A stretch of 64,000 nucleotides of DNA. Source: Pseudoflavonifractor sp. Marseille-P3106. GTDB taxonomy: Bacteria > Bacillota > Clostridia > Oscillospirales > Oscillospiraceae. The position numbers and the translations under genes are program-made. Positions 1 through 64,000 of this stretch are shown here, piece after piece (the stretch's first letter is position 1; each line of letters starts with the position of its first letter). The notes beneath the pieces are model-generated. The model did not search any database, was not told where the DNA came from, and worked only from the letters and a program-made list of their open reading frames with translations. Where the stretch lies: assembly GCA_900169975.1 (NCBI GenBank), contig LT827124.1:62001-126000 (forward strand). Direction: 5' to 3'.

Positions 1-2
1 CC

Positions 3-1544
3 CGGGATGAGGTGGAGCGGGTCAACAAGGCCTTTGCTTCCATGGAAGACGGGGGATCCGGGACCCGCGCCACTCCGGTGAGCGGCTTTTTTACCAGCCG
101 GTATGAGGCACCGGAGGATTTGGACTTTGCGGAATTTTTGCGCTATTTTCCTGATGACGGGACCCTGAGCGCCGAAAACCGGGCGGAGTCCGACGCGCTG
201 GCCGCCCTGCCCGGCTATCCCTGGGGAGATTCGGTGGGCGACATGCCCATCCACCGCATTCCGCGCGCCTCGGTGGACGAGGCCCTCTCCCGCTACGCCG
301 GCATCACCGCGGCGGAGCTGGCCGACACCTCCGGCGTGCCCTATCTGGAGGAATACGACGCCTGGTACACCTTCACCAGCGACTTCGGCCCAGGCACCTT
401 CCACTGCGTGGGGGGCGAGGCGGAGGGAGACACGGCCCGCCTGTGGGCCGCGCCCGGAGAGGACGGCAGCCGGGCGGAGCTGACGCTCCGAAAAGAGGGA
501 GAGAACTGGTTCATCCGCTCCTTTCTGGACAGTGGACCGGACCCGGGGCGGACGCTGAAGGGGTTCCTCTCGGAATGGAAGGCCGAGGAGATTGGATCTG
601 TTTCCTGGGGAGGACCCAACGAAGACCCTGCCGCGGAGGTGCTGGCCCCCATGGTGCGCGCTTCAATGGAGCGCACTGTGGACCACAATGCGCTTACTTT
701 GAACGGCTCGGACACCGATGTGGTGTGGAGTCTGGATGTTTATCTGGGGGACAAGGACGCGGGGGGCTGGTCCGGGGAGGACGCGGTGCACCTGTGGGCG
801 GGTCTGGAGGAGAACCTGGTGGAGATCTTTGCCGGAGAAAACCTCCCCAGAGGGCGGCTCTTTGTGGAAGATGAGGCCCTCTATCAGTTCCTCCGTACCC
901 AGAACGACAGACCCGATCACATTGACCGGGCGGCCTATGCGTCATACAGGGACACGGTGGACGCCTACTTTGACGCCCGGCGGACAGAGGCCTGGGACGG
1001 GGGTTTTTCCTCCTGGGAGCTGACGGATTTTTTCCCGGTGGCCGAGAATGAGGGCCGGAACGCACAGGTCTATGCGATGGCGGCGGCCTACCGCGCCGAT
1101 CCCCCGGAGAAAGCCGCCCGAATGCTGGCGGGCGGGATGTATGTGGACAGCACCCTCCGGGCCCACGGCCTGGACTGGCGCCCGGTTTATCTGCTGGCGG
1201 TGGACGGAAGGGCGGTTCATGTCACCGGCGACGGTCGGGCCGAGGATGTCGACCTGACCGATGACGGCGAGGCGGAGATCGTGGCCTATCTTCCGGGGAA
1301 TGCCAGGGGCGTGGTGATCTATGACCTGTCCGGCGGAAAGCTGACAGGGCTGGACGTCAATCAGACGCTGGGCTGCCGAGGCTCCGACTATGCGGGGAAC
1401 ATCGGCAACATCCGGGAGGAATATTCCAACTGTATAGAGGCCTTTTTTGGAGAAGACGGGGCGGGCGTCTCCAAGATCTATCGCTATACCGCCGCCCGCA
1501 CACTGGAATATGTCTGCGGCCTGGACGAGGCCCTGCGGAGGTAA
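3..1544 (+). CDS. 5'-truncated hypothetical protein
   Basis: The reading frame is open from the left edge (position 3) to a TAA at 1542-1544. A GTG at 12 could be read as a start, but no ribosome-binding site precedes it and the frame continues upstream, so I take this as the C-terminal ~514 residues of a longer gene. The protein is acidic, rich in Trp, Tyr and Gly, and has no transmembrane segment in the visible part. I recognise no catalytic motif. The style (segments such as FAEFLRYFPDDG) resembles exported lipoproteins of Oscillospiraceae of unknown function, which is a weak impression only. It is followed by the separately promoted htpG, so the context gives no clue to its role. Confidence 0.7.
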   Translation, partial: RDEVERVNKAFASMEDGGSGTRATPVSGFFTSRYEAPEDLDFAEFLRYFPDDGTLSAENRAESDALAALPGYPWGDSVGDMPIHRIPRASVDEALSRYAGITAAELADTSGVPYLEEYDAWYTFTSDFGPGTFHCVGGEAEGDTARLWAAPGEDGSRAELTLRKEGENWFIRSFLDSGPDPGRTLKGFLSEWKAEEIGSVSWGGPNEDPAAEVLAPMVRASMERTVDHNALTLNGSDTDVVWSLDVYLGDKDAGGWSGEDAVHLWAGLEENLVEIFAGENLPRGRLFVEDEALYQFLRTQNDRPDHIDRAAYASYRDTVDAYFDARRTEAWDGGFSSWELTDFFPVAENEGRNAQVYAMAAAYRADPPEKAARMLAGGMYVDSTLRAHGLDWRPVYLLAVDGRAVHVTGDGRAEDVDLTDDGEAEIVAYLPGNARGVVIYDLSGGKLTGLDVNQTLGCRGSDYAGNIGNIREEYSNCIEAFFGEDGAGVSKIYRYTAARTLEYVCGLDEALRR

Positions 1545-1577
1545 GATGCGGAAATTGTAAATTTTCTTTGAACCCCC

Positions 1578-1606
1578 TTGAAAATTATGACACGAAGGAC
1601 TATCAT
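1578..1606 (+). promoter_or_regulatory. SigA-type promoter of htpG
   Basis: TTGAAA at 1578-1583 and TATCAT at 1601-1606 are separated by exactly 17 bases. The -10 box touches the left arm of the CIRCE palindrome, so a bound repressor would cover the start point. Confidence 0.8.
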
Positions 1607-1643
1607 AGCGTTAGCACTCTTGGGAAAAGAGTGCTAACGCTAT
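1605..1643 (+). promoter_or_regulatory. CIRCE operator (HrcA binding site)
   Basis: The core TTAGCACTC-N9-GAGTGCTAA (1611-1637) is the exact CIRCE consensus. Six further complementary bases on each side (ATAGCG / CGCTAT) extend the arms to 15 bp. CIRCE is the operator of the heat-shock repressor HrcA, usually found at groESL and hrcA-grpE-dnaK. Here it lies between the -10 box and the htpG ribosome-binding site, so htpG is predicted to be an HrcA-controlled class I heat-shock gene. Confidence 0.95.
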
Positions 1644-1681
1644 GTTTTTACAAAATAGCTTTGATATAGGAGGAGTCACCC

Positions 1682-3595
1682 ATGGCAAAGAAACAGTTTA
1701 AGGCGGAGTCGAAGCGGCTGCTGGATCTGATGATCAACTCCATCTACACCCACAAGGAGATCTTTCTCCGGGAGCTGATCTCCAACGCCAGCGACGCGGT
1801 GGACAAGCTGGCCTACAAGGCCCTCACCGACGACAAGGTGGGGCTGAACCGGTCGGAGTTCCGCATCCTTCTGACCGCCGACAAGGAAAACCGCACCCTC
1901 ACCGTCTCCGACAACGGCATCGGCATGACCAAGGAGGAGCTGGAGCAGAATCTGGGCACCATCGCCCGCAGCGGCTCCTTCCAGTTCAAGCAGGAGATGG
2001 ACAAGGCCGAAGCGGGCAAGGACGTGGACATCATCGGCCAGTTCGGCGTGGGCTTCTATTCGGCCTTCATGGTGGCCGACACCGTCACGGTCCGCAGCCG
2101 GGCCTACGGCGCCGAAGAGGCCTGGGAGTGGAAGTCCGACGGGGCGGACGGGTACACCGTGGAGCCCTGCGACAAGGCCGGCGTGGGCAGCGAGGTCATC
2201 CTCCACATCAAGGCGGACACCGAGGAGGAGGACTACGGTCAGTATCTGGAGCAGTACCGCATCGAGGGCCTGGTGAAGAAATATTCCGACTATGTCCACA
2301 CCCCCATCCGCATGGAGGTCACCAAGTCCCGCCAGAAGGAGAAGCCCGCCGACGCACCCGAGGATTATAAGCCCGAGTACGAGAGCTACACCGAGATGGA
2401 GACCCTCAACTCCATGGTGCCCCTGTGGCAGCGGCCCAAGAGCGAGGTGACCCGGGAGGAGTACAACCAGTTCTACAAGGAGAAGTTCGGCGACTGGGAG
2501 GATCCCCTGGCGGTGATCCACATCGCGGCCGAGGGTCAGATCGAGTACAAGGCCCTGCTGTTCATCCCCGCCCACGCCCCCTTCGATTATTACAGCAAGG
2601 ACTATGAGAAGGGCCTGCAGCTCTATTCCTCCGGCGTGCTCATCATGGACAAGTGCGCCGACGTGGTCCCCGATCACTTCAGCTTTGTCAAGGGCATCGT
2701 GGACTCCCCCGACCTGCCCCTGAACATCTCCCGTGAGACCCTTCAGCACACCCGGGCCCTCCATATCATGGAGAGCAGCGTGGAGAAGAAGGTCAAGGCC
2801 GAGCTGCTCAAGCTCCAGAAGGAGGACAAGGAGAAATACCTCACCTTCTGGAAGGGCTTCTCCCGCCAGCTCAAGTACGGCACAGTGAATCAGTACGGCG
2901 CCCACAAGGACGTGCTCCAGGACCTGCTGCTCTTCCCCTCCTCCGCTGGGGATGAGCTGACCACCCTGGCCCAGTACAAGGAGCGGATGAAGGAGGACCA
3001 GGCGTCCATCTTCTATTTGTGCGCCGAGAGCCTGGATATGGCCAGGAAGCTGCCCCAGGCCGAGCGGGTGCTGGACAAGGGCTACGAGATCCTCTACTTC
3101 ATCGACGAGGTGGACGAGTTTGTGGCCCAGACCCTGGTCAAATATGGGGAGAAGCCCTTCAAGGACGCCGGGGCGGCCGACGCCCTCCCCGAGAGCGACG
3201 AGGAGAAGGAGGCCAACGAGAAGAAGGCCGAGGCCAACAAGCCGGTGCTGGACTTTGTGAAAGAAGTTTTGGGCGACAAGGTCTCCGCCGTGCGGATCTC
3301 CAAGGTGCTCAAGTCCGCCCCTGTATGCATGACCGCCGAGGGCGGCGTGTCTCTGGAGATGGAGAAGTACTTCAGCCGCATGGAGGCCGGCGGCGGGGCC
3401 ATCAAGGCCGAGCGGGTGCTGGAACTCAACGCCGACAGCGCCGTCTACGGCGCGCTGGCCCAGGCTGTGGCCCAGGAGCCGGAGAAGGCCAAAAAGTACG
3501 CCGAGCTCCTCTATGACCAGGCCCTCATCATCGCGGGACTGCCCGTGGAGGACACCGCCCGCTACACCGAGCTGGTCTGCTCCCTGATGAACTGA
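1682..3595 (+). CDS. htpG: HSP90-family chaperone HtpG
   Basis: ATP-dependent cytoplasmic chaperone of the Hsp90 family, 637 residues, a normal bacterial length. The N-terminal GHKL ATPase shows RELISNASDA (about residues 30-39, with the Mg/ATP-binding Asn), DNGIGMT (about 77) and GQFGVGFYSAF. The middle segment SRETLQ carries the conserved catalytic Arg region, and a shorter C-terminal dimerisation domain follows a charged Glu/Lys stretch near residue 510. The ATG at 1682 follows AGGAGGAG at 1667-1675. The gene stands alone: it has its own promoter with CIRCE upstream and a hairpin repeat plus a strong terminator downstream. HtpG of Bacillus subtilis is not CIRCE-controlled, so the direct HrcA link is a difference worth noting. 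Confidence 0.97.
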   Translation: MAKKQFKAESKRLLDLMINSIYTHKEIFLRELISNASDAVDKLAYKALTDDKVGLNRSEFRILLTADKENRTLTVSDNGIGMTKEELEQNLGTIARSGSFQFKQEMDKAEAGKDVDIIGQFGVGFYSAFMVADTVTVRSRAYGAEEAWEWKSDGADGYTVEPCDKAGVGSEVILHIKADTEEEDYGQYLEQYRIEGLVKKYSDYVHTPIRMEVTKSRQKEKPADAPEDYKPEYESYTEMETLNSMVPLWQRPKSEVTREEYNQFYKEKFGDWEDPLAVIHIAAEGQIEYKALLFIPAHAPFDYYSKDYEKGLQLYSSGVLIMDKCADVVPDHFSFVKGIVDSPDLPLNISRETLQHTRALHIMESSVEKKVKAELLKLQKEDKEKYLTFWKGFSRQLKYGTVNQYGAHKDVLQDLLLFPSSAGDELTTLAQYKERMKEDQASIFYLCAESLDMARKLPQAERVLDKGYEILYFIDEVDEFVAQTLVKYGEKPFKDAGAADALPESDEEKEANEKKAEANKPVLDFVKEVLGDKVSAVRISKVLKSAPVCMTAEGGVSLEMEKYFSRMEAGGGAIKAERVLELNADSAVYGALAQAVAQEPEKAKKYAELLYDQALIIAGLPVEDTARYTELVCSLMN

Positions 3596-3645
3596 CCCAT
3601 TTTCTCTTAAAAGAGAAAGTGGGCAAAGAGAACTTTCATTCCATG
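3596..3645 (+). repeat. stop-codon-associated hairpin repeat, copy A
   Basis: Immediately after the htpG stop codon, 3596-3608 and 3611-3623 form a 13-bp stem (one G-T wobble) around a 2-base loop, followed by GCAAAGAGAACTT and CCAT. The same arrangement occurs after metI (29364-29411, minus) and, more diverged, after the second sugar permease gene (36878-36925). There is no T-run directly behind the stem, so it is not a standard terminator. Confidence 0.65.
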
Positions 3646-3723
3646 TGGTTCTTTCGAATTGGGAGATGGAATACCGGGTAATCGGTTCAGAACGATGGAA
3701 CCACGATCGAGATTTCGGTACAG

Positions 3724-3766
3724 AAAAGGCTTGCCGCCCGCAGAGCGCGGGCGGCAAGCCTTTTTT
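3724..3766. terminator. bidirectional intrinsic terminator between htpG and the D,D-carboxypeptidase gene
   Basis: A perfect 18-bp stem (3724-3741 with 3747-3764) has a 5-base loop, with A-run and T-run flanks. It lies between two convergent genes and can end transcription from both sides. Confidence 0.9.
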
Positions 3767-3783
3767 CTTCGGGGCGGGGGCGC

Positions 3784-5157
3784 TTATCGTCTGCGGCCCC
3801 GGTAATTGGAGCGGTAGACCCGGGGGGCTCTGCCGCCCCGGCGATTGCGGCGGGAGGGCCCCAGAAACAGGCGGCGCAGGAAGAAGATCAGAATGAGCAG
3901 TACCAGGACCAGCAGGAGGAGTTTCACCCACAGATGACTGAAAAAGCGCTGGATCTGGTCTATCACAAAGAGAAACTGGGAACGCTCCAGAGAAGAAGTG
4001 GCCACCAGCTCTATGGTGCCGTACTCTTTGCCCTCGTAGGAGAGGGTGATGGTGCCCAGAGGCTGCCCCTTTTCGATGGGGGCGTCCAGACGCTCGGGCA
4101 GGTCGATCTGCCGCTGGAAGGAGGCGGGGTCCAGATCGTTGGGGAGAGAGGCCTCCAGACTGCTGGCGGGCTGCACCGTCACATAGTCCTGATCTGCGCA
4201 AAGCTTGACGGGAATGGTGCCGATAGGGTCGATCCCGCTGAGTATGGTCTTGCGGGAAAAGTGGTTAAAGCCGTATTCCAGCAGGTTTTTGCTCTCTCGG
4301 AAATAGTTGTTTTCCACTGCGTTTCCTGCGGAGTCCTTCCAGTTGACGCCGCCCAGGATCACCCCGATCATCGTGCGGCCGTTCTTTTCCGCGGCGGATG
4401 CCAGACAATAGCCTGCCTCCGGAGTGGAGCCGGTTTTGATGCCGATGGCATACTGATAGAGGAAGCCCCGGACCCTGAAGTTGGACACCAGAGCGTTGGT
4501 GTCGTGGAGGACCCGTTCCGCATGGAGGTTGGTGGCGGGAACAGTGTAGCTCACCGAGGAGACGATCTGGCGGAAGTCGGGGTGCTTCATGGCCTCCAGA
4601 CACATCCGGGACACGTCCCGGGCGGTGGTGTAGTGGTCGTCGTCGTGGTAGCCGTGGGGATTCACAAAGTGCGTGCCCGTCATGCCCAATTCGGCGGCGC
4701 GCTGATTCATCAGGTCCACAAAGGCAGGGATGCTTCCGGCAACCAGAGAGGCCAGGGCGTTACAGGCCTCATTGGCCGAGGGGATGAGGGCGCAGTTCAG
4801 CAGGTCCCGGACGGTGAGGACCTCCCCCGGCTTCAGATCCTGGGTGGAGCCGCCCTCCCCGATGCCGGTGTAGAGGTCATCTCCCAGGGTGACCTGGGTG
4901 TCCAGGGACAGCTCGCCCCGGTCTATCGCCTCCGCAGTCAGAAGGCCGGTCATCACCTTGGTGATGCTGGCGGGGAAGCGGCGCTCGTCGGCGTTCTGTT
5001 CGTAGAGGACCTCGTCGTGGTCGGCGTCCAGCAGCAGGGCGGAGGCGGCGTTGACGGTAAAGCTGTCGCTTTCCTCTGTGGCGAGGGCCGGGGTCAAAAG
5101 GGTGGTCAGCAGGCTCAGCAGCAGAAAAAAAGCGGGGATAGAACGGTATTTTTTCAT
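3784..5157 (-). CDS. D-alanyl-D-alanine carboxypeptidase (DacA/DacF type)
   Basis: Penicillin-binding protein of the S11 family that removes the terminal D-Ala from peptidoglycan stem peptides outside the membrane. It has a signal peptide with the cleavage region TPALA near residue 26. The three active-site motifs are present: SITK with nucleophile Ser64 and Lys67, SAN at 127-129, and KTG at 241-243. A C-terminal domain is followed by a membrane anchor (about 410-432) and a very basic Arg/Gly tail. Length (457) and architecture fit DacF-type enzymes of clostridia, often involved in spore or vegetative wall maturation. It is divergent from the ComEA-like gene, with about 70 bp shared between them. 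Confidence 0.93.
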   Translation of the reverse strand: MKKYRSIPAFFLLLSLLTTLLTPALATEESDSFTVNAASALLLDADHDEVLYEQNADERRFPASITKVMTGLLTAEAIDRGELSLDTQVTLGDDLYTGIGEGGSTQDLKPGEVLTVRDLLNCALIPSANEACNALASLVAGSIPAFVDLMNQRAAELGMTGTHFVNPHGYHDDDHYTTARDVSRMCLEAMKHPDFRQIVSSVSYTVPATNLHAERVLHDTNALVSNFRVRGFLYQYAIGIKTGSTPEAGYCLASAAEKNGRTMIGVILGGVNWKDSAGNAVENNYFRESKNLLEYGFNHFSRKTILSGIDPIGTIPVKLCADQDYVTVQPASSLEASLPNDLDPASFQRQIDLPERLDAPIEKGQPLGTITLSYEGKEYGTIELVATSSLERSQFLFVIDQIQRFFSHLWVKLLLLVLVLLILIFFLRRLFLGPSRRNRRGGRAPRVYRSNYRGRRR

Positions 5158-5226
5158 AGGAAACTCCTGTCCGGTGTGTTATACTGATAACATATGATAT
5201 TATAGCAGAGGAGACCGAGGGGCGCA

Positions 5227-5631
5227 ATGGGGGAGCAGGGGAAGAAAATGAAACTTTCCGGGCCGGAGCATGCTGTCATCCTGCTGGCCGCCGTCTTTCT
5301 GGCCTTCACCGCCGGATGGTTTCTGCGGGGAGAACGGGCGGCGGAGCCGCTGCGGGTGGAGACGCAGCGGAAACTGGAGGTCACGGTCACCGCGCTGCCC
5401 GCGCCCACAGCCGTACCTGAGCGGGGGCTGGTGAACATCAATACCGCCGACGCTGAGACGCTGCAGACGCTGCCCGGGATCGGAGAAAAGCGGGCGGCGG
5501 ACATCGTGGCGGATCGGGCGGCCAACGGCCCTTACCGCTATCCGGAGGATCTCACCCGGGTGAGCGGGATCGGAGAGGAGACGCTGGCCGGGCTGCTCGG
5601 CCAGATTACAACGGGGGAGGAGAACGGATGA
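5227..5631 (+). CDS. ComEA-like helix-hairpin-helix DNA-binding protein
   Basis: Membrane-anchored DNA-binding protein of 134 residues. One N-terminal transmembrane segment (about residues 14-34) is followed by a linker and two helix-hairpin-helix motifs beginning with VNINTADAETLQTLPGIG, the signature of the ComEA family that binds incoming DNA during competence. The protein is shorter than Bacillus ComEA because it lacks the oligomerisation segment before the HhH domain. Its stop overlaps the start of the response-regulator gene (ATGA at 5628), so the two are translationally coupled. No other competence genes are in the window, so a role in transformation is inference from family only. Confidence 0.85.
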   Translation: MGEQGKKMKLSGPEHAVILLAAVFLAFTAGWFLRGERAAEPLRVETQRKLEVTVTALPAPTAVPERGLVNINTADAETLQTLPGIGEKRAADIVADRAANGPYRYPEDLTRVSGIGEETLAGLLGQITTGEENG

Positions 5632-6314
5632 AGATCCTGGTGGTGGACGACGAAAAGGTGCTGGTCAAGGGCATCAAATTCAACCTGGAGAGCGAGGGCT
5701 ATCAGGTGGAGGTGGGCTACGACGGGCAGGCCGCCGTGGACCTGGCCCGGGGCGGAGCCTTTGACCTCATCATTCTGGATCTGATGATGCCCCGTATCGA
5801 CGGACTCCAGGCCTGCATGCGGATCCGGGAGTTTTCCAACGTGCCCATCATTATTCTCACAGCCAAGGGAGAGGACGCCGACAAGCTGATGGGCTTTGAG
5901 TGCGGGGCGGACGATTACATCACCAAGCCCTTCAATATCCTGGAGCTGAAGGCCCGCATCAGGGCCCTGCTGCGCAGGGCGGGCATGGCTCATCAGCAGG
6001 GGGGCGGGGGGCGGCTGTCCATGGGGCACATCGCTCTGGACGCCGACGAGCGTTCGGCCTGGAAAGACGGAAAGCCGGTGGAGCTCACCGCCAAGGAATT
6101 CGACCTCATGGAGCTGCTCATGCGCAACCCCGGCCGGGTGTACAGCCGGGAGAACCTGCTCAATGTGGTGTGGGGGTATGAATATGCCGGAGATTACCGC
6201 ACGGTGGACGTCCACGTCCGGCGCCTCCGGGAGAAGCTGGAACTGGACCCGGCCAACCCGGAGTACATTCTCACCAAGTGGGGCGTGGGCTATTATCTGA
6301 AGAGCGGCGGCTGA
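5628..6314 (+). CDS. OmpR/PhoB-family response regulator
   Basis: Two-component response regulator of 228 residues. The receiver domain has the acidic pair near the N-terminus (VVDDEK), the phospho-acceptor Asp51 in LIILDLMMP, the switch Thr in ILTAKGE and Lys in DDYITKPF. The C-terminal winged-helix DNA-binding domain contains LTAKEFDLMELLMRNPGRV and the recognition-helix region RTVDVHVRRLREKLE. It lies in one operon with the histidine kinase and the GerMN lipoprotein, which are the likely partner and possible output. The target promoters cannot be told from the sequence. Confidence 0.95.
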   Translation: MKILVVDDEKVLVKGIKFNLESEGYQVEVGYDGQAAVDLARGGAFDLIILDLMMPRIDGLQACMRIREFSNVPIIILTAKGEDADKLMGFECGADDYITKPFNILELKARIRALLRRAGMAHQQGGGGRLSMGHIALDADERSAWKDGKPVELTAKEFDLMELLMRNPGRVYSRENLLNVVWGYEYAGDYRTVDVHVRRLREKLELDPANPEYILTKWGVGYYLKSGG

Positions 6315-6363
6315 GGCGGTATCCAGGTGCGGCTCCTTGGGGAGTGGGAAGAAGGTGACGGCC

Positions 6364-7800
6364 ATGGAGACGGAAGAATCGAAAAAGGTCCCGCTGTGGC
6401 GGTCGCTCCAGACCAAGTATGCCCTGACCTATATCGTGGTCATCGCCGCCGTGCTGATCCTGCTCAACACATATCCGGTGATGGCCTCCCAGCAGCTGGT
6501 GTTTCAGTCCAAGCAGACCTCGCTGCAAAGCCAGGCCACTGTGATCGCCTCCGCCCTGGCCGGGCCGGACGGGCTGAGCCGGGACGGAGTGATCCGGGTC
6601 ATGGAGGTGCTGGGAGACACGGGCCTGAGCCGGGTTTTGGTCACCGACCCCGCCGGAGTGGTGCTCTATGACAGCTCTGCCGCCTCCGGGGCGGTGGGGC
6701 GGTATGCTCTGCTGCGGGAGGTGACTTCCGCTCTGCGGGGGAACGACGCGTTTCGCTCTGACTATGCGGGAGGGGCCTTTCACAGCCGGGCTGCCACGCC
6801 GGTGGTCTATCGGGGCATGACGGCGGGCGCGGTATATGTGGATGAGTATGATGCCGAGCAGGGAAAGCTGTTGGTGGGGATCCAAAAGACGCTGCGCACC
6901 ATCTCGCTGGTCATTGCCCTGGTGGCGCTGGTGCTCTCAGCCGTATTCTCCAGGGCACTGGCCCGGCGGATCGCCGAGCTGCTGCGGGCCGTCCGGATCG
7001 TCCGGGCCGGAGAATACAGCCACCGCGTCCAGATGGGGGGCGGGGATGAGCTCAGTCAGCTGGCCGGGGAGTTCAATGCCCTCACCGGACGGCTCCAGAC
7101 CACGGAGGAAGTCCGCAGGCGCTTTGTCTCCGACGCCTCTCATGAACTCAAAACCCCCCTGGCCTCCATTCGCCTGCTCACCGACTCTATTTTGCAGACC
7201 GACAACATCGATCCGGATACGGTCCGGGAGTTTGTAGGGGACATTGGAGAAGAGGCCGAGCGGCTTCAGCGCATCACGGAGAAGCTGCTCACGCTCACCC
7301 GGCTGGACGCGGCGGTCACCGTGGCCACGGTGGCCGTGGACATGGAAGAGGTGATCCGCCGGGTGGCCCATATGCTGGAACCCCTGGCCCAGGCGGTGGA
7401 GGTGTCTATCGCGTTGGAGCTGGAAAAGGGACTGACCATCCGCTGCACCCGGGACGACCTCTATCAGATCGTGTTCAACCTGGTGGAAAACGGCGTGAAA
7501 TACAATCTGCCGGGGGGAACTGTCCGGGTGGCGACCCGCACCGAGATGGACCGTGCGGTGCTCGTGGTGGAGGACACCGGCGTGGGGATCCCCCAAGAGG
7601 ACATCACCAAGGTGTTCGACCGGTTTTACCGGGTGGACAAGGCCCGCTCCCGGGCGGCCGGGGGGACCGGCCTGGGGCTGTCCATCGTGCAGGATACGGC
7701 CCGGCGATACGGGGGCACGGTGCGGGCCCAGCGCCGGGAGACGGAGGGCACCCGCTTTCTGGTCACCTTTCCCCTGTACCGAGAGGGGGAGAGAGGATGA
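6364..7800 (+). CDS. HAMP-domain sensor histidine kinase
   Basis: Membrane sensor kinase of about 478 residues. Two transmembrane segments (about 20-40 and 180-200) flank an extracellular domain. A HAMP domain, a DHp domain with the phospho-acceptor His260 in SHELKTPLASI, and an ATPase domain follow, with N box (VENGVKYN), G1 (DTGVGIP) and G2 (GGTGLGLSI). I chose the ATG at 6364, preceded by AGAAGGTG, rather than the in-frame TTG at 6337, which lacks a ribosome-binding site. The gene follows its response regulator by about 50 bp and overlaps the next gene by 4 bp (ATGA). A PhoR- or WalK-like role is possible, but the stimulus is unknown. Confidence 0.94.
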   Translation: METEESKKVPLWRSLQTKYALTYIVVIAAVLILLNTYPVMASQQLVFQSKQTSLQSQATVIASALAGPDGLSRDGVIRVMEVLGDTGLSRVLVTDPAGVVLYDSSAASGAVGRYALLREVTSALRGNDAFRSDYAGGAFHSRAATPVVYRGMTAGAVYVDEYDAEQGKLLVGIQKTLRTISLVIALVALVLSAVFSRALARRIAELLRAVRIVRAGEYSHRVQMGGGDELSQLAGEFNALTGRLQTTEEVRRRFVSDASHELKTPLASIRLLTDSILQTDNIDPDTVREFVGDIGEEAERLQRITEKLLTLTRLDAAVTVATVAVDMEEVIRRVAHMLEPLAQAVEVSIALELEKGLTIRCTRDDLYQIVFNLVENGVKYNLPGGTVRVATRTEMDRAVLVVEDTGVGIPQEDITKVFDRFYRVDKARSRAAGGTGLGLSIVQDTARRYGGTVRAQRRETEGTRFLVTFPLYREGERG

Positions 7801-8720
7801 GAAGAAACGGACGGAGGGAGCGGACCCTGGCGGCGCTGATCCTGGCGGCGGCGCTGGTGTGTGCCGGCTGTGGAGAGAAACAGGCTTCCGGCGCGCCGCC
7901 AGAGGGACAGTACAGCGTCTATTTCATCACCAATCAGAACAGTCCGGGCAGCGGAGCACTGGCGTACGAATTTCGTGCGCTGCCCCCCGGCAGAGGCGCG
8001 GTGGACGGGCTGCTGCGCCTGCTGCTGGCCGGACCCGAGAGCAACGGGCTCACCTCTCCTTTCCCACGGGGGACCACTTTGCGCAGCTGGCGGGTGGACG
8101 GGGATCAGGCGGTGGTGGATCTGTCTGAGGCATATGGGGGCCTGTCCGGGGTGGATCTCTCCCTTGCCGACGGGTGTATCGCGCTGACCCTGTGCCAGCT
8201 GGAGGGGATCCATTCCGTTTACCTGACGGTGGAAGGCCGGCCCAGACCCTTCCGGGACAAGGTCCTCCATGCCTCCGATCTGCTTTTGGAGAACAGCCGG
8301 GAGGGGCCGTCGGAGCAGGAGGTCACCCTGTGGTTCCCCAGCGAAGCGGGGCTGACCCGGGAGACCCGGGTCCTGCGTCTGTCCATGGGGGATGACCCTG
8401 CTGTGGCCGCGCTCCAGGCTCTCTTGGGGGGGCCGGAGACCCCGGGGCTGGGGAAGGCGTGCCCGGAGGGGACCAAGCTCCTCTCGCTGGACCGGGATGG
8501 GACTGAATTCAGGGTCGATCTGAGCGGACAGTGGCTGGAGGGAAAAGAGGATCCGGCGTATCTCTGCGCCGTGGTGGACACGCTCTCCGAGTTGGAGCCC
8601 GGGGCAGCGGTGATGTTTCTGGTGGAGGGCGAGCCTCTGGAGCGCTTTGGGGGCGTTGATCTGACGCAGCCCATGCGTGCGCGGCCGCCGGAATCGGAAA
8701 GTGAGGCCCCCCAGGATTGA
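7797..8720 (+). CDS. lipoprotein with two GerMN domains
   Basis: Exported lipoprotein of 307 residues. The signal peptide ends in the lipobox LVCAGC, giving a lipid-modified Cys near residue 23. Two tandem GerMN-type repeats follow, the first covering about 35-150 and the second about 165-295, with the typical VDLS segments (VVDLSEAYGG, FRVDLSGQW). GerM of Bacillus is a lipoprotein needed for spore germination and cortex-related processes; GerMN domains also occur with LpqB-type partners of two-component systems in Actinobacteria. Translational coupling to the kinase gene (ATGA overlap at 7797) suggests a functional link with the sensor, perhaps as an envelope modulator. That link is inference. 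Confidence 0.88.
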   Translation: MRRNGRRERTLAALILAAALVCAGCGEKQASGAPPEGQYSVYFITNQNSPGSGALAYEFRALPPGRGAVDGLLRLLLAGPESNGLTSPFPRGTTLRSWRVDGDQAVVDLSEAYGGLSGVDLSLADGCIALTLCQLEGIHSVYLTVEGRPRPFRDKVLHASDLLLENSREGPSEQEVTLWFPSEAGLTRETRVLRLSMGDDPAVAALQALLGGPETPGLGKACPEGTKLLSLDRDGTEFRVDLSGQWLEGKEDPAYLCAVVDTLSELEPGAAVMFLVEGEPLERFGGVDLTQPMRARPPESESEAPQD

Positions 8721-8751
8721 GACCGGCGCAGCGGCGGAGCCTGCGCCGGTC
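8721..8751 (+). terminator. possible weak terminator after the GerMN gene
   Basis: A perfect 10-bp GC-rich stem (8721-8730 with 8742-8751) begins right after the stop codon. The T-rich run comes only at 8768-8772, so termination may be weak. Confidence 0.4.
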
Positions 8752-8794
8752 TCCGTGCGCTCAGGGCTTTTTTCTCGGCTTGAGGAGATTTTTC

Positions 8795-8823
8795 TTGACA
8801 ATCCCACCGCCGCCGTCTACAAT
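8795..8823 (+). promoter_or_regulatory. strong SigA-type promoter of the homocysteine synthase gene
   Basis: TTGACA at 8795-8800 and TACAAT at 8818-8823 with exactly 17 bases between them. No S-box or T-box leader fits in the roughly 25 bases between the start point and the coding region, so no RNA-level methionine control is visible here. Confidence 0.85.
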
Positions 8824-8857
8824 AAACCAAATTTCCCGGAAGAAAGGATGACCGCCC

Positions 8858-10141
8858 ATGTCAGACTATAAGATGAATACCGACTGCATCCACGCCGGCT
8901 ATATGCCCGCCAATGGAGAGCCCCGCAATATTCCCATCGTCCAGTCCACCACCTTCCGCTATGCCACCGGCGAGGCGATGGGCGCTCTTTTCGATCTGGA
9001 AGCCGAGGGCTATTTCTATACCCGTCTGGCGAATCCGACCTGCGATGCCGTGGCTGCCAAAATCGCCGCACTGGAGGGCGGCACCGCGGCCATGCTCACT
9101 TCCTCCGGTCAGGCGGCCAACTTCTTCGCCGTGTTTAACATTGCCGCCCAGGGGGACCATGTGGTGGCCTCTACCGCCATCTACGGCGGGACCTTCAACC
9201 TCTTTTCGGTCACCATGCGCCGCATGGGGGTCGAGTTCACCTTCGTGGACCCCGACTGCTCCGAGGAGGAGCTGGCGGCCGCCTTCCGGTCGAACACCAA
9301 GGCGGTGTTCGGCGAGACCATTGCCAACCCCGCCCTCACCGTGCTGGACATTGAGAAGTTTGCCCGGGCGGCCCACGCCCACGGGGTGCCCCTTATCGTG
9401 GACAACACCTTCCCCACTCCGGTGAATTGCCGCCCCTTCCAGTGGGGCGCGGACATTGTGACCCACTCCACCACCAAGTACATGGACGGCCACGCCAACG
9501 CCGTGGGCGGAGCCATTGTGGATTCCGGCCGCTTTGACTGGAAAGCCCACGCCGACAAGTTCCCCGGCCTCACCACGCCCGACGAGAGTTATCACGGGGT
9601 CAACTACACCGAGCGGTTCGGGCTGGCGGGGGCCTTCATCACCAAGGCGACCGCCCAGCTCATGCGGGACTTCGGCTCCTCTCCCGCCCCCATGAACGCC
9701 TATCTGCTGAACGTGGGACTGGAGACGCTGCCTCTGCGGATGGAGCGCCACTGCGCCAACGCCCGGAAAGCGGCGGAATTCCTGACCGCCCATCCCAAGG
9801 TGGCCTGGGTGAAGTATCCGGGCCTGCCTGGGGATGCCCACTACGCTCTGGCGCAGAAGTATATGCCCTCGGGTACCTGCGGCGTAGTTTCCTTCGGGGT
9901 GAAGGGCGGCCGTGAGGCGGCATCCAAATTCATGGCGGGGCTGCGTCTGGCCTCCATCGCCACCCCTGTGGCCGACGCCAAGACCTGTGTGCTCCATCCC
10001 GCCTCCACGACCCACCGTCAGATGAGCGACGCAGAGCTGGCCGCCGCCGGAGTCGCCCCCGACCTGGTGCGTCTGAGCGTGGGCATTGAGGATGCGGAGG
10101 ATATCCTCCGGGATCTGGAGGGCGCGTTGGCGGCGGTGTAA
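8858..10141 (+). CDS. metY: O-acetylhomoserine sulfhydrylase (homocysteine synthase), MetY family
   Basis: PLP-dependent Cys/Met metabolism enzyme of 427 residues, converting O-acetyl-L-homoserine plus sulfide to homocysteine. The PLP lysine is Lys207 in HSTTKYMDGH. Other family motifs are the N-terminal HAGY start, TYR-type FYTRLANPT, the cofactor loop SSGQAAN and VDNTFPTP. Length fits MetY rather than the ~380-residue MetB/MetC enzymes. The ATG at 8858 follows AAAGGA with 9-base spacing. It is transcribed alone from a near-consensus promoter. The metNIQ operon further on supplies imported methionine, so the window holds both a synthesis and an uptake route. Confidence 0.93.
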   Translation: MSDYKMNTDCIHAGYMPANGEPRNIPIVQSTTFRYATGEAMGALFDLEAEGYFYTRLANPTCDAVAAKIAALEGGTAAMLTSSGQAANFFAVFNIAAQGDHVVASTAIYGGTFNLFSVTMRRMGVEFTFVDPDCSEEELAAAFRSNTKAVFGETIANPALTVLDIEKFARAAHAHGVPLIVDNTFPTPVNCRPFQWGADIVTHSTTKYMDGHANAVGGAIVDSGRFDWKAHADKFPGLTTPDESYHGVNYTERFGLAGAFITKATAQLMRDFGSSPAPMNAYLLNVGLETLPLRMERHCANARKAAEFLTAHPKVAWVKYPGLPGDAHYALAQKYMPSGTCGVVSFGVKGGREAASKFMAGLRLASIATPVADAKTCVLHPASTTHRQMSDAELAAAGVAPDLVRLSVGIEDAEDILRDLEGALAAV

Positions 10142-10176
10142 GAATATCGGAGAGAGTAGAATCCTGTAAGAATAAT

Positions 10177-10205
10177 TTGTAGTTCAGGCCGGGGAGTGGT
10201 AAACT
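10177..10205 (+). promoter_or_regulatory. probable promoter of the SLH-hydrolase-phosphatase gene
   Basis: TTGTAG at 10177-10182 and TAAACT at 10200-10205 with 17-base spacing, about 45 bases ahead of the start codon. Confidence 0.55.
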
Positions 10206-10251
10206 GGAAAGTACCCCCAAGGGAAAACATGAAGAGGAAAGGTGAATGCTC

Positions 10252-12747
10252 ATGAACTGGAAGAGGCCGCTTTCTCTGACGCTGTCCGCTGCACTGAGCC
10301 TGTCCCTGGCAGCCCCCGCGCTGGCTGCCGACGAGGCCGGGCCCTGGTATGCCGAGGCCCAGGCCTATGTGACGGAAAAGGGGCTGATGGCCGGCACCGA
10401 CGCCGGGTTTGCCCCCGATGCCGCCGTTACCCGTGCCATGGTGTTCCAGACCCTCTACAATATGGAGGGCAAGCCCGCACCCCAAAATTCTGCCGTACTG
10501 ACCGGCGGGGGCTGGGCGGTGGACGCCGCCAGCGCCTACTTTACCGACACCACCGGAACCTGGTACTCCAACGCCGCCAACTGGGCGGTGGATGCCGGAC
10601 TGGCCCAGGTGCCCGGGGAGAAGCTGTTCTGCGGGGATCGGGAGGTGACCCGGCAAGAGACGGTCACCATCCTATACCGGTATGCCCAGCTTAAAAATCT
10701 GGATACCTCGGTGGGGGAGGACACCAACATCCTCTCTTACCATGATGCCGCCGCACTCCAGGAGTGGTCCATCCCCGCCTTCCAGTGGGCCTGCGGAGCC
10801 GGACTGGTTTCCGGAAAATATCAGGGGCTTCTGGCCCCTGAGGAGGGAGCCCTCCGCGCAGAGCTGGCCACCCTGCTCATGAAGTTTGACGCACTCTGCC
10901 CCGCCTATACCGAGCAGGCCGTCGTTTATCCCAGCGGTGAGCGCACCGTCCACGCCGTGGTGACCCTCCCCGCCGGGGAGGGGCCCTTCCCCGCAGTGGT
11001 CATCAACCATGGCCATGGCGGCAGCAAGGACGAGAACGTGGGCTTCATCGGCATCGCCCGCGCGCTGGCCAGGGCCGGATTCGCCTCCATCCGCATGGAT
11101 TTCCCCGGCTGCGGCGAGTCTGACGCCTCCTTCCGGGAGAACACCATGACCAACATGATCGCCGACTCCAACGCCGGACTGGCCTATCTGCTGGCCAATT
11201 ACCAGATCGACGCGGACCGTCTGGGCATTCTGGGCTACTCCATGGGCGGCCGGATCGCCAGCGAGATCGTGGGCGCCAAGGACAATCCCTATCAGGCCGC
11301 CGTGCTGCTCTCCGCCGCCGACGTATCCGTCGGGGAGATGGCCGCCAATCTCTTCGGCAGCGTGGAGACCTACAACACCCTGAAGGCCACCGCCCAGAAG
11401 GACGGCTACGCCGCCTTCACTACCATCTACGGCCAGACCCAGGAGCTTTCCAAAGCCTGGTTCGCGGACATGGAAGGCGGTAAGCCCCTGGAGTCCCTGG
11501 CCAAGTTTACCGGCCCCGTGCTGGTGCTCCACGGCGACAAGGACACCATGATCACCGACGGGATGAACAAAGCCATCCTGAAGGCATATCCCGCCGCCCA
11601 GGAGATCATCGTGCCTGACGCCGACCACGGCTACGGCTTCTATTCCGACCAGCCCGACGTCACCGCCGCGGTGGAGGGGAGCATCTGCCATTTCTTCGGC
11701 CGCAGCCTCTCCGACAGCCTGGCCGTCTCCGCCAAGGTGACTGAGATCGAGAAGTACGGCCACGCCGTGCTGGACGAGACCATCGCTGACTTCAACGCCA
11801 AAGGTTTTGAACTGGGCGACATCGTAACCGTCACCGCCGGAGATTACTCCGCCGACATGCCCTATCTGGATGGATATTATGTCAACTCCGGCGAACCGAT
11901 GCTCCGGGCCTATCCCGGAAAGGAGTATCTGGCGGTGTGCATCAACTACGGCAAGTTCAACGTGGCGGCCAGTGTGGCCGCGGGCAGCCCTGTGACCGTC
12001 ACCCTGAAGGAGAAGGGCGGAGCGGCCGCCCTCCAGGCCACCTACTCCCTGAAGTACACCAACGACCGGGCCGATTACGCCAGCGACGAGATCTTCGCCA
12101 ACTTCCGCGCCGTGAAGGCCGGGGACATCGCCGAGGGGAAACTCTATCGCTCCGCTTCCCCCATCAGCAACGAGATCGGCCGGGCCGCCGCCGCCGACAA
12201 GCTCATTGAGTCCGCCGGGGTCAAGACCGTGCTGAATCTGGCCGACACCGATGAGGAGATCGCGGAATTCATCGCCGCCGAGGACTTTGCCAGCCCCTAT
12301 TACAAGAGCCTGGTGGACGCCAAGAGCGTCGTCGCCCTGGGCATGCCCGTGAACTACGCCTCCGACGAGTTCGCCGCCGGCATTGTCAAGGGTCTGACCT
12401 TCCTGTCCCAGCACGAGGGCCCCTATCTGGTCCACTGTACCGAGGGCAAGGACCGGGCCGGGTTCACCTCCGCCCTGCTGGAAGCCCTGATGGGAGCTTC
12501 CCTGGATGAGATCGTGGCCGATTACATGGCCAGCTACTCCAACTATTACGGCATCACTGCCGCCGACAGCAAGTACGGCCTCATTGCCCAGGGCAACGTG
12601 ATGGAGATGCTCCGGACCGTGGCCGGGCTGGACAAGGGGGCCGACCTGTCCAAGACGGATCTGGCCAAGGCCGCCGAGACCTATCTCACCGCCCACGGCA
12701 TGAAGGCCGAGGATGTGGCCGCGCTGAAGGCCAACCTGAAGGGCTGA
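10252..12747 (+). CDS. SLH-domain / alpha-beta hydrolase / tyrosine-phosphatase-like fusion protein
   Basis: Exported 831-residue protein with three recognisable parts. A signal peptide (cleavage near APALAAD) leads into S-layer homology repeats (about 25-220) that would hold it at the cell wall. An alpha/beta hydrolase domain (about 225-490) follows, with oxyanion-side motif INHGHGGS, nucleophile Ser330 in GYSMGG, an acidic residue in HGDKD (429/431) and His459 in DADHGYG. After a linker, a C-terminal domain carries the PTP loop HCTEGKDRAG with Cys729, typical of IphP-like and dual-specificity phosphatases. I chose ATG 10252 because AAAGGTG is 7 bases upstream; ATG 10246 is too close to it. 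Substrates are unknown. All catalytic residues appear intact. Confidence 0.88.
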   Translation: MNWKRPLSLTLSAALSLSLAAPALAADEAGPWYAEAQAYVTEKGLMAGTDAGFAPDAAVTRAMVFQTLYNMEGKPAPQNSAVLTGGGWAVDAASAYFTDTTGTWYSNAANWAVDAGLAQVPGEKLFCGDREVTRQETVTILYRYAQLKNLDTSVGEDTNILSYHDAAALQEWSIPAFQWACGAGLVSGKYQGLLAPEEGALRAELATLLMKFDALCPAYTEQAVVYPSGERTVHAVVTLPAGEGPFPAVVINHGHGGSKDENVGFIGIARALARAGFASIRMDFPGCGESDASFRENTMTNMIADSNAGLAYLLANYQIDADRLGILGYSMGGRIASEIVGAKDNPYQAAVLLSAADVSVGEMAANLFGSVETYNTLKATAQKDGYAAFTTIYGQTQELSKAWFADMEGGKPLESLAKFTGPVLVLHGDKDTMITDGMNKAILKAYPAAQEIIVPDADHGYGFYSDQPDVTAAVEGSICHFFGRSLSDSLAVSAKVTEIEKYGHAVLDETIADFNAKGFELGDIVTVTAGDYSADMPYLDGYYVNSGEPMLRAYPGKEYLAVCINYGKFNVAASVAAGSPVTVTLKEKGGAAALQATYSLKYTNDRADYASDEIFANFRAVKAGDIAEGKLYRSASPISNEIGRAAAADKLIESAGVKTVLNLADTDEEIAEFIAAEDFASPYYKSLVDAKSVVALGMPVNYASDEFAAGIVKGLTFLSQHEGPYLVHCTEGKDRAGFTSALLEALMGASLDEIVADYMASYSNYYGITAADSKYGLIAQGNVMEMLRTVAGLDKGADLSKTDLAKAAETYLTAHGMKAEDVAALKANLKG

Positions 12748-12772
12748 TCCCGACCCACCATACAAACAGAAG

Positions 12773-12812
12773 AGCCGCGGGGCCGCTTTTCAAAAGCGGC
12801 CCCGCGGCTTTG
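12773..12812. terminator. intrinsic terminator between convergent genes
   Basis: A long GC-rich palindrome (12773-12790 with 12792-12809) followed by CTTTG. It lies between the SLH-hydrolase gene and the end of pyrG and can serve both strands. Confidence 0.8.
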
Positions 12813-12832
12813 TTGCTGGAAGAACGGCGAGG

Positions 12833-14443
12833 TCATTCGCCCCGGTGAGTTTTGGCGGCGGCAATAAAGTCCCGGAAGAGGGGATGCGCCTTGTTGGGGC
12901 GGCTTTTGAATTCCGGATGGAACTGCACGCCCACGAACCAGGGGTGGTCGGCCAGTTCCACGGTCTCCACCAGCCGCCCGTCGGGGGAGAGACCGGTGAG
13001 TTTCAGACCGGCGCCGGTGAGGGTCTGGCGGTAGTCGTTGGAGAACTCGTAGCGGTGGCGGTGGCGCTCCTGGATGACCTCGGCGGCATAGGCGGCGCGG
13101 ATCTTGGAATCAGCGTCGGCCAGACGGCAGGGATAGGCGCCCAGCCGCATGGTGCCGCCTTTGTCCGTGATGTTCCGTTGGTCGGGCATCAGGTCGATCA
13201 CCGGGTGAGTGGTGGTCTCGGAGAGCTCGCTGGAGTGGGCGTCGGCCAGCCCGGCCACATGGCGGGCAAACTCCACCACGGCCATCTGCATGCCCAGGCA
13301 GATGCCAAAGTAGGGAACCCGCTGCTCTCTGGCCCAGCGCACGGCGGAGATCATGCCCTCGATCCCCCGTTCGCCGAATCCGCCCGGGACCAGTACCCCG
13401 TCGCAGTCGGCCAGCCGCTGGGCGACGGTATCATCGGTGACCTGTTCGGAGTCCACCCAGTCGATGTCCACCTTCACGTCGTTTTCGATGCCGCCGTGAG
13501 TGAGGGCCTCCGCCACCGAGAGATAGGCGTCGTGGAGCCCCATATATTTGCCCACCATAGCGATCTTCACGTGGGTCTTGGCGCCCTTGGCCCGACGCAC
13601 CATGTCCCGCCAGCCGTTCAGATCGGGGACGCGGTCGGCCAGTCCAAGCCGTTTGCAGGCCGCCCGGGCCAGACCGGCCTCCTCCAGCATGAGGGGCACT
13701 TCGTAGAGGATGGGAGCGGTGAGGTTGGGGATGACGTTCTCAGGGGGGATGTTGCAGAAGAGGGAGATCTTGTTTCGAATGTCCTGAGGGACCTCGCAGT
13801 CTGACCGGCAGAGAATGACGTCGGGCTGGATGCCCAGGGAGAGCAGTTCCTTGGCGGAGTGCTGGGTGGGCTTGGACTTCAGTTCCCCCGAACCGGGGAT
13901 GGCCACGATGAGGGAGACATGGAGGAACATGCAGTTCTCCCGCCCCAGCTCCACAGCGGCCTGGCGGATGGCCTCCAGGAAGGGCTGGGACTCAATGTCT
14001 CCCACGGTGCCGCCCACCTCGGTGATGACCACGTCGGCCGAGCCGTCCTGCCCCATCCGGTAGACCCGCTGCTTGATCTCATCAGTGATGTGGGGGATGA
14101 CCTGGACGGTGCCGCCCAGATAGTCGCCGCTGCGCTCCCGGCTGAGGACCGTCCAGTAGACCTTGCCCGAGGTCACCGAGGAGTGACCGGTGAGGTTTTC
14201 GTCGATAAAACGCTCATAATGCCCCAGGTCCAGATCGGTCTCGGCCCCGTCCTCGGTGACAAAGACCTCTCCGTGCTGATAGGGGCTCATGGTGCCCGGG
14301 TCCACGTTCAGGTACGGATCAAACTTCTGGATGGTCACCCGGTACCCCCGGGCCTTCAGCAGACGGCCCAGCGAGGCCGCCGCGATCCCCTTGCCCAGAC
14401 CGGACACCACGCCGCCGGTGACGAAAATATACTTGGTTGCCAT
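12833..14443 (-). CDS. pyrG: CTP synthase
   Basis: Glutamine-dependent CTP synthase, 536 residues, forming CTP from UTP, ATP and glutamine in the cytoplasm. The N-terminal synthetase domain starts with [16 protein letters not shown], the nucleotide-binding motif. The C-terminal class I glutamine amidotransferase domain has the nucleophile Cys in GICLGMQ, preceded by VPGGFGERG, and the His-x-Glu pair in QFHPE. The GTG/ATG choice is not in doubt: ATG at 14443 has GGGAGGGAG upstream. A good promoter lies about 70 bases upstream. The GGGC-initiated reiterative attenuator known for pyrG in Bacillus is not evident, because the predicted start region does not begin with a G-run. Confidence 0.97.
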
Positions 14444-14510
14444 ACGTTCTCCCTCCCGCGCGACCCCATTGCCGACGCTTTCCTTTCTGCTTTATCACGT
14501 TAACAGATGG

Positions 14511-14539
14511 ATTTTACTCGGGTCGGGCTCTCCCGTCAA
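14511..14539 (-). promoter_or_regulatory. SigA-type promoter of pyrG
   Basis: On the minus strand TTGACG (14534-14539) and TAAAAT (14511-14516) are 17 bases apart. Transcription should start near 14504, giving a leader of about 60 bases. Confidence 0.8.
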
Positions 14540-14556
14540 CCATTCAATTCCCCAAA

Positions 14557-14599
14557 AATCCGTTTTGTTCCATTTCCTACAAATGGAACAAAACGGATT
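14557..14599 (-). terminator. 19-bp perfect palindrome, probable terminator of the DUF1846 gene
   Basis: 14557-14575 and 14581-14599 are perfectly complementary around a 5-base loop. On the minus strand the stem ends in a run of Ts before GGGG. It lies about 100 bases past the DUF1846 stop and upstream of the pyrG -35 box. The low GC of the stem is unusual for terminators here, so an operator role is an alternative. Confidence 0.55.
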
Positions 14600-14696
14600 A
14601 AAATGGAGGGGGAAATTTCGGTAGTTTACGTCTGGCGCACGGAAAAACCGTGTGATAGAATAAAATTGATCCCCCTCTTTTCGCGGTTTTACGGGA

Positions 14697-16178
14697 TCAG
14701 CCGTGATAGAGCTTATTGGTTTCATACTGGGCCTCGCAGGTCATCTGCAGGCCCAGTTTTTTGTAGATCCCGGCATCGGCCGCGGAGAGGATGACGGTAG
14801 AGTGGGCCTGGCAGCCCTGCAGCTCGGCCAGCTTGTCCAGCGCCCGGGCGGCCATGGGATTTGTGGTGGCGCTGATGGCCAGAGCGATGAGGATCTCGTC
14901 GCTGTGGAGCCGGGGATTGACGCTGCCCAGATGCTCCACCTTGACCCGCTGGATGGGAGTAATGGCCTCCGGGGAGATGAGATGGATCTTCTTTTCAATG
15001 TCCGCCAGAGCCTTCAGGGCGTTGAGGAGCGCGCCCGAGGAGGGGCCCATCAGGTCGGTGGTCTTGCCGGTGACCACCCGCCCGTCACACAGTTCGATGG
15101 CTGCGGCAGGCAGGCCGGTGGACTCGGCCACCGCCAGGGAGGCCGCCACCACCGGGCGGATGGAGGCATCCACCTTGGCCTGCTTCATGAGAAGCTCCAG
15201 CTTGTACACCGCCTCGTCGCTGCCCCGGCCCTCCCGGCGCTCGCACAGGCCGTCATAGTACCGGCGGACGATCTCCTGCCGGGCGGCCTCCCGCACTGCG
15301 TCGTCGTCTACGATGCAGTTGCCCGCCATGTTCACGCCCATGTCGGTGGGAGACTTGTAGGGACAGGAGCCGGTGATGTTTTCAAAGAGGGCGGAGAGGA
15401 CGGGGAATACCTCCACATCCCGGTTGTAGTTCACCGTGGTCACCCCGTAGGCGGCCAGGTGGAAGGGGTCGATCATGTTCACGTCGTTGAGGTCGGCGGT
15501 GGCCGCCTCGTAGGCCAGGTTTACCGGGTGGTTCAGAGGCAGGTTCCAGATGGGGAAGGTCTCAAACTTGGCGTAGCCCGCCTGGACGCCCCGGCGGTAC
15601 TCGTGGTAGAGCTGGGACAGACACACCGCCATCTTGCCGCTGCCCGGACCGGGGGCGGTGACCACCACCAGGGGCCGCTCGGTCTCGATGAACTGATTTT
15701 TGCCGTAGCCCTCGTCGCTGACGATCAGGGGGATGTTGTGGGGGTAGCCCTGAATGGGGTAGTGGCGGTAGACCTTGATCCCAAGATCCTCCAGTCGGCG
15801 CTGAAAGACGTCGGCGGCGGACTGGCCGGCGTAGCGGGTGATGACCACGCTGTCCACCAGCAGCCCCATGCCCCGGAAGGCGTCGATGAGACGGAGAACG
15901 TCTACATCATAGGTGATGCCCAGGTCGCCCCGGACCTTGTTTTTTTCAATATCAGAGGCGTTGATGGCGATGACGATCTCCGCCGAGTCCTTAAGCTGGG
16001 TGAGCATCCGGATCTTGCTGTCGGGTGCGAAGCCGGGCAGCACCCGGGCCGCATGGTGGTCGTCGAAGAGCTTGCCGCCGAATTCCAGATAGAGCTTCCC
16101 GCCGAACTGGGAAATGCGCTCCCGGATATGGAGGGACTGTGTCTCCAGATATTTTTTGTTGTCAAAGCCTACTCTCAT
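14697..16178 (-). CDS. DUF1846 family protein
   Basis: Cytoplasmic protein of 493 residues that matches the DUF1846 family over its whole length, beginning with MRVGFDNKKYLETQS. The family is conserved in Firmicutes, and its biochemical role is not established. Visible features are a glycine-rich nucleotide-binding-like loop TAPGPGSGKMA near residue 175 and a conserved PTDMGVNMAG segment near 280. Length is normal. It has its own promoter, and the next gene is divergent, so context does not suggest a pathway. I am confident of the family and make no functional claim. Confidence 0.9.
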   Translation of the reverse strand: MRVGFDNKKYLETQSLHIRERISQFGGKLYLEFGGKLFDDHHAARVLPGFAPDSKIRMLTQLKDSAEIVIAINASDIEKNKVRGDLGITYDVDVLRLIDAFRGMGLLVDSVVITRYAGQSAADVFQRRLEDLGIKVYRHYPIQGYPHNIPLIVSDEGYGKNQFIETERPLVVVTAPGPGSGKMAVCLSQLYHEYRRGVQAGYAKFETFPIWNLPLNHPVNLAYEAATADLNDVNMIDPFHLAAYGVTTVNYNRDVEVFPVLSALFENITGSCPYKSPTDMGVNMAGNCIVDDDAVREAARQEIVRRYYDGLCERREGRGSDEAVYKLELLMKQAKVDASIRPVVAASLAVAESTGLPAAAIELCDGRVVTGKTTDLMGPSSGALLNALKALADIEKKIHLISPEAITPIQRVKVEHLGSVNPRLHSDEILIALAISATTNPMAARALDKLAELQGCQAHSTVILSAADAGIYKKLGLQMTCEAQYETNKLYHG

Positions 16179-16217
16179 CGTCTTTGATGGTCCCCTTCCT
16201 TCAATACATTCTTTGAT

Positions 16218-16245
16218 ATTGTACCATCTTTCCCCCGGGATACAA
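16218..16245 (-). promoter_or_regulatory. probable promoter of the DUF1846 gene
   Basis: TTGTAT (16240-16245) and TACAAT (16218-16223) on the minus strand with 16-base spacing, about 40 bases upstream of the start codon. Confidence 0.6.
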
Positions 16246-16273
16246 AGATAAATTTTTGCTTTTGGAGGTTTTT

Positions 16274-17044
16274 ATGGAAGTCACTGCGAAAATGCTCCTG
16301 ATTGTCTGCCCCATGGTTTTTCTCTCCGGCCTGGTAGATGCGGTGGCGGGCGGCGGGGGTCTCATTTCCCTGCCTGCCTACCTGGTGGCCGGACTGCCTC
16401 CCCACGTTGCCTCGGCCACCAACAAGTGCGGCTCGGTTTTTGGAACCGCAGTCTCAACCTTTCGCTTCCTGAAGGAGGGGCGCTTTCACCGGCAGGCCGC
16501 CATCGTCTCGGCAGCCGCTGCCCTTCTGGGATCCGCGCTGGGGACCCGGCTCAATCTCCTGCTGCCCGAGGCCATCCTCCATTATGTGCTGGTGGTTCTG
16601 CTGCCTGTTATTGCAGTTTTTCTGCTGGTGAACCGGGACTTTGGCCTGAAGAGCCGGGTGGATGAGCTCTCCCCCGAGGCGCTGCTCGTTTTGTCGGGAG
16701 GAGTGGGGCTGGTACTGGGGGCCTACGACGGTTTTTTCGGGCCTGGTTCCGGGACCTTTCTCATTCTGGCCTTCACCGCCCTGTGCGGCTTTGATCTGGT
16801 GACCGCCTCCGGCAACGCCAAGGTGGTCAATCTCTGTTCCAACCTGGCCGCTTTTGTCACTTTCGCGGCGGCGGGGAAGATCGCCTGGGCGGTGGGACTG
16901 CCCGCGGCCTGCTTCTCCATCGTGGGGCACTATGTGGGTTCCGCGATGGCGCTCAAAAAGGGGAGCAAAGTCATCCGCCCCATGTTTTTTGTGGTGCTGA
17001 CGCTCCTCCTGGTGCGGATCGTCGCCGATTTGACGGTGGCCTGA
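16274..17044 (+). CDS. TSUP family (TauE/SafE) membrane permease
   Basis: Integral membrane protein of about 256 residues with roughly seven hydrophobic helices, of the TauE/SafE (TSUP) family, whose characterised members export or import sulfite, sulfonates or other organic anions. The N-terminal half contains the family signature GLVDAVAGGGGLISLPA, and the second half repeats it as GAYDGFFGPGSGTF, as expected for the internal duplication. I use ATG 16274, which has GGAGG 6 bases upstream; the in-frame TTG at 16256 has no ribosome-binding site. A strong terminator follows. The substrate cannot be read from sequence; sulfur compounds are the usual guess. Confidence 0.92.
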   Translation: MEVTAKMLLIVCPMVFLSGLVDAVAGGGGLISLPAYLVAGLPPHVASATNKCGSVFGTAVSTFRFLKEGRFHRQAAIVSAAAALLGSALGTRLNLLLPEAILHYVLVVLLPVIAVFLLVNRDFGLKSRVDELSPEALLVLSGGVGLVLGAYDGFFGPGSGTFLILAFTALCGFDLVTASGNAKVVNLCSNLAAFVTFAAAGKIAWAVGLPAACFSIVGHYVGSAMALKKGSKVIRPMFFVVLTLLLVRIVADLTVA

Positions 17045-17096
17045 GCAGAAATAAAGATCCGGACCCGCTTTTGTGCCCCGCCAACCAGGATATTTT

Positions 17097-17136
17097 GAGG
17101 GCATCACCGTTGAAAAACGGTGATGCCCTCATTTTT
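17097..17136 (+). terminator. intrinsic terminator of the TSUP gene
   Basis: Perfect 15-bp stem (17097-17111 with 17116-17130), GAAA loop and ATTTTT tail. Confidence 0.92.
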
Positions 17137-17188
17137 GGTATGCTCGTAACCTCGGCAAATCCCTGTTTGTCGGAGGGGAGGATCATGC

Positions 17189-17431
17189 TCATTGGCTTTT
17201 GTGTGCTGTAATAATGGTGTAACTGTGGGCATTTACTGTAATTTTAACATTTTCAATATATACATACCAGTTTTTTCCTTTTTGCTGAATAAAAGCTTTG
17301 GGATTTAAAATCATACCATAACAATATTTCACTACATCTGCTTCATCGATTTTAAGATTCCTTTTCATTCGATCAATACCCATTTCGGTAGTATGAAGTT
17401 TATCTAAATTAGCAAGCAAATCATTATCCAT
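17189..17431 (-). CDS. DUF3781 family small protein
   Basis: Small cytoplasmic protein of about 80 residues resembling DUF3781: an N-terminal segment LDKLHTTEMGIDRMKRNL and a C-terminal KGKNWYVYIENVKITVNAHS. Its function is unknown. I use ATG 17431, which has AGTGAGG 6-7 bases upstream; GTG 17443 lies inside that ribosome-binding site. The gene and its surroundings (about 17150-17560) are markedly AT-rich against the GC-rich neighbourhood, and codon use differs, which suggests recent acquisition. No integrase or repeat is visible next to it. Confidence 0.75.
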   Translation of the reverse strand: MDNDLLANLDKLHTTEMGIDRMKRNLKIDEADVVKYCYGMILNPKAFIQQKGKNWYVYIENVKITVNAHSYTIITAHKSQ

Positions 17432-17602
17432 CAAATTCCTCACTTTCGTGTTATATAAATAATCTTGCCATACAACTTCCGGCTTATCATTGGGTTAGAT
17501 AAATCATCCAACAATACCCCTATTGTAACAGTGATAAATGGTTGTGGCAGCCATACAATCGCTGGGGCAAGACACAGGCGTGTTTGGGACCCTCTAAAGG
17601 TG

Positions 17603-17643
17603 AAAGGCGGCAGTCATGATGGTGATTCATGACTGCCGCCTTT
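17603..17643 (-). terminator. terminator of the acyltransferase operon
   Basis: Perfect 17-bp stem (17603-17619 with 17627-17643) about 65 bases past the DHHW gene stop. The T-run is short on the minus strand. The roughly 170 bases between this hairpin and the DUF3781 gene hold nothing else I can name. Confidence 0.7.
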
Positions 17644-17709
17644 GAAAACATCCTGATCCCCAGGGAACATTTGCGGTCCGGGTTTTCTGCTAACCGCAGG
17701 GAACGGCGG

Positions 17710-18843
17710 TCACCGTCCCAGCCAGACAAGGTTCGTATCGCTGACGAAGTTGGGCACCGAATAGAGCACCAGCGCGGTGTCGATGCCGTTGTCCTGGATA
17801 TACTGCGCGGCAGACTGTTTGTAGTACCGCAGGTCGATGAGATGGATCTCGGAGAAGTGCGGGGTGAGGAAGGGCACCAGAGAGTCGGAGTAGCTGTCCC
17901 GAATGAGGAGGAGTTTGGGCTTGTCGGTGTGGCCGGTGCGCACTACCCCCAGGGCCTGCTGGCCGCCCAAAAACATGGCGTATTTGTCCTTCTTGGCCAA
18001 AAAGCTCTCATCATAGAGCTGCCGGGCCACCTCCACCGGGTTGCCCTGGGCGTCGTAGGTGTAGGAGGTGACGGTGACGCCGTCTTCTGGGACGTAGGTA
18101 TCCATGGAATCGGGGCGCACCCACCGCACACCGGAGGAGGAAAACACCGTGCCGTAAAAGTCGGTGCTCACGGTGGTTTTGACATAATCGGTGAGAGGGA
18201 CGGGGGTCAGGCCCAGCGCTCCGGCCACGCCGGTATAGCCGTAGTAGGCACCCAGACTGGTCCAGTGGTGGTCGGTGCGGTAGAAAATTTCCTCTCCCTT
18301 GTGCTCCATAAGAGGCGTGTAAAGATCGATGAACTGGGCCGCGGTGGACTGGGCGGCGCGGTCGATCACCAGCTTCTGGTCATAGTTGGGCGCTCCCTCA
18401 GGCAGACGGTCGGCCCACACCGTGGCCGCGCCGGGGATGAGGCCGAAATACACCGGCACGGAGGAGAGCCCCGCGAACTTGTTGATGTAGGTGAGATTCT
18501 TTTCCACCTTTTCGGCGTCCGGGGCGTCGAAGCGGGTGATGAGGGTGGAGCCGCCGCAGAAGTAGACTCCGTTGTTCTCCTGCTTGCCCGAGGCCAGCTC
18601 AATCGCGGCCTTGGCCGCCGTCCAGCCGTCCCGGCCGGCAAACTGGTCGGTGACGTAGCTCTCGTATTCCGACATGAACTTGCCGGTGAGCAGACCGTTG
18701 AGGGAGACCACGGGCTTCTGGGCCAGGTTGCGGTTTTCCATCTCGGAGAAAGACTTGTCCGGAGTGAGGGCGTTGGCCGCCACCACGACCCCCAGAAAGC
18801 CGCAGAAGAGGGTGGTGACGAATTTGGAGTAGTTTTTCAACAT
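17710..18843 (-). CDS. DHHW family protein (AlgJ/AlgX-like, with the MBOAT partner)
   Basis: Exported or membrane-anchored protein of 377 residues, with an N-terminal hydrophobic segment (about 8-25) followed by an SGNH/AlgX-like domain. The signature DHHW is in FYRTDHHWTSLGAYYGY near residue 195, and a Ser-containing RDSYSDSLVPF segment lies near 310. In alginate and related polysaccharide O-acetylation systems this type of protein acts with an MBOAT membrane acyltransferase to acylate a surface polymer. The MBOAT gene lies 12 bp upstream in the same direction, so the two form a cell-surface O-acyltransfer unit. The polymer is unknown; no polysaccharide synthesis genes are adjacent. Confidence 0.9.
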   Translation of the reverse strand: MLKNYSKFVTTLFCGFLGVVVAANALTPDKSFSEMENRNLAQKPVVSLNGLLTGKFMSEYESYVTDQFAGRDGWTAAKAAIELASGKQENNGVYFCGGSTLITRFDAPDAEKVEKNLTYINKFAGLSSVPVYFGLIPGAATVWADRLPEGAPNYDQKLVIDRAAQSTAAQFIDLYTPLMEHKGEEIFYRTDHHWTSLGAYYGYTGVAGALGLTPVPLTDYVKTTVSTDFYGTVFSSSGVRWVRPDSMDTYVPEDGVTVTSYTYDAQGNPVEVARQLYDESFLAKKDKYAMFLGGQQALGVVRTGHTDKPKLLLIRDSYSDSLVPFLTPHFSEIHLIDLRYYKQSAAQYIQDNGIDTALVLYSVPNFVSDTNLVWLGR

Positions 18844-18855
18844 ACAGAGGCCTCC

Positions 18856-20259
18856 TTAAAAACGGAAATAGAGGAAGGGATTGTAAGTGGCATCCACCAG
18901 ATAGCAGGTGGAGATCAGCAGACCAAGGAGCAGCAGAACGGGGAGAACCAGCTTTTTGGATGTCTCCTCCAGACGAGTCCACACACCCTTCCCCGCCGGG
19001 GTGGAGGCCAGGACGGCCACCAGCAGCATGGGGAGATAGGCGCGGAAATAGTAGAGGAACCCGCTGTCCCAAAGCCCGCCGCCGGCAAAGCCGAACAGGG
19101 CCGCCAGATAGGGCCCCATCTGGGCGAAATCCTCCAGAGCGAAGATGGCCCAGCCCAGCAGGATGAAGAAGAGGGCGTAGACGTGCTGGAACCACACCGG
19201 CCGCCGCTCCAGCCACCGGCCCAGAAAAAACTTTTCCGCCGCCAGCAGAAGCCCGTAATAGAGGCCCCAGAGAAGGAAGTTCCAGCTGGCCCCGTGCCAG
19301 ATGCCCGTGGCGGCCCACACCACCATCAGATTCAGGAAGAGCCGTCCCCTGCCCACCCGGTTGCCGCCCAGGGGGATATACAGATACTCCCGGAACCAGG
19401 AACCCAGGGAGATGTGCCACCGCCGCCAGAATTCGGTGAGGGAGCGGGAGATATAGGGGTAGTTGAAGTTGGGGCCGAATTCGAAGCCCAGCATCCGCCC
19501 CAGGCCCACCGCCATGTCGGAGTAGCCGGAGAAGTCGAAGTAGAGCTGGAGGGAGAAGGCCACAACGCCCAGCCAGGCTCCGGCGGTGGTGAGGCTCCCC
19601 GCGGGCAGGGCCTTGTAGGTGTCCCACAGCATGCCCAGGTTGTTGGCCAGGAGTACCTTTTTGGCCAGTCCCACCACAAAGACCTGCACGCCGGAGGCAA
19701 AGCGCTCTGCAGTGTGCGTGCGGCGGTCGATCTGGTCCCCCAGATCCTTGTACTTGATGATGGGGCCGGCGATGAGCTGGGGAAAAAGAGTGACAAAGGT
19801 GCCGAAGTTGACGATGCTCCGCTGAGCCCGGGCGTCCCCCCGGTAGACGTCGATGGTGTAGCTCATGGTCTGGAAGGTGTAGAAGGAGATGCCGATGGGC
19901 AGGCTCAGGCCCAGCCGGGGCATAAAGGTGAGGCCCATCCCCGCCAGAGAACCGGCGATGAAGTCCCAGTATTTGAAGAAGAACAGCAGCGCCAGGTTGA
20001 AAAAGACAGAGGAGGCCACCACCCACCGGGCTTTCCGATCCTCGCCCCGCCCCTTGAATTTTTCCACCAGCAGGCCGTGGGTGTAGTCGATGGCAATGGA
20101 GAGGAACATGATGAGGATATACACCGGCTCTCCCCAGGCGTAAAAGACCAAGTTCACCGCCAACAGCACCAGATTGCGTAATTTTAATGGTGTAATATAG
20201 TAAAGCAATAATACAATGGGGAGATAGGTAAAGAGGAAAAATACACTGGAAAAGACCAT
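18856..20259 (-). CDS. MBOAT family O-acyltransferase (AlgI/DltB-like)
   Basis: Polytopic membrane protein of 467 residues belonging to the membrane-bound O-acyltransferases. It begins MVFSSVFFLFTYLPIVL and has about ten hydrophobic helices. The family signature is seen in YFDFSGYSDMAVGLGRMLGF, FREYLYIPLGGNR and the catalytic-His region VWAATGIWHGASWNFLLWG. It should move an acyl group across the membrane onto an extracellular polymer, with the downstream DHHW protein. The start is set at 20259, where GGGGGTG precedes the ATG; the frame stays open upstream to 20370 but that extension has no family similarity. Confidence 0.93.
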   Translation of the reverse strand: MVFSSVFFLFTYLPIVLLLYYITPLKLRNLVLLAVNLVFYAWGEPVYILIMFLSIAIDYTHGLLVEKFKGRGEDRKARWVVASSVFFNLALLFFFKYWDFIAGSLAGMGLTFMPRLGLSLPIGISFYTFQTMSYTIDVYRGDARAQRSIVNFGTFVTLFPQLIAGPIIKYKDLGDQIDRRTHTAERFASGVQVFVVGLAKKVLLANNLGMLWDTYKALPAGSLTTAGAWLGVVAFSLQLYFDFSGYSDMAVGLGRMLGFEFGPNFNYPYISRSLTEFWRRWHISLGSWFREYLYIPLGGNRVGRGRLFLNLMVVWAATGIWHGASWNFLLWGLYYGLLLAAEKFFLGRWLERRPVWFQHVYALFFILLGWAIFALEDFAQMGPYLAALFGFAGGGLWDSGFLYYFRAYLPMLLVAVLASTPAGKGVWTRLEETSKKLVLPVLLLLGLLISTCYLVDATYNPFLYFRF

Positions 20260-20337
20260 GGGGCACCCCCGCGTTGACAAAATAATTTCAGAGGACGAAA
20301 TGTGAGGAAAAAATTGGAGCAGTGCCGAAGAGTGAAT

Positions 20338-20366
20338 CAGGGGCGCCCGGCGAGCGGGCGCCCCTG
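20338..20366 (-). terminator. GC-rich hairpin after the DUF4358 gene
   Basis: 12-bp stem (20338-20349 with 20355-20366) shortly after the stop codon, without a clear T-run on the minus strand. Possible terminator. Confidence 0.5.
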
Positions 20367-20385
20367 GCATGATAGCACGAAATGT

Positions 20386-21114
20386 TTACTTTGTACAGCT
20401 GTTGAAAGCGGTTACGGCGCTGTCCACACCGTCGGCGATGGCGAACATGACGTAGTCGCCGCTGGTGACCAGCTTGTAGTTCTCCACCAGCTCCAACTGG
20501 GCGGGGAGATACTGCTTCCACTGCGCCACCAGGTCGGCCTGCCGCTTGGCGATCCCGGCCTTCACGGTGTCCATCTTGCCGGCCTTGACCTTGGCGATGA
20601 AGAACTCGGTGGACTGGACGTTCATCATGGGCGTCTTGGCCACGTACTCCTCCAGGTCGGCGGCAGAGATGCCGTAGAGAGAGGAGAGCAGATCATCGTC
20701 CAGATCCATCAGCCCGGGAAGCTCCAGCTCAGCGGAGACCTTGTCCCAAATGGTGGAGACGCTCACGTTCTGGGCTGCGCCGCTGTCGGGAGCGGCGGAG
20801 GGCTTCTGGGTGGCGGAGGGCTTTTGAGTTTCAGCGGGCTTGTCGGTGGCGGCGGGGGCGTTGGTGTCAGGGGTCTGGGTGGTGTCTCTTGTACACACGT
20901 GGGGCCGGCGCCGGGAGTGCTGGGGTGTGTGGCTGGCGGCGCCGGCTCCCGTGTAAAATAGCATTGGAGTGTTGACGAGTGGTCGGCGAGTTCGCGTGAT
21001 TCTCGCCGCCTCCGGCGTGGGGGTGGCGTCGGTGTCCTTGCCGCCGCAGGCGGCGAGAAGAGAAAGGGTCAGGGCGCCGGAGAGGACCAGCGCGGAGAGA
21101 CGAATGTACTTCAT
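20386..21114 (-). CDS. DUF4358-type lipoprotein with a suspect internal segment
   Basis: Predicted lipoprotein of 242 residues as read. The signal peptide ends in LLAAC with Cys23. A Thr/Pro/Ala-rich linker leads to a C-terminal globular domain (about 118-242) that resembles DUF4358, a family of unknown function common in Clostridia. Residues 38-76, rich in Arg and His, do not fit the linker; the DNA there (about 20883-21003) contains a near-match to a transposase mosaic end used in sequencing libraries, so this part is probably an assembly artefact and the true linker differs. The gene sits behind an ECF-type promoter. The ATG at 21114 is 10 bases after AGGAG. Confidence 0.75.
   Translation of the reverse strand: MKYIRLSALVLSGALTLSLLAACGGKDTDATPTPEAARITRTRRPLVNTPMLFYTGAGAASHTPQHSRRRPHVCTRDTTQTPDTNAPAATDKPAETQKPSATQKPSAAPDSGAAQNVSVSTIWDKVSAELELPGLMDLDDDLLSSLYGISAADLEEYVAKTPMMNVQSTEFFIAKVKAGKMDTVKAGIAKRQADLVAQWKQYLPAQLELVENYKLVTSGDYVMFAIADGVDSAVTAFNSCTK
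20883..21003. other. suspected sequencing-adapter-derived segment inside the DUF4358 lipoprotein gene
   Basis: TGTCTCTTGTACACA at 20883-20897 differs at one base from the Tn5/Nextera mosaic-end core. Downstream, GTGGTCGGCG near 20972-20981 recalls the P5 flow-cell sequence. The encoded residues are out of character for the protein. The match is weaker than at 22358-22398, so I call this suspected only. Confidence 0.5.
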
Positions 21115-21150
21115 AGGGGAAAACTCCTTTGTTTTTTGATTTCGTTTCTC

Positions 21151-21178
21151 TTAGACGGAGAGGCGGCAAAAGAGTTCC
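21151..21178 (-). promoter_or_regulatory. ECF sigma factor-type promoter of the DUF4358 gene
   Basis: On the minus strand GGAACT (21173-21178) and CGTCTAA (21151-21157) are separated by 15 bases. GAAC at -35 and CGTC at -10 are hallmarks of promoters used by extracytoplasmic-function sigma factors of Gram-positive bacteria. The sigma factor is not in this window. Confidence 0.65.
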
Positions 21179-21207
21179 CGGAAATTTTTTGTTTTTTAAG
21201 AGAGGGC

Positions 21208-22540
21208 CTAGGGGAGGATGGCGGAGATCTCTTCGTTGAGGGCGTCCACGTCGGGAGCCGGGGTGGGGAGATCCGAGACGCCGAAGGCTGCTTTCATGGA
21301 GAGGATCCGATACACGCTCTCGTCCAGCCGGGCCTGACTGATTTCCCCCGAATCCGCCGCATTCATCAGAGCGTCGTGGGCGGCGCGGAGATTTTCCGTC
21401 TTGTGGCACACCAGCAGCAGATCACACCCGGCCTGGACGGCCAGCAAGGCGGCCTGGCCCATGCCGTAGGTCTGGGAGACGGCCCCCATGGTGAGGTCGT
21501 CGGTGCATACCACGCCCTGGAACCCCATCTGCTCCCGCAGAAGTCCGGTGACCACTGCCGGAGAGAGGGAGGAGGGGAGGTCGGGATCCAAGGTTTCCAC
21601 CAGAATATGACCCACCATCACGGCGGGGACGGGAGAGATTCCCACTTCAGGGTCTCCTGTGACGGCGGCTTGAAAGGGCGGGAGTTCCCGCTCCAGCAGT
21701 TCGTCCAGCGTCCGCGTCACCACGGGGAGCGCCTTGTGGGAGTCCGCCAGGGTGTCTCCGTGGCCGGGGAAATGCTTGACCACCGGGATGACTCCTGCGT
21801 CCGCCATGCCCTGGACGCAGGCAAGGCCCGAGCGGCGGACCTCTTCCCAGTCGCTGCTGAACGCCCGCTTTCCAATGACGGTGTTTTCCGGGTTGCTCCA
21901 CACGTCCAGGGAAGGGGCAAAGTCCAGGTGAAAGCCGAAAGCGGCGCACTCCGCCCCCAGTACCCGGCCCCGGGCGTAGGCGTCGCCGCCCGCGGCGATG
22001 TAGTCGTAGGAGGAGGGGAGATCAGTCACCTCCGGAGGCATTCGGGAGACCGTTCCCCCTTCTTCATCCACGCAGAGGAGAAGGGGGAGGTTCCCGGCGT
22101 TGCGCTCTTTCAGCGCGTTGTTGAGGCTCGCCAGCTGTTCGGCGCTCTGCACGTTGGAGCCAAACAGAATGACTCCTCCGACTTTGACGGTTTGCAGGGC
22201 GTATTCGGCGTCGCTGCCGGGGACGGCCCCCTCAATACCCGCCACCAGCAGCTGCCCCACCTTCTCTTCCGTGGAGAGAGCGGCCACCTGCTGGGCGATG
22301 GGGTCCGGCGTGGGGGTGGGTTCCGGAGTAGCGAGCGGTTCCGGCGCGGCTTGAACGCTGTTTCTTTTACACATCCGACGCTGCCGACGAAGGCTTAGGT
22401 TCGGATTTTGGGTTGGGGTGTGAGAGAACGGTGGGCTCCGGGGTGGGGGCGGGGGTCGCCGCCGGCTGCCTGGGGCCGCAGCCGGTGGTAAAAAGAAATA
22501 CAAACAGCAATAATGAGGCTGCAATATTCCGTTTTGTCAT
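21208..22540 (-). CDS. GH3-family lipoprotein (NagZ-like), reading frame broken by adapter sequence
   Basis: Exported glycoside hydrolase family 3 protein, probably a beta-N-acetylhexosaminidase. The intact part (21208 to about 22357) has LLLCVDEEGGTVSR, the NagZ-type KHFPGHGDTLADSH loop with the catalytic His, and VCTDDLTMGA with the nucleophile Asp. The true start is ATG 22540, overlapping the rnr stop (ATGA), and encodes the lipoprotein signal MTKRNIAASLLLFVFLFTTG followed by Cys, then a Pro/Thr-rich linker. That frame stops inside adapter-derived sequence (22358-22398), and the longer open frame reaching 22524 is an artefact with an Arg/Pro-rich N-terminus. I expect the organism's own gene to be continuous. 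Confidence 0.85.
22358..22398 (+). other. Illumina Nextera read-1 adapter plus index embedded in the assembly
   Basis: 22358-22390 matches the reverse complement of the Nextera read-1 transposase adapter at 30 of 33 positions, including an unbroken GACGCTGCCGACGA at 22377-22390. The next eight bases, AGGCTTAG, equal the reverse complement of i5 index S508 (CTAAGCCT), exactly where the index sits in a library molecule. Further on, a diluted resemblance to the P5 sequence fades into genomic sequence by about 22430. Confidence 0.93.
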
Positions 22541-24624
22541 TTTTTCTTCCCCTTTTTCCGCGGCTTGGGCACATGCATGGCGGGTTTGCCGCCCCGGCGC
22601 TTGCCGGACCTGCCGGAATTCCGCCGGTCTGAGCGGGAACGCTCCGGCCGTGCCTGGGGCTGGGGGCGTGGGGCCGGCTCACTCCGACCGGGGGCGTTTT
22701 CCTGACCGGGGAGGCGGAAGTCGATCCGGCCGGTGGAGGCATCGGCAGCCACGCATACAACCGTCAGTTCCATGCCGAAGGTGAAGCTCCGGCCGGTGTG
22801 TTCCCCGGTGAGGGTCATGCGGGTCTCGTCATAGGCGTAGTGGTCGTCGGGCAGGCTCTCCACGGGGATGAGACCCTCCACCCCGGAAGGCAGGGCGGCG
22901 AAGAGGCCGAATTTGGTGACGCCGGAGACGGCGGCCTGGAAGGACTCACCCAGATGTCCCTCCATATACTCGGCAAAGTAGAGCTTGTCGATGTCCCGCT
23001 CCGCGGCCTGGGCGGCCAGCTCCCGCTGGGAGGACTGGACGGCCGCCTTTTCGCAGCTCTTGGCCAGCTTCTTCTCGGACCGGGGGCCCAGCTTTCCCGC
23101 CAGCAGGGCGTGGAGGCAGCGGTGGACCATGAGGTCGGGGTAGCGGCGGATGGGGGAGGTGAAGTGGCAGTAGTAGGGGGCGGCCAGGCCGAAGTGGCCC
23201 AGATTTTCAGTGTCGTACCGGGCCTTCATCAGGGAGCGGAGCACCATTGTAGACACCGCGGGGGCCTCTGGTTTGTCCCTGGAGGCCTCCAGCACCTTCT
23301 GAAGGGAGAAGTTGTCCGCCTCCCGGAGGGCGTAGCCCAGGGGGGAGAGCATGGCTTTCAGGGTCTCGGTCTTGTCCGGAGAGGGCTTTTCATGGACCCG
23401 GTAGACGGCGGGCTTTTTCAGGTCGAAGAGGTGGCGGGCCACCGTCTCGTTGGCGGCCAGCATGAAGGACTCAATGAGTCCCTCGCTCTCTCCCTGGGTC
23501 CGGGCCTCAATGTCCACGGGGCGGCCCTCCCCGTCGCAGTGGATATAGCTCTCCGAGCTGTCCAGATCCAGACTGCCCCGGGCCTTCCGGCGCTTTTCCA
23601 GCGCCCGGGCCAGGGCGGCCATGTCCCGGAGCATGGGGAGAATGTGGGCGTAGCGCGCCTCCAAAGCGGCGTCTCCTCCCGCCAGAAGGACGTTGCAGTC
23701 CTCGTAGGTCATCCGCTCGGCGGAGCGGATGACGCTCTGGGCGATGGAGTGATCCAGCATGGCACCGTCGGGGGAGAGAGTCATGAGACAGGAGAGGGTG
23801 AGGCGGTCCACCTGGGGATTCAGAGAGCAGATGCCGTTGGACAGGGCCACCGGCAGCATGGGCACCACCTGGTCGGCAAAGTACACGGAGGTGCCCCGGG
23901 TGAAGGCCTCCTCGTCCAGGGGGGTGCCCGGCTGGACGTAATGGCTCACGTCGGCAATGTGGACGCCCAGCAGCCAGTTTGCCCCGTCCCGTTCCAGAGA
24001 CACAGCGTCGTCCAGATCCTTGGAAGAGGCGCCGTCGATGGTGATGACGCACTTCTCCCGCAGATCCAGCCGGTTTCGGCGGGCGGCGGCGGGGACGCTC
24101 TGGCGGATGGCGGAGGCCTCGTCCAGCACGGGCTGGGGGAAGTCCCGCTGAATGTTCTGCTGATAGAGGATGGACTCCACGGCGGCGGCGCGGGTTCCCG
24201 CGGGGCCGAAAGTCTCGACGACAGTGCCCAGGGGAGGCCGGGTGTCCGAGCCGTAGCTGGTCACCGCCACGGCCGCCTTTTCCCCGTTTCGGACCCTGGT
24301 CTTTCCCACCACTTTGATGGGAAGGGGAAGCCGGTCGCTGTCTGGCTGGAGCCAGACTTCCCGGTCGGCCTTGCGGATGGTGCCCACCACCTTCTGGTTG
24401 CCCCGGGAGAGGATCTTGGTGATCCGGGCGGTGGAGCGGTCCGGGCGGGTCGGGTCGGCAGGCAGAAGCTCGCCCTCCACGGTGTCGCCGTCCCAGGCGC
24501 CGTTTTCCCGGCGGGGCGGGACGAAGCAGTCGTCGCTCCTGCCCTGCCCGTCCTCGGGGATGAGAAAGCCGAAGCCCCGGCCCGAACCCTGGTAGCGGCC
24601 TTTGATCTTGTTTTCTCCTGTCAT
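22537..24624 (-). CDS. rnr: ribonuclease R
   Basis: 3'-5' exoribonuclease of the RNB family, about 695 residues, which degrades structured RNA and acts in RNA quality control. A short N-terminal cold-shock-like OB domain (GRGFGFLIPEDG) is followed by a second OB region and the RNB catalytic domain with IDGASSKDLDDAVSLE, containing the Mg-binding Asp cluster. FTSPIRRYPDLMVHR follows, then an S1 domain, and the protein ends in a Lys/Arg-rich tail. I start at ATG 24624 (GAGGT upstream); the longer open frame to 24720 runs through the secG terminator. The stop overlaps the GH3 lipoprotein start. Confidence 0.95.
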   Translation of the reverse strand: MTGENKIKGRYQGSGRGFGFLIPEDGQGRSDDCFVPPRRENGAWDGDTVEGELLPADPTRPDRSTARITKILSRGNQKVVGTIRKADREVWLQPDSDRLPLPIKVVGKTRVRNGEKAAVAVTSYGSDTRPPLGTVVETFGPAGTRAAAVESILYQQNIQRDFPQPVLDEASAIRQSVPAAARRNRLDLREKCVITIDGASSKDLDDAVSLERDGANWLLGVHIADVSHYVQPGTPLDEEAFTRGTSVYFADQVVPMLPVALSNGICSLNPQVDRLTLSCLMTLSPDGAMLDHSIAQSVIRSAERMTYEDCNVLLAGGDAALEARYAHILPMLRDMAALARALEKRRKARGSLDLDSSESYIHCDGEGRPVDIEARTQGESEGLIESFMLAANETVARHLFDLKKPAVYRVHEKPSPDKTETLKAMLSPLGYALREADNFSLQKVLEASRDKPEAPAVSTMVLRSLMKARYDTENLGHFGLAAPYYCHFTSPIRRYPDLMVHRCLHALLAGKLGPRSEKKLAKSCEKAAVQSSQRELAAQAAERDIDKLYFAEYMEGHLGESFQAAVSGVTKFGLFAALPSGVEGLIPVESLPDDHYAYDETRMTLTGEHTGRSFTFGMELTVVCVAADASTGRIDFRLPGQENAPGRSEPAPRPQPQARPERSRSDRRNSGRSGKRRGGKPAMHVPKPRKKGKKK

Positions 24625-24700
24625 GGATATGACCTCATTTCTTAGGGGGCTGACCTCAGTATACCCACTTTTCCCCTGCCCCTTCCGGGGGTCGGCGGAT

Positions 24701-24734
24701 AAGAAAAAGCGCCCTCCCATATTGTGGGAGGGCG
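24701..24734 (-). terminator. intrinsic terminator between secG and rnr
   Basis: 10-bp stem (24710-24719 with 24725-24734), five-base loop, followed on the minus strand by CTTTTTCTT. It lies between the secG stop and the rnr start, so rnr expression either reads through or has its own promoter. Confidence 0.85.
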
Positions 24735-24745
24735 TTTCGACCTTG

Positions 24746-24982
24746 TTACACCAAAGACAGAACCAGAGTCAGCACCACAAAGGCGATGGCTACCCACTTG
24801 GTCCAGCGGGCCAGCTTGGCGTCCCAGCTCTTGGCCTTGTTCTTGGACAGGAAGGTGTCCGCACCGCCGGAGATCGCGCCGGACAGACCCGCGGTCTTGC
24901 CCTCCTGGAGGAGCACTACCACCACCAGAAACACGCCCAGAAGGACCTGGAGGATGGTGAGAATCAGCTTGAGGATATCCAC
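24746..24982 (-). CDS. secG: preprotein translocase subunit SecG
   Basis: 78-residue membrane protein with two hydrophobic helices (about 3-24 and 58-77) around the conserved loop LLQEGKTAGLSGAISGGADTF. SecG is the small accessory subunit of the SecYEG channel and stimulates protein export. The segment containing QEGK and the glycine-rich SGAISGG is the family signature. ATG at 24982 follows GGAAAGGAA. A secG-rnr order is common in Firmicutes, often with smpB downstream; smpB is not seen here. Confidence 0.95.
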   Translation of the reverse strand: MDILKLILTILQVLLGVFLVVVVLLQEGKTAGLSGAISGGADTFLSKNKAKSWDAKLARWTKWVAIAFVVLTLVLSLV

Positions 24983-25067
24983 AGTTCATCGTTCCTTTCC
25001 ACCCGTCGTCGGGCGAGGTGATATTGAAATGCAGGGCAAAATAAGCCCTTTCTTCTACAGGAATTCT

Positions 25068-25096
25068 ATCTTAGCACATTTTTGGGCAAAATGCAA
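25068..25096 (-). promoter_or_regulatory. probable promoter of secG
   Basis: Minus-strand TTGCAT (25091-25096), 17 bases, then TAAGAT (25068-25073), with a TG one base upstream of the -10 box, an extended -10 arrangement. Confidence 0.6.
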
Positions 25097-25111
25097 GATA
25101 ATTTTGCGGGT

Positions 25112-26287
25112 TTATCCCCGCGCCGCGCCGGTGCGCCGGGCGGCTTCCGCCACTGCCGCGGCCACCGCGGGCGCGACCCGGGGATCCAGGGCGGCGGGGA
25201 GAATGTAGTCGGCGGAGAGGCGGTCTTCCACCAAGCCGGCCAGGGCGTTCGCCGCCGCCAGCTCCATCTCCCGGTTGATCTCCCGTGCCCCGGCGTCCAG
25301 CGTGCCCCGGAACACTCCCGGGAAGGCCAGCACATTGTTGATCTGGTTGGGGAAGTCGCTGCGGCCGGTCCCCACCACCGCCGCTCCGGCCGCCCGGGCC
25401 AGATCGGGCATGATCTCCGGAGTGGGGTTGGCCATGGGGAAGAGGATGGGACGGTCGGCCATGGAACGGACCATGTCCTCCGTTACCAGTCCGGGGGCGG
25501 AGACACCCACGAACACGTCGGCTCCCCGGAGGGCGGCGGCCAGCCCGCCCTGAACCGCCACGGGCTCGCTGAGCCCGGCCAGCTCGGCCAGGTAGGGATC
25601 GCCCTCCAGATCAGGGCGTCCGGGGTAGACGACGCCCCGGATGTCACAGAGGGTGGCATGGCGGAGCCCCATGTGGTGGAGGAGCTTGAAAATGGCGGTG
25701 CCCGCCGCCCCCGCGCCGGAAAAGACAGCCCGGATTTCGCCCAGATCCTTGCCCACCACCCGCAGGGCGTTTTTCAGCGCGGCGGCCACCACGATGGCGG
25801 TGCCGTGCTGGTCGTCGTGAAAGACCGGGATGTCGCACCCCTGCCGCAGCCGGCGCTCCACCTCAAAACACCGGGGGGCGGAGATGTCCTCCAGATTGAT
25901 GCCGCCGAAGGAGGGGGCGATGAGCCGCACGGCCTCCACGATGTCCTCCACTTTCTGGGAGCCGATGCACAGGGGAACGGCATCCACCCCGCCGAACTCC
26001 TTGAACAGGACGCATTTGCCCTCCATCACCGGCATCCCCGCCTGGGGGCCGATGTTGCCCAGGCCCAAGACGGCGGAGCCGTCGGTGACCACCGCCACGG
26101 TGTTGGCCCGGCCGGTGAGTTTCCAGACCTCCTCGGGGCGGTCCCGGATGGCCAGGCAGGGAGCGGCCACCCCGGGCGTGTAGGCCAGGGAGAGGGCCTC
26201 CCGGCTCCCCACCTTCATTTTGGGCTGCGTGCTCAGTTTTCCATTCCACTCATAGTGAAGCTCCAGTGATCGGGCGGCATAATCCAT
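25112..26287 (-). CDS. NAD(P)-dependent malic enzyme
   Basis: Malate dehydrogenase (oxaloacetate-decarboxylating), 391 residues, converting malate to pyruvate, CO2 and NAD(P)H in the cytoplasm. It is the short bacterial form without a phosphotransacetylase domain. Visible motifs are YTPGVAAPC with the catalytic Tyr, the Lys-containing EGKCVLFKEFGGVDAVP, the metal site region FGGINLEDI and FHDDQHGTA, and a Rossmann motif FSGAGAAGTA. ATG 26287 follows GGAG with a spacing of about 14 bases, so translation initiation may be modest. It is divergent from udk. No terminator is apparent before secG, but secG has its own promoter. Confidence 0.95.
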   Translation of the reverse strand: MDYAARSLELHYEWNGKLSTQPKMKVGSREALSLAYTPGVAAPCLAIRDRPEEVWKLTGRANTVAVVTDGSAVLGLGNIGPQAGMPVMEGKCVLFKEFGGVDAVPLCIGSQKVEDIVEAVRLIAPSFGGINLEDISAPRCFEVERRLRQGCDIPVFHDDQHGTAIVVAAALKNALRVVGKDLGEIRAVFSGAGAAGTAIFKLLHHMGLRHATLCDIRGVVYPGRPDLEGDPYLAELAGLSEPVAVQGGLAAALRGADVFVGVSAPGLVTEDMVRSMADRPILFPMANPTPEIMPDLARAAGAAVVGTGRSDFPNQINNVLAFPGVFRGTLDAGAREINREMELAAANALAGLVEDRLSADYILPAALDPRVAPAVAAAVAEAARRTGAARG

Positions 26288-26399
26288 AGAGATCCTCGGC
26301 TCCTTTTTTCAGATGAAACACATGATACAACATTTCTCTACCCATTTCCAGAGAATCGTGCTATAATTTTTCAAAAAGTGACGCGGGGGGCACTGTTTT

Positions 26400-27014
26400 A
26401 TGGAAACCATGGTCATCGGCATTGCGGGGGGCACCGGATCGGGCAAGACCACCCTTACCCAGAAGCTCAAGGAACGGTTCGGAGGGGACGTCTCGGTCCT
26501 CTACCACGACAACTACTATAAAAGCCACTCCGAGCTGCCTTATGAGAAGCGCTGCAAGCTCAACTACGACCACCCGGACGCCTTCGACACCGAGCGGTTT
26601 GTCCGGGATCTGGAGGCCCTGCGCCGGGGAGAGACCGTCCGCTGTCCCACCTATGACTACACCATCCACGACCGCTCGGACAAGACGGTGGAGGTGAGGC
26701 CCACCGGCGTCATTCTGGTGGAGGGCATCCTGATCTTCGAGAACAAGGCCCTGCGGGATCTGATGGATATCAAGATCTTCGTGGACACCGACGCCGACGT
26801 GCGCATCCTCCGGCGGCTGGTGCGGGACGTGAACGAGCGGGGGCGGACGATGGACTCGGTGGTGAGTCAGTACCTCAACACCGTCAAGCCCATGCACGAG
26901 GCTTTTGTGGAGCCCAGCAAGAAGTACGCCGACATCATCGTCCCTGAGGGCGGCCGCAACGCAGTGGCGCTGGGCATGATCGTGGAGCGCATTCGCAGGC
27001 ATATGGAAGCGTGA
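26400..27014 (+). CDS. udk: uridine kinase
   Basis: Uridine/cytidine kinase of the pyrimidine salvage pathway, 204 residues, phosphorylating uridine and cytidine to UMP and CMP. The P-loop is GGTGSGKTT at residues 10-18. YHDNYYK, the substrate-binding NYDHPDAFD and PTYDYTIHDR follow, with the lid Arg in RRLVRDVNERGR. Length is normal. An extended -10 promoter (TG at 26359, TATAAT at 26362-26367) lies upstream, without a good -35. Translation probably starts at ATG 26400, although the upstream GGGGGG is a poor ribosome-binding site. A strong terminator follows. Confidence 0.96.
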   Translation: METMVIGIAGGTGSGKTTLTQKLKERFGGDVSVLYHDNYYKSHSELPYEKRCKLNYDHPDAFDTERFVRDLEALRRGETVRCPTYDYTIHDRSDKTVEVRPTGVILVEGILIFENKALRDLMDIKIFVDTDADVRILRRLVRDVNERGRTMDSVVSQYLNTVKPMHEAFVEPSKKYADIIVPEGGRNAVALGMIVERIRRHMEA

Positions 27015-27042
27015 TCCGGTTGCGGCCGGGAGAGCCGCGAAA

Positions 27043-27088
27043 CCGGCGGAGCCGGGCCCTGAGCAGGGCCCGGCTCCGCCGGCCTTTT
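27043..27088. terminator. intrinsic terminator between udk and the M20 amidohydrolase
   Basis: Perfect 18-bp GC-rich stem (27043-27060 with 27065-27082) followed by CCTTTTATT. It ends udk and, on the other strand, overlaps the very end of the amidohydrolase gene. Confidence 0.9.
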
Positions 27089-28274
27089 ATTGGATGGCTC
27101 CGGTGAGCCAGCGGAAGGCGTACTCGGCGTGAAGAGCCGCCGTGATGGGAAGGGCCCCCTCGTCGATGTCGAAGCGGTTGTTGTGGTGGGGCAGGACGGT
27201 GTCCGGCTTGTCCGGGTTGCCGCTGCCTACAAAGGCGTAGCAGCCGGGGACAGTGAGCAGGAACTCGGCAAAGTCGTCCCCGCCCAGGGAAAGGGCGCGG
27301 TCAGTGATCAGGGCCTGCTCTCCGAAGAGACCGGCAACGGCCTGTCCCACCTCCCGGCACACGCCGGGGTCGTTGAGCAGGGGGGCGGCGAAGTCCTCCC
27401 ATTCCACGTCGGCCTCCCCGCCGTAGAGCTTGGCGGTCTCCCGGCACAGGGCGTCCAGTTCGGCCTTGGCCTGGGCCCGGGTCTCCGGGGAGAAGGCGCG
27501 GATGGTGCCCTCCAGCTCGGCGGACTCGGCCACGATGTTGTAGGCGGTGCCCGAGCGGAGCATCCCCACGCCGATGAGCAGGGGGTCCACCGGGGAGGTG
27601 CGGCGGGTGACCAGGGCCTGGAGCGTGACCACGATCTGGCTGGCAATGTAGAGGGCGTCCACCCCCCGGTGGGGGGTGGAGACATGGGCGGCCTTACCCC
27701 TGACGCGGATGGTGAAGTGGTCCACCGAGGCGTTGTTGGGTCCCGGCTTCACGCCCACGGTGCCCACCCGGAGGTCGGAGGCCATGTGGACTCCGAACAC
27801 CCGGCCGGAACCCTCCAGCAGCCCCTCCCGGACAAAGACCCGGCCGCCGTAGCCGATCTCCTCAGCCTGCTGGAAAAAGAGGCGCACCTCGCCGCCGAAC
27901 TCCGCCCGGTGGGCGTACAGGAGCCGCGCGCCGCCCAGCAGCCCGGCGGCATGGGCATCGTGGCCGCAGGCGTGCATCCGGCCCGGGATCTGAGAGCAGT
28001 AAGGCACGTCGGTCTTTTCGTCCTGCATGGCCAGCGCGTCGATGTCGGCCCGGAGTGTGATGATCCGCTCCCCCGGCTTTACGCCGTGAAACACGGCGTA
28101 AACGCCGGTTTCCTCCACCCGGCGGTGATCGGTGATACCGATGTCGTCCAATTCCCGCTCAATGCGCTCTGCCGTCCAGAATTCCTGGCGGCTCGCCTCG
28201 GGGTGACGGTGGAATTCCTCCCGCAGGCCGGTGAGCTGTGGGGCCATGGCCTGCGCCTCTTCCCAAAATCCCAT
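27087..28274 (-). CDS. M20 family metallo-amidohydrolase
   Basis: Cytoplasmic zinc amidohydrolase of the M20D group (HipO/AbgB/IAA-amino acid hydrolase type), 395 residues. Metal-binding residues are visible in MHACGHDAHAAGLL and the catalytic QQAEEIGYGG, and SLGGDDFAEFL carries the late ligand region. Such enzymes split N-acyl amino acids. The gene follows metQ by 77 bases with a hairpin between them, so it is the last gene of the methionine uptake operon. A plausible role is releasing methionine from imported N-acyl-methionine or a related conjugate; that substrate is inferred from context only. AAGGAGG precedes ATG 28274. Confidence 0.92.
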   Translation of the reverse strand: MGFWEEAQAMAPQLTGLREEFHRHPEASRQEFWTAERIERELDDIGITDHRRVEETGVYAVFHGVKPGERIITLRADIDALAMQDEKTDVPYCSQIPGRMHACGHDAHAAGLLGGARLLYAHRAEFGGEVRLFFQQAEEIGYGGRVFVREGLLEGSGRVFGVHMASDLRVGTVGVKPGPNNASVDHFTIRVRGKAAHVSTPHRGVDALYIASQIVVTLQALVTRRTSPVDPLLIGVGMLRSGTAYNIVAESAELEGTIRAFSPETRAQAKAELDALCRETAKLYGGEADVEWEDFAAPLLNDPGVCREVGQAVAGLFGEQALITDRALSLGGDDFAEFLLTVPGCYAFVGSGNPDKPDTVLPHHNNRFDIDEGALPITAALHAEYAFRWLTGAIQ

Positions 28275-28315
28275 GGATAGAACCTCCTTTATAGTATGTC
28301 AGCATCCTGACGAAA

Positions 28316-28343
28316 GAGGGCGGGCCGTCAGCGGCCCGCCCTC
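28316..28343 (-). terminator. intergenic terminator or attenuator between metQ and the amidohydrolase
   Basis: Perfect 12-bp stem (28316-28327 with 28332-28343) followed by TTTCGT on the minus strand, right after the metQ stop. It probably reduces expression of the downstream gene rather than ending the operon completely. Confidence 0.7.
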
Positions 28344-28351
28344 CGGGGAAA

Positions 28352-29221
28352 TCAATACGCGAAAGCGGGGATGTAGGTGCCCTGGAAGATTTCCTCAATG
28401 GCGGCGGCCGTCTCGGCGGACTGGTAGGCAGCCAGGACCTTTTGATAGACTTCGTTGTCCAGGTCGGCGGTGCGGACAGCCAGAATGTTGATGTAAGGGT
28501 TGTCGCTGCCCGGCTCCACCCGCTCGGTGTAGATGGCGTCCTCCAGCTTCAGGCCGTTGTCCACCGCGTGGGCGCCGTTGACGAAGGCGGCGGCCACGTC
28601 GGGGATCAGGCTGGCGGTGTTGGCGGCTTCCACCTCCACAAACTCCAGCTTCAGGGGATTGTCGGTGATGTCCTTGAGCTCGGGGGTGTAACCGGCGGCG
28701 GGGTCGACCTTGATGAGCCCGGCGCTCTCCAGGATCTTGAAGCAGCGGCCCTCGTTGGTGGGATCGCTGGGTACGGCGATCTTGTCGCCCTCCTTGATCT
28801 CTTCGGCGGAGGTGATCTTGTCGGAGTAGAGGCTCAGGGGGGCGATAATGGTGTCGCCCAGGACAGAGATGTCATAGCCCAGATCGGCGATCTCTTTGTT
28901 CAGGTAGGCCTTGTGCTGGAAGGCGTTCATGTCGATCTCACCGGCGTTCAGAGCCTCGTTGGGGAGCTTGTACTCGGAGAACTCTACCATCTCGCACTTG
29001 ATGTTGTCTTTGGCCAGCAGCTCGTTGACGGTGTCCCACTGACCGTTGTTGGCGCCCACCACGCCCACCTTCACCACGGTGGCAGCGGCGGCGGACTCAG
29101 CGGGAGCGGCGCTTTCGGCGGGAGCGGCGGATTCGGCAGGCTTGCCGCCGCAGGCGGCCAGAGACAGGGTGAGGGCGGCAGTCAGGCCCAGGGTGAGCAG
29201 TTTCTTCTTGTCCATTTTCAT
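28352..29221 (-). CDS. metQ: methionine ABC transporter substrate-binding lipoprotein (MetQ/NlpA)
   Basis: Lipoprotein of 289 residues that captures methionine outside the membrane for the MetNI transporter. The signal peptide ends in SLAAC with a lipidated Cys near residue 24, followed by an Ala/Glu/Ser repeat linker (PAESAA three times). The NlpA-family domain shows VKVGVVGANNGQ, NAGEIDMNAFQHKAYL and AVPSDPTNEGR. AGGAGG precedes ATG 29221. Order metN-metI-metQ is standard. A 186-base gap separates it from metI and contains the hairpin repeat copy B. Confidence 0.95.
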   Translation of the reverse strand: MKMDKKKLLTLGLTAALTLSLAACGGKPAESAAPAESAAPAESAAAATVVKVGVVGANNGQWDTVNELLAKDNIKCEMVEFSEYKLPNEALNAGEIDMNAFQHKAYLNKEIADLGYDISVLGDTIIAPLSLYSDKITSAEEIKEGDKIAVPSDPTNEGRCFKILESAGLIKVDPAAGYTPELKDITDNPLKLEFVEVEAANTASLIPDVAAAFVNGAHAVDNGLKLEDAIYTERVEPGSDNPYINILAVRTADLDNEVYQKVLAAYQSAETAAAIEEIFQGTYIPAFAY

Positions 29222-29363
29222 TTCCTCCTAAAATAAAATCCTAATTTAATGTAGGGCAGAGTCGGAAGCATCCGTGGCGTCCGATTCAAAAGGTGTGGAG
29301 TCCGATTCGAACCGCCGCCATAAAGGTTTCCCTTCAACGGTACGGCGATCCTCTTCGCACGGC

Positions 29364-29411
29364 CTCTATGGAAGTTCTCTTTGCTGACTTTCTCTTTTAA
29401 GAGAAAGTCAG
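29364..29411 (-). repeat. stop-codon-associated hairpin repeat, copy B
   Basis: Reading the minus strand, the metI stop codon itself lies in the 5' arm: 29411-29399 pairs perfectly with 29396-29384 (13 bp), followed by CAAAGAGAACTTCCATAGAG. Relative to copy A the outer stem bases changed on both sides (CCCA/TGGG to CTGA/TCAG), so pairing is preserved. Confidence 0.65.
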
Positions 29412-30088
29412 TGGGTGGAGCGTTTGACGATCTGATTGCCGATGGCCTGGATGAGGCTGACCAGCACGATGATGATGAGGACGACCACGACGCTGATGTC
29501 GGGCTGATTTTTACCGTGGCCGTACATGATGGCAAAGTTTCCCAGGCCGCCCGCGCCGATCGCGCCGGCAATGGCGGTGAAGTTGATGAGGGAGATGAGG
29601 GTGATGGTGACGCCCCGGGCGATGCCGGGAATACTCTCCCGGAGGTAGACCCGCCAGACGATCTCCCGGGGGGAGCAGCCCATGGCCTGAGCCGCCTCGA
29701 TGAGGCCGTCCGGCACCTCGGCCAGAGCCCCCTCCACCTGGCGGGCCAGGTAGGGGATGGTACCGAACAGAAGCGGGATGATGGCGCCCTTGACTCCGAT
29801 GGCGGTGCCCATGATCAGACGGCTCAGGCCCAGGAGCATGACGGCCAGCAGAATGAAGGGGATGGAACGGAAAATATCGCAGAACTTGCCCACCACCAGG
29901 TGGACCGGCCTGTTTTGCAGAATGCCGCCGGGCTTGGTGGTAAAGAGAAGCACGCCCAGGGGAATGCCCAGCACCAGAGAGATGCCCCCGGCGATCCCGA
30001 CCATCTGAATGGTCTGAAGGAAGGCCTTCCAGAGAAGGTCGGGCTTCTCCATGACGTTGGGGATGATGGAAGAGAGAAAATCAGCCAC
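29408..30088 (-). CDS. metI: methionine ABC transporter permease MetI
   Basis: Inner-membrane permease of 226 residues with about five transmembrane helices, forming the translocation path of the D/L-methionine importer. The EAA loop that contacts the ATPase is visible in LIEAAQAMGCSPREIVWRVY. Other MetI-typical segments are GGISLVLGIPLGVLLF and GAIGAGGLGN. It overlaps metN by 8 bases. The stop codon is part of a hairpin repeat. Length and topology are normal. Confidence 0.95.
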   Translation of the reverse strand: MADFLSSIIPNVMEKPDLLWKAFLQTIQMVGIAGGISLVLGIPLGVLLFTTKPGGILQNRPVHLVVGKFCDIFRSIPFILLAVMLLGLSRLIMGTAIGVKGAIIPLLFGTIPYLARQVEGALAEVPDGLIEAAQAMGCSPREIVWRVYLRESIPGIARGVTITLISLINFTAIAGAIGAGGLGNFAIMYGHGKNQPDISVVVVLIIIVLVSLIQAIGNQIVKRSTH

Positions 30089-31109
30089 GCTTCAGCACCT
30101 CCGCCCGCACATTTTTTGACGTCCAGTACTCCAGAGCCTCCTGGACCCGGTCGCCGCTGAGAATGGCCACCAGTCCGCCCAAAGGCGCGTCCTCGATGAC
30201 TTCCAGATTGCTGTAAATAATGTTGATATCGATCCCGAACCGGCGGGAGATATCGGAAATAATGGCCTCGGAGACGTTCTTCCGGGTATAAGTCATCCGG
30301 ACGATCATTTCGCCCGGCTTCAGCTCCACCATGGGGGAGCCGGCTTCGATGAGCTCCTCCACCTTGCTCAGGTTGGAGGTGGTGGCGATAAAGGAGCGGG
30401 TCACCGCCTCTCTGGGCGTGGAGAAGATGGAGAACACATCGCCCATCTCCACCACCCGTCCGCCGTCCATGACGGCCACCCGCTGGCAGACGTCCTTGAC
30501 CACCGCCATCTCGTGGGTGATGATGACCACGGTGATCCCGGTCTTGCGGTTGATGTCCTGAATGAGCCGGAGGATGGAGCGGGTCGTCTGGGGATCCAAC
30601 GCGGAGGTGGCCTCGTCGCAGAGGAGCACCTTGGGATCGCTGGCCAGAGCCCGGGCGATGGCCACCCGCTGCTTCTGACCGCCGGAGAGCTGGGAGGGGT
30701 AGGCGCCGGCCTTGTCGGGGAGGCCGACCAGCTCCAGCAGAGCCTTGACCTTGCCGGCCTGCTGTTCGGCGGTCAGCGCCGAACCCTTGAGTGGGAAGGC
30801 CACGTTCTGCGCCACAGTGCGGGAAGGCATCAGGTTGAAGTGCTGGAAGATCATGCTGATCTTTTTGCGCTCCTGCCTGAGCTCCCGCTCCGGCATTCGT
30901 GTCAGCTCCCGGCCGTCCACCGTCACGGTGCCTTCGGTGGGGCGCTCCAGCAGATTGATGCAGCGCACCAGGGTGGACTTGCCCGCCCCGGAGTAGCCGA
31001 TGATGCCGAAGATCTCACCCGCTTCGATTTTCAGAGACACGTCCCGCACGGCGTGGACGCCGCTCTCCGCCCCGCCGAAGGTCTTGCTGACATGTTCAAG
31101 CTGGATCAT
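30081..31109 (-). CDS. metN: methionine ABC transporter ATP-binding protein MetN
   Basis: ATPase of the methionine importer, 342 residues. Walker A GYSGAGKST, signature LSGGQKQRVAIARAL, Walker B VLLCDEATSALD and the switch His in ITHEM are intact. The C-terminal NIL domain (about 260-342), which binds methionine and inhibits transport in characterised MetN proteins, is present with a region ending LGGLVAILSGD. Start ATG 31109 follows GAGGG with 7-base spacing. First structural gene of metN-metI-metQ-amidohydrolase. Directly upstream is a Met-rich leader ORF and an intrinsic terminator, indicating transcription attenuation. Confidence 0.96.
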   Translation of the reverse strand: MIQLEHVSKTFGGAESGVHAVRDVSLKIEAGEIFGIIGYSGAGKSTLVRCINLLERPTEGTVTVDGRELTRMPERELRQERKKISMIFQHFNLMPSRTVAQNVAFPLKGSALTAEQQAGKVKALLELVGLPDKAGAYPSQLSGGQKQRVAIARALASDPKVLLCDEATSALDPQTTRSILRLIQDINRKTGITVVIITHEMAVVKDVCQRVAVMDGGRVVEMGDVFSIFSTPREAVTRSFIATTSNLSKVEELIEAGSPMVELKPGEMIVRMTYTRKNVSEAIISDISRRFGIDINIIYSNLEVIEDAPLGGLVAILSGDRVQEALEYWTSKNVRAEVLKRG

Positions 31110-31130
31110 GTATATCCCTCATTTCCAAAG

Positions 31131-31172
31131 AAAAACAAAAAGAGTGGGAAGCGTCGCCGCTTCCCACTCTTC
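31131..31172 (-). terminator. attenuator terminator in the metN leader
   Basis: Perfect 14-bp stem: 31172-31159 pairs with 31154-31141 around a GCGA loop, followed by TTTGTTTTTC. It lies between the leader peptide stop (31209) and the metN start (31109), so metNIQ can be expressed only if it is avoided. The C-rich block 31195-31207 is partly complementary to 31164-31175, the 5' arm, and is a candidate antiterminator strand. Confidence 0.9.
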
Positions 31173-31208
31173 CCAGCTGCAAATGCACCCCCAGGGGGGG
31201 AGTGTGGC

Positions 31209-31307
31209 TTATCGGAAGACAACAGGTGCGGAGGCGCAAGGCATCGTGGGCATCGGCATCATAGCCATGTCCATCATCCGCATCATCATTCCATAACAGT
31301 ATGCCAT
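31209..31307 (-). CDS. methionine-rich leader peptide of metNIQ
   Basis: A 32-codon ORF with ATG at 31307 and TAA at 31211-31209. AAAGAGGTG lies 7 bases upstream of the ATG, an excellent ribosome-binding site. Eleven of 32 residues are Met, concentrated in GMMMRMMDMAMMPMPTMP (residues 6-23). An in-frame ATG at 31361 overlaps the promoter -10 box and cannot be in the transcript. The peptide is followed by an intrinsic terminator and metN. By analogy with trp, his and leu leader peptides, ribosome stalling at Met codons when charged Met-tRNA is scarce would favour readthrough. A metal-binding Met/Cys peptide is a less likely alternative. Confidence 0.8.
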   Translation of the reverse strand: MAYCYGMMMRMMDMAMMPMPTMPCASAPVVFR

Positions 31308-31359
31308 ACCAGCGCACCTCTTTCCCAATTCCCCGACCCGGGTTTTCTTGTTGGGATTC

Positions 31360-31388
31360 ATATTAGCACCCCCAAACCTGTCTGTCAA
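31360..31388 (-). promoter_or_regulatory. SigA-type promoter of the methionine uptake operon
   Basis: Minus-strand TTGACA (31383-31388), 17 bases, TAATAT (31360-31365). The start point near 31353 gives a leader of roughly 245 bases before metN, containing the Met-rich ORF and the terminator. No S-box or T-box consensus is seen in this leader. Confidence 0.88.
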
Positions 31389-31499
31389 CCAGAAATTAAG
31401 GTTTTTGGGAAAAAGGAGAAAAGAGCCCGGGGCGGTGGTCCATTTCTGAGAAAAAGACACAAAGAATCAACAGCCTCAGACTGTGGGCAGGACCTGACG

Positions 31500-32484
31500 G
31501 TCCTTAGAATACACAGCTCGTCATCCGGAAAGGCGAGGTCCGGAGGAAGAGGCAGGCGGGCGTCGAAAATGCCCCCCAGCAGCCGCACTGCATCGGCGTA
31601 GTAGCACAGCACCGCGTCCGCGGCCACATGGTCGGAGAATGTGGTCACCTCATGCTCCCGCATGTGAGACTCGTAGTTTTCCAGATAGGACAGGAGCTGC
31701 TCCATCTGACCCTGCCCGGCCATGATCCGCAGGGCGCGCATGTGGTGGCGCAGGTCATGGGAGGCCCCCCGGGCCCGTTCCATCTGCTCGGAGAGGGGCA
31801 GGGCGCAGTGCAGCACAGACAGGCCAGCAGGATCGGAAGTCCCTGCAGGCCGCGATTCCGCAGGCCGAAGCATACGGCCTGCGTTCCGCACAGCAGAAAC
31901 AGCAGCGCCGGCGCGCCGTGGATCAAAAGCCTGGCCTCCCGGGCGGCCAGGACGGCCCGAGCAGTCCCGAAGGCGGGGGGATAGGTCAGGCCGCTGTATA
32001 CGCCGGAGTAGTCGCTCACCGCCAGCAGCACTTCGGTGGGGCCGGAGGCGGAGAAGGTGACCATCCGGGCACCCAGGGCCGGGCGGTAACCCTCCGTTTC
32101 CGGAACGCCCAGCTGGAGCACCTGACGGCCGCTGATGAAAAGGCGATATGCGGAGAAGATCTCCGGCAGGAGGAGGGTCAGTCGGTATGTACCACAGCCG
32201 TGGCCGCGCCCGGCTTCCAGATCCGAGGTCTCACCGATAGAGCGGTAGAGGCGGTAGCCCCTCTCCCGCGAGGCCGCTTCGGGAGGCAGAAGCCTGCCGG
32301 GCCAGTATTCCCGCTCCCGCACCAGGTAGCGCAGAGGAGTGGTCTTCGGTTCCCCGGCGGAGAGGAAGAGCAGTCCGCCGATGGGCCGGCTGTATTTGTT
32401 GTCCCACTGATAGAGGCCGAGACACAGCAGTATGGTCAGACCCAGGGAGAGCGCCGCGGTCAGAAGCTCCGTTCTCCTACTCAT
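31500..32484 (-). pseudogene. decayed sensor histidine kinase (GHKL type)
   Basis: The 5' part (32484 to about 31815) encodes a start MSRRTELLTAALSLG, a membrane helix, a beta-rich sensor domain resembling 7TMR-DISM extracellular domains, and the first hydrophobic segment of a membrane region. The frame then shifts, most of the expected multi-helix membrane region is missing, and the similarity resumes in another frame (from about 31795) with LSEQMERARGASHDLRHHMR, an AgrC-like phospho-acceptor region. The ATPase domain breaks off after DDELCIL near 31505. At least one frameshift, one internal deletion and a 3' truncation make this a remnant. An assembly deletion is possible but no adapter trace is seen here. 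Confidence 0.8.
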
Positions 32485-32571
32485 GGCGCCGCCCTCGAAG
32501 GAACGGAAGAGCCCCCGGAAACTTTCTCCGTGCGGGTCAAAATGAGACAACTAAAATAAAGCAAGAGGTAT

Positions 32572-32607
32572 AAAAACGCCCGATTTTCAATGAAAATCGG
32601 GCGTTTT
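32572..32607 (-). terminator. terminator of tRNA-Thr
   Basis: Near-perfect palindrome (32572-32589 with 32591-32608), reading GCCCGATTTTCA and its complement, followed by TTTTTATA on the minus strand. Confidence 0.88.
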
Positions 32608-32683
32608 TGGAGCTGGGAGTCGGACTCGAACCGACGACCTGCGCATTACGAATGCGCTGCTCTACCAACTGAGCTATACCAGC
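32608..32683 (-). tRNA. tRNA-Thr (anticodon CGT)
   Basis: The minus strand folds as a 76-base tRNA including an encoded CCA. The D-arm segment TAGCTCAGTTGGTAGAGC, the anticodon loop TTCGTAA (anticodon CGT) closed by GCGCA/TGCGC, and the T-arm GGTTCGAGTCC are all present. The acceptor stem has one non-standard pair (T-C at position 6). It decodes ACG. Confidence 0.95.
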
Positions 32684-32741
32684 AACAGGAAACAGAAAAC
32701 CAGTTTCCAAGTAATTATTTTAACATGTTTTCCTTGCTGCG

Positions 32742-33368
32742 TCAATCCCCAAAAGGAGGGCTGGGAGGCAGGCGCGGAAAGGCCAGCGCCAACCCGGGAA
32801 GAACCAGTCCCACCAGGCCGGTGAGCGGGAGGAAAGCGGGAAAGAACAGCGCTTGAGGAATGAGAAAAACCAGGGCGGATACGATAGACAGAATCGTTCT
32901 GGAAAAGGTGGACAGAGCGGCTGACACAGCGGTGCGGAGCGGATGGACCGGGGGAGCGTCATCGGAGAGAGATGGGAGCAAATGGAGCGCCACGCCCCAC
33001 AGGCAGAGCAGCCCTGCCAGTGAAAGTCCGGTCAGAGAGAGCAGCTCAAGAGAGGCATAGAACCAGAGCGAGACCCCGAGCACCCCGGCAGCGGCTAAAA
33101 AAAGCAGTCCCCAGCCCAGTTTTCGAAGCAGATTTTCTCGGAAAAGGGTGCAATATTCCTGCACAGGCTCCACCGGCTGATCGTCCGCCATCCGACCCAG
33201 CACCTGTCCCAGTGCGGACAGGGCCGGACCCAGCGTGACCAGAGGCAGGCAGGAGAGGAAGCAAACCAGATTCAGCCCTACCAGGCTGGGAAATTCTTGG
33301 GAAAAAACATGGAAAAACCACTTGACGCCCCGCTTGGCCGGGGGAGTGGGGACGGGATCAAAGGCCAT
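32742..33368 (-). CDS. DUF624 family membrane protein
   Basis: Integral membrane protein of 208 residues with about five hydrophobic segments and the N-terminal pattern of DUF624/YesL-like proteins (a cytoplasmic start, then VGLNLVCFLSCLPLVTLGPALSAL). These proteins often neighbour carbohydrate ABC transporters; their function is unknown. Here the gene is divergent from the sugar-binding protein gene, with about 300 bases between them containing promoter and operator elements. Its upstream region includes an inverted repeat at 33418-33453. Start ATG 33368 follows GAGGTGAG. Confidence 0.85.
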   Translation of the reverse strand: MAFDPVPTPPAKRGVKWFFHVFSQEFPSLVGLNLVCFLSCLPLVTLGPALSALGQVLGRMADDQPVEPVQEYCTLFRENLLRKLGWGLLFLAAAGVLGVSLWFYASLELLSLTGLSLAGLLCLWGVALHLLPSLSDDAPPVHPLRTAVSAALSTFSRTILSIVSALVFLIPQALFFPAFLPLTGLVGLVLPGLALAFPRLPPSPPFGD

Positions 33369-33417
33369 GAGCTCACCTCATTTTGTCTGGAATCGGGCGC
33401 TGAAGTTCCGGAAGCAA

Positions 33418-33453
33418 ATCTGGAACCTTATTTTGATTGTAACGGTTCCAGAT
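33418..33453. promoter_or_regulatory. inverted repeat upstream of the DUF624 gene
   Basis: ATCTGGAACC (33418-33427) and GGTTCCAGAT (33444-33453) are perfect 10-bp arms 16 bases apart. It lies 50-85 bases upstream of the DUF624 start and is a possible operator; the binding protein is unknown. Confidence 0.45.
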
Positions 33454-33560
33454 CCAAATGACAAGAGGGAGCGGGGGGAGAAATTCTGCTGAATTGCATA
33501 AAACAGAGTGGAATACTTTTTGGGATTTTCACAAATTTGTAAAAATCAGACAAGAATCAC

Positions 33561-33589
33561 TTGCGTTTGCATTGGGGTTGCGATATGAT
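33561..33589 (+). promoter_or_regulatory. promoter of the sugar ABC operon
   Basis: TTGCGT (33561-33566), 17 bases, TATGAT (33584-33589). The start point should fall near 33596, just before the LacI-type operator. Confidence 0.75.
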
Positions 33590-33604
33590 AAACATACAGA
33601 TGGC

Positions 33605-33618
33605 TGGAAACGTTTCCA
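33605..33618 (+). promoter_or_regulatory. LacI-family operator
   Basis: TGGAAACGTTTCCA is a perfect 14-bp palindrome with the central CG typical of LacI/GalR-family sites. It sits about 10-22 bases after the predicted start point, where a bound repressor would block elongation or open complex formation. The LacI-family regulator encoded at 36979-38004 is the likely ligand. Confidence 0.8.
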
Positions 33619-33664
33619 ATCTGGCCCGCCGGAAGTCCGGCACAATCAAAAAGGAGGAACTGAA

Positions 33665-34987
33665 ATGAAGAAAAGATGGCTCGCGTTAGGTCTTACCGCG
33701 GCGATGGCCGCCGGAATGCTCACCGGCTGCGGCGGCGGAAACAAGCCTGCCGAAAGCACTGCGCCCAGCGAGAGTGCCGCGGCTGCCGCCGACGGCTCCG
33801 TGTACTTCCTGAACTTTAAGCCCGAGCAGGATGAGCAGTGGCAGGCCATTGCCAAGGCTTATACCGAGAGCACCGGGATCCCCGTCACCGTAGTCACCGC
33901 CGCTTCCGGCCAGTATGAGACCCAGCTGATGAGCGAGATGGGCAAGACTGAGGCGCCCACCCTGTTCCAGGTCAACGGTCCTGTGGGACTGAACAACTGG
34001 AAGGACTACTGCTACGACCTGTCCGATTCTGAGATCTACAAAAATCTGACCAGCGAGGACTTCGCCCTGAAGAACGGGGACGAGGTGGCCGGCATCGCCT
34101 ACGTCATTGAAACCTACGGCATCATCTACAACAAGGCTCTTCTGGAGAAGGCAGGTTACAGCCGGGACGATATCAAGAGCTTTGCCGACCTGAAGAAGGT
34201 GGCCGACGACATCCAGGCCCGCAAGGACGAGCTGGGCGTCAAGGGGGCCTTTACCTCCGCCGGTATGGACGGCTCCTCCGACTGGCGCTTCAAGACCCAT
34301 CTGGCCAACCTGCCCATCTATTATGAGTACAAGGCCGACGGTATCAGCTCCACCGACGCCATCAAGGGCTCCTTCCTGGACAATTACCGCCAGATCTGGG
34401 ATCTGTATATCACCGATTCCATCTGCGCCGGCGCTGAACTGTCCGCCAAGACCGGCGACGACGCTGCGGCCGAGTTTGCCAACGGCGAAGCCGTCTTTTA
34501 TCAGAACGGGACTTGGGCTTATGACCAGGTCAAGGATCTGGGCGACGAGAACCTGGGCATGCTGCCCATCTATATCGGTGCCGACGGCGAGGCCGACCAG
34601 GGCCTGTGCACCGGTTCCGAGAACTACTGGTGCGTGAACAAGAACGCCGCCCCCGAGGATATCCAGGCCACCCTGGACTTTATCAACTGGTGCGTGACTT
34701 CTGATGAGGGCACCACTGCCATGGCCGAGGATCTGGGTTTCGTGATCCCCTTCAAGGGCGCCAAGGAGACCACCAATCCCCTGGTGGCCATTGCCAATGA
34801 GTATGTCGCCGAGGGCAAGACCTCTGTGGACTGGTGCTTCTCCACCATGCCTTCCGAGGAGTGGAAGAACGGTGTGGGCACTGCGCTCACCGCCTACGCC
34901 GCCGACCCCAGCGACGCCAACTGGTCTGCCGTAGTCACCGCCTTTGTGGACGGCTGGGCCTCTGAGTATCAGCTGGCCAACGGCTGA
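33665..34987 (+). CDS. carbohydrate ABC transporter substrate-binding lipoprotein (MalE-like)
   Basis: Family 1 extracellular solute-binding lipoprotein of 440 residues. The signal peptide ends in GMLTGC (lipidated Cys near residue 22), followed by a Ser/Ala linker and the binding domain, which contains GIAYVIETYGIIYNK and AFYQNG-type pocket segments. ATG 33665 follows AAAGGAGG; the open frame upstream to 33458 crosses the promoter and is not coding. The downstream permeases, UgpC/MsmK-type ATPase and MalQ make maltodextrins the probable substrate, which is inference from context. A strong terminator after the gene would let it be made in excess over the permeases. Confidence 0.93.
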   Translation: MKKRWLALGLTAAMAAGMLTGCGGGNKPAESTAPSESAAAAADGSVYFLNFKPEQDEQWQAIAKAYTESTGIPVTVVTAASGQYETQLMSEMGKTEAPTLFQVNGPVGLNNWKDYCYDLSDSEIYKNLTSEDFALKNGDEVAGIAYVIETYGIIYNKALLEKAGYSRDDIKSFADLKKVADDIQARKDELGVKGAFTSAGMDGSSDWRFKTHLANLPIYYEYKADGISSTDAIKGSFLDNYRQIWDLYITDSICAGAELSAKTGDDAAAEFANGEAVFYQNGTWAYDQVKDLGDENLGMLPIYIGADGEADQGLCTGSENYWCVNKNAAPEDIQATLDFINWCVTSDEGTTAMAEDLGFVIPFKGAKETTNPLVAIANEYVAEGKTSVDWCFSTMPSEEWKNGVGTALTAYAADPSDANWSAVVTAFVDGWASEYQLANG

Positions 34988-35009
34988 TCGAACCGATTCC
35001 GAACCCAGT

Positions 35010-35041
35010 AAAAAGGGGCGGGCAGAGCCCGCCCCTTTTTT
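35010..35041 (+). terminator. intercistronic terminator after the binding-protein gene
   Basis: Perfect 14-bp stem (35010-35023 with 35027-35040), AGA loop, T-run to 35041. A partial terminator here is common in ABC sugar operons and sets the binding protein to permease ratio. Confidence 0.85.
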
Positions 35042-35051
35042 AAAGCAGAGC

Positions 35052-35122
35052 GCGGGCGGCTGATAACCGCCCCCACAAAGGGGAAGACTGTTTCCGTGTG
35101 GGGGCGGATATGACCCGCCCGC
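35052..35122. repeat. long imperfect palindrome between the binding protein and permease genes
   Basis: 35052-35076 and 35098-35122 are complementary at 22 of 25 positions, with GCGGGCGG and CCGCCCCCAC blocks. It looks like a REP- or MITE-like dispersed intergenic element. No second full copy is in the window. Confidence 0.55.
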
Positions 35123-35187
35123 AGAAAATGCGGCGGTTCCGGGCAGCGGGACCCGGAGCACCAATCAACTCACGGAGGTGAAGCCTT

Positions 35188-36039
35188 ATGGAACACGCTT
35201 TGAAGCGCTACGGCCCTATTTTCCTCCTGCCCACGGTGGTCGCCTTTGCCATCGGCTTTGTGATCCCCTTTGTGGAGGGTGTCTACCTGTCCTTCTGCCA
35301 GTTTACCACGGTGCGGGACGCCCGCTTCATCGGGGGCGGCAACTATCAGCGGGCGCTGGCGGACACGCAGTTCCTGCATTCCTTCTGGTTCACGGTGGCG
35401 TTTGCCGTGGTGTCCATCCTGCTCATCAACGTCATCGCTTTCGGCCTGGCGCTGCTGCTGACTCGGAAGCTGAAAGGAACCAATGTGTTCCGCACGGTGT
35501 TTTTCATGCCCAACCTCATCGGCGGCATCGTGCTGGGCTATATCTGGCAGATCCTGATCAACTGCGTGCTGTCGCTGGCGGGACAGCCCCTGCTGGCCCT
35601 GAACTCCACGGCCGGTTACTGGGGCCTCATCATCCTGATGTGCTGGCAGCAGATCGGCTATATGATGATCATCTACATCGCCGGACTGCAGGCGGTGCCG
35701 GACGATCTGATGGAGGCGGCCCAGATCGACGGAGCCACCCCGTGGCAGACCCTGTGGCGGGTGAAGCTGCCCATGGTGATGCCCTCCATCACCATCTGCA
35801 TGTTCCTCACCCTCACCAATTCCTTTAAGCTCTTCGATCAGAACCTGGCCCTTACCGCCGGCGATCCCGGACACCTGACCGAGATGCTGGCCTTGAACAT
35901 CTACAACACCTTCTACGCCCGGGCAGGCGCTCAGTGGAAGGGCCTGGGGCAGGCCAAGGCAGTCCTCTTCTGTATTCTGGTGGTGGCCATTTCCATGTTC
36001 CAGCTTAAGGCCACCCGTTCGAAGGAGGTGCAGCAGTAA
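35188..36039 (+). CDS. carbohydrate ABC transporter permease (MalF/LacF-like)
   Basis: Membrane permease of 283 residues with six predicted helices and the EAA loop MEAAQIDGATPWQTLWRVKL, which contacts the ATPase. The N-terminal PIFLLPTVVAFAIGFVIPF and the segment RTVFFMPNLIGGIVLGYIW are typical of MalF/UgpA-type subunits. ATG 35188 follows GGAGGTG. It overlaps the next permease gene by one base (TAATG). With its partner it forms the channel of the malto-oligosaccharide-type importer. Confidence 0.94.
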   Translation: MEHALKRYGPIFLLPTVVAFAIGFVIPFVEGVYLSFCQFTTVRDARFIGGGNYQRALADTQFLHSFWFTVAFAVVSILLINVIAFGLALLLTRKLKGTNVFRTVFFMPNLIGGIVLGYIWQILINCVLSLAGQPLLALNSTAGYWGLIILMCWQQIGYMMIIYIAGLQAVPDDLMEAAQIDGATPWQTLWRVKLPMVMPSITICMFLTLTNSFKLFDQNLALTAGDPGHLTEMLALNIYNTFYARAGAQWKGLGQAKAVLFCILVVAISMFQLKATRSKEVQQ

Positions 36040-36881
36040 TGGCAAAACGCAGAAAAGCGGGGAGCGTCATCCTTACCGCGGTGCTTTCCATTCTCAGCCT
36101 GGTGTGGCTCTATCCCATCTTTATGATCCTCATGAACTCCCTCAAGACCGAGCGGGCCATCACCACGTCGGGGGCCTTTCGGCTTCCCGCCGCCGCCACC
36201 TTCGCCGGGCTTGAAAACTACGTCAGCGCCATTGTCTCCCAAGGCTTTCTCAAGTCTTTGGGGTACAGTTTGTTCATCACCATTTCCTCGGTGGCCCTCA
36301 TCCTGGTGTGCTGCTCCATGTGCGCCTGGTATATCACCCGGGTGAAGGGCCGCCTGAGCCGGGGGCTCTATTTCCTCTTTGTGCTGTCTATGGTGGTGCC
36401 ATTCCAGATGGTGATGTTCACCCTCTCTCAGACGGCGGATCTGCTGAAGCTCAACACCCCCTGGAACATCTGCGTCATCTATCTGGGCTTCGGCGCGGGG
36501 CTGGCCGTGTTCATGTTCTGCGGCTTTGTCCGCTCGGTGCCCGTGGAGGTGGAGGAGGCCTCCATGATCGACGGTTGCAACCCCATCCAGACCTTCTTCC
36601 TCATCGTCCTGCCCATGCTCAAGCCAACTCTGGTCTCCGTAGGTATTCTGGAGGCCATGTGGGTGTGGAACGACTATCTCCTGCCCACCCTGGTTTTGGA
36701 TATCAAGAACTATATGACCATCCCCATGCTCATCCAGCACTTCCGGGGGAGCTTCGGCCGGGTGGAGATGGGCCCCATGATGGCCTGCATCATGCTCACC
36801 ATCATCCCCATCGTCATTGTCTACCTGCTGGGCCAGAAGTATATCATCAAAGGCGTGGCTGCCGGCGCAGTCAAGGGCTGA
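36039..36881 (+). CDS. carbohydrate ABC transporter permease (MalG/LacG-like)
   Basis: Membrane permease of 280 residues, second channel subunit. It has six helices, the EAA loop VEEASMIDGCNPIQTFFLIV and the C-terminal end KYIIKGVAAGAVKG that is characteristic of MalG/UgpE-type subunits, where the tail reaches into the ATPase dimer. The ribosome-binding site AAGGAGGTG lies within the end of the preceding gene. The stop codon is part of hairpin repeat copy C. Confidence 0.94.
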   Translation: MAKRRKAGSVILTAVLSILSLVWLYPIFMILMNSLKTERAITTSGAFRLPAAATFAGLENYVSAIVSQGFLKSLGYSLFITISSVALILVCCSMCAWYITRVKGRLSRGLYFLFVLSMVVPFQMVMFTLSQTADLLKLNTPWNICVIYLGFGAGLAVFMFCGFVRSVPVEVEEASMIDGCNPIQTFFLIVLPMLKPTLVSVGILEAMWVWNDYLLPTLVLDIKNYMTIPMLIQHFRGSFGRVEMGPMMACIMLTIIPIVIVYLLGQKYIIKGVAAGAVKG

Positions 36882-36925
36882 TTCCTTTTCTTGAAAGAAA
36901 AAAATCAGAAAGGACTTCCATAGAG
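36878..36925 (+). repeat. stop-codon-associated hairpin repeat, copy C
   Basis: 36878-36892 pairs with 36894-36908 at 13 of 15 positions, with the TGA stop inside the 5' arm, followed by AAAGGACTTCCATAGAG. It shares CTGA/TCAG stem ends and the CTTCCATAGAG tail with copy B. Confidence 0.55.
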
Positions 36926-36978
36926 CGTTCTGCTTTTGGCCCAAGGAGTCCTGTTTGTAAAGAGAGAGGAGGAGGACG

Positions 36979-38004
36979 ATGACCATTAAGGATATTGCTC
37001 AGCGCTCCGGCTATGCTGTTGGCACGGTCTCCCGGGTCCTCAACGGGCATCCCGACGTCAGCGACGCGGCCCGGGCCAAAATTCTGTCCGTGGTGGCGGA
37101 CACCGGCTTCCAGCCCAACGACAACGCACGCCATTTGAAACAGCGGGGGGGCAGCGGCATCGCCGTGATTGTCAAGGGCGCCCGGAACCTCCTGTTTGCT
37201 GGAATTTTGGAGGAAATGCAGAGCCTCATCAAGTCGGCGGGGCGGGCGGCGGCCGTCTATTATCTGGACGAGGACGACGACGAGGTGGAGCAGGCCGTCC
37301 GGGTCAGCCGGGAGTTCAAGCCGCTTGGGATCCTGTTCCTGGGCGGCAATCAGAAGAATTTTGAGGAGCGGTTCAAGAGCGTCAAGTGCCCCTGCGTCCT
37401 GGTGACCACCCGGGCGGACACCATGGATTTTAAAAACCTCTCCAGTGTTTCCACCGACGATGCCGAGGGCGCGGCTCAGGCCATCCGCAGCCTGATCGCC
37501 GCGGGACACCGGCACATCGGCGTCATCGGAGGCCATCTCTGCACCGACTGTGGTCCGGGAGCCGCCAATACCAGCCAGACCCGGCTTTTCGGCTGTCGCC
37601 GGGGCTTTATGGAGGCTGAAGTGGCCTTTGATGAGACGGTCCAGTTTGAAGCTGCCCGGTTCTCCATGCCGGGGGGATACGAGGCGGCCAACGCCCTGCT
37701 GGACCGGTGTCCTGATCTGACGGCGCTCTTCGCCATGTCCGACGTGATGGCCATCGGGGCCATGCGGGCCATCCACGACCGGGGGCTCCGGGTCCCTGAG
37801 GACATCTCCCTGATGGGCTATGACGGGATCGAGCAGGCGGGGTACTGCGTGCCCCGGCTGTCCACCATCCGCCAGAGGGCGCCGCAGCTGGCCCGGCGAG
37901 GGGTGGAGATCCTGCTCCGGCAGGCCTCGGGCGGCGGCGGAGCCGTCCACGAGATCATTCCGTTCCAGCTGGTCCCCGGCGAAAGCGTCCGGGAAGTGAA
38001 ATGA
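36979..38004 (+). CDS. LacI-family transcriptional regulator
   Basis: Repressor of 341 residues. The N-terminal helix-turn-helix TIKDIAQRSGYAVGTVSRVLNG and hinge are followed by a periplasmic-binding-protein-like ligand domain (about 60-330). Located inside the sugar operon between the permease and ATPase genes, it is the probable controller of this operon through the operator at 33605-33618. The ligand would be a malto-oligosaccharide or derivative by inference. GAGGAGGA precedes ATG 36979. A gap of about 97 bases and hairpin copy C separate it from the permease. Confidence 0.95.
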   Translation: MTIKDIAQRSGYAVGTVSRVLNGHPDVSDAARAKILSVVADTGFQPNDNARHLKQRGGSGIAVIVKGARNLLFAGILEEMQSLIKSAGRAAAVYYLDEDDDEVEQAVRVSREFKPLGILFLGGNQKNFEERFKSVKCPCVLVTTRADTMDFKNLSSVSTDDAEGAAQAIRSLIAAGHRHIGVIGGHLCTDCGPGAANTSQTRLFGCRRGFMEAEVAFDETVQFEAARFSMPGGYEAANALLDRCPDLTALFAMSDVMAIGAMRAIHDRGLRVPEDISLMGYDGIEQAGYCVPRLSTIRQRAPQLARRGVEILLRQASGGGGAVHEIIPFQLVPGESVREVK

Positions 38005-38018
38005 CAGGAGGTGATCCC

Positions 38019-39110
38019 ATGGCGGGAATCACATTGAAAAACATCACCAAGACATATGACAACAACGTCACCGTCATCCCCGGAATGGACCTGGAGATCC
38101 GGGACAAGGAATTCATCATTCTGGTGGGCCCCTCCGGCTGCGGCAAATCCACCACCCTGCGGATGATCGCTGGGCTGGAGGATGTGAGCAGCGGGGAGAT
38201 GTATATCGGAGACCAGCTGGTCAACGACGTGCCTCCCAAGGACCGCAACATCGCCATGGTGTTCCAGTCCTACGCCCTCTATCCCCACATGACGGTTTAC
38301 AAAAATATGGCCTTCGCCCTCCAGCTCAAAAAGGTGCCCAAAGAGGAGATCGACCGCAAGGTGCGGGAGGTGGCCAAGGTCCTGGAGCTGGAACCCTACC
38401 TCGACCGCAAGCCCAAGGCCCTCTCCGGCGGCCAGCGCCAGCGGGTGGCTCTGGGCCGGGCTATGGTCCGGGACCCGGCGGTGTTTCTGCTGGATGAGCC
38501 GCTGTCCAACCTGGACGCCAAGCTCCGCACCGAGATGAGGAGCCAGATCTCCGAGCTGCATCAGAAGCTCCAGACCACCTTTGTCTACGTCACCCACGAC
38601 CAGACAGAGGCCATGACCATGGCCGACCGGATCGTGGTGCTCAAGGACGGCGTCATTCAGCAGGTGGACACTCCTCAGGAGCTCTATGACCACCCGGCCA
38701 ACCAGTTCGTGGCCGGCTTCATCGGCACGCCTCCCATGAACTTCTTTGCCGCCAAAGTGGAGAAGGGGGAGGGCGGACACGTTCTCAGCTTCGGCACCTG
38801 CCGGATCCCCACCGCCGCGCCGGGATTGGAGCGCTATGAGGGCAGGACCATCAACGTGGGCATCCGGCCCGAGGACATCCATGGGGAGGAGGCGTTTCTG
38901 GCGCTTTCCACCTCCGGACAGCTGGAGGCTCATGTGGATCTGGCGGAGATGATGGGGGCGGAGATCTACCTCTACATCACCGTGGAGGGCCACAAGCTGG
39001 TCTCCCGGGTGCCCTCCCGCATGGCGGTGCACAGCGGAGACACGGTCCGCCTGGCGGTGGACGGCAACAAGCTGCACCTGTTTGACCCCGAGACACAAGA
39101 AAGAATCTGA
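38019..39110 (+). CDS. sugar ABC transporter ATP-binding protein (UgpC/MsmK type)
   Basis: ATPase of 363 residues for carbohydrate uptake. Walker A GPSGCGKST, signature LSGGQRQRVALGRAM, Walker B VFLLDEPLSNLD and switch His in THDQTEAM are intact. The C-terminal TOBE/OB domains that bind regulatory partners are present (about 240-363). I start at ATG 38019 with AGGAGGTGA upstream; ATG 38001 overlaps the regulator stop but lacks a site. MsmK-type ATPases may serve several transporters; here it lies in the same operon as its permeases. Confidence 0.95.
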   Translation: MAGITLKNITKTYDNNVTVIPGMDLEIRDKEFIILVGPSGCGKSTTLRMIAGLEDVSSGEMYIGDQLVNDVPPKDRNIAMVFQSYALYPHMTVYKNMAFALQLKKVPKEEIDRKVREVAKVLELEPYLDRKPKALSGGQRQRVALGRAMVRDPAVFLLDEPLSNLDAKLRTEMRSQISELHQKLQTTFVYVTHDQTEAMTMADRIVVLKDGVIQQVDTPQELYDHPANQFVAGFIGTPPMNFFAAKVEKGEGGHVLSFGTCRIPTAAPGLERYEGRTINVGIRPEDIHGEEAFLALSTSGQLEAHVDLAEMMGAEIYLYITVEGHKLVSRVPSRMAVHSGDTVRLAVDGNKLHLFDPETQERI

Positions 39111-39124
39111 GAGGAGAACGCAAC

Positions 39125-39349
39125 ATGGAGCTGACCATTTCCCTGGATACCATCGACAAGGTGAAAAACTTTGTCAATGCCATTTTCCGTTTTTCCGGCG
39201 AGGCCGATCTGTGCTCCGGCCGGTATACTGTGGACGCCAAGTCCATCATGGGTATTTTCAGCCTGGACCTGTCCAGCCCGCTGACCCTGCGGCTTCAGGG
39301 CGCGCCGGACGCCGCCCTGCTGGAAGAGCTCAAGCGCTACCGCGTGTGA
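39125..39349 (+). CDS. HPr-like protein lacking the phospho-histidine
   Basis: Small protein of 74 residues with the HPr fold pattern. The segment AKSIMGIFSLDL (about 39-50) matches the region around regulatory Ser46 of HPr. The N-terminal GLHARPA motif that carries phospho-His15 is replaced by TIDKVKNFV, so it cannot act as a classical PTS phosphocarrier. AGGAGA precedes the ATG. It lies between the ATPase and malQ genes. A regulatory role is possible, for instance as a Crh-like partner of a catabolite regulator; this is inference. HPr-like domains without His are seen in other Clostridia. Confidence 0.8.
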   Translation: MELTISLDTIDKVKNFVNAIFRFSGEADLCSGRYTVDAKSIMGIFSLDLSSPLTLRLQGAPDAALLEELKRYRV

Positions 39350-39364
39350 CGGGACGGGTGTGAC

Positions 39365-40849
39365 ATGAGAAACAGCGGTGTGCTCATGCACCTGACCAGC
39401 CTGCCTTCCCCCTGGGGCATCGGCACCATGGGGCAGGCGGCCCGGGATTTTGCAGATTTTCTGGCCTCGGCGGGACAGACCTACTGGCAGATCCTGCCCA
39501 TCGGCCCCACCAGCTACGGGGACTCCCCCTACCAGAGCTTTTCCACCTTTGCGGGCAATCCCTATCTCATCGACCTGGACGACCTGGCGGCAGAGGGCCT
39601 GCTGGAGCGGGCGGAATACGAGGGCCTGGACTGGGGAAGCGATCCCGGAGCGGTGGATTACGGCCTGCTCTACGAGCGGCGTTATCCGGTGCTGAAGCAT
39701 GCGGTGGCGCGGCTGCTGGCCGCTCCCCCGGCGGATTACGCTCCGTTCCTGGCGGAAAACGCTCTCTGGCTGGACGACTACGCTCTTTTTATGGCGCTCA
39801 AGGATGCCCACGGCGGTCGGGCCTGGAGCGGGTGGGCCGAGCCTCTCCGGCGGCGGGAATCCGCCGCGCTGGAGGAGGCCCGCCGGACCCTGGGCGGCGA
39901 TGTGGCCTTCTGGAAGGGCGTGCAGTACCTCTTCTTCCGTCAGTGGAACGCGCTGAAAGCCTATGCCAACGAGCGGGGCGTCTTTTTCATCGGCGACCTG
40001 CCCATCTATGTGGCGGGGGACAGCGCCGACGTGTGGGCCCGGCCCGAGCAGTTCCAGCTGGACGCCGACCTCCGGCCCGTGGAGGTGGCGGGGTGCCCCC
40101 CCGACGGCTTCTCCGCCGACGGGCAGCTCTGGGGCAATCCCCTCTTCGACTGGGGGCGGATGGAGGCAGACGGCTTTTCCTGGTGGATCGAGCGCATCCG
40201 CAGGCAGCGCAGCTTCTACGACGTGCTGCGCATCGACCACTTCCGGGGCTTCGACAGCTACTACGCCATCCCGTATGGGGAGGCCACCGCCCGGAACGGG
40301 CAGTGGCGGCAGGGACCCGGGATGCGGCTTTTTCGGACCGTGGAGGCCGCCCTGGGCCGCCAGGACATCATCGCCGAGGATCTGGGCTTCCTCACCGACT
40401 CGGTGCGGCAGCTCCTGCGGGAGTCCGGCTTTCCCGGGATGAAGGTGCTCCAGTTCGCCTTTGACAGCCGGGAGGAGAGCGACTACCTGCCCCACAACTA
40501 TGGAAAACACTGTGTGGTCTATGTGGGCACCCACGACAACGACACCGCCCTGGGCTGGCTGAACACCGCCGCGCCGGAGGACCGGGACTTTGCCGTGGAG
40601 TACCTCAAGCTCACCGAGGCCGAGGGCTATGCCTGGGGCCTGATGCGGGGGGCGTGGGCCTCCGTGGCCGATCTGGCGGTGGTCACCGCCCAGGATCTGC
40701 TGGAACTGGGGGGCGAGGCGCGGATGAACAGCCCCTCCACCCTTGGGATCAACTGGAAGTGGAGAGCGCTCCCCGGTGTGTTCACCCAGGAGCTGGCCCG
40801 GCGGCTTCACCGGGAGACCGGCATCTACCGCCGCCTGCCCCGGCGGTGA
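39365..40849 (+). CDS. malQ: 4-alpha-glucanotransferase (amylomaltase)
   Basis: GH77 enzyme of 494 residues that transfers alpha-1,4-glucan segments between malto-oligosaccharides in the cytoplasm. The start RNSGVLMHLTSLPSPWGIGT is family-typical. Catalytic region residues are in RIDHFRGFDSYY (nucleophile Asp), IIAEDLGFLT (acid/base Glu) and YVGTHDNDTALGW. Length is normal for bacterial MalQ. Together with the transporter it processes imported maltodextrins and strengthens the substrate assignment of the operon. A terminator follows. Confidence 0.96.
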   Translation: MRNSGVLMHLTSLPSPWGIGTMGQAARDFADFLASAGQTYWQILPIGPTSYGDSPYQSFSTFAGNPYLIDLDDLAAEGLLERAEYEGLDWGSDPGAVDYGLLYERRYPVLKHAVARLLAAPPADYAPFLAENALWLDDYALFMALKDAHGGRAWSGWAEPLRRRESAALEEARRTLGGDVAFWKGVQYLFFRQWNALKAYANERGVFFIGDLPIYVAGDSADVWARPEQFQLDADLRPVEVAGCPPDGFSADGQLWGNPLFDWGRMEADGFSWWIERIRRQRSFYDVLRIDHFRGFDSYYAIPYGEATARNGQWRQGPGMRLFRTVEAALGRQDIIAEDLGFLTDSVRQLLRESGFPGMKVLQFAFDSREESDYLPHNYGKHCVVYVGTHDNDTALGWLNTAAPEDRDFAVEYLKLTEAEGYAWGLMRGAWASVADLAVVTAQDLLELGGEARMNSPSTLGINWKWRALPGVFTQELARRLHRETGIYRRLPRR

Positions 40850-40872
40850 GGGGCGTTTTTCTGGAAGCGGTG

Positions 40873-40915
40873 AAAAAATGTGGACCGGCATCAAAATCCG
40901 GCCCACATTTTTTTT
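40873..40915 (+). terminator. terminator of the sugar operon
   Basis: Stem TGTGG-A-CCGG with CCGG-C-CCACA (one mismatch), flanked by A-run and T-run (to 40915). Confidence 0.85.
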
Positions 40916-41053
40916 GCCTTTTTCCTGCCCCTGTGGTATCATCGGCCCATTGGAACAGGGGGAATGCCCTCAAACCGCTGTTTCGGCTGGTGACCTCTGT
41001 GTGTGGACACAGGGAGCATCAGCTTTTTTGCGCAAAACGGAAGGAGAAAAACC

Positions 41054-41370
41054 ATGCTGTTCAGTCTTGCCCTGATCTTCCTCTGCGGAATGGCCCTGGG
41101 GACCCTCTTCCAGCACCTGCACCTGCCGCCCCTGCTGGGGACCGCCCTCACCCGCCGGGAACGGCTGTTCTGTATGCTGGCTTACTGCCCCAAGGCCACG
41201 GTACAGGCGGCCATCGGCTCATCCCCCTGGCCATGGGACTCTCCTGCGGCAGCACAGTGCTGACGGTGGCGGTGCTGGCCATTCTGACCACCGCGCCTCT
41301 GGGAGCCTTCGCCATTGACCGCACCTACCGCCGGCTTCTGACCCGCTCGGAGCCGCGGGAAAACAGCTGA
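41054..41370 (+). pseudogene. remnant of a cation:proton antiporter gene
   Basis: ATG 41054, with AAGGAG upstream, encodes MLFSLALIFLCGMALGTLF...LPPLLGT, the first helix of CPA1-type Na+/H+ antiporters. It then jumps to RRERLFCMLAYCPKATVQAAIG, a segment from near the C-terminal end, so about 300 residues are missing. Directly after that the frame shifts, and the rest (IPLAMGLSCG-like, then VLTVAVLAILTTAPLGAFAIDRTY) is in another frame ending at 41370. Large deletion plus frameshift means no functional transporter. Family identity is from pattern memory. Confidence 0.75.
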
Positions 41371-41540
41371 GGGAAGCTCCTGCACGGGCGGGCTGCGGAG
41401 CCCCGCCGTTCTGCGGTTGACGGAGCGGATGGTCCCTGCTACTATGGAAATAACCCGAGGCGTTTGACCCGCTTTTGGCGGAGGAGGAGAATCGAGGGTT
41501 ATTTATATATCGCTGCTTTCTAAAGGGGGCCGAGTAAATC

Positions 41541-41984
41541 ATGATATATACGGAACGATTAAGGGACTTTACTTATTGGAAGCGCCCGTGGCATAAATGG
41601 TTTGTTCTTCTTGCGGGAATTTTACAGGTTGTGGTTCTGCTGCTGAATATTCAAGAGTATCAGGACATTGCCAAGGCGGAAATCCTCAGCTCTTCCGCAT
41701 GGGAGAGTTATGCAGCGCGGCAAAGCCTCCAATGTGCCATAAATGGCTTAACGGCGGCAATTTTTTTGGGAGAGTTCCTGATCGGAATTTTCGCCGGAAG
41801 TAAAAGGACGGCACGTATGGCCGAAGGTGTGCTCCTGCTGGTTTTGACTTTGCTCTGGGGGATCGCCGGCTTTGCGCTTGGGCTCACCACACAGGGCGGG
41901 ACAAGGGTCATCTGGGGTCTGCTTTTGCTGACGGCTCTTTGCGGGACCATCCATGCCTTTTGGAAAAGTCAAAACAGCGAATAA
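41541..41984 (+). CDS. hypothetical membrane protein
   Basis: 147-residue protein with four probable transmembrane segments (about 20-36, 65-85, 92-112, 118-136) and a short charged N-terminus (MIYTERLRDFTYWKRPWHKW). I do not recognise a family. The ATG at 41541 has AAGGGGG about 12 bases upstream, which is rather far. The base composition is lower in GC than that of the neighbours, suggesting a different origin. It is followed by the ilv operon terminator on the other strand. The 170 bases upstream hold a possible short hairpin (41449-41457 with 41496-41504) and nothing else I can identify. Confidence 0.65.
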   Translation: MIYTERLRDFTYWKRPWHKWFVLLAGILQVVVLLLNIQEYQDIAKAEILSSSAWESYAARQSLQCAINGLTAAIFLGEFLIGIFAGSKRTARMAEGVLLLVLTLLWGIAGFALGLTTQGGTRVIWGLLLLTALCGTIHAFWKSQNSE

Positions 41985-42070
41985 GCGTTTTTAAATTCAG
42001 CATGAGGAGAATGAGTAGTGCCCGGCAATGATTTTCGCGCTCTCGGAAAAGTGGATCAGAACAGTAAAAA

Positions 42071-42104
42071 TAAGGCGTCATCGTTAAAAAACGATGACGC
42101 CTTA
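42071..42104 (-). terminator. terminator of the ilv operon
   Basis: Perfect 15-bp stem (42071-42085 with 42090-42104), AAAA loop, T-rich minus-strand tail. Confidence 0.92.
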
Positions 42105-42152
42105 AAAATATCTTTTCCGGGCCGGTCTGCGCCCGGCGGAACAGGGAGGGGC

Positions 42153-43172
42153 TTACTTGGAAGCGGTGTCCATGTCCTGATCGTCGCCCCAGATCATGTT
42201 CTTCCGCAGTGCGGCGCCCACGACCTCCATCTGGTGCTTGGCCAGGTTGGCCCGCTTGGAGTTGAAGAAAGTGCGGCCGTTCTTGTTCTCGGCGATCCAC
42301 TTGCCGGCGAAGGTGCCGTCCTGGATGTCGTCAAGGACCTTGCGCATGTTGGCCTTGGTCTCGGCGTAGGGGAGGACGCGGGGGCCGGAGACATACTCGC
42401 CGTACTCAGCGGTGTCGGAGATGGAGAAGTTCATCATGCCCACGCCGCCCTTGTTGATGAGGTCAATGATGAGCTTCATCTCGTGGATGCACTCGAAATA
42501 GGCGTTCTCGGGCTCGTACCCGGCCTCCACCAGAGTCTCGAAGCCGCACTTCATCAGATCCACCACGCCGCCGCACAGCACGCACTGCTCGCCGAAGAGG
42601 TCGGTCTCGGTCTCGTCGTGGAAGGTGGTCTCCATCACGCCGGCCCGGGCGCCGCCGATGCCGGCGATGTAAGCCAGGGCGATCTGATAGGCCTTGCCGG
42701 TGGCATCCTGCTCCACGGCCACCAGGCAGGGCACGCCCTTGCCGGCAACGTAGGTGGAGCGGACGGTGTGGCCAGGGCCCTTGGGAGCCGCCATGAACAC
42801 GTCGACCCCCTTGGGGGGGACGATCTGCTGATAGCGGATGTTGAAGCCGTGGGCAAAGGCAAGAGCCTTGCCCTCGGTCATGTAGGGGGCGATATCCTTC
42901 TTGTAGACCTCGGCCTGGACCTCGTCGTTGATAAGGATCATGACGATGTCGCCCCACTGGGCGGCCTCGGGCACGGTCTTGACGGTCAGGCCGGCCTTCT
43001 CGGCGGCGGCCCAGTTCCTGGAGCCCTGCCGCAGGCCCACGCAGACCTCGCAGCCGGAGTCCTTCAGGTTGAGGGCATGGGCGTGACCCTGAGAGCCGTA
43101 GCCGATAATGGCGATCTTCTTTCCGTCCAGGTAGCTCAGGTCGCAGTCCTTCTCGTAGTACATCTTCGCCAT
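42153..43172 (-). CDS. ilvC: ketol-acid reductoisomerase
   Basis: Second enzyme of isoleucine and valine synthesis, 339 residues, class I. It rearranges and reduces acetolactate or acetohydroxybutyrate with NAD(P)H and Mg. The Rossmann motif [17 protein letters not shown] is present, with VGLRQGS as the cofactor-specificity loop. The catalytic knotted domain follows ([19 protein letters not shown], with acidic Mg ligands). I use ATG 43172, which has AAGGAGTG 8 bases upstream; the frame continues to 43223 without a ribosome-binding site. Last gene of ilvB-ilvN-ilvC. Confidence 0.97.
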
Positions 43173-43267
43173 GATAAAACACTCCTTATATGATGTAATT
43201 GGAAATTTGTCCAAGTATCCCACGAATGAGAAAAAAAGAATGTAGCGCGTGTTACAATCCGAAGAAT

Positions 43268-43825
43268 TTAAAAGACGTTTTTGCCCAGATTGAACTCGGT
43301 GGTCTCCTTGTTGTCGTCGCTGATGGTGTAAGCGCCCCGCTCCAGGGCCACCATGCCCGTGCGGACCAGCTCCAGAATGCCGAAAGTCTCCAGCAGCCGC
43401 TGCATGGCCTCGGCCTTGCTCTCGTCGCCGATGAGGGCCAGGGTGAGGGATTTGATGGATACGTCGATGATGGAGGCCCGAAAAATATTGGCGATCTGAA
43501 TGACCTCGTTGCGCACACCAGCGCTTTCCGCCCGCACCTTGAACATCACCAGTTCCCGGCGGATGGACCGCTCGGGCAGCAGTTCCTGGACGGAGTAGAC
43601 GGGAAACAGCTTGCGCAGCTGGTTCATGACCTGGTTCATGGTGACGTCATCCCCCATGACCTCGATGGTGATGCGGGAGACGGCGGGGTCGTCGGTGGTG
43701 CCCACCGCCAGGGACTCAATGTTGTAGCCCTTCCGGGAGAAGAGGCGGGAGACCTGGCTGAGGACGCCCGAGGCGTTCTCCACCAGTACAGACAGGGTGT
43801 GACGGGTGATGTGTTCGCTCTTCAT
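43268..43825 (-). CDS. ilvN: acetolactate synthase small (regulatory) subunit
   Basis: Regulatory subunit of acetohydroxyacid synthase, 185 residues, which activates the catalytic subunit and mediates feedback inhibition by valine. The N-terminal ACT domain is visible in [25 protein letters not shown] (two pieces read across) and [19 protein letters not shown]; the C-terminal ALS_ss domain follows. Length is longer than the ~85-residue enteric IlvN and matches IlvH/Gram-positive IlvN. It starts 16 bases after ilvB. Confidence 0.96.
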
Positions 43826-43841
43826 ATTTTAATCCACCTCC

Positions 43842-45551
43842 TCAGTCCAGCAAGAAATCGGTGACAGGGGTCCCGGCGGAGACCATGGGATGGACCATGG
43901 CATCCTTATCAATGGCACATTCAATGACCCAAGGGCCGCCGCTCTTCGCCGCCCGGCGGAAAACGGCCTCGAATTCCTCCTGTGTGGCCGCCCGGTCACC
44001 CGGGATACCGTAGGCCTCCGCCAGCTTCACAAAGTCGGGGCCCCGGTCCAGGTCGGTCTGGGAGTAGCGCTCGTTGTAGATGAGGTGCTGCCACTGCCGC
44101 ACCATGCCCAGAGTGTGATTGTTGAAGATCACCACGATCACCGGGATGTGATAGTGCTCCAGCGTGGCCAGTTCGTTGCAGTTCATGCGGAAGCCGCCGT
44201 CGCCGGTGGCCAGCACCACCGGCACGTCCGGGTTGCCCATGGCCGCGCCCATGGCAGCCCCCACGCCGAAGCCCATGGTGCCGAAGCCGCCCGAAGTGAT
44301 GAACTGCCCGGGGCGGGAGAAGTGGTAGTACTGGGCCGACCACATCTGGTGCTGTCCCACGTCGGTGGCGATGATGGCCTTGCCGCCGGTGACGGCCTGG
44401 ATGGTTTCCAGGATCTCGTGGGGGTGGAGAATGTCGTCCTTTTTGAGGGGGACCTCCTCATGGGAAAAGACCCACGCCTGCCACTGGGGATAGTCGTGAG
44501 GGGGCAGCTTCTCATTGAGGAGCTGGAGCACCCGCCGGGCATCGCCCACGATGTGGTGGTCGGTCATGACATTCTTGTCGATCTCCGAGCGGTCGATGTC
44601 GATCTGCACGATCCGGGCCTGCTTGGCAAAATCCTCGGGCACGGTGGCCACCCGGTCGGAGAACCGGCAGCCGATGGCGATGAGCAGGTCACACTCGCTG
44701 GAGGCAAGATTGGAGGCGTGGGAGCCGTGCATGCCGATCATGCCGGTGAAGAGAGGGTGATCTCCCGGAAGCGCGCCGCCGCCCATAATGGTGGAGGCCA
44801 CCGGCGCCCGCAGGGTCTCCACAAACTTCCGGAACTCGGGCACCGCGCCCTTGGAGCGGATGACGCCGCCGCCCACCAGGATCAAGGGCCGTTGGGCCTT
44901 GGCGATGAGATCCAGCAGATGCTCCACATCGCCTGCGTCGGGTTCCGGGATCTTGAGGTCATGGCTGGCCCGGCGGAGCATGGCGGCCAGGCGGCCGTGG
45001 GCGGGGTGCTGGTCCGCAGGGAGATATTCGTAGTCTGCCGTCATGGCGGTGATGTTCTTAGGAATGTCGATCAGTACCGGCCCCGGCCGGCCCGAGCGGG
45101 CGATGGCAAAGGCCTCCCGGAGGATGTCGGCCAGTTCGTCGGGGCTGTGGACTAAGTAGTTGCACTTGGTGATGGGCATGGTGATGCCGGTGATGTCTAC
45201 CTCCTGAAAAGAGTCCTTTCCAATGAGGTTTTCGCTGACGTTGCAGGTGATGAACACCACGGGGGAGGAGTCCATGTAGGCCGTGGCGATCCCGGTGGTC
45301 AGGTTCGTGGCGCCGGGGCCCGAGGTGGAAAAGCACACCCCCACCTTGCCGGTGGAGCGGGCGTAACCGTCGGCGGCGTGGGAGGCCCCCTGCTCATGGG
45401 CCGTCAGGATGTGGCGGATCTTATCCTTGTAGCCGTGGAGCTCCAGCTCGTCATATACGTTCAGAATGGTTCCTCCGGGGTAGCCGAACACGGTGTCCAC
45501 CCCCTGCTCCAGCAGGCACTCCATAATAATTCTGGCACATGTCATCCGCAT
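43842..45551 (-). CDS. ilvB: acetolactate synthase large (catalytic) subunit
   Basis: Thiamine-diphosphate enzyme of 569 residues forming acetolactate or acetohydroxybutyrate from pyruvate. The catalytic Glu region is in VFGYPGGTILNVYDEL and AHEQGASHAADGYAR. The ThDP-binding GDGGFRMNCNELATLEHY ending in NN is intact, as is the FAD-binding middle domain. I use ATG 45551 with AAAGGAGG 8 bases upstream; the open frame to 45638 passes through the T-box terminator. First gene of ilvBNC, under a T-box riboswitch. Confidence 0.97.
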   Translation of the reverse strand: MRMTCARIIMECLLEQGVDTVFGYPGGTILNVYDELELHGYKDKIRHILTAHEQGASHAADGYARSTGKVGVCFSTSGPGATNLTTGIATAYMDSSPVVFITCNVSENLIGKDSFQEVDITGITMPITKCNYLVHSPDELADILREAFAIARSGRPGPVLIDIPKNITAMTADYEYLPADQHPAHGRLAAMLRRASHDLKIPEPDAGDVEHLLDLIAKAQRPLILVGGGVIRSKGAVPEFRKFVETLRAPVASTIMGGGALPGDHPLFTGMIGMHGSHASNLASSECDLLIAIGCRFSDRVATVPEDFAKQARIVQIDIDRSEIDKNVMTDHHIVGDARRVLQLLNEKLPPHDYPQWQAWVFSHEEVPLKKDDILHPHEILETIQAVTGGKAIIATDVGQHQMWSAQYYHFSRPGQFITSGGFGTMGFGVGAAMGAAMGNPDVPVVLATGDGGFRMNCNELATLEHYHIPVIVVIFNNHTLGMVRQWQHLIYNERYSQTDLDRGPDFVKLAEAYGIPGDRAATQEEFEAVFRRAAKSGGPWVIECAIDKDAMVHPMVSAGTPVTDFLLD

Positions 45552-45587
45552 GGTTTTGGCCTCCTTTGGTCTCAGTTTTAGAAAAAA

Positions 45588-45835
45588 CAAAAAGACCTCG
45601 TCCTCCATAGGACGAAGTCTTTTACTCCGTGGTACCACCTAACTTCACGGGCCTGGCCCGCGCGCTCTGCGCCGTAACGGGGCGTCCGTTCCCGTCTACT
45701 GGGCTCTCGCCGTTCTGCGGGACCGCTCTCGGGTGATGTTCGGCTCACGCCCCTCACGGAAGCTCACACCGGCCGCTTCCTCTCTTGGCTTGCGGGGCGG
45801 GCCTACTTGCCCGGTCACTGCGTTTTTGATGATTG
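45588..45835 (-). ncRNA. T-box riboswitch leader of ilvBNC, specifier reading ATC (Ile)
   Basis: The minus-strand leader between the promoter and ilvB carries the T-box core GGTGGTACCACGG (45627-45639) and just after it a terminator stem (45590-45603 with 45610-45623, 14 bp with one wobble) plus T-run. Stem I features include AGAGAGGAAG and GGTGTGAG, and the likely specifier loop GAAC-ATC-ACC puts ATC at 45735-45737, an isoleucine codon. Uncharged tRNA-Ile would stabilise the antiterminator and switch on branched-chain synthesis. The specifier is my reading, not a computed fold. Confidence 0.92.
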
Positions 45836-45841
45836 TTTCCT

Positions 45842-45870
45842 ATCATAATGCTGCGGGGCGGATTTGTCAA
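45842..45870 (-). promoter_or_regulatory. promoter of the ilv operon
   Basis: Minus-strand TTGACA (45865-45870), 17 bases, TATGAT (45842-45847), immediately upstream of the T-box leader. The remaining ~250 bases up to rnfC are AT-rich and contain no gene I can support. Confidence 0.9.
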
Positions 45871-46124
45871 TTCCGGAAACGGAAATCTCCCCAAATTTAT
45901 TGCTTTAAACGAATAAAGATAGCCGAATTCAGGAAAGAAGTAGAAAAAAAGCCGGAAAAAGAGACCACAGGGAAATACAAAAAACTAAACTGGCGGTCTG
46001 ATTTTGTGAAACAGTAACCTTTTTTGCCCTGAGAGGCTGGACTTTTGCGCCATTTTGAACTATGATAGTAAGCGTTTGAAGCGTAAGCTCCTGGGGAACG
46101 AGAAAGCAAAATTGAGGTGAGGCT

Positions 46125-47480
46125 ATGTTGCATCAGTTTTTCGGCGGGGTGCACCCCGCTGAGCACAAGGACCTGACCGAGCACAAGGCCACCGCGCCCC
46201 TGGCAGAGGCACCGGCCCAGGTAGTCATCCCCATGTCCATGCATGTGGGTGCTCCCTGCAAGCCCGTGGTATCTGTCGGCGACGAGGTGAGAGTGGGTCA
46301 GCTCATCGGTGAGACCACCGGTTTGGGCGCACCCATTCACGCCAGCGTGTCCGGCAAGGTCGTGGCCGTGGAGCCCAGAGCCCACGGCGGCGGCGGGATG
46401 ATGATGTCTGTGGTGATCGACAACGATTTCCAGGATACACCGGATCCCTCCATCCGGCACCGGGACAACGTGGACGCGCTGACCGGGCCCGAGATCATCG
46501 AAATCATCAAGAATGCCGGCATCACCGGTATGGGCGGCGCGGGATTCCCCACCCACGTCAAGCTCTCCGGCGCGGTCGGCAAAGTGGACACCCTGATCCT
46601 CAACGGCGCGGAGTGTGAGCCCTACATCACCTCCGACCACCGCCTGATGCTGGAGCGGGGCGAGGCCGTAATCGGCGGCGCCCGGCTGATGGCGAAGGCC
46701 GTTGGCCTCAAGGAGGCCACCATCGGCATCGAGCTCAATAAGCCCGACGCCATCGAGCACCTGAAGGCGCTGGTGGGCGCCGTCGGCGACGTACATATCG
46801 AAGGGCTGAAGACCCGGTACCCCCAGGGCGCCGAGAAGCAGCTCATTCAGATGATCACCGGCCGTCAGGTGCCTCCCGGAAAACTGCCCGCCGACGTGCA
46901 GTGCTGCGTGTGCAACGTGGCCACCGCCGCCGCTGTCTATGACGCGGTCATGGAGGGCAAGCCCCTGACCGCCCGCGGCGTTACCCTGACCGGCGGCGCC
47001 ATCGCCAAACCCATGAACGTCCTGGCTCCCATCGGCACCCCCGTCAGCCACCTGATCAAGATGGCCGGCGGGTTCAAGACCGATCCCGACCGGGTGCTCT
47101 TCGGCGGCCCCATGATGGGCAACCCCATTTTCAACCTGGATGTGCCCATGATGAAGTCCTCCAACTGCATCCTGAGCATGACCACCGCCGAGGCGGCCGA
47201 GCAGGATCCCGCGCAGACCTGCATCCGCTGCGGCAAGTGCGTGGAGGCCTGCCCCATGCATCTGACCCCGCTGTTCATGCGCATGAACATCAACAAGCGC
47301 AAGTGGGATGAGGTGGAGGCCCTGCGGGTGATGGACTGCATCGAGTGCGGCTCCTGCAACTACATCTGCCCGGCCCGTCTGCCCCTGGTCCAGTCCTTCC
47401 GCACCGCGAAGTTCGAGATCCGCGACCTGGCCGCCAAGGCCAAGGCGGCCAAAGAGGCAAAGGAGGCGGCCAAAGCATGA
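46125..47480 (+). CDS. rnfC: electron transport complex subunit RnfC
   Basis: NADH- and FMN-binding peripheral subunit of the ferredoxin:NAD+ oxidoreductase (Rnf), 451 residues. The N-terminal region begins FFGGVHPAEHKDLTEHK, the flavin/NADH-binding part has GMGGAGFPTHVKL, and two [4Fe-4S] motifs lie near the C-terminus: CIRCGKCVEACPMHL and CIECGSCNYICPARL. AATTGAGGTGAGG precedes the ATG. First gene of rnfCDGEAB, the order seen in acetogens and other clostridia. It overlaps rnfD (ATGA). Confidence 0.96.
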   Translation: MLHQFFGGVHPAEHKDLTEHKATAPLAEAPAQVVIPMSMHVGAPCKPVVSVGDEVRVGQLIGETTGLGAPIHASVSGKVVAVEPRAHGGGGMMMSVVIDNDFQDTPDPSIRHRDNVDALTGPEIIEIIKNAGITGMGGAGFPTHVKLSGAVGKVDTLILNGAECEPYITSDHRLMLERGEAVIGGARLMAKAVGLKEATIGIELNKPDAIEHLKALVGAVGDVHIEGLKTRYPQGAEKQLIQMITGRQVPPGKLPADVQCCVCNVATAAAVYDAVMEGKPLTARGVTLTGGAIAKPMNVLAPIGTPVSHLIKMAGGFKTDPDRVLFGGPMMGNPIFNLDVPMMKSSNCILSMTTAEAAEQDPAQTCIRCGKCVEACPMHLTPLFMRMNINKRKWDEVEALRVMDCIECGSCNYICPARLPLVQSFRTAKFEIRDLAAKAKAAKEAKEAAKA

Positions 47481-48538
47481 ATGAAAATAAGGAACTGAAG
47501 CTGACAGTCGCTTCTTCTCCCCACGTCAACTCCCCGGTGAACACCCGCTCTCTGATGCTGGATGTGCTCATCGCCCTGATCCCTGCCCTGTGCATGGGCG
47601 TGTTCTTCTTCGGCCCCCGCGCCCTTATCCTCACTGCCGTCTCCGTGGCCGGCTGCGAGTTCTTTGAGTGGCTCTACCGCAAGCTCCTGAAGAAGCCCCA
47701 GACCGGCGGGGACCTGTCCGCCGCCGTCACCGGCGTGCTGCTGGCCTTTGTCTGCCCCGTGGCGCTGCCCTACTGGACCATCCTCATCGGCGACTTCTTC
47801 GCTATGTTTGTGGTCAAGCAGCTCTTCGGCGGCCTGGGCAAGAACTTCCTCAACCCCGCGCTGGCCGGACGTGCCTTCCTGATGCTCTCCTATCCGGTGT
47901 TCATGACCACCTGGGTCAAGGCGGGCACCGCAAACTGGATGGGCATCACCACCAGCGTCACCGACGCCGTGACTGCTGCTACTCCTATGGGCACCATGCA
48001 CGGCTCCACCGTGGCGGCTCCCATGCTGCCCTGGCTGGGCGATGCCGGTTCCACCCTGAAGGATCTGTTCATCGGCAATGTGGGCGGCTGTATCGGCGAG
48101 GTCTCCGCGCTGGCCCTGATCATCGGCGGGGCCTACCTCATCTTCCGGGGCGTCATCCACATCCGTATCCCCGCTGCCTTCATCGGCACCGTGGCGGTGC
48201 TGACCCTGATCTTCTCCAAGGGCAACCCCCACTTTGAGTGGATGCTCTCTCAGCTCTTCGGCGGCGGCCTGATGCTGGGCGCCTTCTTCATGGCGACCGA
48301 CTATGTCACCAGTCCCTGCACCCCCAAAGGCGAGATCATCTTCGGTGTGGGCTGCGGCCTGCTGACCGTGTTTATCCGCTATTTCGGCGGCTATCCCGAG
48401 GGGGTCAGCTACGCGATCCTGCTGATGAACATCTGCACCCCCATCATTGAGAAGTATACCCATCCCAGCCGCTTCGGCGTTTCCAAGGAGGATCTGCAGA
48501 AGGCCAAGGCTGCGAAGAAAGGGGGCGCTGCGGCATGA
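47477..48538 (+). CDS. rnfD: electron transport complex subunit RnfD
   Basis: Membrane subunit of 353 residues with about nine helices, carrying a covalently attached FMN. The family attachment region is recognised in DAVTAATPMGTM. The ATG at 47477 overlaps the rnfC stop and has AGGAGG 10 bases upstream, within rnfC. RnfD shares ancestry with NqrB and contributes to the ion path of the complex. It overlaps rnfG by 4 bases. Confidence 0.96.
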   Translation: MNENKELKLTVASSPHVNSPVNTRSLMLDVLIALIPALCMGVFFFGPRALILTAVSVAGCEFFEWLYRKLLKKPQTGGDLSAAVTGVLLAFVCPVALPYWTILIGDFFAMFVVKQLFGGLGKNFLNPALAGRAFLMLSYPVFMTTWVKAGTANWMGITTSVTDAVTAATPMGTMHGSTVAAPMLPWLGDAGSTLKDLFIGNVGGCIGEVSALALIIGGAYLIFRGVIHIRIPAAFIGTVAVLTLIFSKGNPHFEWMLSQLFGGGLMLGAFFMATDYVTSPCTPKGEIIFGVGCGLLTVFIRYFGGYPEGVSYAILLMNICTPIIEKYTHPSRFGVSKEDLQKAKAAKKGGAAA

Positions 48539-49089
48539 GCGAGGCTGCTGTCAAGAAGAATGATTCGGGGATGGCAAAGCTGACCATCACCCTGTTTGCC
48601 ATCTGCGCAGTATGCGCGCTGGTTCTGGGCCTGGTGAACATGATCACCGAGCAGCCCATCAAGGACGTCCAAGCCGCTAAAAATGCCGCCGCCATGGCCG
48701 AGGTGCTCCCCGCCGACTCCTATGAGAAGGTGGAGTACACCGGTGAGGACACCACCATCAAGAGCGTCAACAAGGCCGCCGGAGACGCCGGCTATGTCGT
48801 GGAAGTCAGCCCCTCCGGGAGCTTCAGCGGCAGTCTCACCATCATGGTGGGCGTCAATGCCGACAACACCATTTCCGGTGTGGCCGTCACCAAGTCCGGA
48901 GAGACTTCCGGCCTGGGTGACAACGCCAAAAAGCCCGATTTCCGCAATCAGTTCACTGGCCTCTCCGGCGAAGTGAAGGTCACCAAGGACGGCGGTCAGA
49001 TCAACGCCATCACCGGCGCGACCATTACGTCCCGGGCGGTCTCCGCCGGTGTCACCTCCGCGTTGGCCGCTGTGGCCTCGCTGAGTTAA
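48535..49089 (+). CDS. rnfG: electron transport complex subunit RnfG
   Basis: Membrane-anchored subunit of 184 residues with one N-terminal transmembrane helix (about 15-40) and an extracytoplasmic FMN-binding domain. The FMN-Thr attachment motif is in INAITGATITSRAV near residue 165. SGETSGLGDNAKKPDFRNQF is typical of RnfG/NqrC. Start overlaps rnfD. Complete and of normal length. Confidence 0.95.
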   Translation: MSEAAVKKNDSGMAKLTITLFAICAVCALVLGLVNMITEQPIKDVQAAKNAAAMAEVLPADSYEKVEYTGEDTTIKSVNKAAGDAGYVVEVSPSGSFSGSLTIMVGVNADNTISGVAVTKSGETSGLGDNAKKPDFRNQFTGLSGEVKVTKDGGQINAITGATITSRAVSAGVTSALAAVASLS

Positions 49090-49102
49090 GGAGGGACAGC
49101 AT

Positions 49103-49750
49103 ATGAATTTGAAACAACAGTTTAAAGAGGGCCTGATTACTCAGAACCCCGTTACCGTCCAGCTGCTGGGCATGTGCTCGGTGATGGCCATCACCACCAG
49201 CCTGTTCAACGGCATCGGCATGGGCCTTTCCGTACTGGTGATCCTGACCCTGTCCAACATCTTTATCGCCGCGCTGCGGAAAATCATCCCCAACAAGATC
49301 CGAATCGCCTGCTTTATCGTGGTCATCGCCACCTTCGTGACTGTGGTGGACCTGCTGCTTCAGGCGTATATCCCCGATCTGGCCACCAACCTGGGCGTGT
49401 TTATCCCCCTGATCGTGGTCAACTGTATCATCCTGGGCCGTGCCGAGGGCTTCTGCTACAAGAACGGCGTGGCGGCTTCCGCGGCCGACGGTGTATTCCA
49501 GGGCCTGGGCTACACCGTGATCCTTATCGTCATGTGTGTGGTCCGCGAGCTGCTGGGCAAGGGCGCCTTCGGCGGCGGCATCCTCAACGGCGGCGACGGC
49601 ATCCAGCTTTTTCCCACCCACTTTGCGGCGCTGGGTATGGCCCTGCCTGTGGGTGGCTTCCTGACCCTGGCCTGTGTCATTGCCGCCATGCAGTATTTCC
49701 TCAGCAAGCCGAAGAAGAAGTCTGAGGAGAAAGAGGAGGTGGCCAAGTAA
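49103..49750 (+). CDS. rnfE: electron transport complex subunit RnfE
   Basis: Integral membrane protein of 215 residues with six helices, homologous to NqrD and RnfA. Family segments include KEGLITQNPVTVQLLGMC, VDLLLQAYIPDLATNLGVFIPLIVVNC and FCYKNGVAASAADG. The C-terminus is a Lys/Glu-rich tail. RnfE and RnfA form the pair that holds a membrane iron-sulfur centre. AAGGAGGGA precedes the ATG. Overlaps rnfA by one base. Confidence 0.95.
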   Translation: MNLKQQFKEGLITQNPVTVQLLGMCSVMAITTSLFNGIGMGLSVLVILTLSNIFIAALRKIIPNKIRIACFIVVIATFVTVVDLLLQAYIPDLATNLGVFIPLIVVNCIILGRAEGFCYKNGVAASAADGVFQGLGYTVILIVMCVVRELLGKGAFGGGILNGGDGIQLFPTHFAALGMALPVGGFLTLACVIAAMQYFLSKPKKKSEEKEEVAK

Positions 49751-50337
49751 TGGGTGTGGAACTGCTTACCATTGCTCTGGGAGCCATTCTGGTCAACAAC
49801 TTTATTTTCTCCCAGTTCCTGGGTATCTGCCCCTTTATGGGCGTGTCCAAGTCCACCGATACCGCCAGCGGCATGGGCCTGGCCGTGACCTTTGTCATGG
49901 GCCTTGCCTCCGCCGTATGCTGGCCTATCAACCACTTCATCCTGGAGCCCAACGGCCTGGTGTTTATGCAGACCATCGTCTACATCCTGGTCATTGCCTC
50001 CCTGGTGCAGTTCATTGAGATGTTCCTGCAGAAGTCCATGCCCTCTCTCTACACCGCGCTGGGTGTGTACCTGCCCCTGATCACCACTAACTGCGCCGTG
50101 CTGGGCGTGGTGCTCCAGAACACGCAGAACAGCTACGGCTTTGTCTCCAGCGTGGTCTACGGCGTCACCGGCGGTTTGGGTTTCCTGCTGGCCATCTATC
50201 TGTTTGCCGCCGTGCGGGAGAAGCTGGAGTTCGCCGAAGTACCGAAGTCCTTTGAAGGCTTCCCCATCGCTCTGGTCACCGCCGGTCTGCTGGCCCTGTC
50301 CTTCATGGGCTTCTCCGGCCTGAAGATCTTCGGCTAA
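49750..50337 (+). CDS. rnfA: electron transport complex subunit RnfA
   Basis: Integral membrane protein of 195 residues with six helices, partner of RnfE. Typical segments are NNFIFSQFLGICPFMGVSK and GVYLPLITTNCAVLGV with the conserved Cys residues proposed to bind the intramembrane [2Fe-2S] cluster. GAGGAGAAAGAGGAGG, within rnfE, serves as ribosome-binding site. Normal length. Confidence 0.95.
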   Translation: MGVELLTIALGAILVNNFIFSQFLGICPFMGVSKSTDTASGMGLAVTFVMGLASAVCWPINHFILEPNGLVFMQTIVYILVIASLVQFIEMFLQKSMPSLYTALGVYLPLITTNCAVLGVVLQNTQNSYGFVSSVVYGVTGGLGFLLAIYLFAAVREKLEFAEVPKSFEGFPIALVTAGLLALSFMGFSGLKIFG

Positions 50338-50350
50338 GGGGGAAGAGAAC

Positions 50351-51265
50351 ATGACAAAAGTAATTTTCTGTGTGGCCATTCTGGCCATCATGGGCGCCGT
50401 GTTCGGCATGATTCTGGCCTTTGCGGCCAAAGTCTTTGCCGTGGAGAAGGACCCCCGGGAAGAGGCCATTGGCGGCTGCCTGCCCGGCGCCAACTGCGGC
50501 GGCTGCGGCTTCCCCGGCTGTGCCGGCTACGCCGCTGCCGTGGCTGCTGGTAAGGCCCCTGTCAACGCCTGCGCCGCCGGCGGCGAGGCTGTGGCTGCCC
50601 AGATCGCTGAGATCATGGGCGTGGCTGCGGGCGCCACGGTGAAGCACATTGCCGCCGTGCACTGCTCCGGCTGCGGCGTGAACTACACCAAGTACAATTA
50701 CCAGGGTGTGCACGACTGTCTGGCCGCCTCCCGGCTGCCCGGCGGCGGCCCTCTGGGCTGCGACTTCGGCTGCCTGGGGATGGGCACCTGTGAAAAGGTC
50801 TGCCCCTTCGACGCCATCCACGTGAAAAACGGCGTGGCCGTGGTGGATGAGGACAAGTGCAAGGCCTGCAACAAGTGCGTGGACGCGTGCCCCCGCCACA
50901 TCATTGCCCTGGAGCCTTACAAGACCAAGAAGCATGTGGAGATCCCCTGCTCCTCCAAGGCCAAGGGCCCCGTGGTCACCAAGGTGTGCACCAACGGCTG
51001 CATCGGCTGCTCCCTGTGCGCCAAGGCCTGTCCCAAGGAGGCCATCACCGTTGAGAACTTCCTGGCGAAGATCGACTACGACAAGTGCATCGGCTGCGGC
51101 ATCTGTGCTCAGAAGTGCCCCCGCCACCTGATCACGGTGGACGGCGTGGTGCCCGAGATCAAGAAGCCCGCCGCTCCTGCGGCCCCCAAGGCTGCTCCCG
51201 CTGCGGCTTCCAAGGCTGAGTCCGCCCCTGCGGCTCAGGCGGAAGAGACTCCTAAGGCGGAGTAA
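50351..51265 (+). CDS. rnfB: electron transport complex subunit RnfB
   Basis: Ferredoxin-accepting subunit of 304 residues. One N-terminal helix is followed by the CGGCGFPGCAGYAAA cluster motif and a further Cys pair. Several [4Fe-4S] ferredoxin motifs follow: CLGMGTCEKVCPF, CKACNKCVDACPRH, CIGCSLCAKACPKE and CIGCGICAQKCPRH. This larger number of cluster motifs is typical of clostridial RnfB. The C-terminus is an Ala/Pro/Lys-rich tail. Last gene of the operon; a strong terminator follows. The complex drives Na+ or H+ export from reduced ferredoxin to NAD+; the ion cannot be told here. Confidence 0.95.
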   Translation: MTKVIFCVAILAIMGAVFGMILAFAAKVFAVEKDPREEAIGGCLPGANCGGCGFPGCAGYAAAVAAGKAPVNACAAGGEAVAAQIAEIMGVAAGATVKHIAAVHCSGCGVNYTKYNYQGVHDCLAASRLPGGGPLGCDFGCLGMGTCEKVCPFDAIHVKNGVAVVDEDKCKACNKCVDACPRHIIALEPYKTKKHVEIPCSSKAKGPVVTKVCTNGCIGCSLCAKACPKEAITVENFLAKIDYDKCIGCGICAQKCPRHLITVDGVVPEIKKPAAPAAPKAAPAAASKAESAPAAQAEETPKAE

Positions 51266-51274
51266 GAAGCCAAG

Positions 51275-51314
51275 AAAAAAGCTCCGGTATCCTGAAGGAT
51301 ACCGGAGCTTTTTT
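51275..51314. terminator. bidirectional terminator between rnfB and degV
   Basis: Perfect 19-bp stem (51275-51293 with 51296-51314) with A-run and T-run flanks, between convergent genes. Confidence 0.95.
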
Positions 51315-51342
51315 GCATTTGAAAGTGACAAGCGGCATTTCA

Positions 51343-52182
51343 CTAAAAGGCGGCGACCACGCCGCCGTCGTTGGCGTAGACGGTTGTGACTCCCCGGGCG
51401 TCTGTGATGAGAACATCACGAAAGCGGCAGGATTTCATCACCAGTTCCCGCACATAGAAGGCCCGTTCCGGGTTGTTGCAGTGAACCAGGTAAAGGGTGC
51501 GCCCCACATGCCCCGGGTCGGCCGCCATCAGAGAGACCATCTTGGACAGTGCCTGCTTCACGGACAGCGCCTGCCCCACCTTTTTGATCTCGCCCTCGTG
51601 GGTGGCTCCCATCAGAAGCTTGATCCGCAGTGTCTCGGTCACCAGGGACAGCAGCCCGGCCAGGCGGCCGTTTTTCCGCAGGTGATCAAGATCCTCCAGC
51701 ACAAAGTAGGTGGTCATGGAGGCAATAAAACGGGTGGTCTGATCCACCACGGTGGCGAAATCCAGACCCCCGCCGGCCAATTCCAGGAGCTTCATGGCAA
51801 CAGCCACTTCGCCGGAGGCGGCGGAACAGGAGTTGAAGATGTGAATATGAGTCTCCGGGTGTTCTTCCAGATAAAGCGCCCGGGCCTGGGCCGCCGAATT
51901 GTGGGATCCGGAGAGAAGCGCGGAGAGCGTGACAACATAGATATCGCCGCCCTCGCACTGGTCGAAGGCATCCAGATACTGGGCAGGGGAGGGGCAGGCG
52001 GTCTTGGGCGGCTCCTTGTTTTCCCGCATGAGCCACAGAAGGTGGGTCTGATCGAAGGTGTCGTCATCCACAATGTCCTCCCCCCCCAGAGTCAGAGTGA
52101 GGGGGACCCGCAGGAAAGACCCCTGACGGAACTGGGCGGAGGTCAGATCGCAGCAGCTGTCCACAACAATTTTAAAACTCAT
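51343..52182 (-). CDS. DegV family fatty-acid-binding protein
   Basis: Cytoplasmic protein of about 279 residues of the DegV/FakB family, which binds a fatty acid and in the FakAB system presents it for phosphorylation. Typical segments are KIVVDSCCDLTSAQ at the start, TACPSPAQYLDAF, VTLSALLSGSHNSAA and FVLEDLDHLRKNGRL. I chose ATG 52182, which has GGAG upstream, over the ATG at 52197. The gene is monocistronic; a possible promoter (TTTACT-N17-TACAAT on the minus strand near 52230) lies upstream. No fakA is in the window. Confidence 0.92.
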   Translation of the reverse strand: MSFKIVVDSCCDLTSAQFRQGSFLRVPLTLTLGGEDIVDDDTFDQTHLLWLMRENKEPPKTACPSPAQYLDAFDQCEGGDIYVVTLSALLSGSHNSAAQARALYLEEHPETHIHIFNSCSAASGEVAVAMKLLELAGGGLDFATVVDQTTRFIASMTTYFVLEDLDHLRKNGRLAGLLSLVTETLRIKLLMGATHEGEIKKVGQALSVKQALSKMVSLMAADPGHVGRTLYLVHCNNPERAFYVRELVMKSCRFRDVLITDARGVTTVYANDGGVVAAF

Positions 52183-52279
52183 AGTTGCAATCTCCAAAAG
52201 TGGTTTTTAAAATTACATTCCTGCCGGTATTGTATCATGGTGAAGAAAAAAAGTAAAGAGGCGAGATGGAAGGGGAGCG

Positions 52280-53032
52280 TTAAAAATCTTCCGGGTATTC
52301 TGCTTTCAGCTCCTCCATCAGCTTGCGGTCGGTTTTGGAGGAGAGGTCCAGCTTTTCGTACATGTCGCTCCGGCGGCGTTTGGTGCGGAGAATGGCCTGC
52401 TTGCGCCGCCATTTGGCGATGAGGGCGTGATTGCCGGAGAGGAGGATGGCGGGGACCTTTTTGCCGTGCCACTCCTCAGGGCGGGAGTACTGGGGATATT
52501 CCAGCAGGCCGTTCCAGTGGCTCTCGTTTTCAAAGCACTCGGGATCGGGAAGCACACCGGGGATCAGGCGGCTCACCGCGTCGGCCACCGCCATGGCCGG
52601 GATCTCGCCTCCGGTGAGGACGAAGTCTCCCAGGGAGAGCTCTTCATCCACACACTCCTCGATAAACCGTTCGTCAATCCCCTCATAGTGACCGCAGACC
52701 AGGATCAGATGATCGTATTCCGCAGCCAGGCGTTTGGCATCGGCCTGACAGAAGGTGTGCCCGGCGGGGGAGAAGTAGATGGTGTGCCCCGGACCAAGGG
52801 TGTCCACCACGTGCTTCCAGCACTGGTAGAGGGGATCGGCCTGCATCACGGCGCCCCGCCCGCCGCCGTATGGATAGTCGTCCACCTGTTTTTGCTTGTT
52901 CAGGGTGTAGGTGCGGATTTGATGCGTTTCGATGCGGAGATAGTCCCGTTCCTGCGCCCGGCCCAGAATGGACTCGGAGAGCACGTCGCCCACCGTCTCG
53001 TCAAACAGGGTCAAGATGTCGATCCGATACAT
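52280..53032 (-). CDS. trmD: tRNA (guanine-N1-)-methyltransferase
   Basis: SPOUT methyltransferase of 250 residues making m1G37 in tRNAs, using S-adenosylmethionine. The trefoil-knot region is seen in LILVCGHYEGIDERF and LSLGDFVLTGGEIPAMAVADAVSRL, both TrmD signatures. The linker and C-terminal tRNA-binding region follow (NALIAKWRRKQ). Start overlaps the rimM stop by one base (TGATG). Last gene of ylxM-ffh-rpsP-khpA-rimM-trmD. Confidence 0.96.
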   Translation of the reverse strand: MYRIDILTLFDETVGDVLSESILGRAQERDYLRIETHQIRTYTLNKQKQVDDYPYGGGRGAVMQADPLYQCWKHVVDTLGPGHTIYFSPAGHTFCQADAKRLAAEYDHLILVCGHYEGIDERFIEECVDEELSLGDFVLTGGEIPAMAVADAVSRLIPGVLPDPECFENESHWNGLLEYPQYSRPEEWHGKKVPAILLSGNHALIAKWRRKQAILRTKRRRSDMYEKLDLSSKTDRKLMEELKAEYPEDF

Positions 53033-53529
53033 CAGCTGTCCATCCCTTCGATCAGCGTTACCCGGACGCAGCCTGCATCCACATCGATTTCCTTGACGAA
53101 GGCATCCACGGCGGGGATCATATATTCTTTTCCCCCGCCCCGCACCACATATACCTCGTGGGAGGGCGGCGTGAGGATGTCCTGAATCATTCCAAGCTCC
53201 GCGCCGGTGGCGGCGTCCAGCACGGTGAGGCCCATGAGGTCTGCCAGAAAGTGGCGTCCCTCGGGGAGCTTCACGCCGGTGCGGTCGATGGAGAGAACCT
53301 TTCCCTTGAGGCGCATGGCCGCCTCCACGCTGTCCACACCCTCCAGGGCGGCCAGCACCATGGTTTTGTGGGGCCGGGCGCCCAGCAGGCGGACCGGTTT
53401 GCCGTCCAGATAGACGGTGTCGAACCCGCAGAGGAACTCGGGCCCGTCTCCCCAGGGCAGGATCTTGACCTCACCCCGGACGCCGTGGGTGTTGACGATC
53501 TCCCCGGCCTCTAAAAATCGCTGCTTCAT
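53032..53529 (-). CDS. rimM: ribosome maturation factor RimM
   Basis: 30S assembly factor of 165 residues. The N-terminal RimM domain begins FLEAGEIVNTHGVRGEVKI, a clear family signature, and a C-terminal PRC-barrel domain contains VVRGGGKEYMIPAV. RimM binds ribosomal protein S19 and the head of the 30S subunit. GAAGGAGAG precedes the ATG. A terminator between khpA and rimM probably lowers expression of rimM and trmD relative to rpsP. Confidence 0.95.
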   Translation of the reverse strand: MKQRFLEAGEIVNTHGVRGEVKILPWGDGPEFLCGFDTVYLDGKPVRLLGARPHKTMVLAALEGVDSVEAAMRLKGKVLSIDRTGVKLPEGRHFLADLMGLTVLDAATGAELGMIQDILTPPSHEVYVVRGGGKEYMIPAVDAFVKEIDVDAGCVRVTLIEGMDS

Positions 53530-53551
53530 TGCTGACTCTCCTTCGTATATG

Positions 53552-53579
53552 AAAAAACGGCGGGTACCAAGACCCGCCG
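53552..53579 (-). terminator. internal terminator between khpA and rimM
   Basis: 8-bp GC-rich stem (53558-53565 with 53572-53579) directly behind the khpA stop, followed on the minus strand by six Ts (53552-53557). It lies inside the operon and is best seen as a partial terminator. Confidence 0.8.
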
Positions 53580-53583
53580 CTTC

Positions 53584-53814
53584 TCAATCGGTGATTTCCA
53601 CGGAGACCCGGGTCCCCTGGCGCTGACCCGCAGAGCGCATAAGCACACGGATCCACTTGGCGATCCGGCCCTGACGGCCGATCACCTTGCCCATGTCCTC
53701 AGAGGCGACCCGCAGTTCCAGCGCTGTCTCGCCGTCGCCGATGTGCTCGGTGACCGATACCTGATCGGGGTGGTCCACCAGGTTTTTGGCGACATAAGTG
53801 AGGAGCTCTTTCAT
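53584..53814 (-). CDS. khpA: KH-domain RNA-binding protein KhpA
   Basis: 76-residue RNA-binding protein (YlqC/KhpA) with a single KH domain; the GxxG-type loop is in VIGRQGRIAKWIRVLM. KhpA works with KhpB in Firmicutes and affects cell division and small-RNA biology. Location between rpsP and rimM is the conserved one. AGGATG-type site lies upstream of ATG 53814. Normal length. Confidence 0.94.
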   Translation of the reverse strand: MKELLTYVAKNLVDHPDQVSVTEHIGDGETALELRVASEDMGKVIGRQGRIAKWIRVLMRSAGQRQGTRVSVEITD

Positions 53815-53831
53815 TTGGACATCCTCCCCGA

Positions 53832-54071
53832 TTAGATGGCGCCGGCTTTTTTCAGCAGAGCCTTGACGGTCTCGGTGGGCTGAGCGCCGGTCTTGATCCA
53901 GGCCTGGGCGCGCTCGGCGTCCACCTTCAGGACCACGGGCTCCGCCACGGGGTCATAGGTGCCGATCTCCTCGATGAAACGGCCGTCCCGGGGATAACGG
54001 GAATCAGCCACCACGATGCGGTAGAAGGGGGCCTTCTTAGCGCCCATACGGCGCAGACGGATTTTAACCAT
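53832..54071 (-). CDS. rpsP: 30S ribosomal protein S16
   Basis: Ribosomal protein S16, 79 residues, starting [20 protein letters not shown], the family signature, and containing [18 protein letters not shown]. Structural component of the 30S subunit body. GGAGGTG precedes the ATG. It lies in the conserved ffh-rpsP-khpA order. Confidence 0.98.
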
Positions 54072-54140
54072 GTTATTTTCACCTCCATAAGAAATATCAT
54101 TGGAATATCTGGAAACGCCAAAAGACGCTTGCCAACAAAA

Positions 54141-55508
54141 TCAGAAGGGGAAGCCTTTCCCCATGCCCATTCCGCCCATGCCGCCGAGGCGGCCCTTTTT
54201 GGCCAGTTTCTTCATGCGCCCGCCGGTCATCTGCCGGGTCATCTGCCGCATGGCCTCAAACTGCTTGAGCAGCCGGTTCACATCCACCACCTGCACGCCC
54301 GCGCCCGCGGCAATGCGCTTTTTGCGGCTGTTATTCAGGATGGAGGGCTCCTCCCGCTCCGCGGCGGTCATGGAGAGGATGATGGCCTCGGTGCGGCCCA
54401 GGGCCGACCCGTCTATGCTGGCCCCCTCCAGGGCCTTGGCGTCCACGCCGGGGAGCATCCCGGCAATGTCGCTGAGAGAGCCCATATTCTTCACCTGGAC
54501 CAGCTGATCGTAAAAGTCGGCCAGGGTGAATTTGTTCTTGCGGAGTTTCTGCTCCAGCTCCTGCGCCTTTTTCAGATCGAAGTTCTGCTGGGCCTTTTCG
54601 ATGAGGGAGAGCATATCGCCCATGCCCAGGATCCGGGAAGCCATCCGGTCGGGGTGGAACACATCAACCTGATCCAGCTTCTCTCCCATGCCCACAAACT
54701 TGATGGGCTTTCCGGTCACGGCCCGGATGGAGAGAGCCGCGCCGCCTCGGGCGTCGCCGTCCAGCTTGGTGAGCATCACGCCGGTGAGGTCCAGCGCTTC
54801 GTCGAAGTTCTTCGCGGCGTTCACTGCGTCCTGACCGATCATGGCGTCCACCACCAGCAGGATCTCGTGGGGGGAGACGGCATCCTTGATGTTCTGGAGC
54901 TCCAGCATCAGGGCCTCATCCACATGGAGCCGGCCGGCGGTGTCCAGAAACACCATGTCGTTGCCGTGCTTTTTGGCGTGCTCCACTGCCGCTTTTGCAA
55001 TGTCCACCGGGTCGATCTGCCCCATCTGGAACACGGGGATGTCCAGCTGTTTCCCCACCACCTCCAACTGCTCGATGGCAGCGGGGCGGTAGACGTCGCA
55101 GGCGGCCAGCAGAGGACGTTTCCCCTGCTTTTTCATCAAACCGGCCAGCTTGGCACCGTTGGTGGTCTTGCCGGCGCCCTGGAGGCCCACCAGCATCACC
55201 ACCGTGGGCGGCTTGGAGGAGATGGTCAGCTTGGCGTCCTCACCGCCCATGAGGGCAGTGAGCTCCTCGTTGACGATCTTGACGATCATCTGGGCGGGGG
55301 TCAGGCTTTCCAGCACGTCGCTGCCCACGGCCCGCTCCGAGACCTTGGACACAAAATCCTTGACCACCTTATAGCTCACGTCGGCTTCCAGCAGGGCCAT
55401 CCGGATCTCCCGCATGGCCTCCTTGACGTCGGCCTCGGTGAGACGGCCCTTGCCGCGGAGCTTCTTAAAGGCGTTGGACAGTTTTTCGGTCAGTCCCTCA
55501 AAAGCCAT
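54141..55508 (-). CDS. ffh: signal recognition particle protein Ffh
   Basis: SRP54 GTPase of 455 residues that binds signal sequences and SRP RNA and targets ribosomes to the membrane. The N domain is followed by the G domain with P-loop GLQGAGKTTNGAKLA, DTAGRLHVDE and TKLDGDARGG, then the methionine-rich M domain (about 320-440) with the RNA-binding SILNNSRKKRIAAGAG region. The C-terminus is Gly/Met-rich (LGGMGGMGMGKGF). It starts four bases after the ylxM stop. Confidence 0.97.
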   Translation of the reverse strand: MAFEGLTEKLSNAFKKLRGKGRLTEADVKEAMREIRMALLEADVSYKVVKDFVSKVSERAVGSDVLESLTPAQMIVKIVNEELTALMGGEDAKLTISSKPPTVVMLVGLQGAGKTTNGAKLAGLMKKQGKRPLLAACDVYRPAAIEQLEVVGKQLDIPVFQMGQIDPVDIAKAAVEHAKKHGNDMVFLDTAGRLHVDEALMLELQNIKDAVSPHEILLVVDAMIGQDAVNAAKNFDEALDLTGVMLTKLDGDARGGAALSIRAVTGKPIKFVGMGEKLDQVDVFHPDRMASRILGMGDMLSLIEKAQQNFDLKKAQELEQKLRKNKFTLADFYDQLVQVKNMGSLSDIAGMLPGVDAKALEGASIDGSALGRTEAIILSMTAAEREEPSILNNSRKKRIAAGAGVQVVDVNRLLKQFEAMRQMTRQMTGGRMKKLAKKGRLGGMGGMGMGKGFPF

Positions 55509-55512
55509 GGGC

Positions 55513-55881
55513 TCACTCCTGCTTCAGCTTGTCCAGTACGGCCTTCACCCGGGTGGTGAGGGCCTCGATCTCTTCGTCCTGTCCCACTGCGTCATTGCGG
55601 CGGGCAATGGCTTCCACGTCGGCAAGGACCTCCTTGAGCTGGTCCTGCATGAGATGGAAGCGGCGAATGATCCCGGTCTTATCCTCCAGCTCCGTGAGCG
55701 TGGCTTCCGCTCGGACGATGACGTCCCGGACGCCCTGACGGGAAATGCCGTAGTTTTCCGCGATCTCGGAGAGGGAGAGATCCTCGTTGTAGTAAAGGTC
55801 GTAGAACTCTTTCTGGCGGTCAGTGAGAATGTCGCCATAGAAGTCGTATAAAAGCGCCATGCGGTATGCCTGGTTTTTCAC
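55513..55881 (-). CDS. ylxM: YlxM-type helix-turn-helix protein (UPF0122)
   Basis: 122-residue protein with a sigma-70 region 4-like HTH: MALLYDFYGDILTDRQKEF and the recognition part LSEIAENYGISRQGVRDVI. YlxM stimulates SRP function in streptococci, and the gene normally precedes ffh. The C-terminal half is a coiled-coil-like region. Translation starts at GTG 55881, with AGGAGGTGG 7 bases upstream. An inverted repeat in the 5' leader (55901-55922) could be its own binding site. Confidence 0.93.
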   Translation of the reverse strand: MKNQAYRMALLYDFYGDILTDRQKEFYDLYYNEDLSLSEIAENYGISRQGVRDVIVRAEATLTELEDKTGIIRRFHLMQDQLKEVLADVEAIARRNDAVGQDEEIEALTTRVKAVLDKLKQE

Positions 55882-55900
55882 GCTGAGCCACCTCCTAAAA

Positions 55901-55922
55901 TGTAAAGTCCATTAGCTTTACA
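55901..55922. promoter_or_regulatory. inverted repeat in the ylxM operon leader
   Basis: TGTAAAG (55901-55907) and CTTTACA (55916-55922) are perfect arms 8 bases apart, between the start point and the ylxM ribosome-binding site. It could be an operator or a leader hairpin. The binding factor is unknown; YlxM is one candidate. Confidence 0.5.
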
Positions 55923-55930
55923 ACGCTATT

Positions 55931-55959
55931 ATCATACAATATTTTGACCTGGTTGTCAA
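55931..55959 (-). promoter_or_regulatory. promoter of the ylxM-ffh-rpsP operon
   Basis: Minus-strand TTGACA (55954-55959), 17 bases, TATGAT (55931-55936). Confidence 0.9.
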
Positions 55960-56010
55960 GGGAAAATCCCTGCAGGGCGGCATTTTTCTTCTGCCGGGCG
56001 GGGAGCATGC

Positions 56011-57102
56011 TCAGTCCGCAGTGCCGGAACGGCCGGAAAGAGGCGGGATGGCCCCGATCACAGACAAAAAGTCGCCGATGGAAAACCGGGTGCAAAAAGC
56101 GTCCTGGAGCAGATCCAGGTTCCCGGCGGAGTGTTCCGTCTCCAGGCAGAAACGGCGCAGAAGATCAGGAAAGGAGCCTCCGCCGTCTTGGGAAGCGGAC
56201 AGCAGACAGACAGAGGCGGTGGCAAATACGACAAACTCGCCCCAGGAGAGTGCGTCACCGTCCCAGACCGCCCGCAGCCAGTGGCGGTAGAGGAAGTAGA
56301 CGGCTGCCCGCTCTGCCAGGCGCTCCGGCGGTCCCTGAGCGGGCAGTGTCCCGGCAGAGAGCCGGTGGGCGGCCTCCGAGAGCAGATCGGTCCAGTCTTG
56401 GCGGAGGTGTTCCTGTTCCATCAAAAGAGTCAGGCAACAGTCGGCTCCTCCACACCCTGGCCGCAGCGGAGGCAGAGACTCTGGGGGGGTCTCCTCATAA
56501 AGGGCACAAAGTGCTTGAACCTCTTCCGGTGCCCCATTGTCGAGAAGGAGCTGGAGCTCATTGGAGAAGAGCAGGAGCAGCTCCAGCCGGCGCTCCAGCG
56601 GCAGACTCCGTCTGCGGAGCAGGCGAAGGGCAGTCTCCCGGGCGGCGAGCAGAGGCGCCAACAGCGGGGGCGCCTCTTCCGCGGGGATCTCCGGTGTGGA
56701 CTGAGCGAGCAGCGTGAGATCCTCCGCCAGCACCAGCCGGGCCGCCTCCGGGCAGGAGGCGCAAAGACCCGCTTCCCGCAGAGGACCGTAATCATTGAAA
56801 AAACGGGGGTGGGTGCGGCAGATGAGGCCGGTGTGCGATTCGCCCAGCTCCTTCTGGATGCGGCAGAGCCCGTCCTCGTCTAAAAAAGGACAGAATCGTC
56901 CCTTGAGGGGGAAGCATAACACCCCCTCTTCGTCCTGCCTCAGCGCGCGGCGCAGCTGTACCCCGAGCGGTCCCGGGAGCGTGGCATACTCGGCGGCGGT
57001 GTCGCTGTCGATGGGAACTTCCCAATCGGCGCAGCAGGTGTGGGGGCAGTTTCCAGCCAGACAGTGAAAGGCGGAAAAACAGGATGGAATGTGCAGATCC
57101 AT
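56011..57102 (-). CDS. FliB-like lysine-N-methylase / cysteine-cluster protein
   Basis: Protein of about 363 residues resembling FliB, the enzyme that methylates flagellin lysines in Salmonella. The N-terminal part has the Cys-rich pattern of that family: CLAGNCPHTCCADW, then GRFCPFLDEDGLCRI, ICRTHPRF and CASCPEAARL, which probably bind an iron-sulfur or metal centre. I use ATG 57102, with AAAGGAGC upstream, over ATG 57126. No flagellar genes are in the window, and FliB-like proteins occur in non-flagellated Clostridia, so the true substrate is open. Confidence 0.85.
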   Translation of the reverse strand: MDLHIPSCFSAFHCLAGNCPHTCCADWEVPIDSDTAAEYATLPGPLGVQLRRALRQDEEGVLCFPLKGRFCPFLDEDGLCRIQKELGESHTGLICRTHPRFFNDYGPLREAGLCASCPEAARLVLAEDLTLLAQSTPEIPAEEAPPLLAPLLAARETALRLLRRRSLPLERRLELLLLFSNELQLLLDNGAPEEVQALCALYEETPPESLPPLRPGCGGADCCLTLLMEQEHLRQDWTDLLSEAAHRLSAGTLPAQGPPERLAERAAVYFLYRHWLRAVWDGDALSWGEFVVFATASVCLLSASQDGGGSFPDLLRRFCLETEHSAGNLDLLQDAFCTRFSIGDFLSVIGAIPPLSGRSGTAD

Positions 57103-57582
57103 GTGGCAGCTCCTTTCTGCCCCCATCAGCAGACGGCAGATTTATTTTATCATAATCCTCACTGGGGAGTTTGACAAGCGCTCTGTCGGAAGATACGTAA
57201 AAACGGTCCTGCGCAGTTTTCCAAATGATACCGAAAAAAAGCCCGCATAGGGAAAAGAAACCTGTGGATACTAAGGATTGTCAATTGAATCGACCGCAGG
57301 AGGAGACAAAATATGAAAGCGACCGGAATCGTGCGGCGGATCGACGAATGAGATATAATAGGGCAAAGTCGGAAACCACTATGAATGGCTGTTGTTTCGC
57401 TGATTTTGTCCAAATTTCAGAACATATTCGCCATATTTGTTGGCTCCGACATTTCGATACTCCATAAAAAAGGGGGGCAGTCATGTCGGAGCGAGCTGGA
57501 AACGCTCACTCCAGGCATAACGCCGAGGGTGGGCGTTTCCTATTCCGGGTTTAATTCTCACGAAAGAAAGAGGGTACATAGA
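57103..57582. other. gene-poor stretch at the edge of a lower-GC island
   Basis: About 480 bases between the fliB-like gene and parA without an intact gene. It contains the 12-residue AbrB/SpoVT-type gene fragment (57313-57351) and an imperfect inverted repeat ahead of parA (GGAAACGC near 57497 and GCGTTTCC near 57533). A 28-codon open frame at 57380-57466 has no ribosome-binding site. Composition shifts to lower GC here and remains lower to the window end. Confidence 0.6.
57313..57351 (+). pseudogene. 5' fragment of an AbrB/MazE/SpoVT-type regulator gene
   Basis: ATG 57313, with AGGAGGAG 9 bases upstream, encodes MKATGIVRRIDE and then a stop. MKATGIVRRID is the invariant start of SpoVT/AbrB-like swapped-hairpin regulators, where the next residues are DLGRVVIPKEIRR. 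Similarity ends at about 57347 inside codon 12, as expected if the gene was cut by insertion of the element on the right. Alternatively it is a decayed copy belonging to the element itself. Confidence 0.7.
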
Positions 57583-58410
57583 ATGGCGATTATTTTGGCG
57601 ATCACAAACTCCAAAGGTGGTGTCGGTAAAACCACAACTTGCGCTAACCTCGGGGCCGCCTTGTCCGCAGCAGGAAAGGCCGTTCTTCTGGTAGACAATG
57701 ATCCCCAAGGCGATCTGACAAAAGTAATGCGCTCTGACCCTAAATCATTGAAATACACGCTTGCAAATCTGATGAATGCAGTGCTGGATGATACCGAGCC
57801 TGAACTCTTTGTAAATAGGGCGGTCATTGAGGGGGCTGGCATTCACTACATCCCGGCAAATTCCAAACTGGCTGGTGTGTCCAGCCGGCTGGTCGCTCTG
57901 CAAATGAGCAGCCGTTACCGCGGCGGAGAGACCGGCGGTACTCCCTGTGAGCTGGTTATGGCTCGTGTCCTGGAGCTTTTCCAGTCGCAGTATGACTACA
58001 TCTTAATTGACTGTGGTCACAGTATGGATCTGCTGACCATCAATGCGCTGGCTGCGGCCCATCAAGCCATTGTCCCCGTGCAGGCCCACTACTTGGCTAT
58101 GGAAGACATGGCTGATACCTTGGAGGTCATTCAGACAATCCGCCAAGGGATTAACCCCAAATTAGCTGTCGGTGGTATTTTGCTGACGATGTACCAAGGG
58201 CGTACCAATCTGTGCCGGGGCATACAGGACGAGATCCAAGCCGACTACGGCAACGCATTTACCGTATTTTCCTCCCCCATTGATTTCTCAATCCGTGTTG
58301 CAGAACATCCCATTGGAGCGGCCAGTATCTTTGCATACGAGCCGAACAACCCCGCTGCAAAGGCTTACTCCGCCGTCGCACAAGAGGTGCTATCCTATGG
58401 CCAGAAATAA
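57583..58410 (+). CDS. ParA-family ATPase
   Basis: Partition/Soj-like ATPase of 275 residues. The deviant Walker A KGGVGKTTTC lies at about residues 11-20, with VLLVDNDPQGDLT and YDYILIDCGHSMD as the other nucleotide-binding motifs. It begins MAIILAITNSKGG; ATG 57583 follows AGAGGGT with 8-base spacing. The next gene, a ParB-like protein, overlaps by 14 bases. Such pairs stabilise plasmids and integrative conjugative elements. Lower GC than the chromosome genes supports a mobile origin. Confidence 0.94.
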   Translation: MAIILAITNSKGGVGKTTTCANLGAALSAAGKAVLLVDNDPQGDLTKVMRSDPKSLKYTLANLMNAVLDDTEPELFVNRAVIEGAGIHYIPANSKLAGVSSRLVALQMSSRYRGGETGGTPCELVMARVLELFQSQYDYILIDCGHSMDLLTINALAAAHQAIVPVQAHYLAMEDMADTLEVIQTIRQGINPKLAVGGILLTMYQGRTNLCRGIQDEIQADYGNAFTVFSSPIDFSIRVAEHPIGAASIFAYEPNNPAAKAYSAVAQEVLSYGQK

Positions 58411-59428
58411 AGTGCAGGACGCACTCCGGCAACGGAAACGAAGTGAAGCGGAGGCGGCGATGGCAAATGGCCCGCCGGAGGAGGGAGCCTACCAATGCTT
58501 TTTCAATCGCGATGATCTCCCCTCTCCTATGGAGGGTGGAACGCTTTGTGATTTTCCGCTGGCCCAGTTGAGTGGTTTTCCCGACCACGAGGAGCATTTC
58601 CCTCTCTATACCGGAGCGCGGCTGGAGGACATGGTGGAGAGCATCAGGCGGCATGGAGTTCAGTCTCCCATTCTGGTCTGGAAAACTGCTGAGGGCACCT
58701 ATATTATAATTAGCGGCCACAATCGGGTCAATGCCTCAAAGATTGCTGGATTGACTACAATCCCAGCCGTTATCCGGACAGACTTAACTCAGGAAACCGC
58801 GGAAGACCTGTTCTATGAGATGAACTTCCGGCAGCGGTCCCTCGCGGATATGCTGTTTTCTCAGAGAGTCCTTTGCATTGCGGCCCACTACAATATGCTC
58901 AAGCGCCAGGGGCGCCGCACGGATCTCCAGACTTTTGAAACAACTTCTCCTGACACTCAGGAAAAGTCCCATACGGATGTAAAAATCGCACAGGAGTATG
59001 AACTGACCAGGGATAAGGTATCCAAGTATTGCCGCTATGCTACATTATACCGTCCGCTGCTTCTGCTGATGAATAGCGGAAAACGACTGGGACAACTGGC
59101 TGCGTATGAAATCAGCTTCGTGGAGGACCATAGCCTTCAGGAGTGCATCTATCAGTTTATTTCGGAAGGGAGTGCCTCTATTTCCACGGCAAAAGGGAAA
59201 AAGCTCCGCGCCGCTTTTGAAGACGGCAAACTGGATGCCTCCCAGATCAAATCCATATTGAGCGGAGGCGGCTTGTCTACCTCAAAGCAACCGGGGCGGC
59301 GCGTTTCTGTCACGCTCCCTCCGGCCTTTGCACCGTACTTCCCGCCCAAGGCCACCACAAAGCAAATCGAAGAAACCATACAAAAAGCCCTGGCTCTGTA
59401 TTTCAAGACCATGGGAAATGCTTCATAG
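58397..59428 (+). CDS. ParB-like partition protein
   Basis: DNA-binding partner of the ParA ATPase, 343 residues. The ParB/Srx-type N-terminal domain (about 75-170) has RLEDMVESIRRHGVQSPILV and the motif ISGHNRVNASKIAG, where Arg/Asn residues contact nucleotide in this family. A central helical region with a HTH-like segment (EYELTRDKVSKYCRYA) follows. Start ATG 58397 lies inside the end of parA. A centromere-like site was not found; the repeat ahead of parA is a candidate. Confidence 0.92.
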   Translation: MARNKVQDALRQRKRSEAEAAMANGPPEEGAYQCFFNRDDLPSPMEGGTLCDFPLAQLSGFPDHEEHFPLYTGARLEDMVESIRRHGVQSPILVWKTAEGTYIIISGHNRVNASKIAGLTTIPAVIRTDLTQETAEDLFYEMNFRQRSLADMLFSQRVLCIAAHYNMLKRQGRRTDLQTFETTSPDTQEKSHTDVKIAQEYELTRDKVSKYCRYATLYRPLLLLMNSGKRLGQLAAYEISFVEDHSLQECIYQFISEGSASISTAKGKKLRAAFEDGKLDASQIKSILSGGGLSTSKQPGRRVSVTLPPAFAPYFPPKATTKQIEETIQKALALYFKTMGNAS

Positions 59429-59444
59429 TCCAGTAAAGCAAATA

Positions 59445-59495
59445 GGCTCGGCACCCCTATCGACCGGGAGTGCCGGGTCTTTCTTTTTACTTTTT
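59445..59495 (+). terminator. possible terminator after parB
   Basis: GC-rich imperfect stem (59445-59456 with 59466-59479) followed by a pyrimidine-rich, T-dominated run to 59495. Confidence 0.5.
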
Positions 59496-59512
59496 ACAGG
59501 AGGCGGTTGCCA

Positions 59513-59956
59513 ATGTCAAAGAATCTTTATCTCTGTGTCCCCGACCCATTTGATAGTTCGACCGGTGCGCGGCTGGAGCGTATGGGAATTCTGCGCCCGG
59601 ATGGCGAGGTAAATGTTGAAGTAATGCGGGCTTTTGTGCAGATCTTCGGCGGCTTATTTTTTGATGATCTGTGCGATTTCTACTCCGATCAAGGAGAGGT
59701 GTCTGCTGTGACGGCAGCTTTTTCAGAGTTGGCCGCCCGCAAAGATTGTCAGAACATTTATCTGCTGATCTCCCTTCAGTATGATACCATTCGGAAACCG
59801 CTCCCTGATCCCATCTGGTGGCTGGCCGGCTGCGCACCAGCCCTGTCGCTGTTTTGTCTGGGTTTTGTAGAACGGCTTCTGGAACTGTCGGAAAATCAGG
59901 CCAGCAACGGGAAGGAGATGGTTGCCAATGAAACTGCTGATTGCTGTACCGGCTGA
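59513..59956 (+). CDS. hypothetical protein of the mobile island
   Basis: 147-residue protein with no family I recognise. It begins MSKNLYLCVPDPFDSSTGAR and has one hydrophobic stretch (WWLAGCAPALSLFCLGFV, about 100-117), perhaps a membrane or buried helix. AGGAGG is 8 bases upstream of ATG 59513. Its end overlaps the next gene by 29 bases, which indicates an operon continuing from the partition genes. Confidence 0.65.
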   Translation: MSKNLYLCVPDPFDSSTGARLERMGILRPDGEVNVEVMRAFVQIFGGLFFDDLCDFYSDQGEVSAVTAAFSELAARKDCQNIYLLISLQYDTIRKPLPDPIWWLAGCAPALSLFCLGFVERLLELSENQASNGKEMVANETADCCTG

Positions 59957-60332
59957 GGGGAGCGTTCCCCTTTTGGAGTTCTTTGGGTTGCTGGATGAAA
60001 AGCAACGGCAAAAGCTGCTTTCGCTTTTTGCCCTTCTCCTACAATCTCCAGCGGCAGTCATGCGCGAGCCCTATGTCAAGCACTTCTGCATCGAGCGTTA
60101 CCAGGCGCTCTATGAACTGCGAGCCAAGAGCAAAAACCTGGTCCGCATCATTTTCACACTCACTGATGACGGGGACATCCTGTTTCTCACGCCGTTTATC
60201 AAGCGTCATAAGCGGAACACCATGCAGGCGCTGGACCGCTCCCTGGACTGTTTGACGCACATCAGAGATGGATCATGCTCTACGCAAGAGCTGTCCATAA
60301 AATTCTTTCTCAACGGAGGTATCACAGTATGA
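59928..60332 (+). CDS. RelE/HigB (Gp49)-like protein
   Basis: 134-residue protein. The C-terminal half, YELRAKSKNLVRIIFTL, DGDILFLTPFIKRHKRNT and the helix after it, resembles the RelE/HigB-like Gp49 domain of toxin-antitoxin toxins, where basic residues cleave mRNA at the ribosome. No antitoxin gene with a recognisable HTH follows; the next ORF is a 30-residue membrane peptide. GGAAGGAG lies upstream of ATG 59928. Family call is from pattern only, and toxin activity is not implied. Confidence 0.55.
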   Translation: MKLLIAVPAEGSVPLLEFFGLLDEKQRQKLLSLFALLLQSPAAVMREPYVKHFCIERYQALYELRAKSKNLVRIIFTLTDDGDILFLTPFIKRHKRNTMQALDRSLDCLTHIRDGSCSTQELSIKFFLNGGITV

Positions 60333-60421
60333 CGAAACACAAATTCATTTGGGCTGGGCTTGCCATCGGAGTCCCCGCACTGGTCCTGGCGCTCTGGAAA
60401 GGCTGGTGGTGTAAGGTATGA
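60329..60421 (+). CDS. 30-residue single-helix membrane peptide
   Basis: A micro-ORF with ATG 60329 overlapping the previous stop (ATGA) and its own stop overlapping the next start (ATGA at 60418). ACGGAGGT lies 9 bases upstream. It encodes a basic N-terminus, one hydrophobic helix (FIWAGLAIGVPALVLALW) and a WWCKV end. The two-sided coupling in a tight operon argues that it is translated. Function unknown. Confidence 0.65.
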   Translation: MTKHKFIWAGLAIGVPALVLALWKGWWCKV

Positions 60422-61524
60422 AAAAAGTGGCAATCCTGCTGGCGCTTTTTTGTATGCTGACGGTCACTGCCTCCGCCGCCTATATTCCCGAGGATGTAAT
60501 ATCCGAAAATCGGGATGGCCGACAGCTCATCGTCAAAACCTATATGCTTCCCCCTGATGCAGACCCCAGCGGTCTGGTAGAGGAGCCTTTCGAGGTGGAG
60601 GGCTATTCCTACCACCATCTTGAAACGGTCAAAGAGGAACAGACATTCGAGGATTCTAAAATCCAAACGGAGGTCGTCACGCTGGAAACAGATGTAGATG
60701 ATCTTGCGGCTATTCTGGAACAGCTGGATGCCAGCATGGAGTACAACAAGGATGGCTATTCCGGAGTGCTGACTCTGGACCACACTACAATCCAAACCGA
60801 AGCCGCAGGCTATACCACTAAATACTATACGATTACCGATACCAAGCAGTTTACAGGCCTGGACCGAAACGATCCCTCCTATGTCCCTACTACTACTGTC
60901 AAAAACGGAAGCACCTTGAAGCTGAGTGACATTTCCTGGACCGTGACAGGGACCGGCCTGGCCGATGATACGCTGGTTCCCACTTCATACACGGCTACGG
61001 CAACTTATACCGCTACGGGGAGCAGAAGTGTAGCTACCGGATATGTGACAACGGCCAGCTATACCGGCGAAATAAAGGCCGAGGGTGTTGAAGCAGTCAA
61101 GTACACCGTGACCTACCTTGGAAGTCCGGTGGGATTCCTGGCTGGCCTCAATCCCATGTGGCTCCTCGCCGGGGGAGGGCTTTTGCTGCTTGCAGGTACC
61201 GGGGGCATTATTTATATCATGAAACGGCCCCGCGCAGTAATTTATGCTATGAACGCCCGAGGCGTCGCCTATAAGAAATTGGGCAAGCAGAAGATTTCCA
61301 CCCGCACCCCTAAGCTGGATCTGACGAAGCTCCGGGAATACCCGGCTGGAGACGCAAGCGTGGAGCTTCCCAGCAAGCTGGCCCATAAGCTCGCCGGCAG
61401 GATCATCACTATCCAGATGTATGGCGGGAGCCGCACCCATCTGGTGGAGGCCTACGACGGGCAGGACAGTTACTGGTTTGCCATCAAGGAGGATGCGGAG
61501 GAAAAGGAGGAAAGTGAATCGTGA
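60418..61524 (+). CDS. membrane-anchored surface protein upstream of sortase
   Basis: 368-residue exported protein. A signal peptide (MKKVAILLALFCMLTVTASA) is followed by an extracellular region rich in Thr, Tyr and Asp with beta-like repeats (about 100-235), a transmembrane helix (about 246-268, WLLAGGGLLLLAGTGGIIYI) and a basic cytoplasmic domain ending in Glu/Ser. I do not recognise the family. It overlaps the sortase gene by 4 bases, so a joint role at the cell surface, for example in the conjugation machinery of the element, is plausible. Confidence 0.75.
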   Translation: MKKVAILLALFCMLTVTASAAYIPEDVISENRDGRQLIVKTYMLPPDADPSGLVEEPFEVEGYSYHHLETVKEEQTFEDSKIQTEVVTLETDVDDLAAILEQLDASMEYNKDGYSGVLTLDHTTIQTEAAGYTTKYYTITDTKQFTGLDRNDPSYVPTTTVKNGSTLKLSDISWTVTGTGLADDTLVPTSYTATATYTATGSRSVATGYVTTASYTGEIKAEGVEAVKYTVTYLGSPVGFLAGLNPMWLLAGGGLLLLAGTGGIIYIMKRPRAVIYAMNARGVAYKKLGKQKISTRTPKLDLTKLREYPAGDASVELPSKLAHKLAGRIITIQMYGGSRTHLVEAYDGQDSYWFAIKEDAEEKEESES

Positions 61525-62273
61525 AAAGGCTCAGGGGACTTTGCCTGTCCCTGGCGGGGCTCATGCTGATGACTACGCCGGCCCTTGCTGCGGACTACAA
61601 CTTTGAAACACCGGCGCCCAAGGACTTCTATGGGAGCACTTCCTACGAAGAGGTCTACGGGGCTCAGTATAACTACGGTGGCACAAACGCGGTGGACTTT
61701 CTTGATCCCCTGGCCGACAGCGCCCCCGGGATCTCCATCAACAGCGGCTCTTCACTGGAATACGGGATCAATTCAGGAAGTGGGAGCATTTACCCCGATA
61801 GTTCCGGAAGCAGCTACCCCATCCAGTGGGGAGATGTTCCCACGCTTCCAGCGACCCAGTTCACAGCGGTGAGCGAAGTAGAGCGGAACGATGGCAGCAT
61901 TGGTACTCTGGTAATCCCCAGCCTGGGAATTCGCTATAAGGCTTATGACGGTACTGATTCTGCTTCCATGCGCAAAGGTGTGGGCCACTTCCCCAGCACA
62001 AGCGCCTGGGAGGGAAACATCGGTCTGTGCGGACACAACCGGGGCTCCAGCCACAACATCGGCGCAATCAAGGATCTGGAAATTGGCGATACCATTCGGT
62101 ATCAGACCAGCCTGGGGACAAGGACCTATGCGGTGAGTTCGGTCAAGATCATAGACTGGACTGACTGGAGCTATTTGAACAGCACCTCAGACAACCGGAT
62201 CACGATTATCACCTGCTTGGCCAATCAGCCTACCAAACGGGTTTGTGTTCAGGGGATCGAAATAAGTTCATAA
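61521..62273 (+). CDS. sortase (class B/D-like)
   Basis: Membrane or exported transpeptidase of 250 residues with an N-terminal signal and a C-terminal sortase barrel. Catalytic residues are seen as His in IGLCGHNRGS, Cys in IITCLANQ and Arg in PTKRVCV. The substrate-facing start GTLVIPSLGI is typical. Sortases in Gram-positive mobile elements anchor surface or conjugation proteins. The sorting-signal substrate is not obvious; neither neighbour ends in an LPxTG-like motif. Start overlaps the previous stop. Confidence 0.9.
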   Translation: MKRLRGLCLSLAGLMLMTTPALAADYNFETPAPKDFYGSTSYEEVYGAQYNYGGTNAVDFLDPLADSAPGISINSGSSLEYGINSGSGSIYPDSSGSSYPIQWGDVPTLPATQFTAVSEVERNDGSIGTLVIPSLGIRYKAYDGTDSASMRKGVGHFPSTSAWEGNIGLCGHNRGSSHNIGAIKDLEIGDTIRYQTSLGTRTYAVSSVKIIDWTDWSYLNSTSDNRITIITCLANQPTKRVCVQGIEISS

Positions 62274-62388
62274 AATTTTTATCGAATATTTCCTTGGCGC
62301 TTTCATTGGGAATTATGTGAAAATAGCAAAATCGCAGAACATATTTATTGACTTTCGTTTTATCGGTAAAGGCGTTTCAAAAAAACCT

Positions 62389-62417
62389 TTGACAAGTCCC
62401 GATTTTCGCCTTATTTT
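62389..62417 (+). promoter_or_regulatory. probable promoter ahead of the small ORF and SLH gene
   Basis: TTGACA (62389-62394), 17 bases, TATTTT (62412-62417). The 180-base gap after the sortase gene is AT-rich and holds no gene. Confidence 0.6.
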
Positions 62418-62457
62418 GGTCTTGTAAGGACGCTCCAACGAGAAAAGGGGGATTGTC

Positions 62458-62667
62458 ATGGTTAAGGAGTTTCCGAAAGGAAAAGAGTGGCTGCTGGACA
62501 ATTCCGCGCTCCGGGTCAGTCTGGACATGACCTTTGATGTCCCTGAAGAGATTGCGGAGCAGTTAGAATTGTGGGGTCTTAATATCTTTGAAACTTGCGA
62601 ATATGATCCCACATGCCGGCGGCTAAAAATGAGCGCCAGCACGACGCTATATCGAAAGGGGGCATAA
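62458..62667 (+). CDS. hypothetical small protein
   Basis: 69-residue acidic protein (MVKEFPKGKEWLLDNSALRV...) without a recognised family, signal peptide or membrane segment. It contains two Cys residues in FETCEYDPTCRRL. AAAAGGGGGA precedes ATG 62458. Located 4 bases upstream of the SLH protein gene, probably co-transcribed. Confidence 0.6.
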   Translation: MVKEFPKGKEWLLDNSALRVSLDMTFDVPEEIAEQLELWGLNIFETCEYDPTCRRLKMSASTTLYRKGA

Positions 62668-62671
62668 TGGA

Positions 62672-63811
62672 ATGAAACAAAAACGCCTTTTACCGTTGTT
62701 CCTTTGTCTGTGCCTGCTGTTTGTACTGCCGGTTAAGGTAAGCGCCGCAGACAACAGCGAGCAGGAAACCTCCGCAGCCTATCTCCGTGAGCAGGGGATC
62801 ATGGTCGGTGACGGCAATGGCGAGATGAACCTGGACTCTGGACTGACCCGGGCCCAGCTGGCCACAGTCCTGACCCGCCTGCATGGAAACCCAGAGCATG
62901 TGCAGGTCGATCAGGCATTCTATACCGGACAATGTAAATTCCCGGATGTGCCGGAGTGGGCCAGGCTCTATGTTGGTTACTGCTATGCCAACGGCCTGAT
63001 GGTCGGCTATGATACCGGGGCCTTTGGCGCCGACGATGGAGTGACACCTGCGGCCGCCTGCACTGTTGTTCTGAGATATATGGACCTGCCGGACACCGAA
63101 TGGGACTACTCTACCGCCTGCCAGACGGCATTGGACTTTGGGCTGACTTCGGTGGAAGTTGCTGTTAAAGCTGAAGTCACCCGCGGTGATTTGGCGGTCA
63201 TGCTCTACCGGGCACTGGGTAATACTGATGCCTCCAGCGAGCATCAGGGGGAAACCCTGAGCAGGAATGCAGACGGCTCCATCAACCCGCCCGCCGACGG
63301 CTCTCAGTATATCCCTCAAGTGGGCGATGTGATCCGCTGCGATGACGGCACCAACTATACCATCACTGATGTAAGCCGGTGGGACAAGAACATGTTTGCC
63401 TCCGGCCCAATCGGTCCCTTGCCGGAGCCAACCTGTGACTGGAGCTTGCTCGAACAGCCAGAATTACCGAAAGTGGAGGTGAGACATTTCCAAAACCAGA
63501 CTGGCGATCATCTCCGTATCCTCAATCTCTATGAAACCAGGCGGATGCTTTACACACTTTACAATGCTATTGGGGATAGCTCAACCACCTGGGAAAATGG
63601 AGCGCCCAAACTCACCTCAAAAGGAAACCAACTCGTTCACATCAACCTTGGCTTTTCAGAAGATCTCGCGTACCAAATGTTCTGGCCCTGGCGAGAAAGT
63701 GAGATTATAAAGGTGTTTAATGGAATACCTGGTACCTATTCTATGCAGGCCTGGGATGTCTACAAGGACGGTCAATTCCTACACACCGAATACCAGATTC
63801 GTATAAACTGA
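62672..63811 (+). CDS. S-layer homology domain protein
   Basis: Exported protein of 379 residues. A signal peptide (cleavage near VKVSAAD) leads into SLH repeats: LREQGIMVGDGNGEMNLDSGLTRAQ (read across), then FPDVPEWARLYVGYCYANGLMVGY, and a third, weaker unit to about residue 190. These bind secondary cell-wall polymer. The C-terminal half (about 205-379) is a soluble domain of unknown role. AAGGGGG lies upstream. A terminator follows. It may be a surface component of the mobile element. Confidence 0.85.
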   Translation: MKQKRLLPLFLCLCLLFVLPVKVSAADNSEQETSAAYLREQGIMVGDGNGEMNLDSGLTRAQLATVLTRLHGNPEHVQVDQAFYTGQCKFPDVPEWARLYVGYCYANGLMVGYDTGAFGADDGVTPAAACTVVLRYMDLPDTEWDYSTACQTALDFGLTSVEVAVKAEVTRGDLAVMLYRALGNTDASSEHQGETLSRNADGSINPPADGSQYIPQVGDVIRCDDGTNYTITDVSRWDKNMFASGPIGPLPEPTCDWSLLEQPELPKVEVRHFQNQTGDHLRILNLYETRRMLYTLYNAIGDSSTTWENGAPKLTSKGNQLVHINLGFSEDLAYQMFWPWRESEIIKVFNGIPGTYSMQAWDVYKDGQFLHTEYQIRIN

Positions 63812-63816
63812 TTTGG

Positions 63817-63860
63817 AAAGAAAGGCAGCGTGCCACTCGGCACACTGTCTTTCTTTTTGC
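63817..63860 (+). terminator. terminator after the SLH gene
   Basis: 18-bp stem (63817-63834 with 63839-63856, two wobbles), ACTC loop, T-rich tail. Confidence 0.88.
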
Positions 63861-63953
63861 CCATTTTGCATTCCCTACAATTCAATCAAGCCCAATCAAG
63901 GGGGGATGCACCTATGGGTAGGGGCGTCCTCCCGATTTTTATGGAGGTCGCTC

Positions 63954-64000
63954 ATGAAAAAAAGACTGATTTCGATGCTCCTGGCTCTCCTTGCGGTCAT
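63954..64000 (+). CDS. start of a secreted protein cut by the window end
   Basis: ATG 63954 with ATGGAGGT upstream encodes MKKRLISMLLALLAV and runs off the end. This is the start of a signal peptide; nothing more can be said. Confidence 0.6.
   Translation, partial: MKKRLISMLLALLAV

Follow-up and report, generated by a model that had tools for sequence, protein, structure and literature searches.

The leader of metNIQ in Pseudoflavonifractor sp. Marseille-P3106 is very probably a ribosome-mediated, methionine-specific transcription attenuator controlling this uptake operon, a reading built on comparison of leader sequences and on predicted folds. The leader is conserved and its bias is specific to methionine; moreover, the Met-rich leader system is not confined to the window species or its genus (the window being the whole stretch of 64,000 nucleotides that was analysed). 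From these patterns we infer that the leader is translated, that ribosomes stall on it, that termination occurs in vivo and that it responds to methionine. The initial annotation of this DNA had proposed a methionine attenuator with a leader peptide, and had named the observations that would bear on it: in relatives, an ATG-rich open reading frame (ORF) with synonymous change, a conserved terminator and covarying antiterminator pairs; against it, relatives lacking the ORF or its Met codons, or an S-box or Met T-box in the leader. The comparative evidence supports the proposal, including on most of these points.

Architecture of the metNIQ leader

Marks of a leader-peptide attenuator are present before metN (Table 1), namely a short ORF preceded by a Shine-Dalgarno (SD) sequence between promoter and metN, an excess of Met codons and an intrinsic terminator. 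The promoter and the 32-codon ORF with its ribosome-binding site are borne out as first described, and the perfect 14-bp terminator had been placed correctly to within 1-2 bases; a motif search also calls a terminator-like hairpin at 31175-31136 (minus strand). The Met test considered, among short ORFs with an SD sequence within 450 nt of metN, the one scoring best; 0 of 5000 dinucleotide shuffles reached its count (p=0.0002), which was 11 internal Met and refers to a longer form of the frame, with an in-frame start overlapping the -10 box.

Table 1. Features of the metNIQ leader and operon, with positions in the window
Feature	Position	Strand	Basis or remark
Sigma-70 type promoter	31360-31388	-	TTGACA-17-TAATAT with extended TG before the -10, 10/12
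Leader ribosome-binding site, AAAGAGGTG	31315-31323	-	Sequence; GAGG invariant in 15 aligned genus leaders
Segment 1, AGGTGCG	31313-31319	-	Predicted fold; pairs with 31230-31224 of segment 2, hiding the leader ribosome-binding site
Leader ORF, MAYCYGMMMRMMDMAMMPMPTMPCASAPVVFR then stop	31209-31307	-	32 codons; 11 Met, counting the start codon
Segment 2, end of the ORF	31224-31236	-	Alternative partners: segment 1 or segment 3
Local hairpin, 3' of the leader stop codon and 5' of the terminator	31186-31204	-	Predicted fold; includes most of the C-rich block
Segment 3, in the terminator (upper part of the 5' arm, and the loop)	31155-31167	-	Predicted antiterminator partner of 31226-31236; 10 predicted pairs
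Intrinsic terminator	31128-31171	-	14-bp stem 31171-31158 / 31153-31140, GCGA loop, followed by a T-rich tract
metN, methionine ABC transporter ATPase with NIL domain	30081-31109	-	Pfam ABC_tran, NIL
metI, permease	29408-30088	-	Top NCBIfam match NF008049 MetI, 191.8 bits, under cut-off 212
metQ, substrate-binding lipoprotein	28352-29221	-	Pfam Lipoprotein_9, 1.5e-73
Amidohydrolase gene	27087-28274		Follows metQ in operon order

The top NCBIfam match of metN is TIGR02314 MetN at 390.2 bits, under the cut-off of 499.7, and metQ matches MetQ/NlpA models only, all under cut-off. Elsewhere in the genome, the B12-binding MetH domain PF02965 has no match, and the homocysteine methyltransferase PF02574 matches in two pieces, one of them above cut-off.

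Conservation within the genus

A 301-nt leader query matched 16 of 60 genomes, the species' own and 15 other congeners, with 0 of 44 matches in other genera; the leader is present in 16/16 genomes of the genus that were searched. All 16 matches are Met-rich ORFs; 15 follow the pattern M[AT][YH]xYGMMMxxMDMAMMPMP, and that of G012 reads MKYRHDDMMMEMMDMAMMLMPRLLRVSTSTF. By script, metN lies 80-168 nt downstream of the leader in 14 genomes; in another (L005) its start was recognised by eye, and in the last (L009) the contig ends before metN. All 16 leaders carry an equivalent of the window promoter, a TTGACA and a TA...T hexamer spaced by 16-18 nt and situated 63-82 nt 5' of the leader start.

Codons were tabulated for 15 of the 16 leaders, that of G012 (L017) being left out. 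Met codons 7-9, 12, 14, 16, 17 and 19 together with the start (nine positions) are constant in these rows, as are Tyr5, Gly6, Asp13, Ala15, Pro18 and Pro20, and synonymous variation occurs at Gly6 (GGA/GGT/GGC), Ala15 (GCT/GCC/GCG) and Pro18 (CCG/CCC). The leader peptide is thus kept while its bases change. An exact-pattern scan for the genus-type peptide in contigs of 84,980 species returned 32 stretches, of which 15 are the leaders of this genus; judged by eye, the other 17 are unlike such leaders, and most are either longer Met-rich frames or lie opposite Asp/His-rich genes. Because the scan gave recognisable leaders in this genus only, the exact peptide is genus-specific, a specificity that carries no information on the mechanism elsewhere.

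Mutually exclusive helices

Across the genus, segment 2 (majority CGCGCCTCC) has two complementary partners, the leader's own ribosome-binding site (GGAGGCGCG) and, with one interruption, the terminator 5' arm (GCGGGAAGCGCG). Helices 1:2, 2:3 and 3:4 have segments in common and are mutually exclusive. Alignment and folding covered 15 of the 16 genus leaders, L009 being dropped at its contig end. The terminator, 3:4, is paired in 98.1% of cells and has 16 double-change cells, with 0/500 shuffles as high, and a strong intrinsic terminator stands in 15/15 complete genus leaders. The antiterminator, 2:3, is paired in 93.1% of cells (0/500 shuffles as high; slid registers at most 58.3%), a percentage biased in its favour because the register came from folds of members. 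It has 8 double-change cells (3/500 shuffles as high), 4 double-change pairs (reached by 61/500) and a covariation score of 0.260 against 0.170 (0/500 shuffles as high), figures to be read in the light of the fact that related sequences can outscore such shuffles without any structure. Judged from the aligned sequences, terminator and antiterminator both covary in the genus.

A covarying antiterminator of the kind anticipated exists in the genus, but its partner is the end of the ORF (31224-31236) and not the block after the stop. The pairing suggested earlier, of the C-rich block 31195-31207 with 31164-31175, does not hold up across relatives, the C run being present in 1 of the 15 aligned leaders, the window's own. 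As an antiterminator partner that block was rejected; in the modelled stall it folds into the local hairpin at 31204-31186. In the congeners, a hairpin of differing sequence folds between segment 2 and the terminator.

Helix 1:2 is paired in 92.6% of cells, and slid registers reach at most 67.8%; it shows zero double changes and does not rise above column shuffles, so that conservation, and not covariation, speaks for it. In line with the earlier suggestion that AGGTGCG (31319-31313) could pair with CGCACCT (31230-31224) and hide the ribosome-binding site, the two are perfect complements and are paired in the predicted ribosome-free fold.

Predicted switch and modelled ribosome positions

Given enough charged Met-tRNA, the ribosome would pass the Met codons towards the stop and cover segment 2; with segment 2 covered, the terminator would form and transcription would end. 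When charged Met-tRNA is scarce, the ribosome would stall between codons 7 and 19/22. The stalled ribosome, or one queued behind it, would block the pairing of segment 1 and leave segment 2 bare just ahead, and segment 2 would pair with segment 3 before the terminator 3' arm is made, so that metNIQ would be transcribed. On a leader carrying no ribosome, segments 1 and 2 would pair, the ribosome-binding site would be hidden and the terminator would be free, a default-off state that is the part of the mechanism least well supported by the predicted folds.

Ribosome positions were modelled in the 15 genus leaders by folding only the RNA ahead of the ribosome, cut 5' of the terminator 3' arm. With stalls at Met codons 7 to 19-22, the terminator arm is predicted to be paired upstream in 15/15, with mean probabilities of 0.61-0.89. 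With the ribosome at codon 25 this upstream pairing falls to 0.30 or less in 12/15, the arm being not yet freed in the window species (0.52), G004 (0.70) and G013 (0.77). At the stop codon, weaker pairings return the arm to at least 0.5 upstream in 8/15, and in ribosome-free RNA it is likewise at least 0.5 paired upstream in 8/15; the modelled pairing probabilities in these two states are not clear-cut.

The predicted energy holding the arm is 5.0-18.3 kcal/mol at the stall (Met19; Met20 in G012), 2.0-9.7 kcal/mol at the stop codon and 0.6-7.3 kcal/mol in free RNA, and in 15/15 the stall holds the arm more firmly than do three other states, namely the ribosome at codon 24, the ribosome at the stop and free RNA. 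Since a shorter RNA must lose pairing, shuffled sequence is the fair control, and against it the stall-state holding is greater (p<=0.05) in 11/15. Two of the others fall short of this threshold (G007, p=0.08; G012, p=0.11). There is no gain in the window species (7.8 against 8.6+-2.9 kcal/mol for shuffled sequence, 57% of which holds the arm as firmly), nor in its nearest relative, G010 (5.0 against 6.4+-2.5 kcal/mol). The complete terminator is the stable fold even in the stalled state in the six species printed, and under the model the antiterminator therefore has to form before it, as happens in classic attenuators.

Methionine-rich leaders across the order

Searches with MetN found matches at E<=1e-100 in 7 of 150 genomes of the family, three of those in the window genus, and at E<=1e-75 in 113 of 394 genomes of the order. 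Upstream DNA was examined at 118 places of the order list other than the window's own and at three from the family search. The scan took 120 of these 121 loci (L175 dropped; window genus excluded; family-search loci mixed with order-search loci), 89 metN-first and 31 metQ-first judging by the DNA retrieved, with shorter upstream regions (124-418 nt) at L083, L107, L160 and L178. For each of the 20 amino acids, excess was scored in short SD-preceded ORFs within 450 nt.

Met reached p<=0.01 in 42/120 operons and p<=0.05 in 56/120. The corresponding numbers are 5 and 17 for Cys, 3 and 12 for Ala and 2 and 10 for Arg, and the remaining amino acids reached p<=0.01 in 0-2 of 120; Met is the only strong outlier, and Cys is a weak second. 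On the reverse strand of the same regions Met scored at p<=0.01 in 2/120 and other amino acids in 0-3, and 14 uridine-kinase upstream regions gave 0 with a Met signal. Met reached p<=0.01 in 15/18 close operons against 27/102 others. Outside the genus, these 18 operons have a close MetN (E<=1e-106 or better); in 17 of them, all at p<=0.05, an SD-preceded leader contains 3-10 internal Met, and L071 is without a leader. The peptides of other genera differ from the genus type and range from MKRFVTTMMMR to MTICGFVMMMAMFMCGMMMMPRFVLPAGSSCRMG, and Met-rich leaders also stand upstream of metQ in some metQ-first operons. No Met signal at p<=0.05 was seen in 64/120 operons of the order, and some of these low-Met genes may lie further down their operons or may encode something other than methionine transporters.

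In 39 of the 56 non-genus leaders that reached p<=0.05, a hairpin with a T run starts 12-78 nt past the stop and could be scored; the other 17, having no scorable hairpin, were left out of antiterminator scoring. An antiterminator reached p<=0.05 against 100 shuffles in 14 of the 39, where about two would be expected, and was not significant in 25.

Other readings of the leader

An arrest peptide is the rival that survives best, although we consider it improbable. TnaC is a system of like kind. Here the nascent peptide would stall the ribosome on free methionine or SAM, so that peptide sequence and not the charging of Met-tRNA would be read. The invariant Tyr, Gly, Asp, Ala and Pro residues of the genus peptide exceed the needs of a plain Met run, and strings resembling DMA(x)M(x)MPM turn up in other genera, in L067 (DMAVMPM) and L068 (DMARMAMPM). 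Against this, length, position and neighbours vary across the order, down to MKRFVTTMMMR and MQTQTKKIALSMMMC, and the strong enrichment is for Met alone, Cys being a weak second.

That the leader acts through translation or Rho, and not through a choice between terminator and antiterminator, is less probable again. The script found no scorable hairpin with a T run in 17/56 leaders outside the genus, and the 39 that were scored include two weak ones, at L186 and L187 (about -6 kcal/mol), as such a mode of action might predict; the strong intrinsic terminators of the complete genus leaders and the terminator-like hairpins of the 39 others argue against it.

MxxM-type Met motifs bind Cu(I) in other proteins, and on that ground the ORF's product might be a small Met-rich protein with a function of its own, copper binding for instance, whose only tie to metNIQ is the common promoter. 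This is scarcely credible given that a terminator separates the ORF from metN, that the predicted RNA switch is built from the ORF's own 3' bases, that such ORFs precede metN-first and metQ-first operons alike and that no peptide is common to all genera.

S-box and T-box RNAs

In Firmicutes, S-box (SAM-I) and T-box leaders control methionine genes, often via premature termination; unlike the leader described here they bind SAM or tRNA directly and involve no ORF. An Rfam scan of the whole window at gathering threshold, which does pick up a T-box at 45605-45827, found neither an S-box (SAM-I, RF00162) nor a T-box (RF00230) in the leader. At the same threshold, 12 of the genus's 15 further leaders and the loci L060-L063 and L065-L092 likewise gave no hit. 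Of the 64 operons above p=0.05 for Met, 40 were scanned with 0 S-boxes and with T-boxes only at L156 and L169, seven more yielded neither, and 17 lay outside the Rfam scan. A crude motif scan gave T-box-like strings in 5 of the 64, three of them (L112, L130 and L163) with no Rfam match and two (L180 and L183) outside the Rfam set. Regulation of the operon by a known methionine RNA, the ORF being incidental, is accordingly the least probable reading, in spite of the one S-box in the species' own genome, which lies upstream of metK (TIGR01034, above its cut-off), and of the S-boxes and T-boxes at close MetN operons of other orders.

In those other orders of the class, a close MetN was matched in 12 of 391 genomes including the window's own, giving 11 loci. 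An S-box lies upstream at L096 and L098, and a T-box just upstream at L097 and L100 or about 1.3 kb upstream at L101 and L103; L093 has an ORF containing Met and Cys followed by a terminator-like hairpin. No S-box, T-box or Met leader was seen at the remaining four loci, among them L099 with only 213 nt upstream. Since S-box, T-box and leader peptide all occur at close MetN operons, sensors appear to have been exchanged at the metN operon. In the window's order, the leader peptide is the commonest sensor found at these operons.

Relation to known attenuators

Leader-peptide attenuators are classic for trp, his, leu and thr of enteric bacteria. The metNIQ leader resembles them in its short ORF rich in the operon's amino acid, its SD sequence, its terminator and its predicted alternative helices 1:2, 2:3 and 3:4. 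It differs in that the amino acid concerned, methionine, also serves to initiate translation, in belonging to Clostridia and to an uptake operon, and in a helix 1:2 that would hide the leader's own ribosome-binding site. To our knowledge, methionine has been a gap among leader-peptide attenuators.

The sole earlier methionine proposal found in the literature searched is metL of Streptomyces lividans TK24, upstream of metNIQ, put forward from RNA-seq in one genome (PMC8079986). Its leader peptide MSTTSDRTPATEATTTPGARCMCRRMCAF likewise contains Met, beside Cys, but has three Met in all including the start, a leaderless start and no typical Rho-independent terminator by its authors' account, and it belongs to another phylum (PMC8079986). 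A 2005 survey of Actinobacteria states that, before methionine operons, regulatory RNA structures showing conservation were not seen (PMC1262725). Leader-peptide attenuation in Firmicutes is described for the His leader peptides of hisS/hisZ in bacilli, which at hisS replace T-boxes (PMC2965389), and for a Leu-rich attenuator peptide of S. aureus (PMC5794164); these differ in amino acid, genes and class. Neither a description of a methionine leader peptide in Clostridia/Ruminococcaceae, among the literature matches listed, nor the phrase 'methionine-rich leader peptide' was found in literature that mostly leaves out subscription papers, where an earlier mention is possible. The combination of methionine codons, leader peptide and attenuation matched a review on pyrrolysine systems. 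The class of mechanism is known, and the metNIQ leader is very probably a scarcely described variant of it; the literature searched gave no account of the methionine version in this lineage, of its breadth or of the predicted self-hiding ribosome-binding site.

Implications

Starvation for methionine, the initiator amino acid, should starve initiation too and hamper translation of the leader, which counts against an attenuator. Because methionine would be the amino acid sensed as well as the one that starts the peptide, a broader scheme can be drawn, doubtful as it is, in which the leader would be a two-checkpoint sensor. Stalling would read the charging of elongator tRNA-Met and leader translation that of initiator tRNA, an untranslated leader forming helix 1:2 and letting the terminator win, with the result of a band-pass that opens uptake at moderate and not at extreme starvation; in the same scheme the peptide device would have replaced S-box or T-box at many uptake operons of the order, and, in genera that have Met-Cys strings (MCMCM-type leaders such as those of the L127 or L170 type), it would read cysteine as well. 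Apart from that scheme, leaders of this type offer natural constructs for separating initiation and elongation responses to methionine shortage.

More broadly, one class places three RNA sensors, S-box, T-box and leader peptide, before close MetN operons, and the leaders form a further class of short genes, one without an Rfam match in those scanned. Met-rich leaders precede metN or metQ in numerous genomes of a single order of gut Clostridia, which suggests that the peptide solution is widely used there, and similar switches seem to exist in many related gut bacteria, largely unnoticed so far.

Leaders combining methionine and cysteine

Beyond methionine, the residue most often enriched in the short, Shine-Dalgarno-preceded ORFs of metN/metQ operons was cysteine (17 of the 120 operons scanned in the order outside the genus, at p<=0.05), and in many such leaders, among them L070, L073, L075, L127, and L170, the two residues alternate as MCMCM or similar runs. 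The frequency of this enrichment, together with the alternation, hints that such leaders may sense methionine and cysteine jointly. Six genomes of a single genus (g193) carry related leaders, located about 200 nt upstream of metN, that have in common the string MCMMCGxARFSA (L128, L133, L145, L157, L158, and L162); because it is shared, part of the peptide other than methionine may be important in this leader type. A candidate Met/Cys leader (MNRMMHAACCISQRAGNMTMAMSLMCC..., L093) also precedes metN in a genome from another order of Clostridia, with a hairpin and a T run 3' of the ORF. Separately, a genome of the window's own order contains a match to SpF59 (RF02440), a Streptococcus sRNA family, at L167 1232-1283.

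Genomic setting of the leader in the genus

An additional hairpin lies between the leader ORF and the terminator; congeners have one at a similar position with altered sequence, and in several of them it includes the stop codon. The terminator hairpin is matched a second time in one congener, approximately 2 kb upstream of the leader (G015:C54:9253-9289; L023, L024).

Features at the leader, elsewhere in the window, and at metK
Feature	Location	Strand	Remark
Amidohydrolase gene	window 27087-28274	-	TIGR01891 match over cut-off; immediately 3' of metQ
ORF-terminator hairpin (L001)	window 31186-31204		
tRNA gene	window 32611-32683	-	~1.2 kb upstream of Met-rich leader
T-box leader	window 45605-45827	-	score over Rfam gathering threshold
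S-box	L064 1501-1597	-	before metK; sole S-box found in own genome

The amidohydrolase gene is perhaps co-transcribed with metQ, and its product might, as a guess, free methionine from N-acyl or peptide forms. In this genome, the synthesis of SAM is governed by a riboswitch, the S-box, and the uptake of methionine apparently by the leader peptide.
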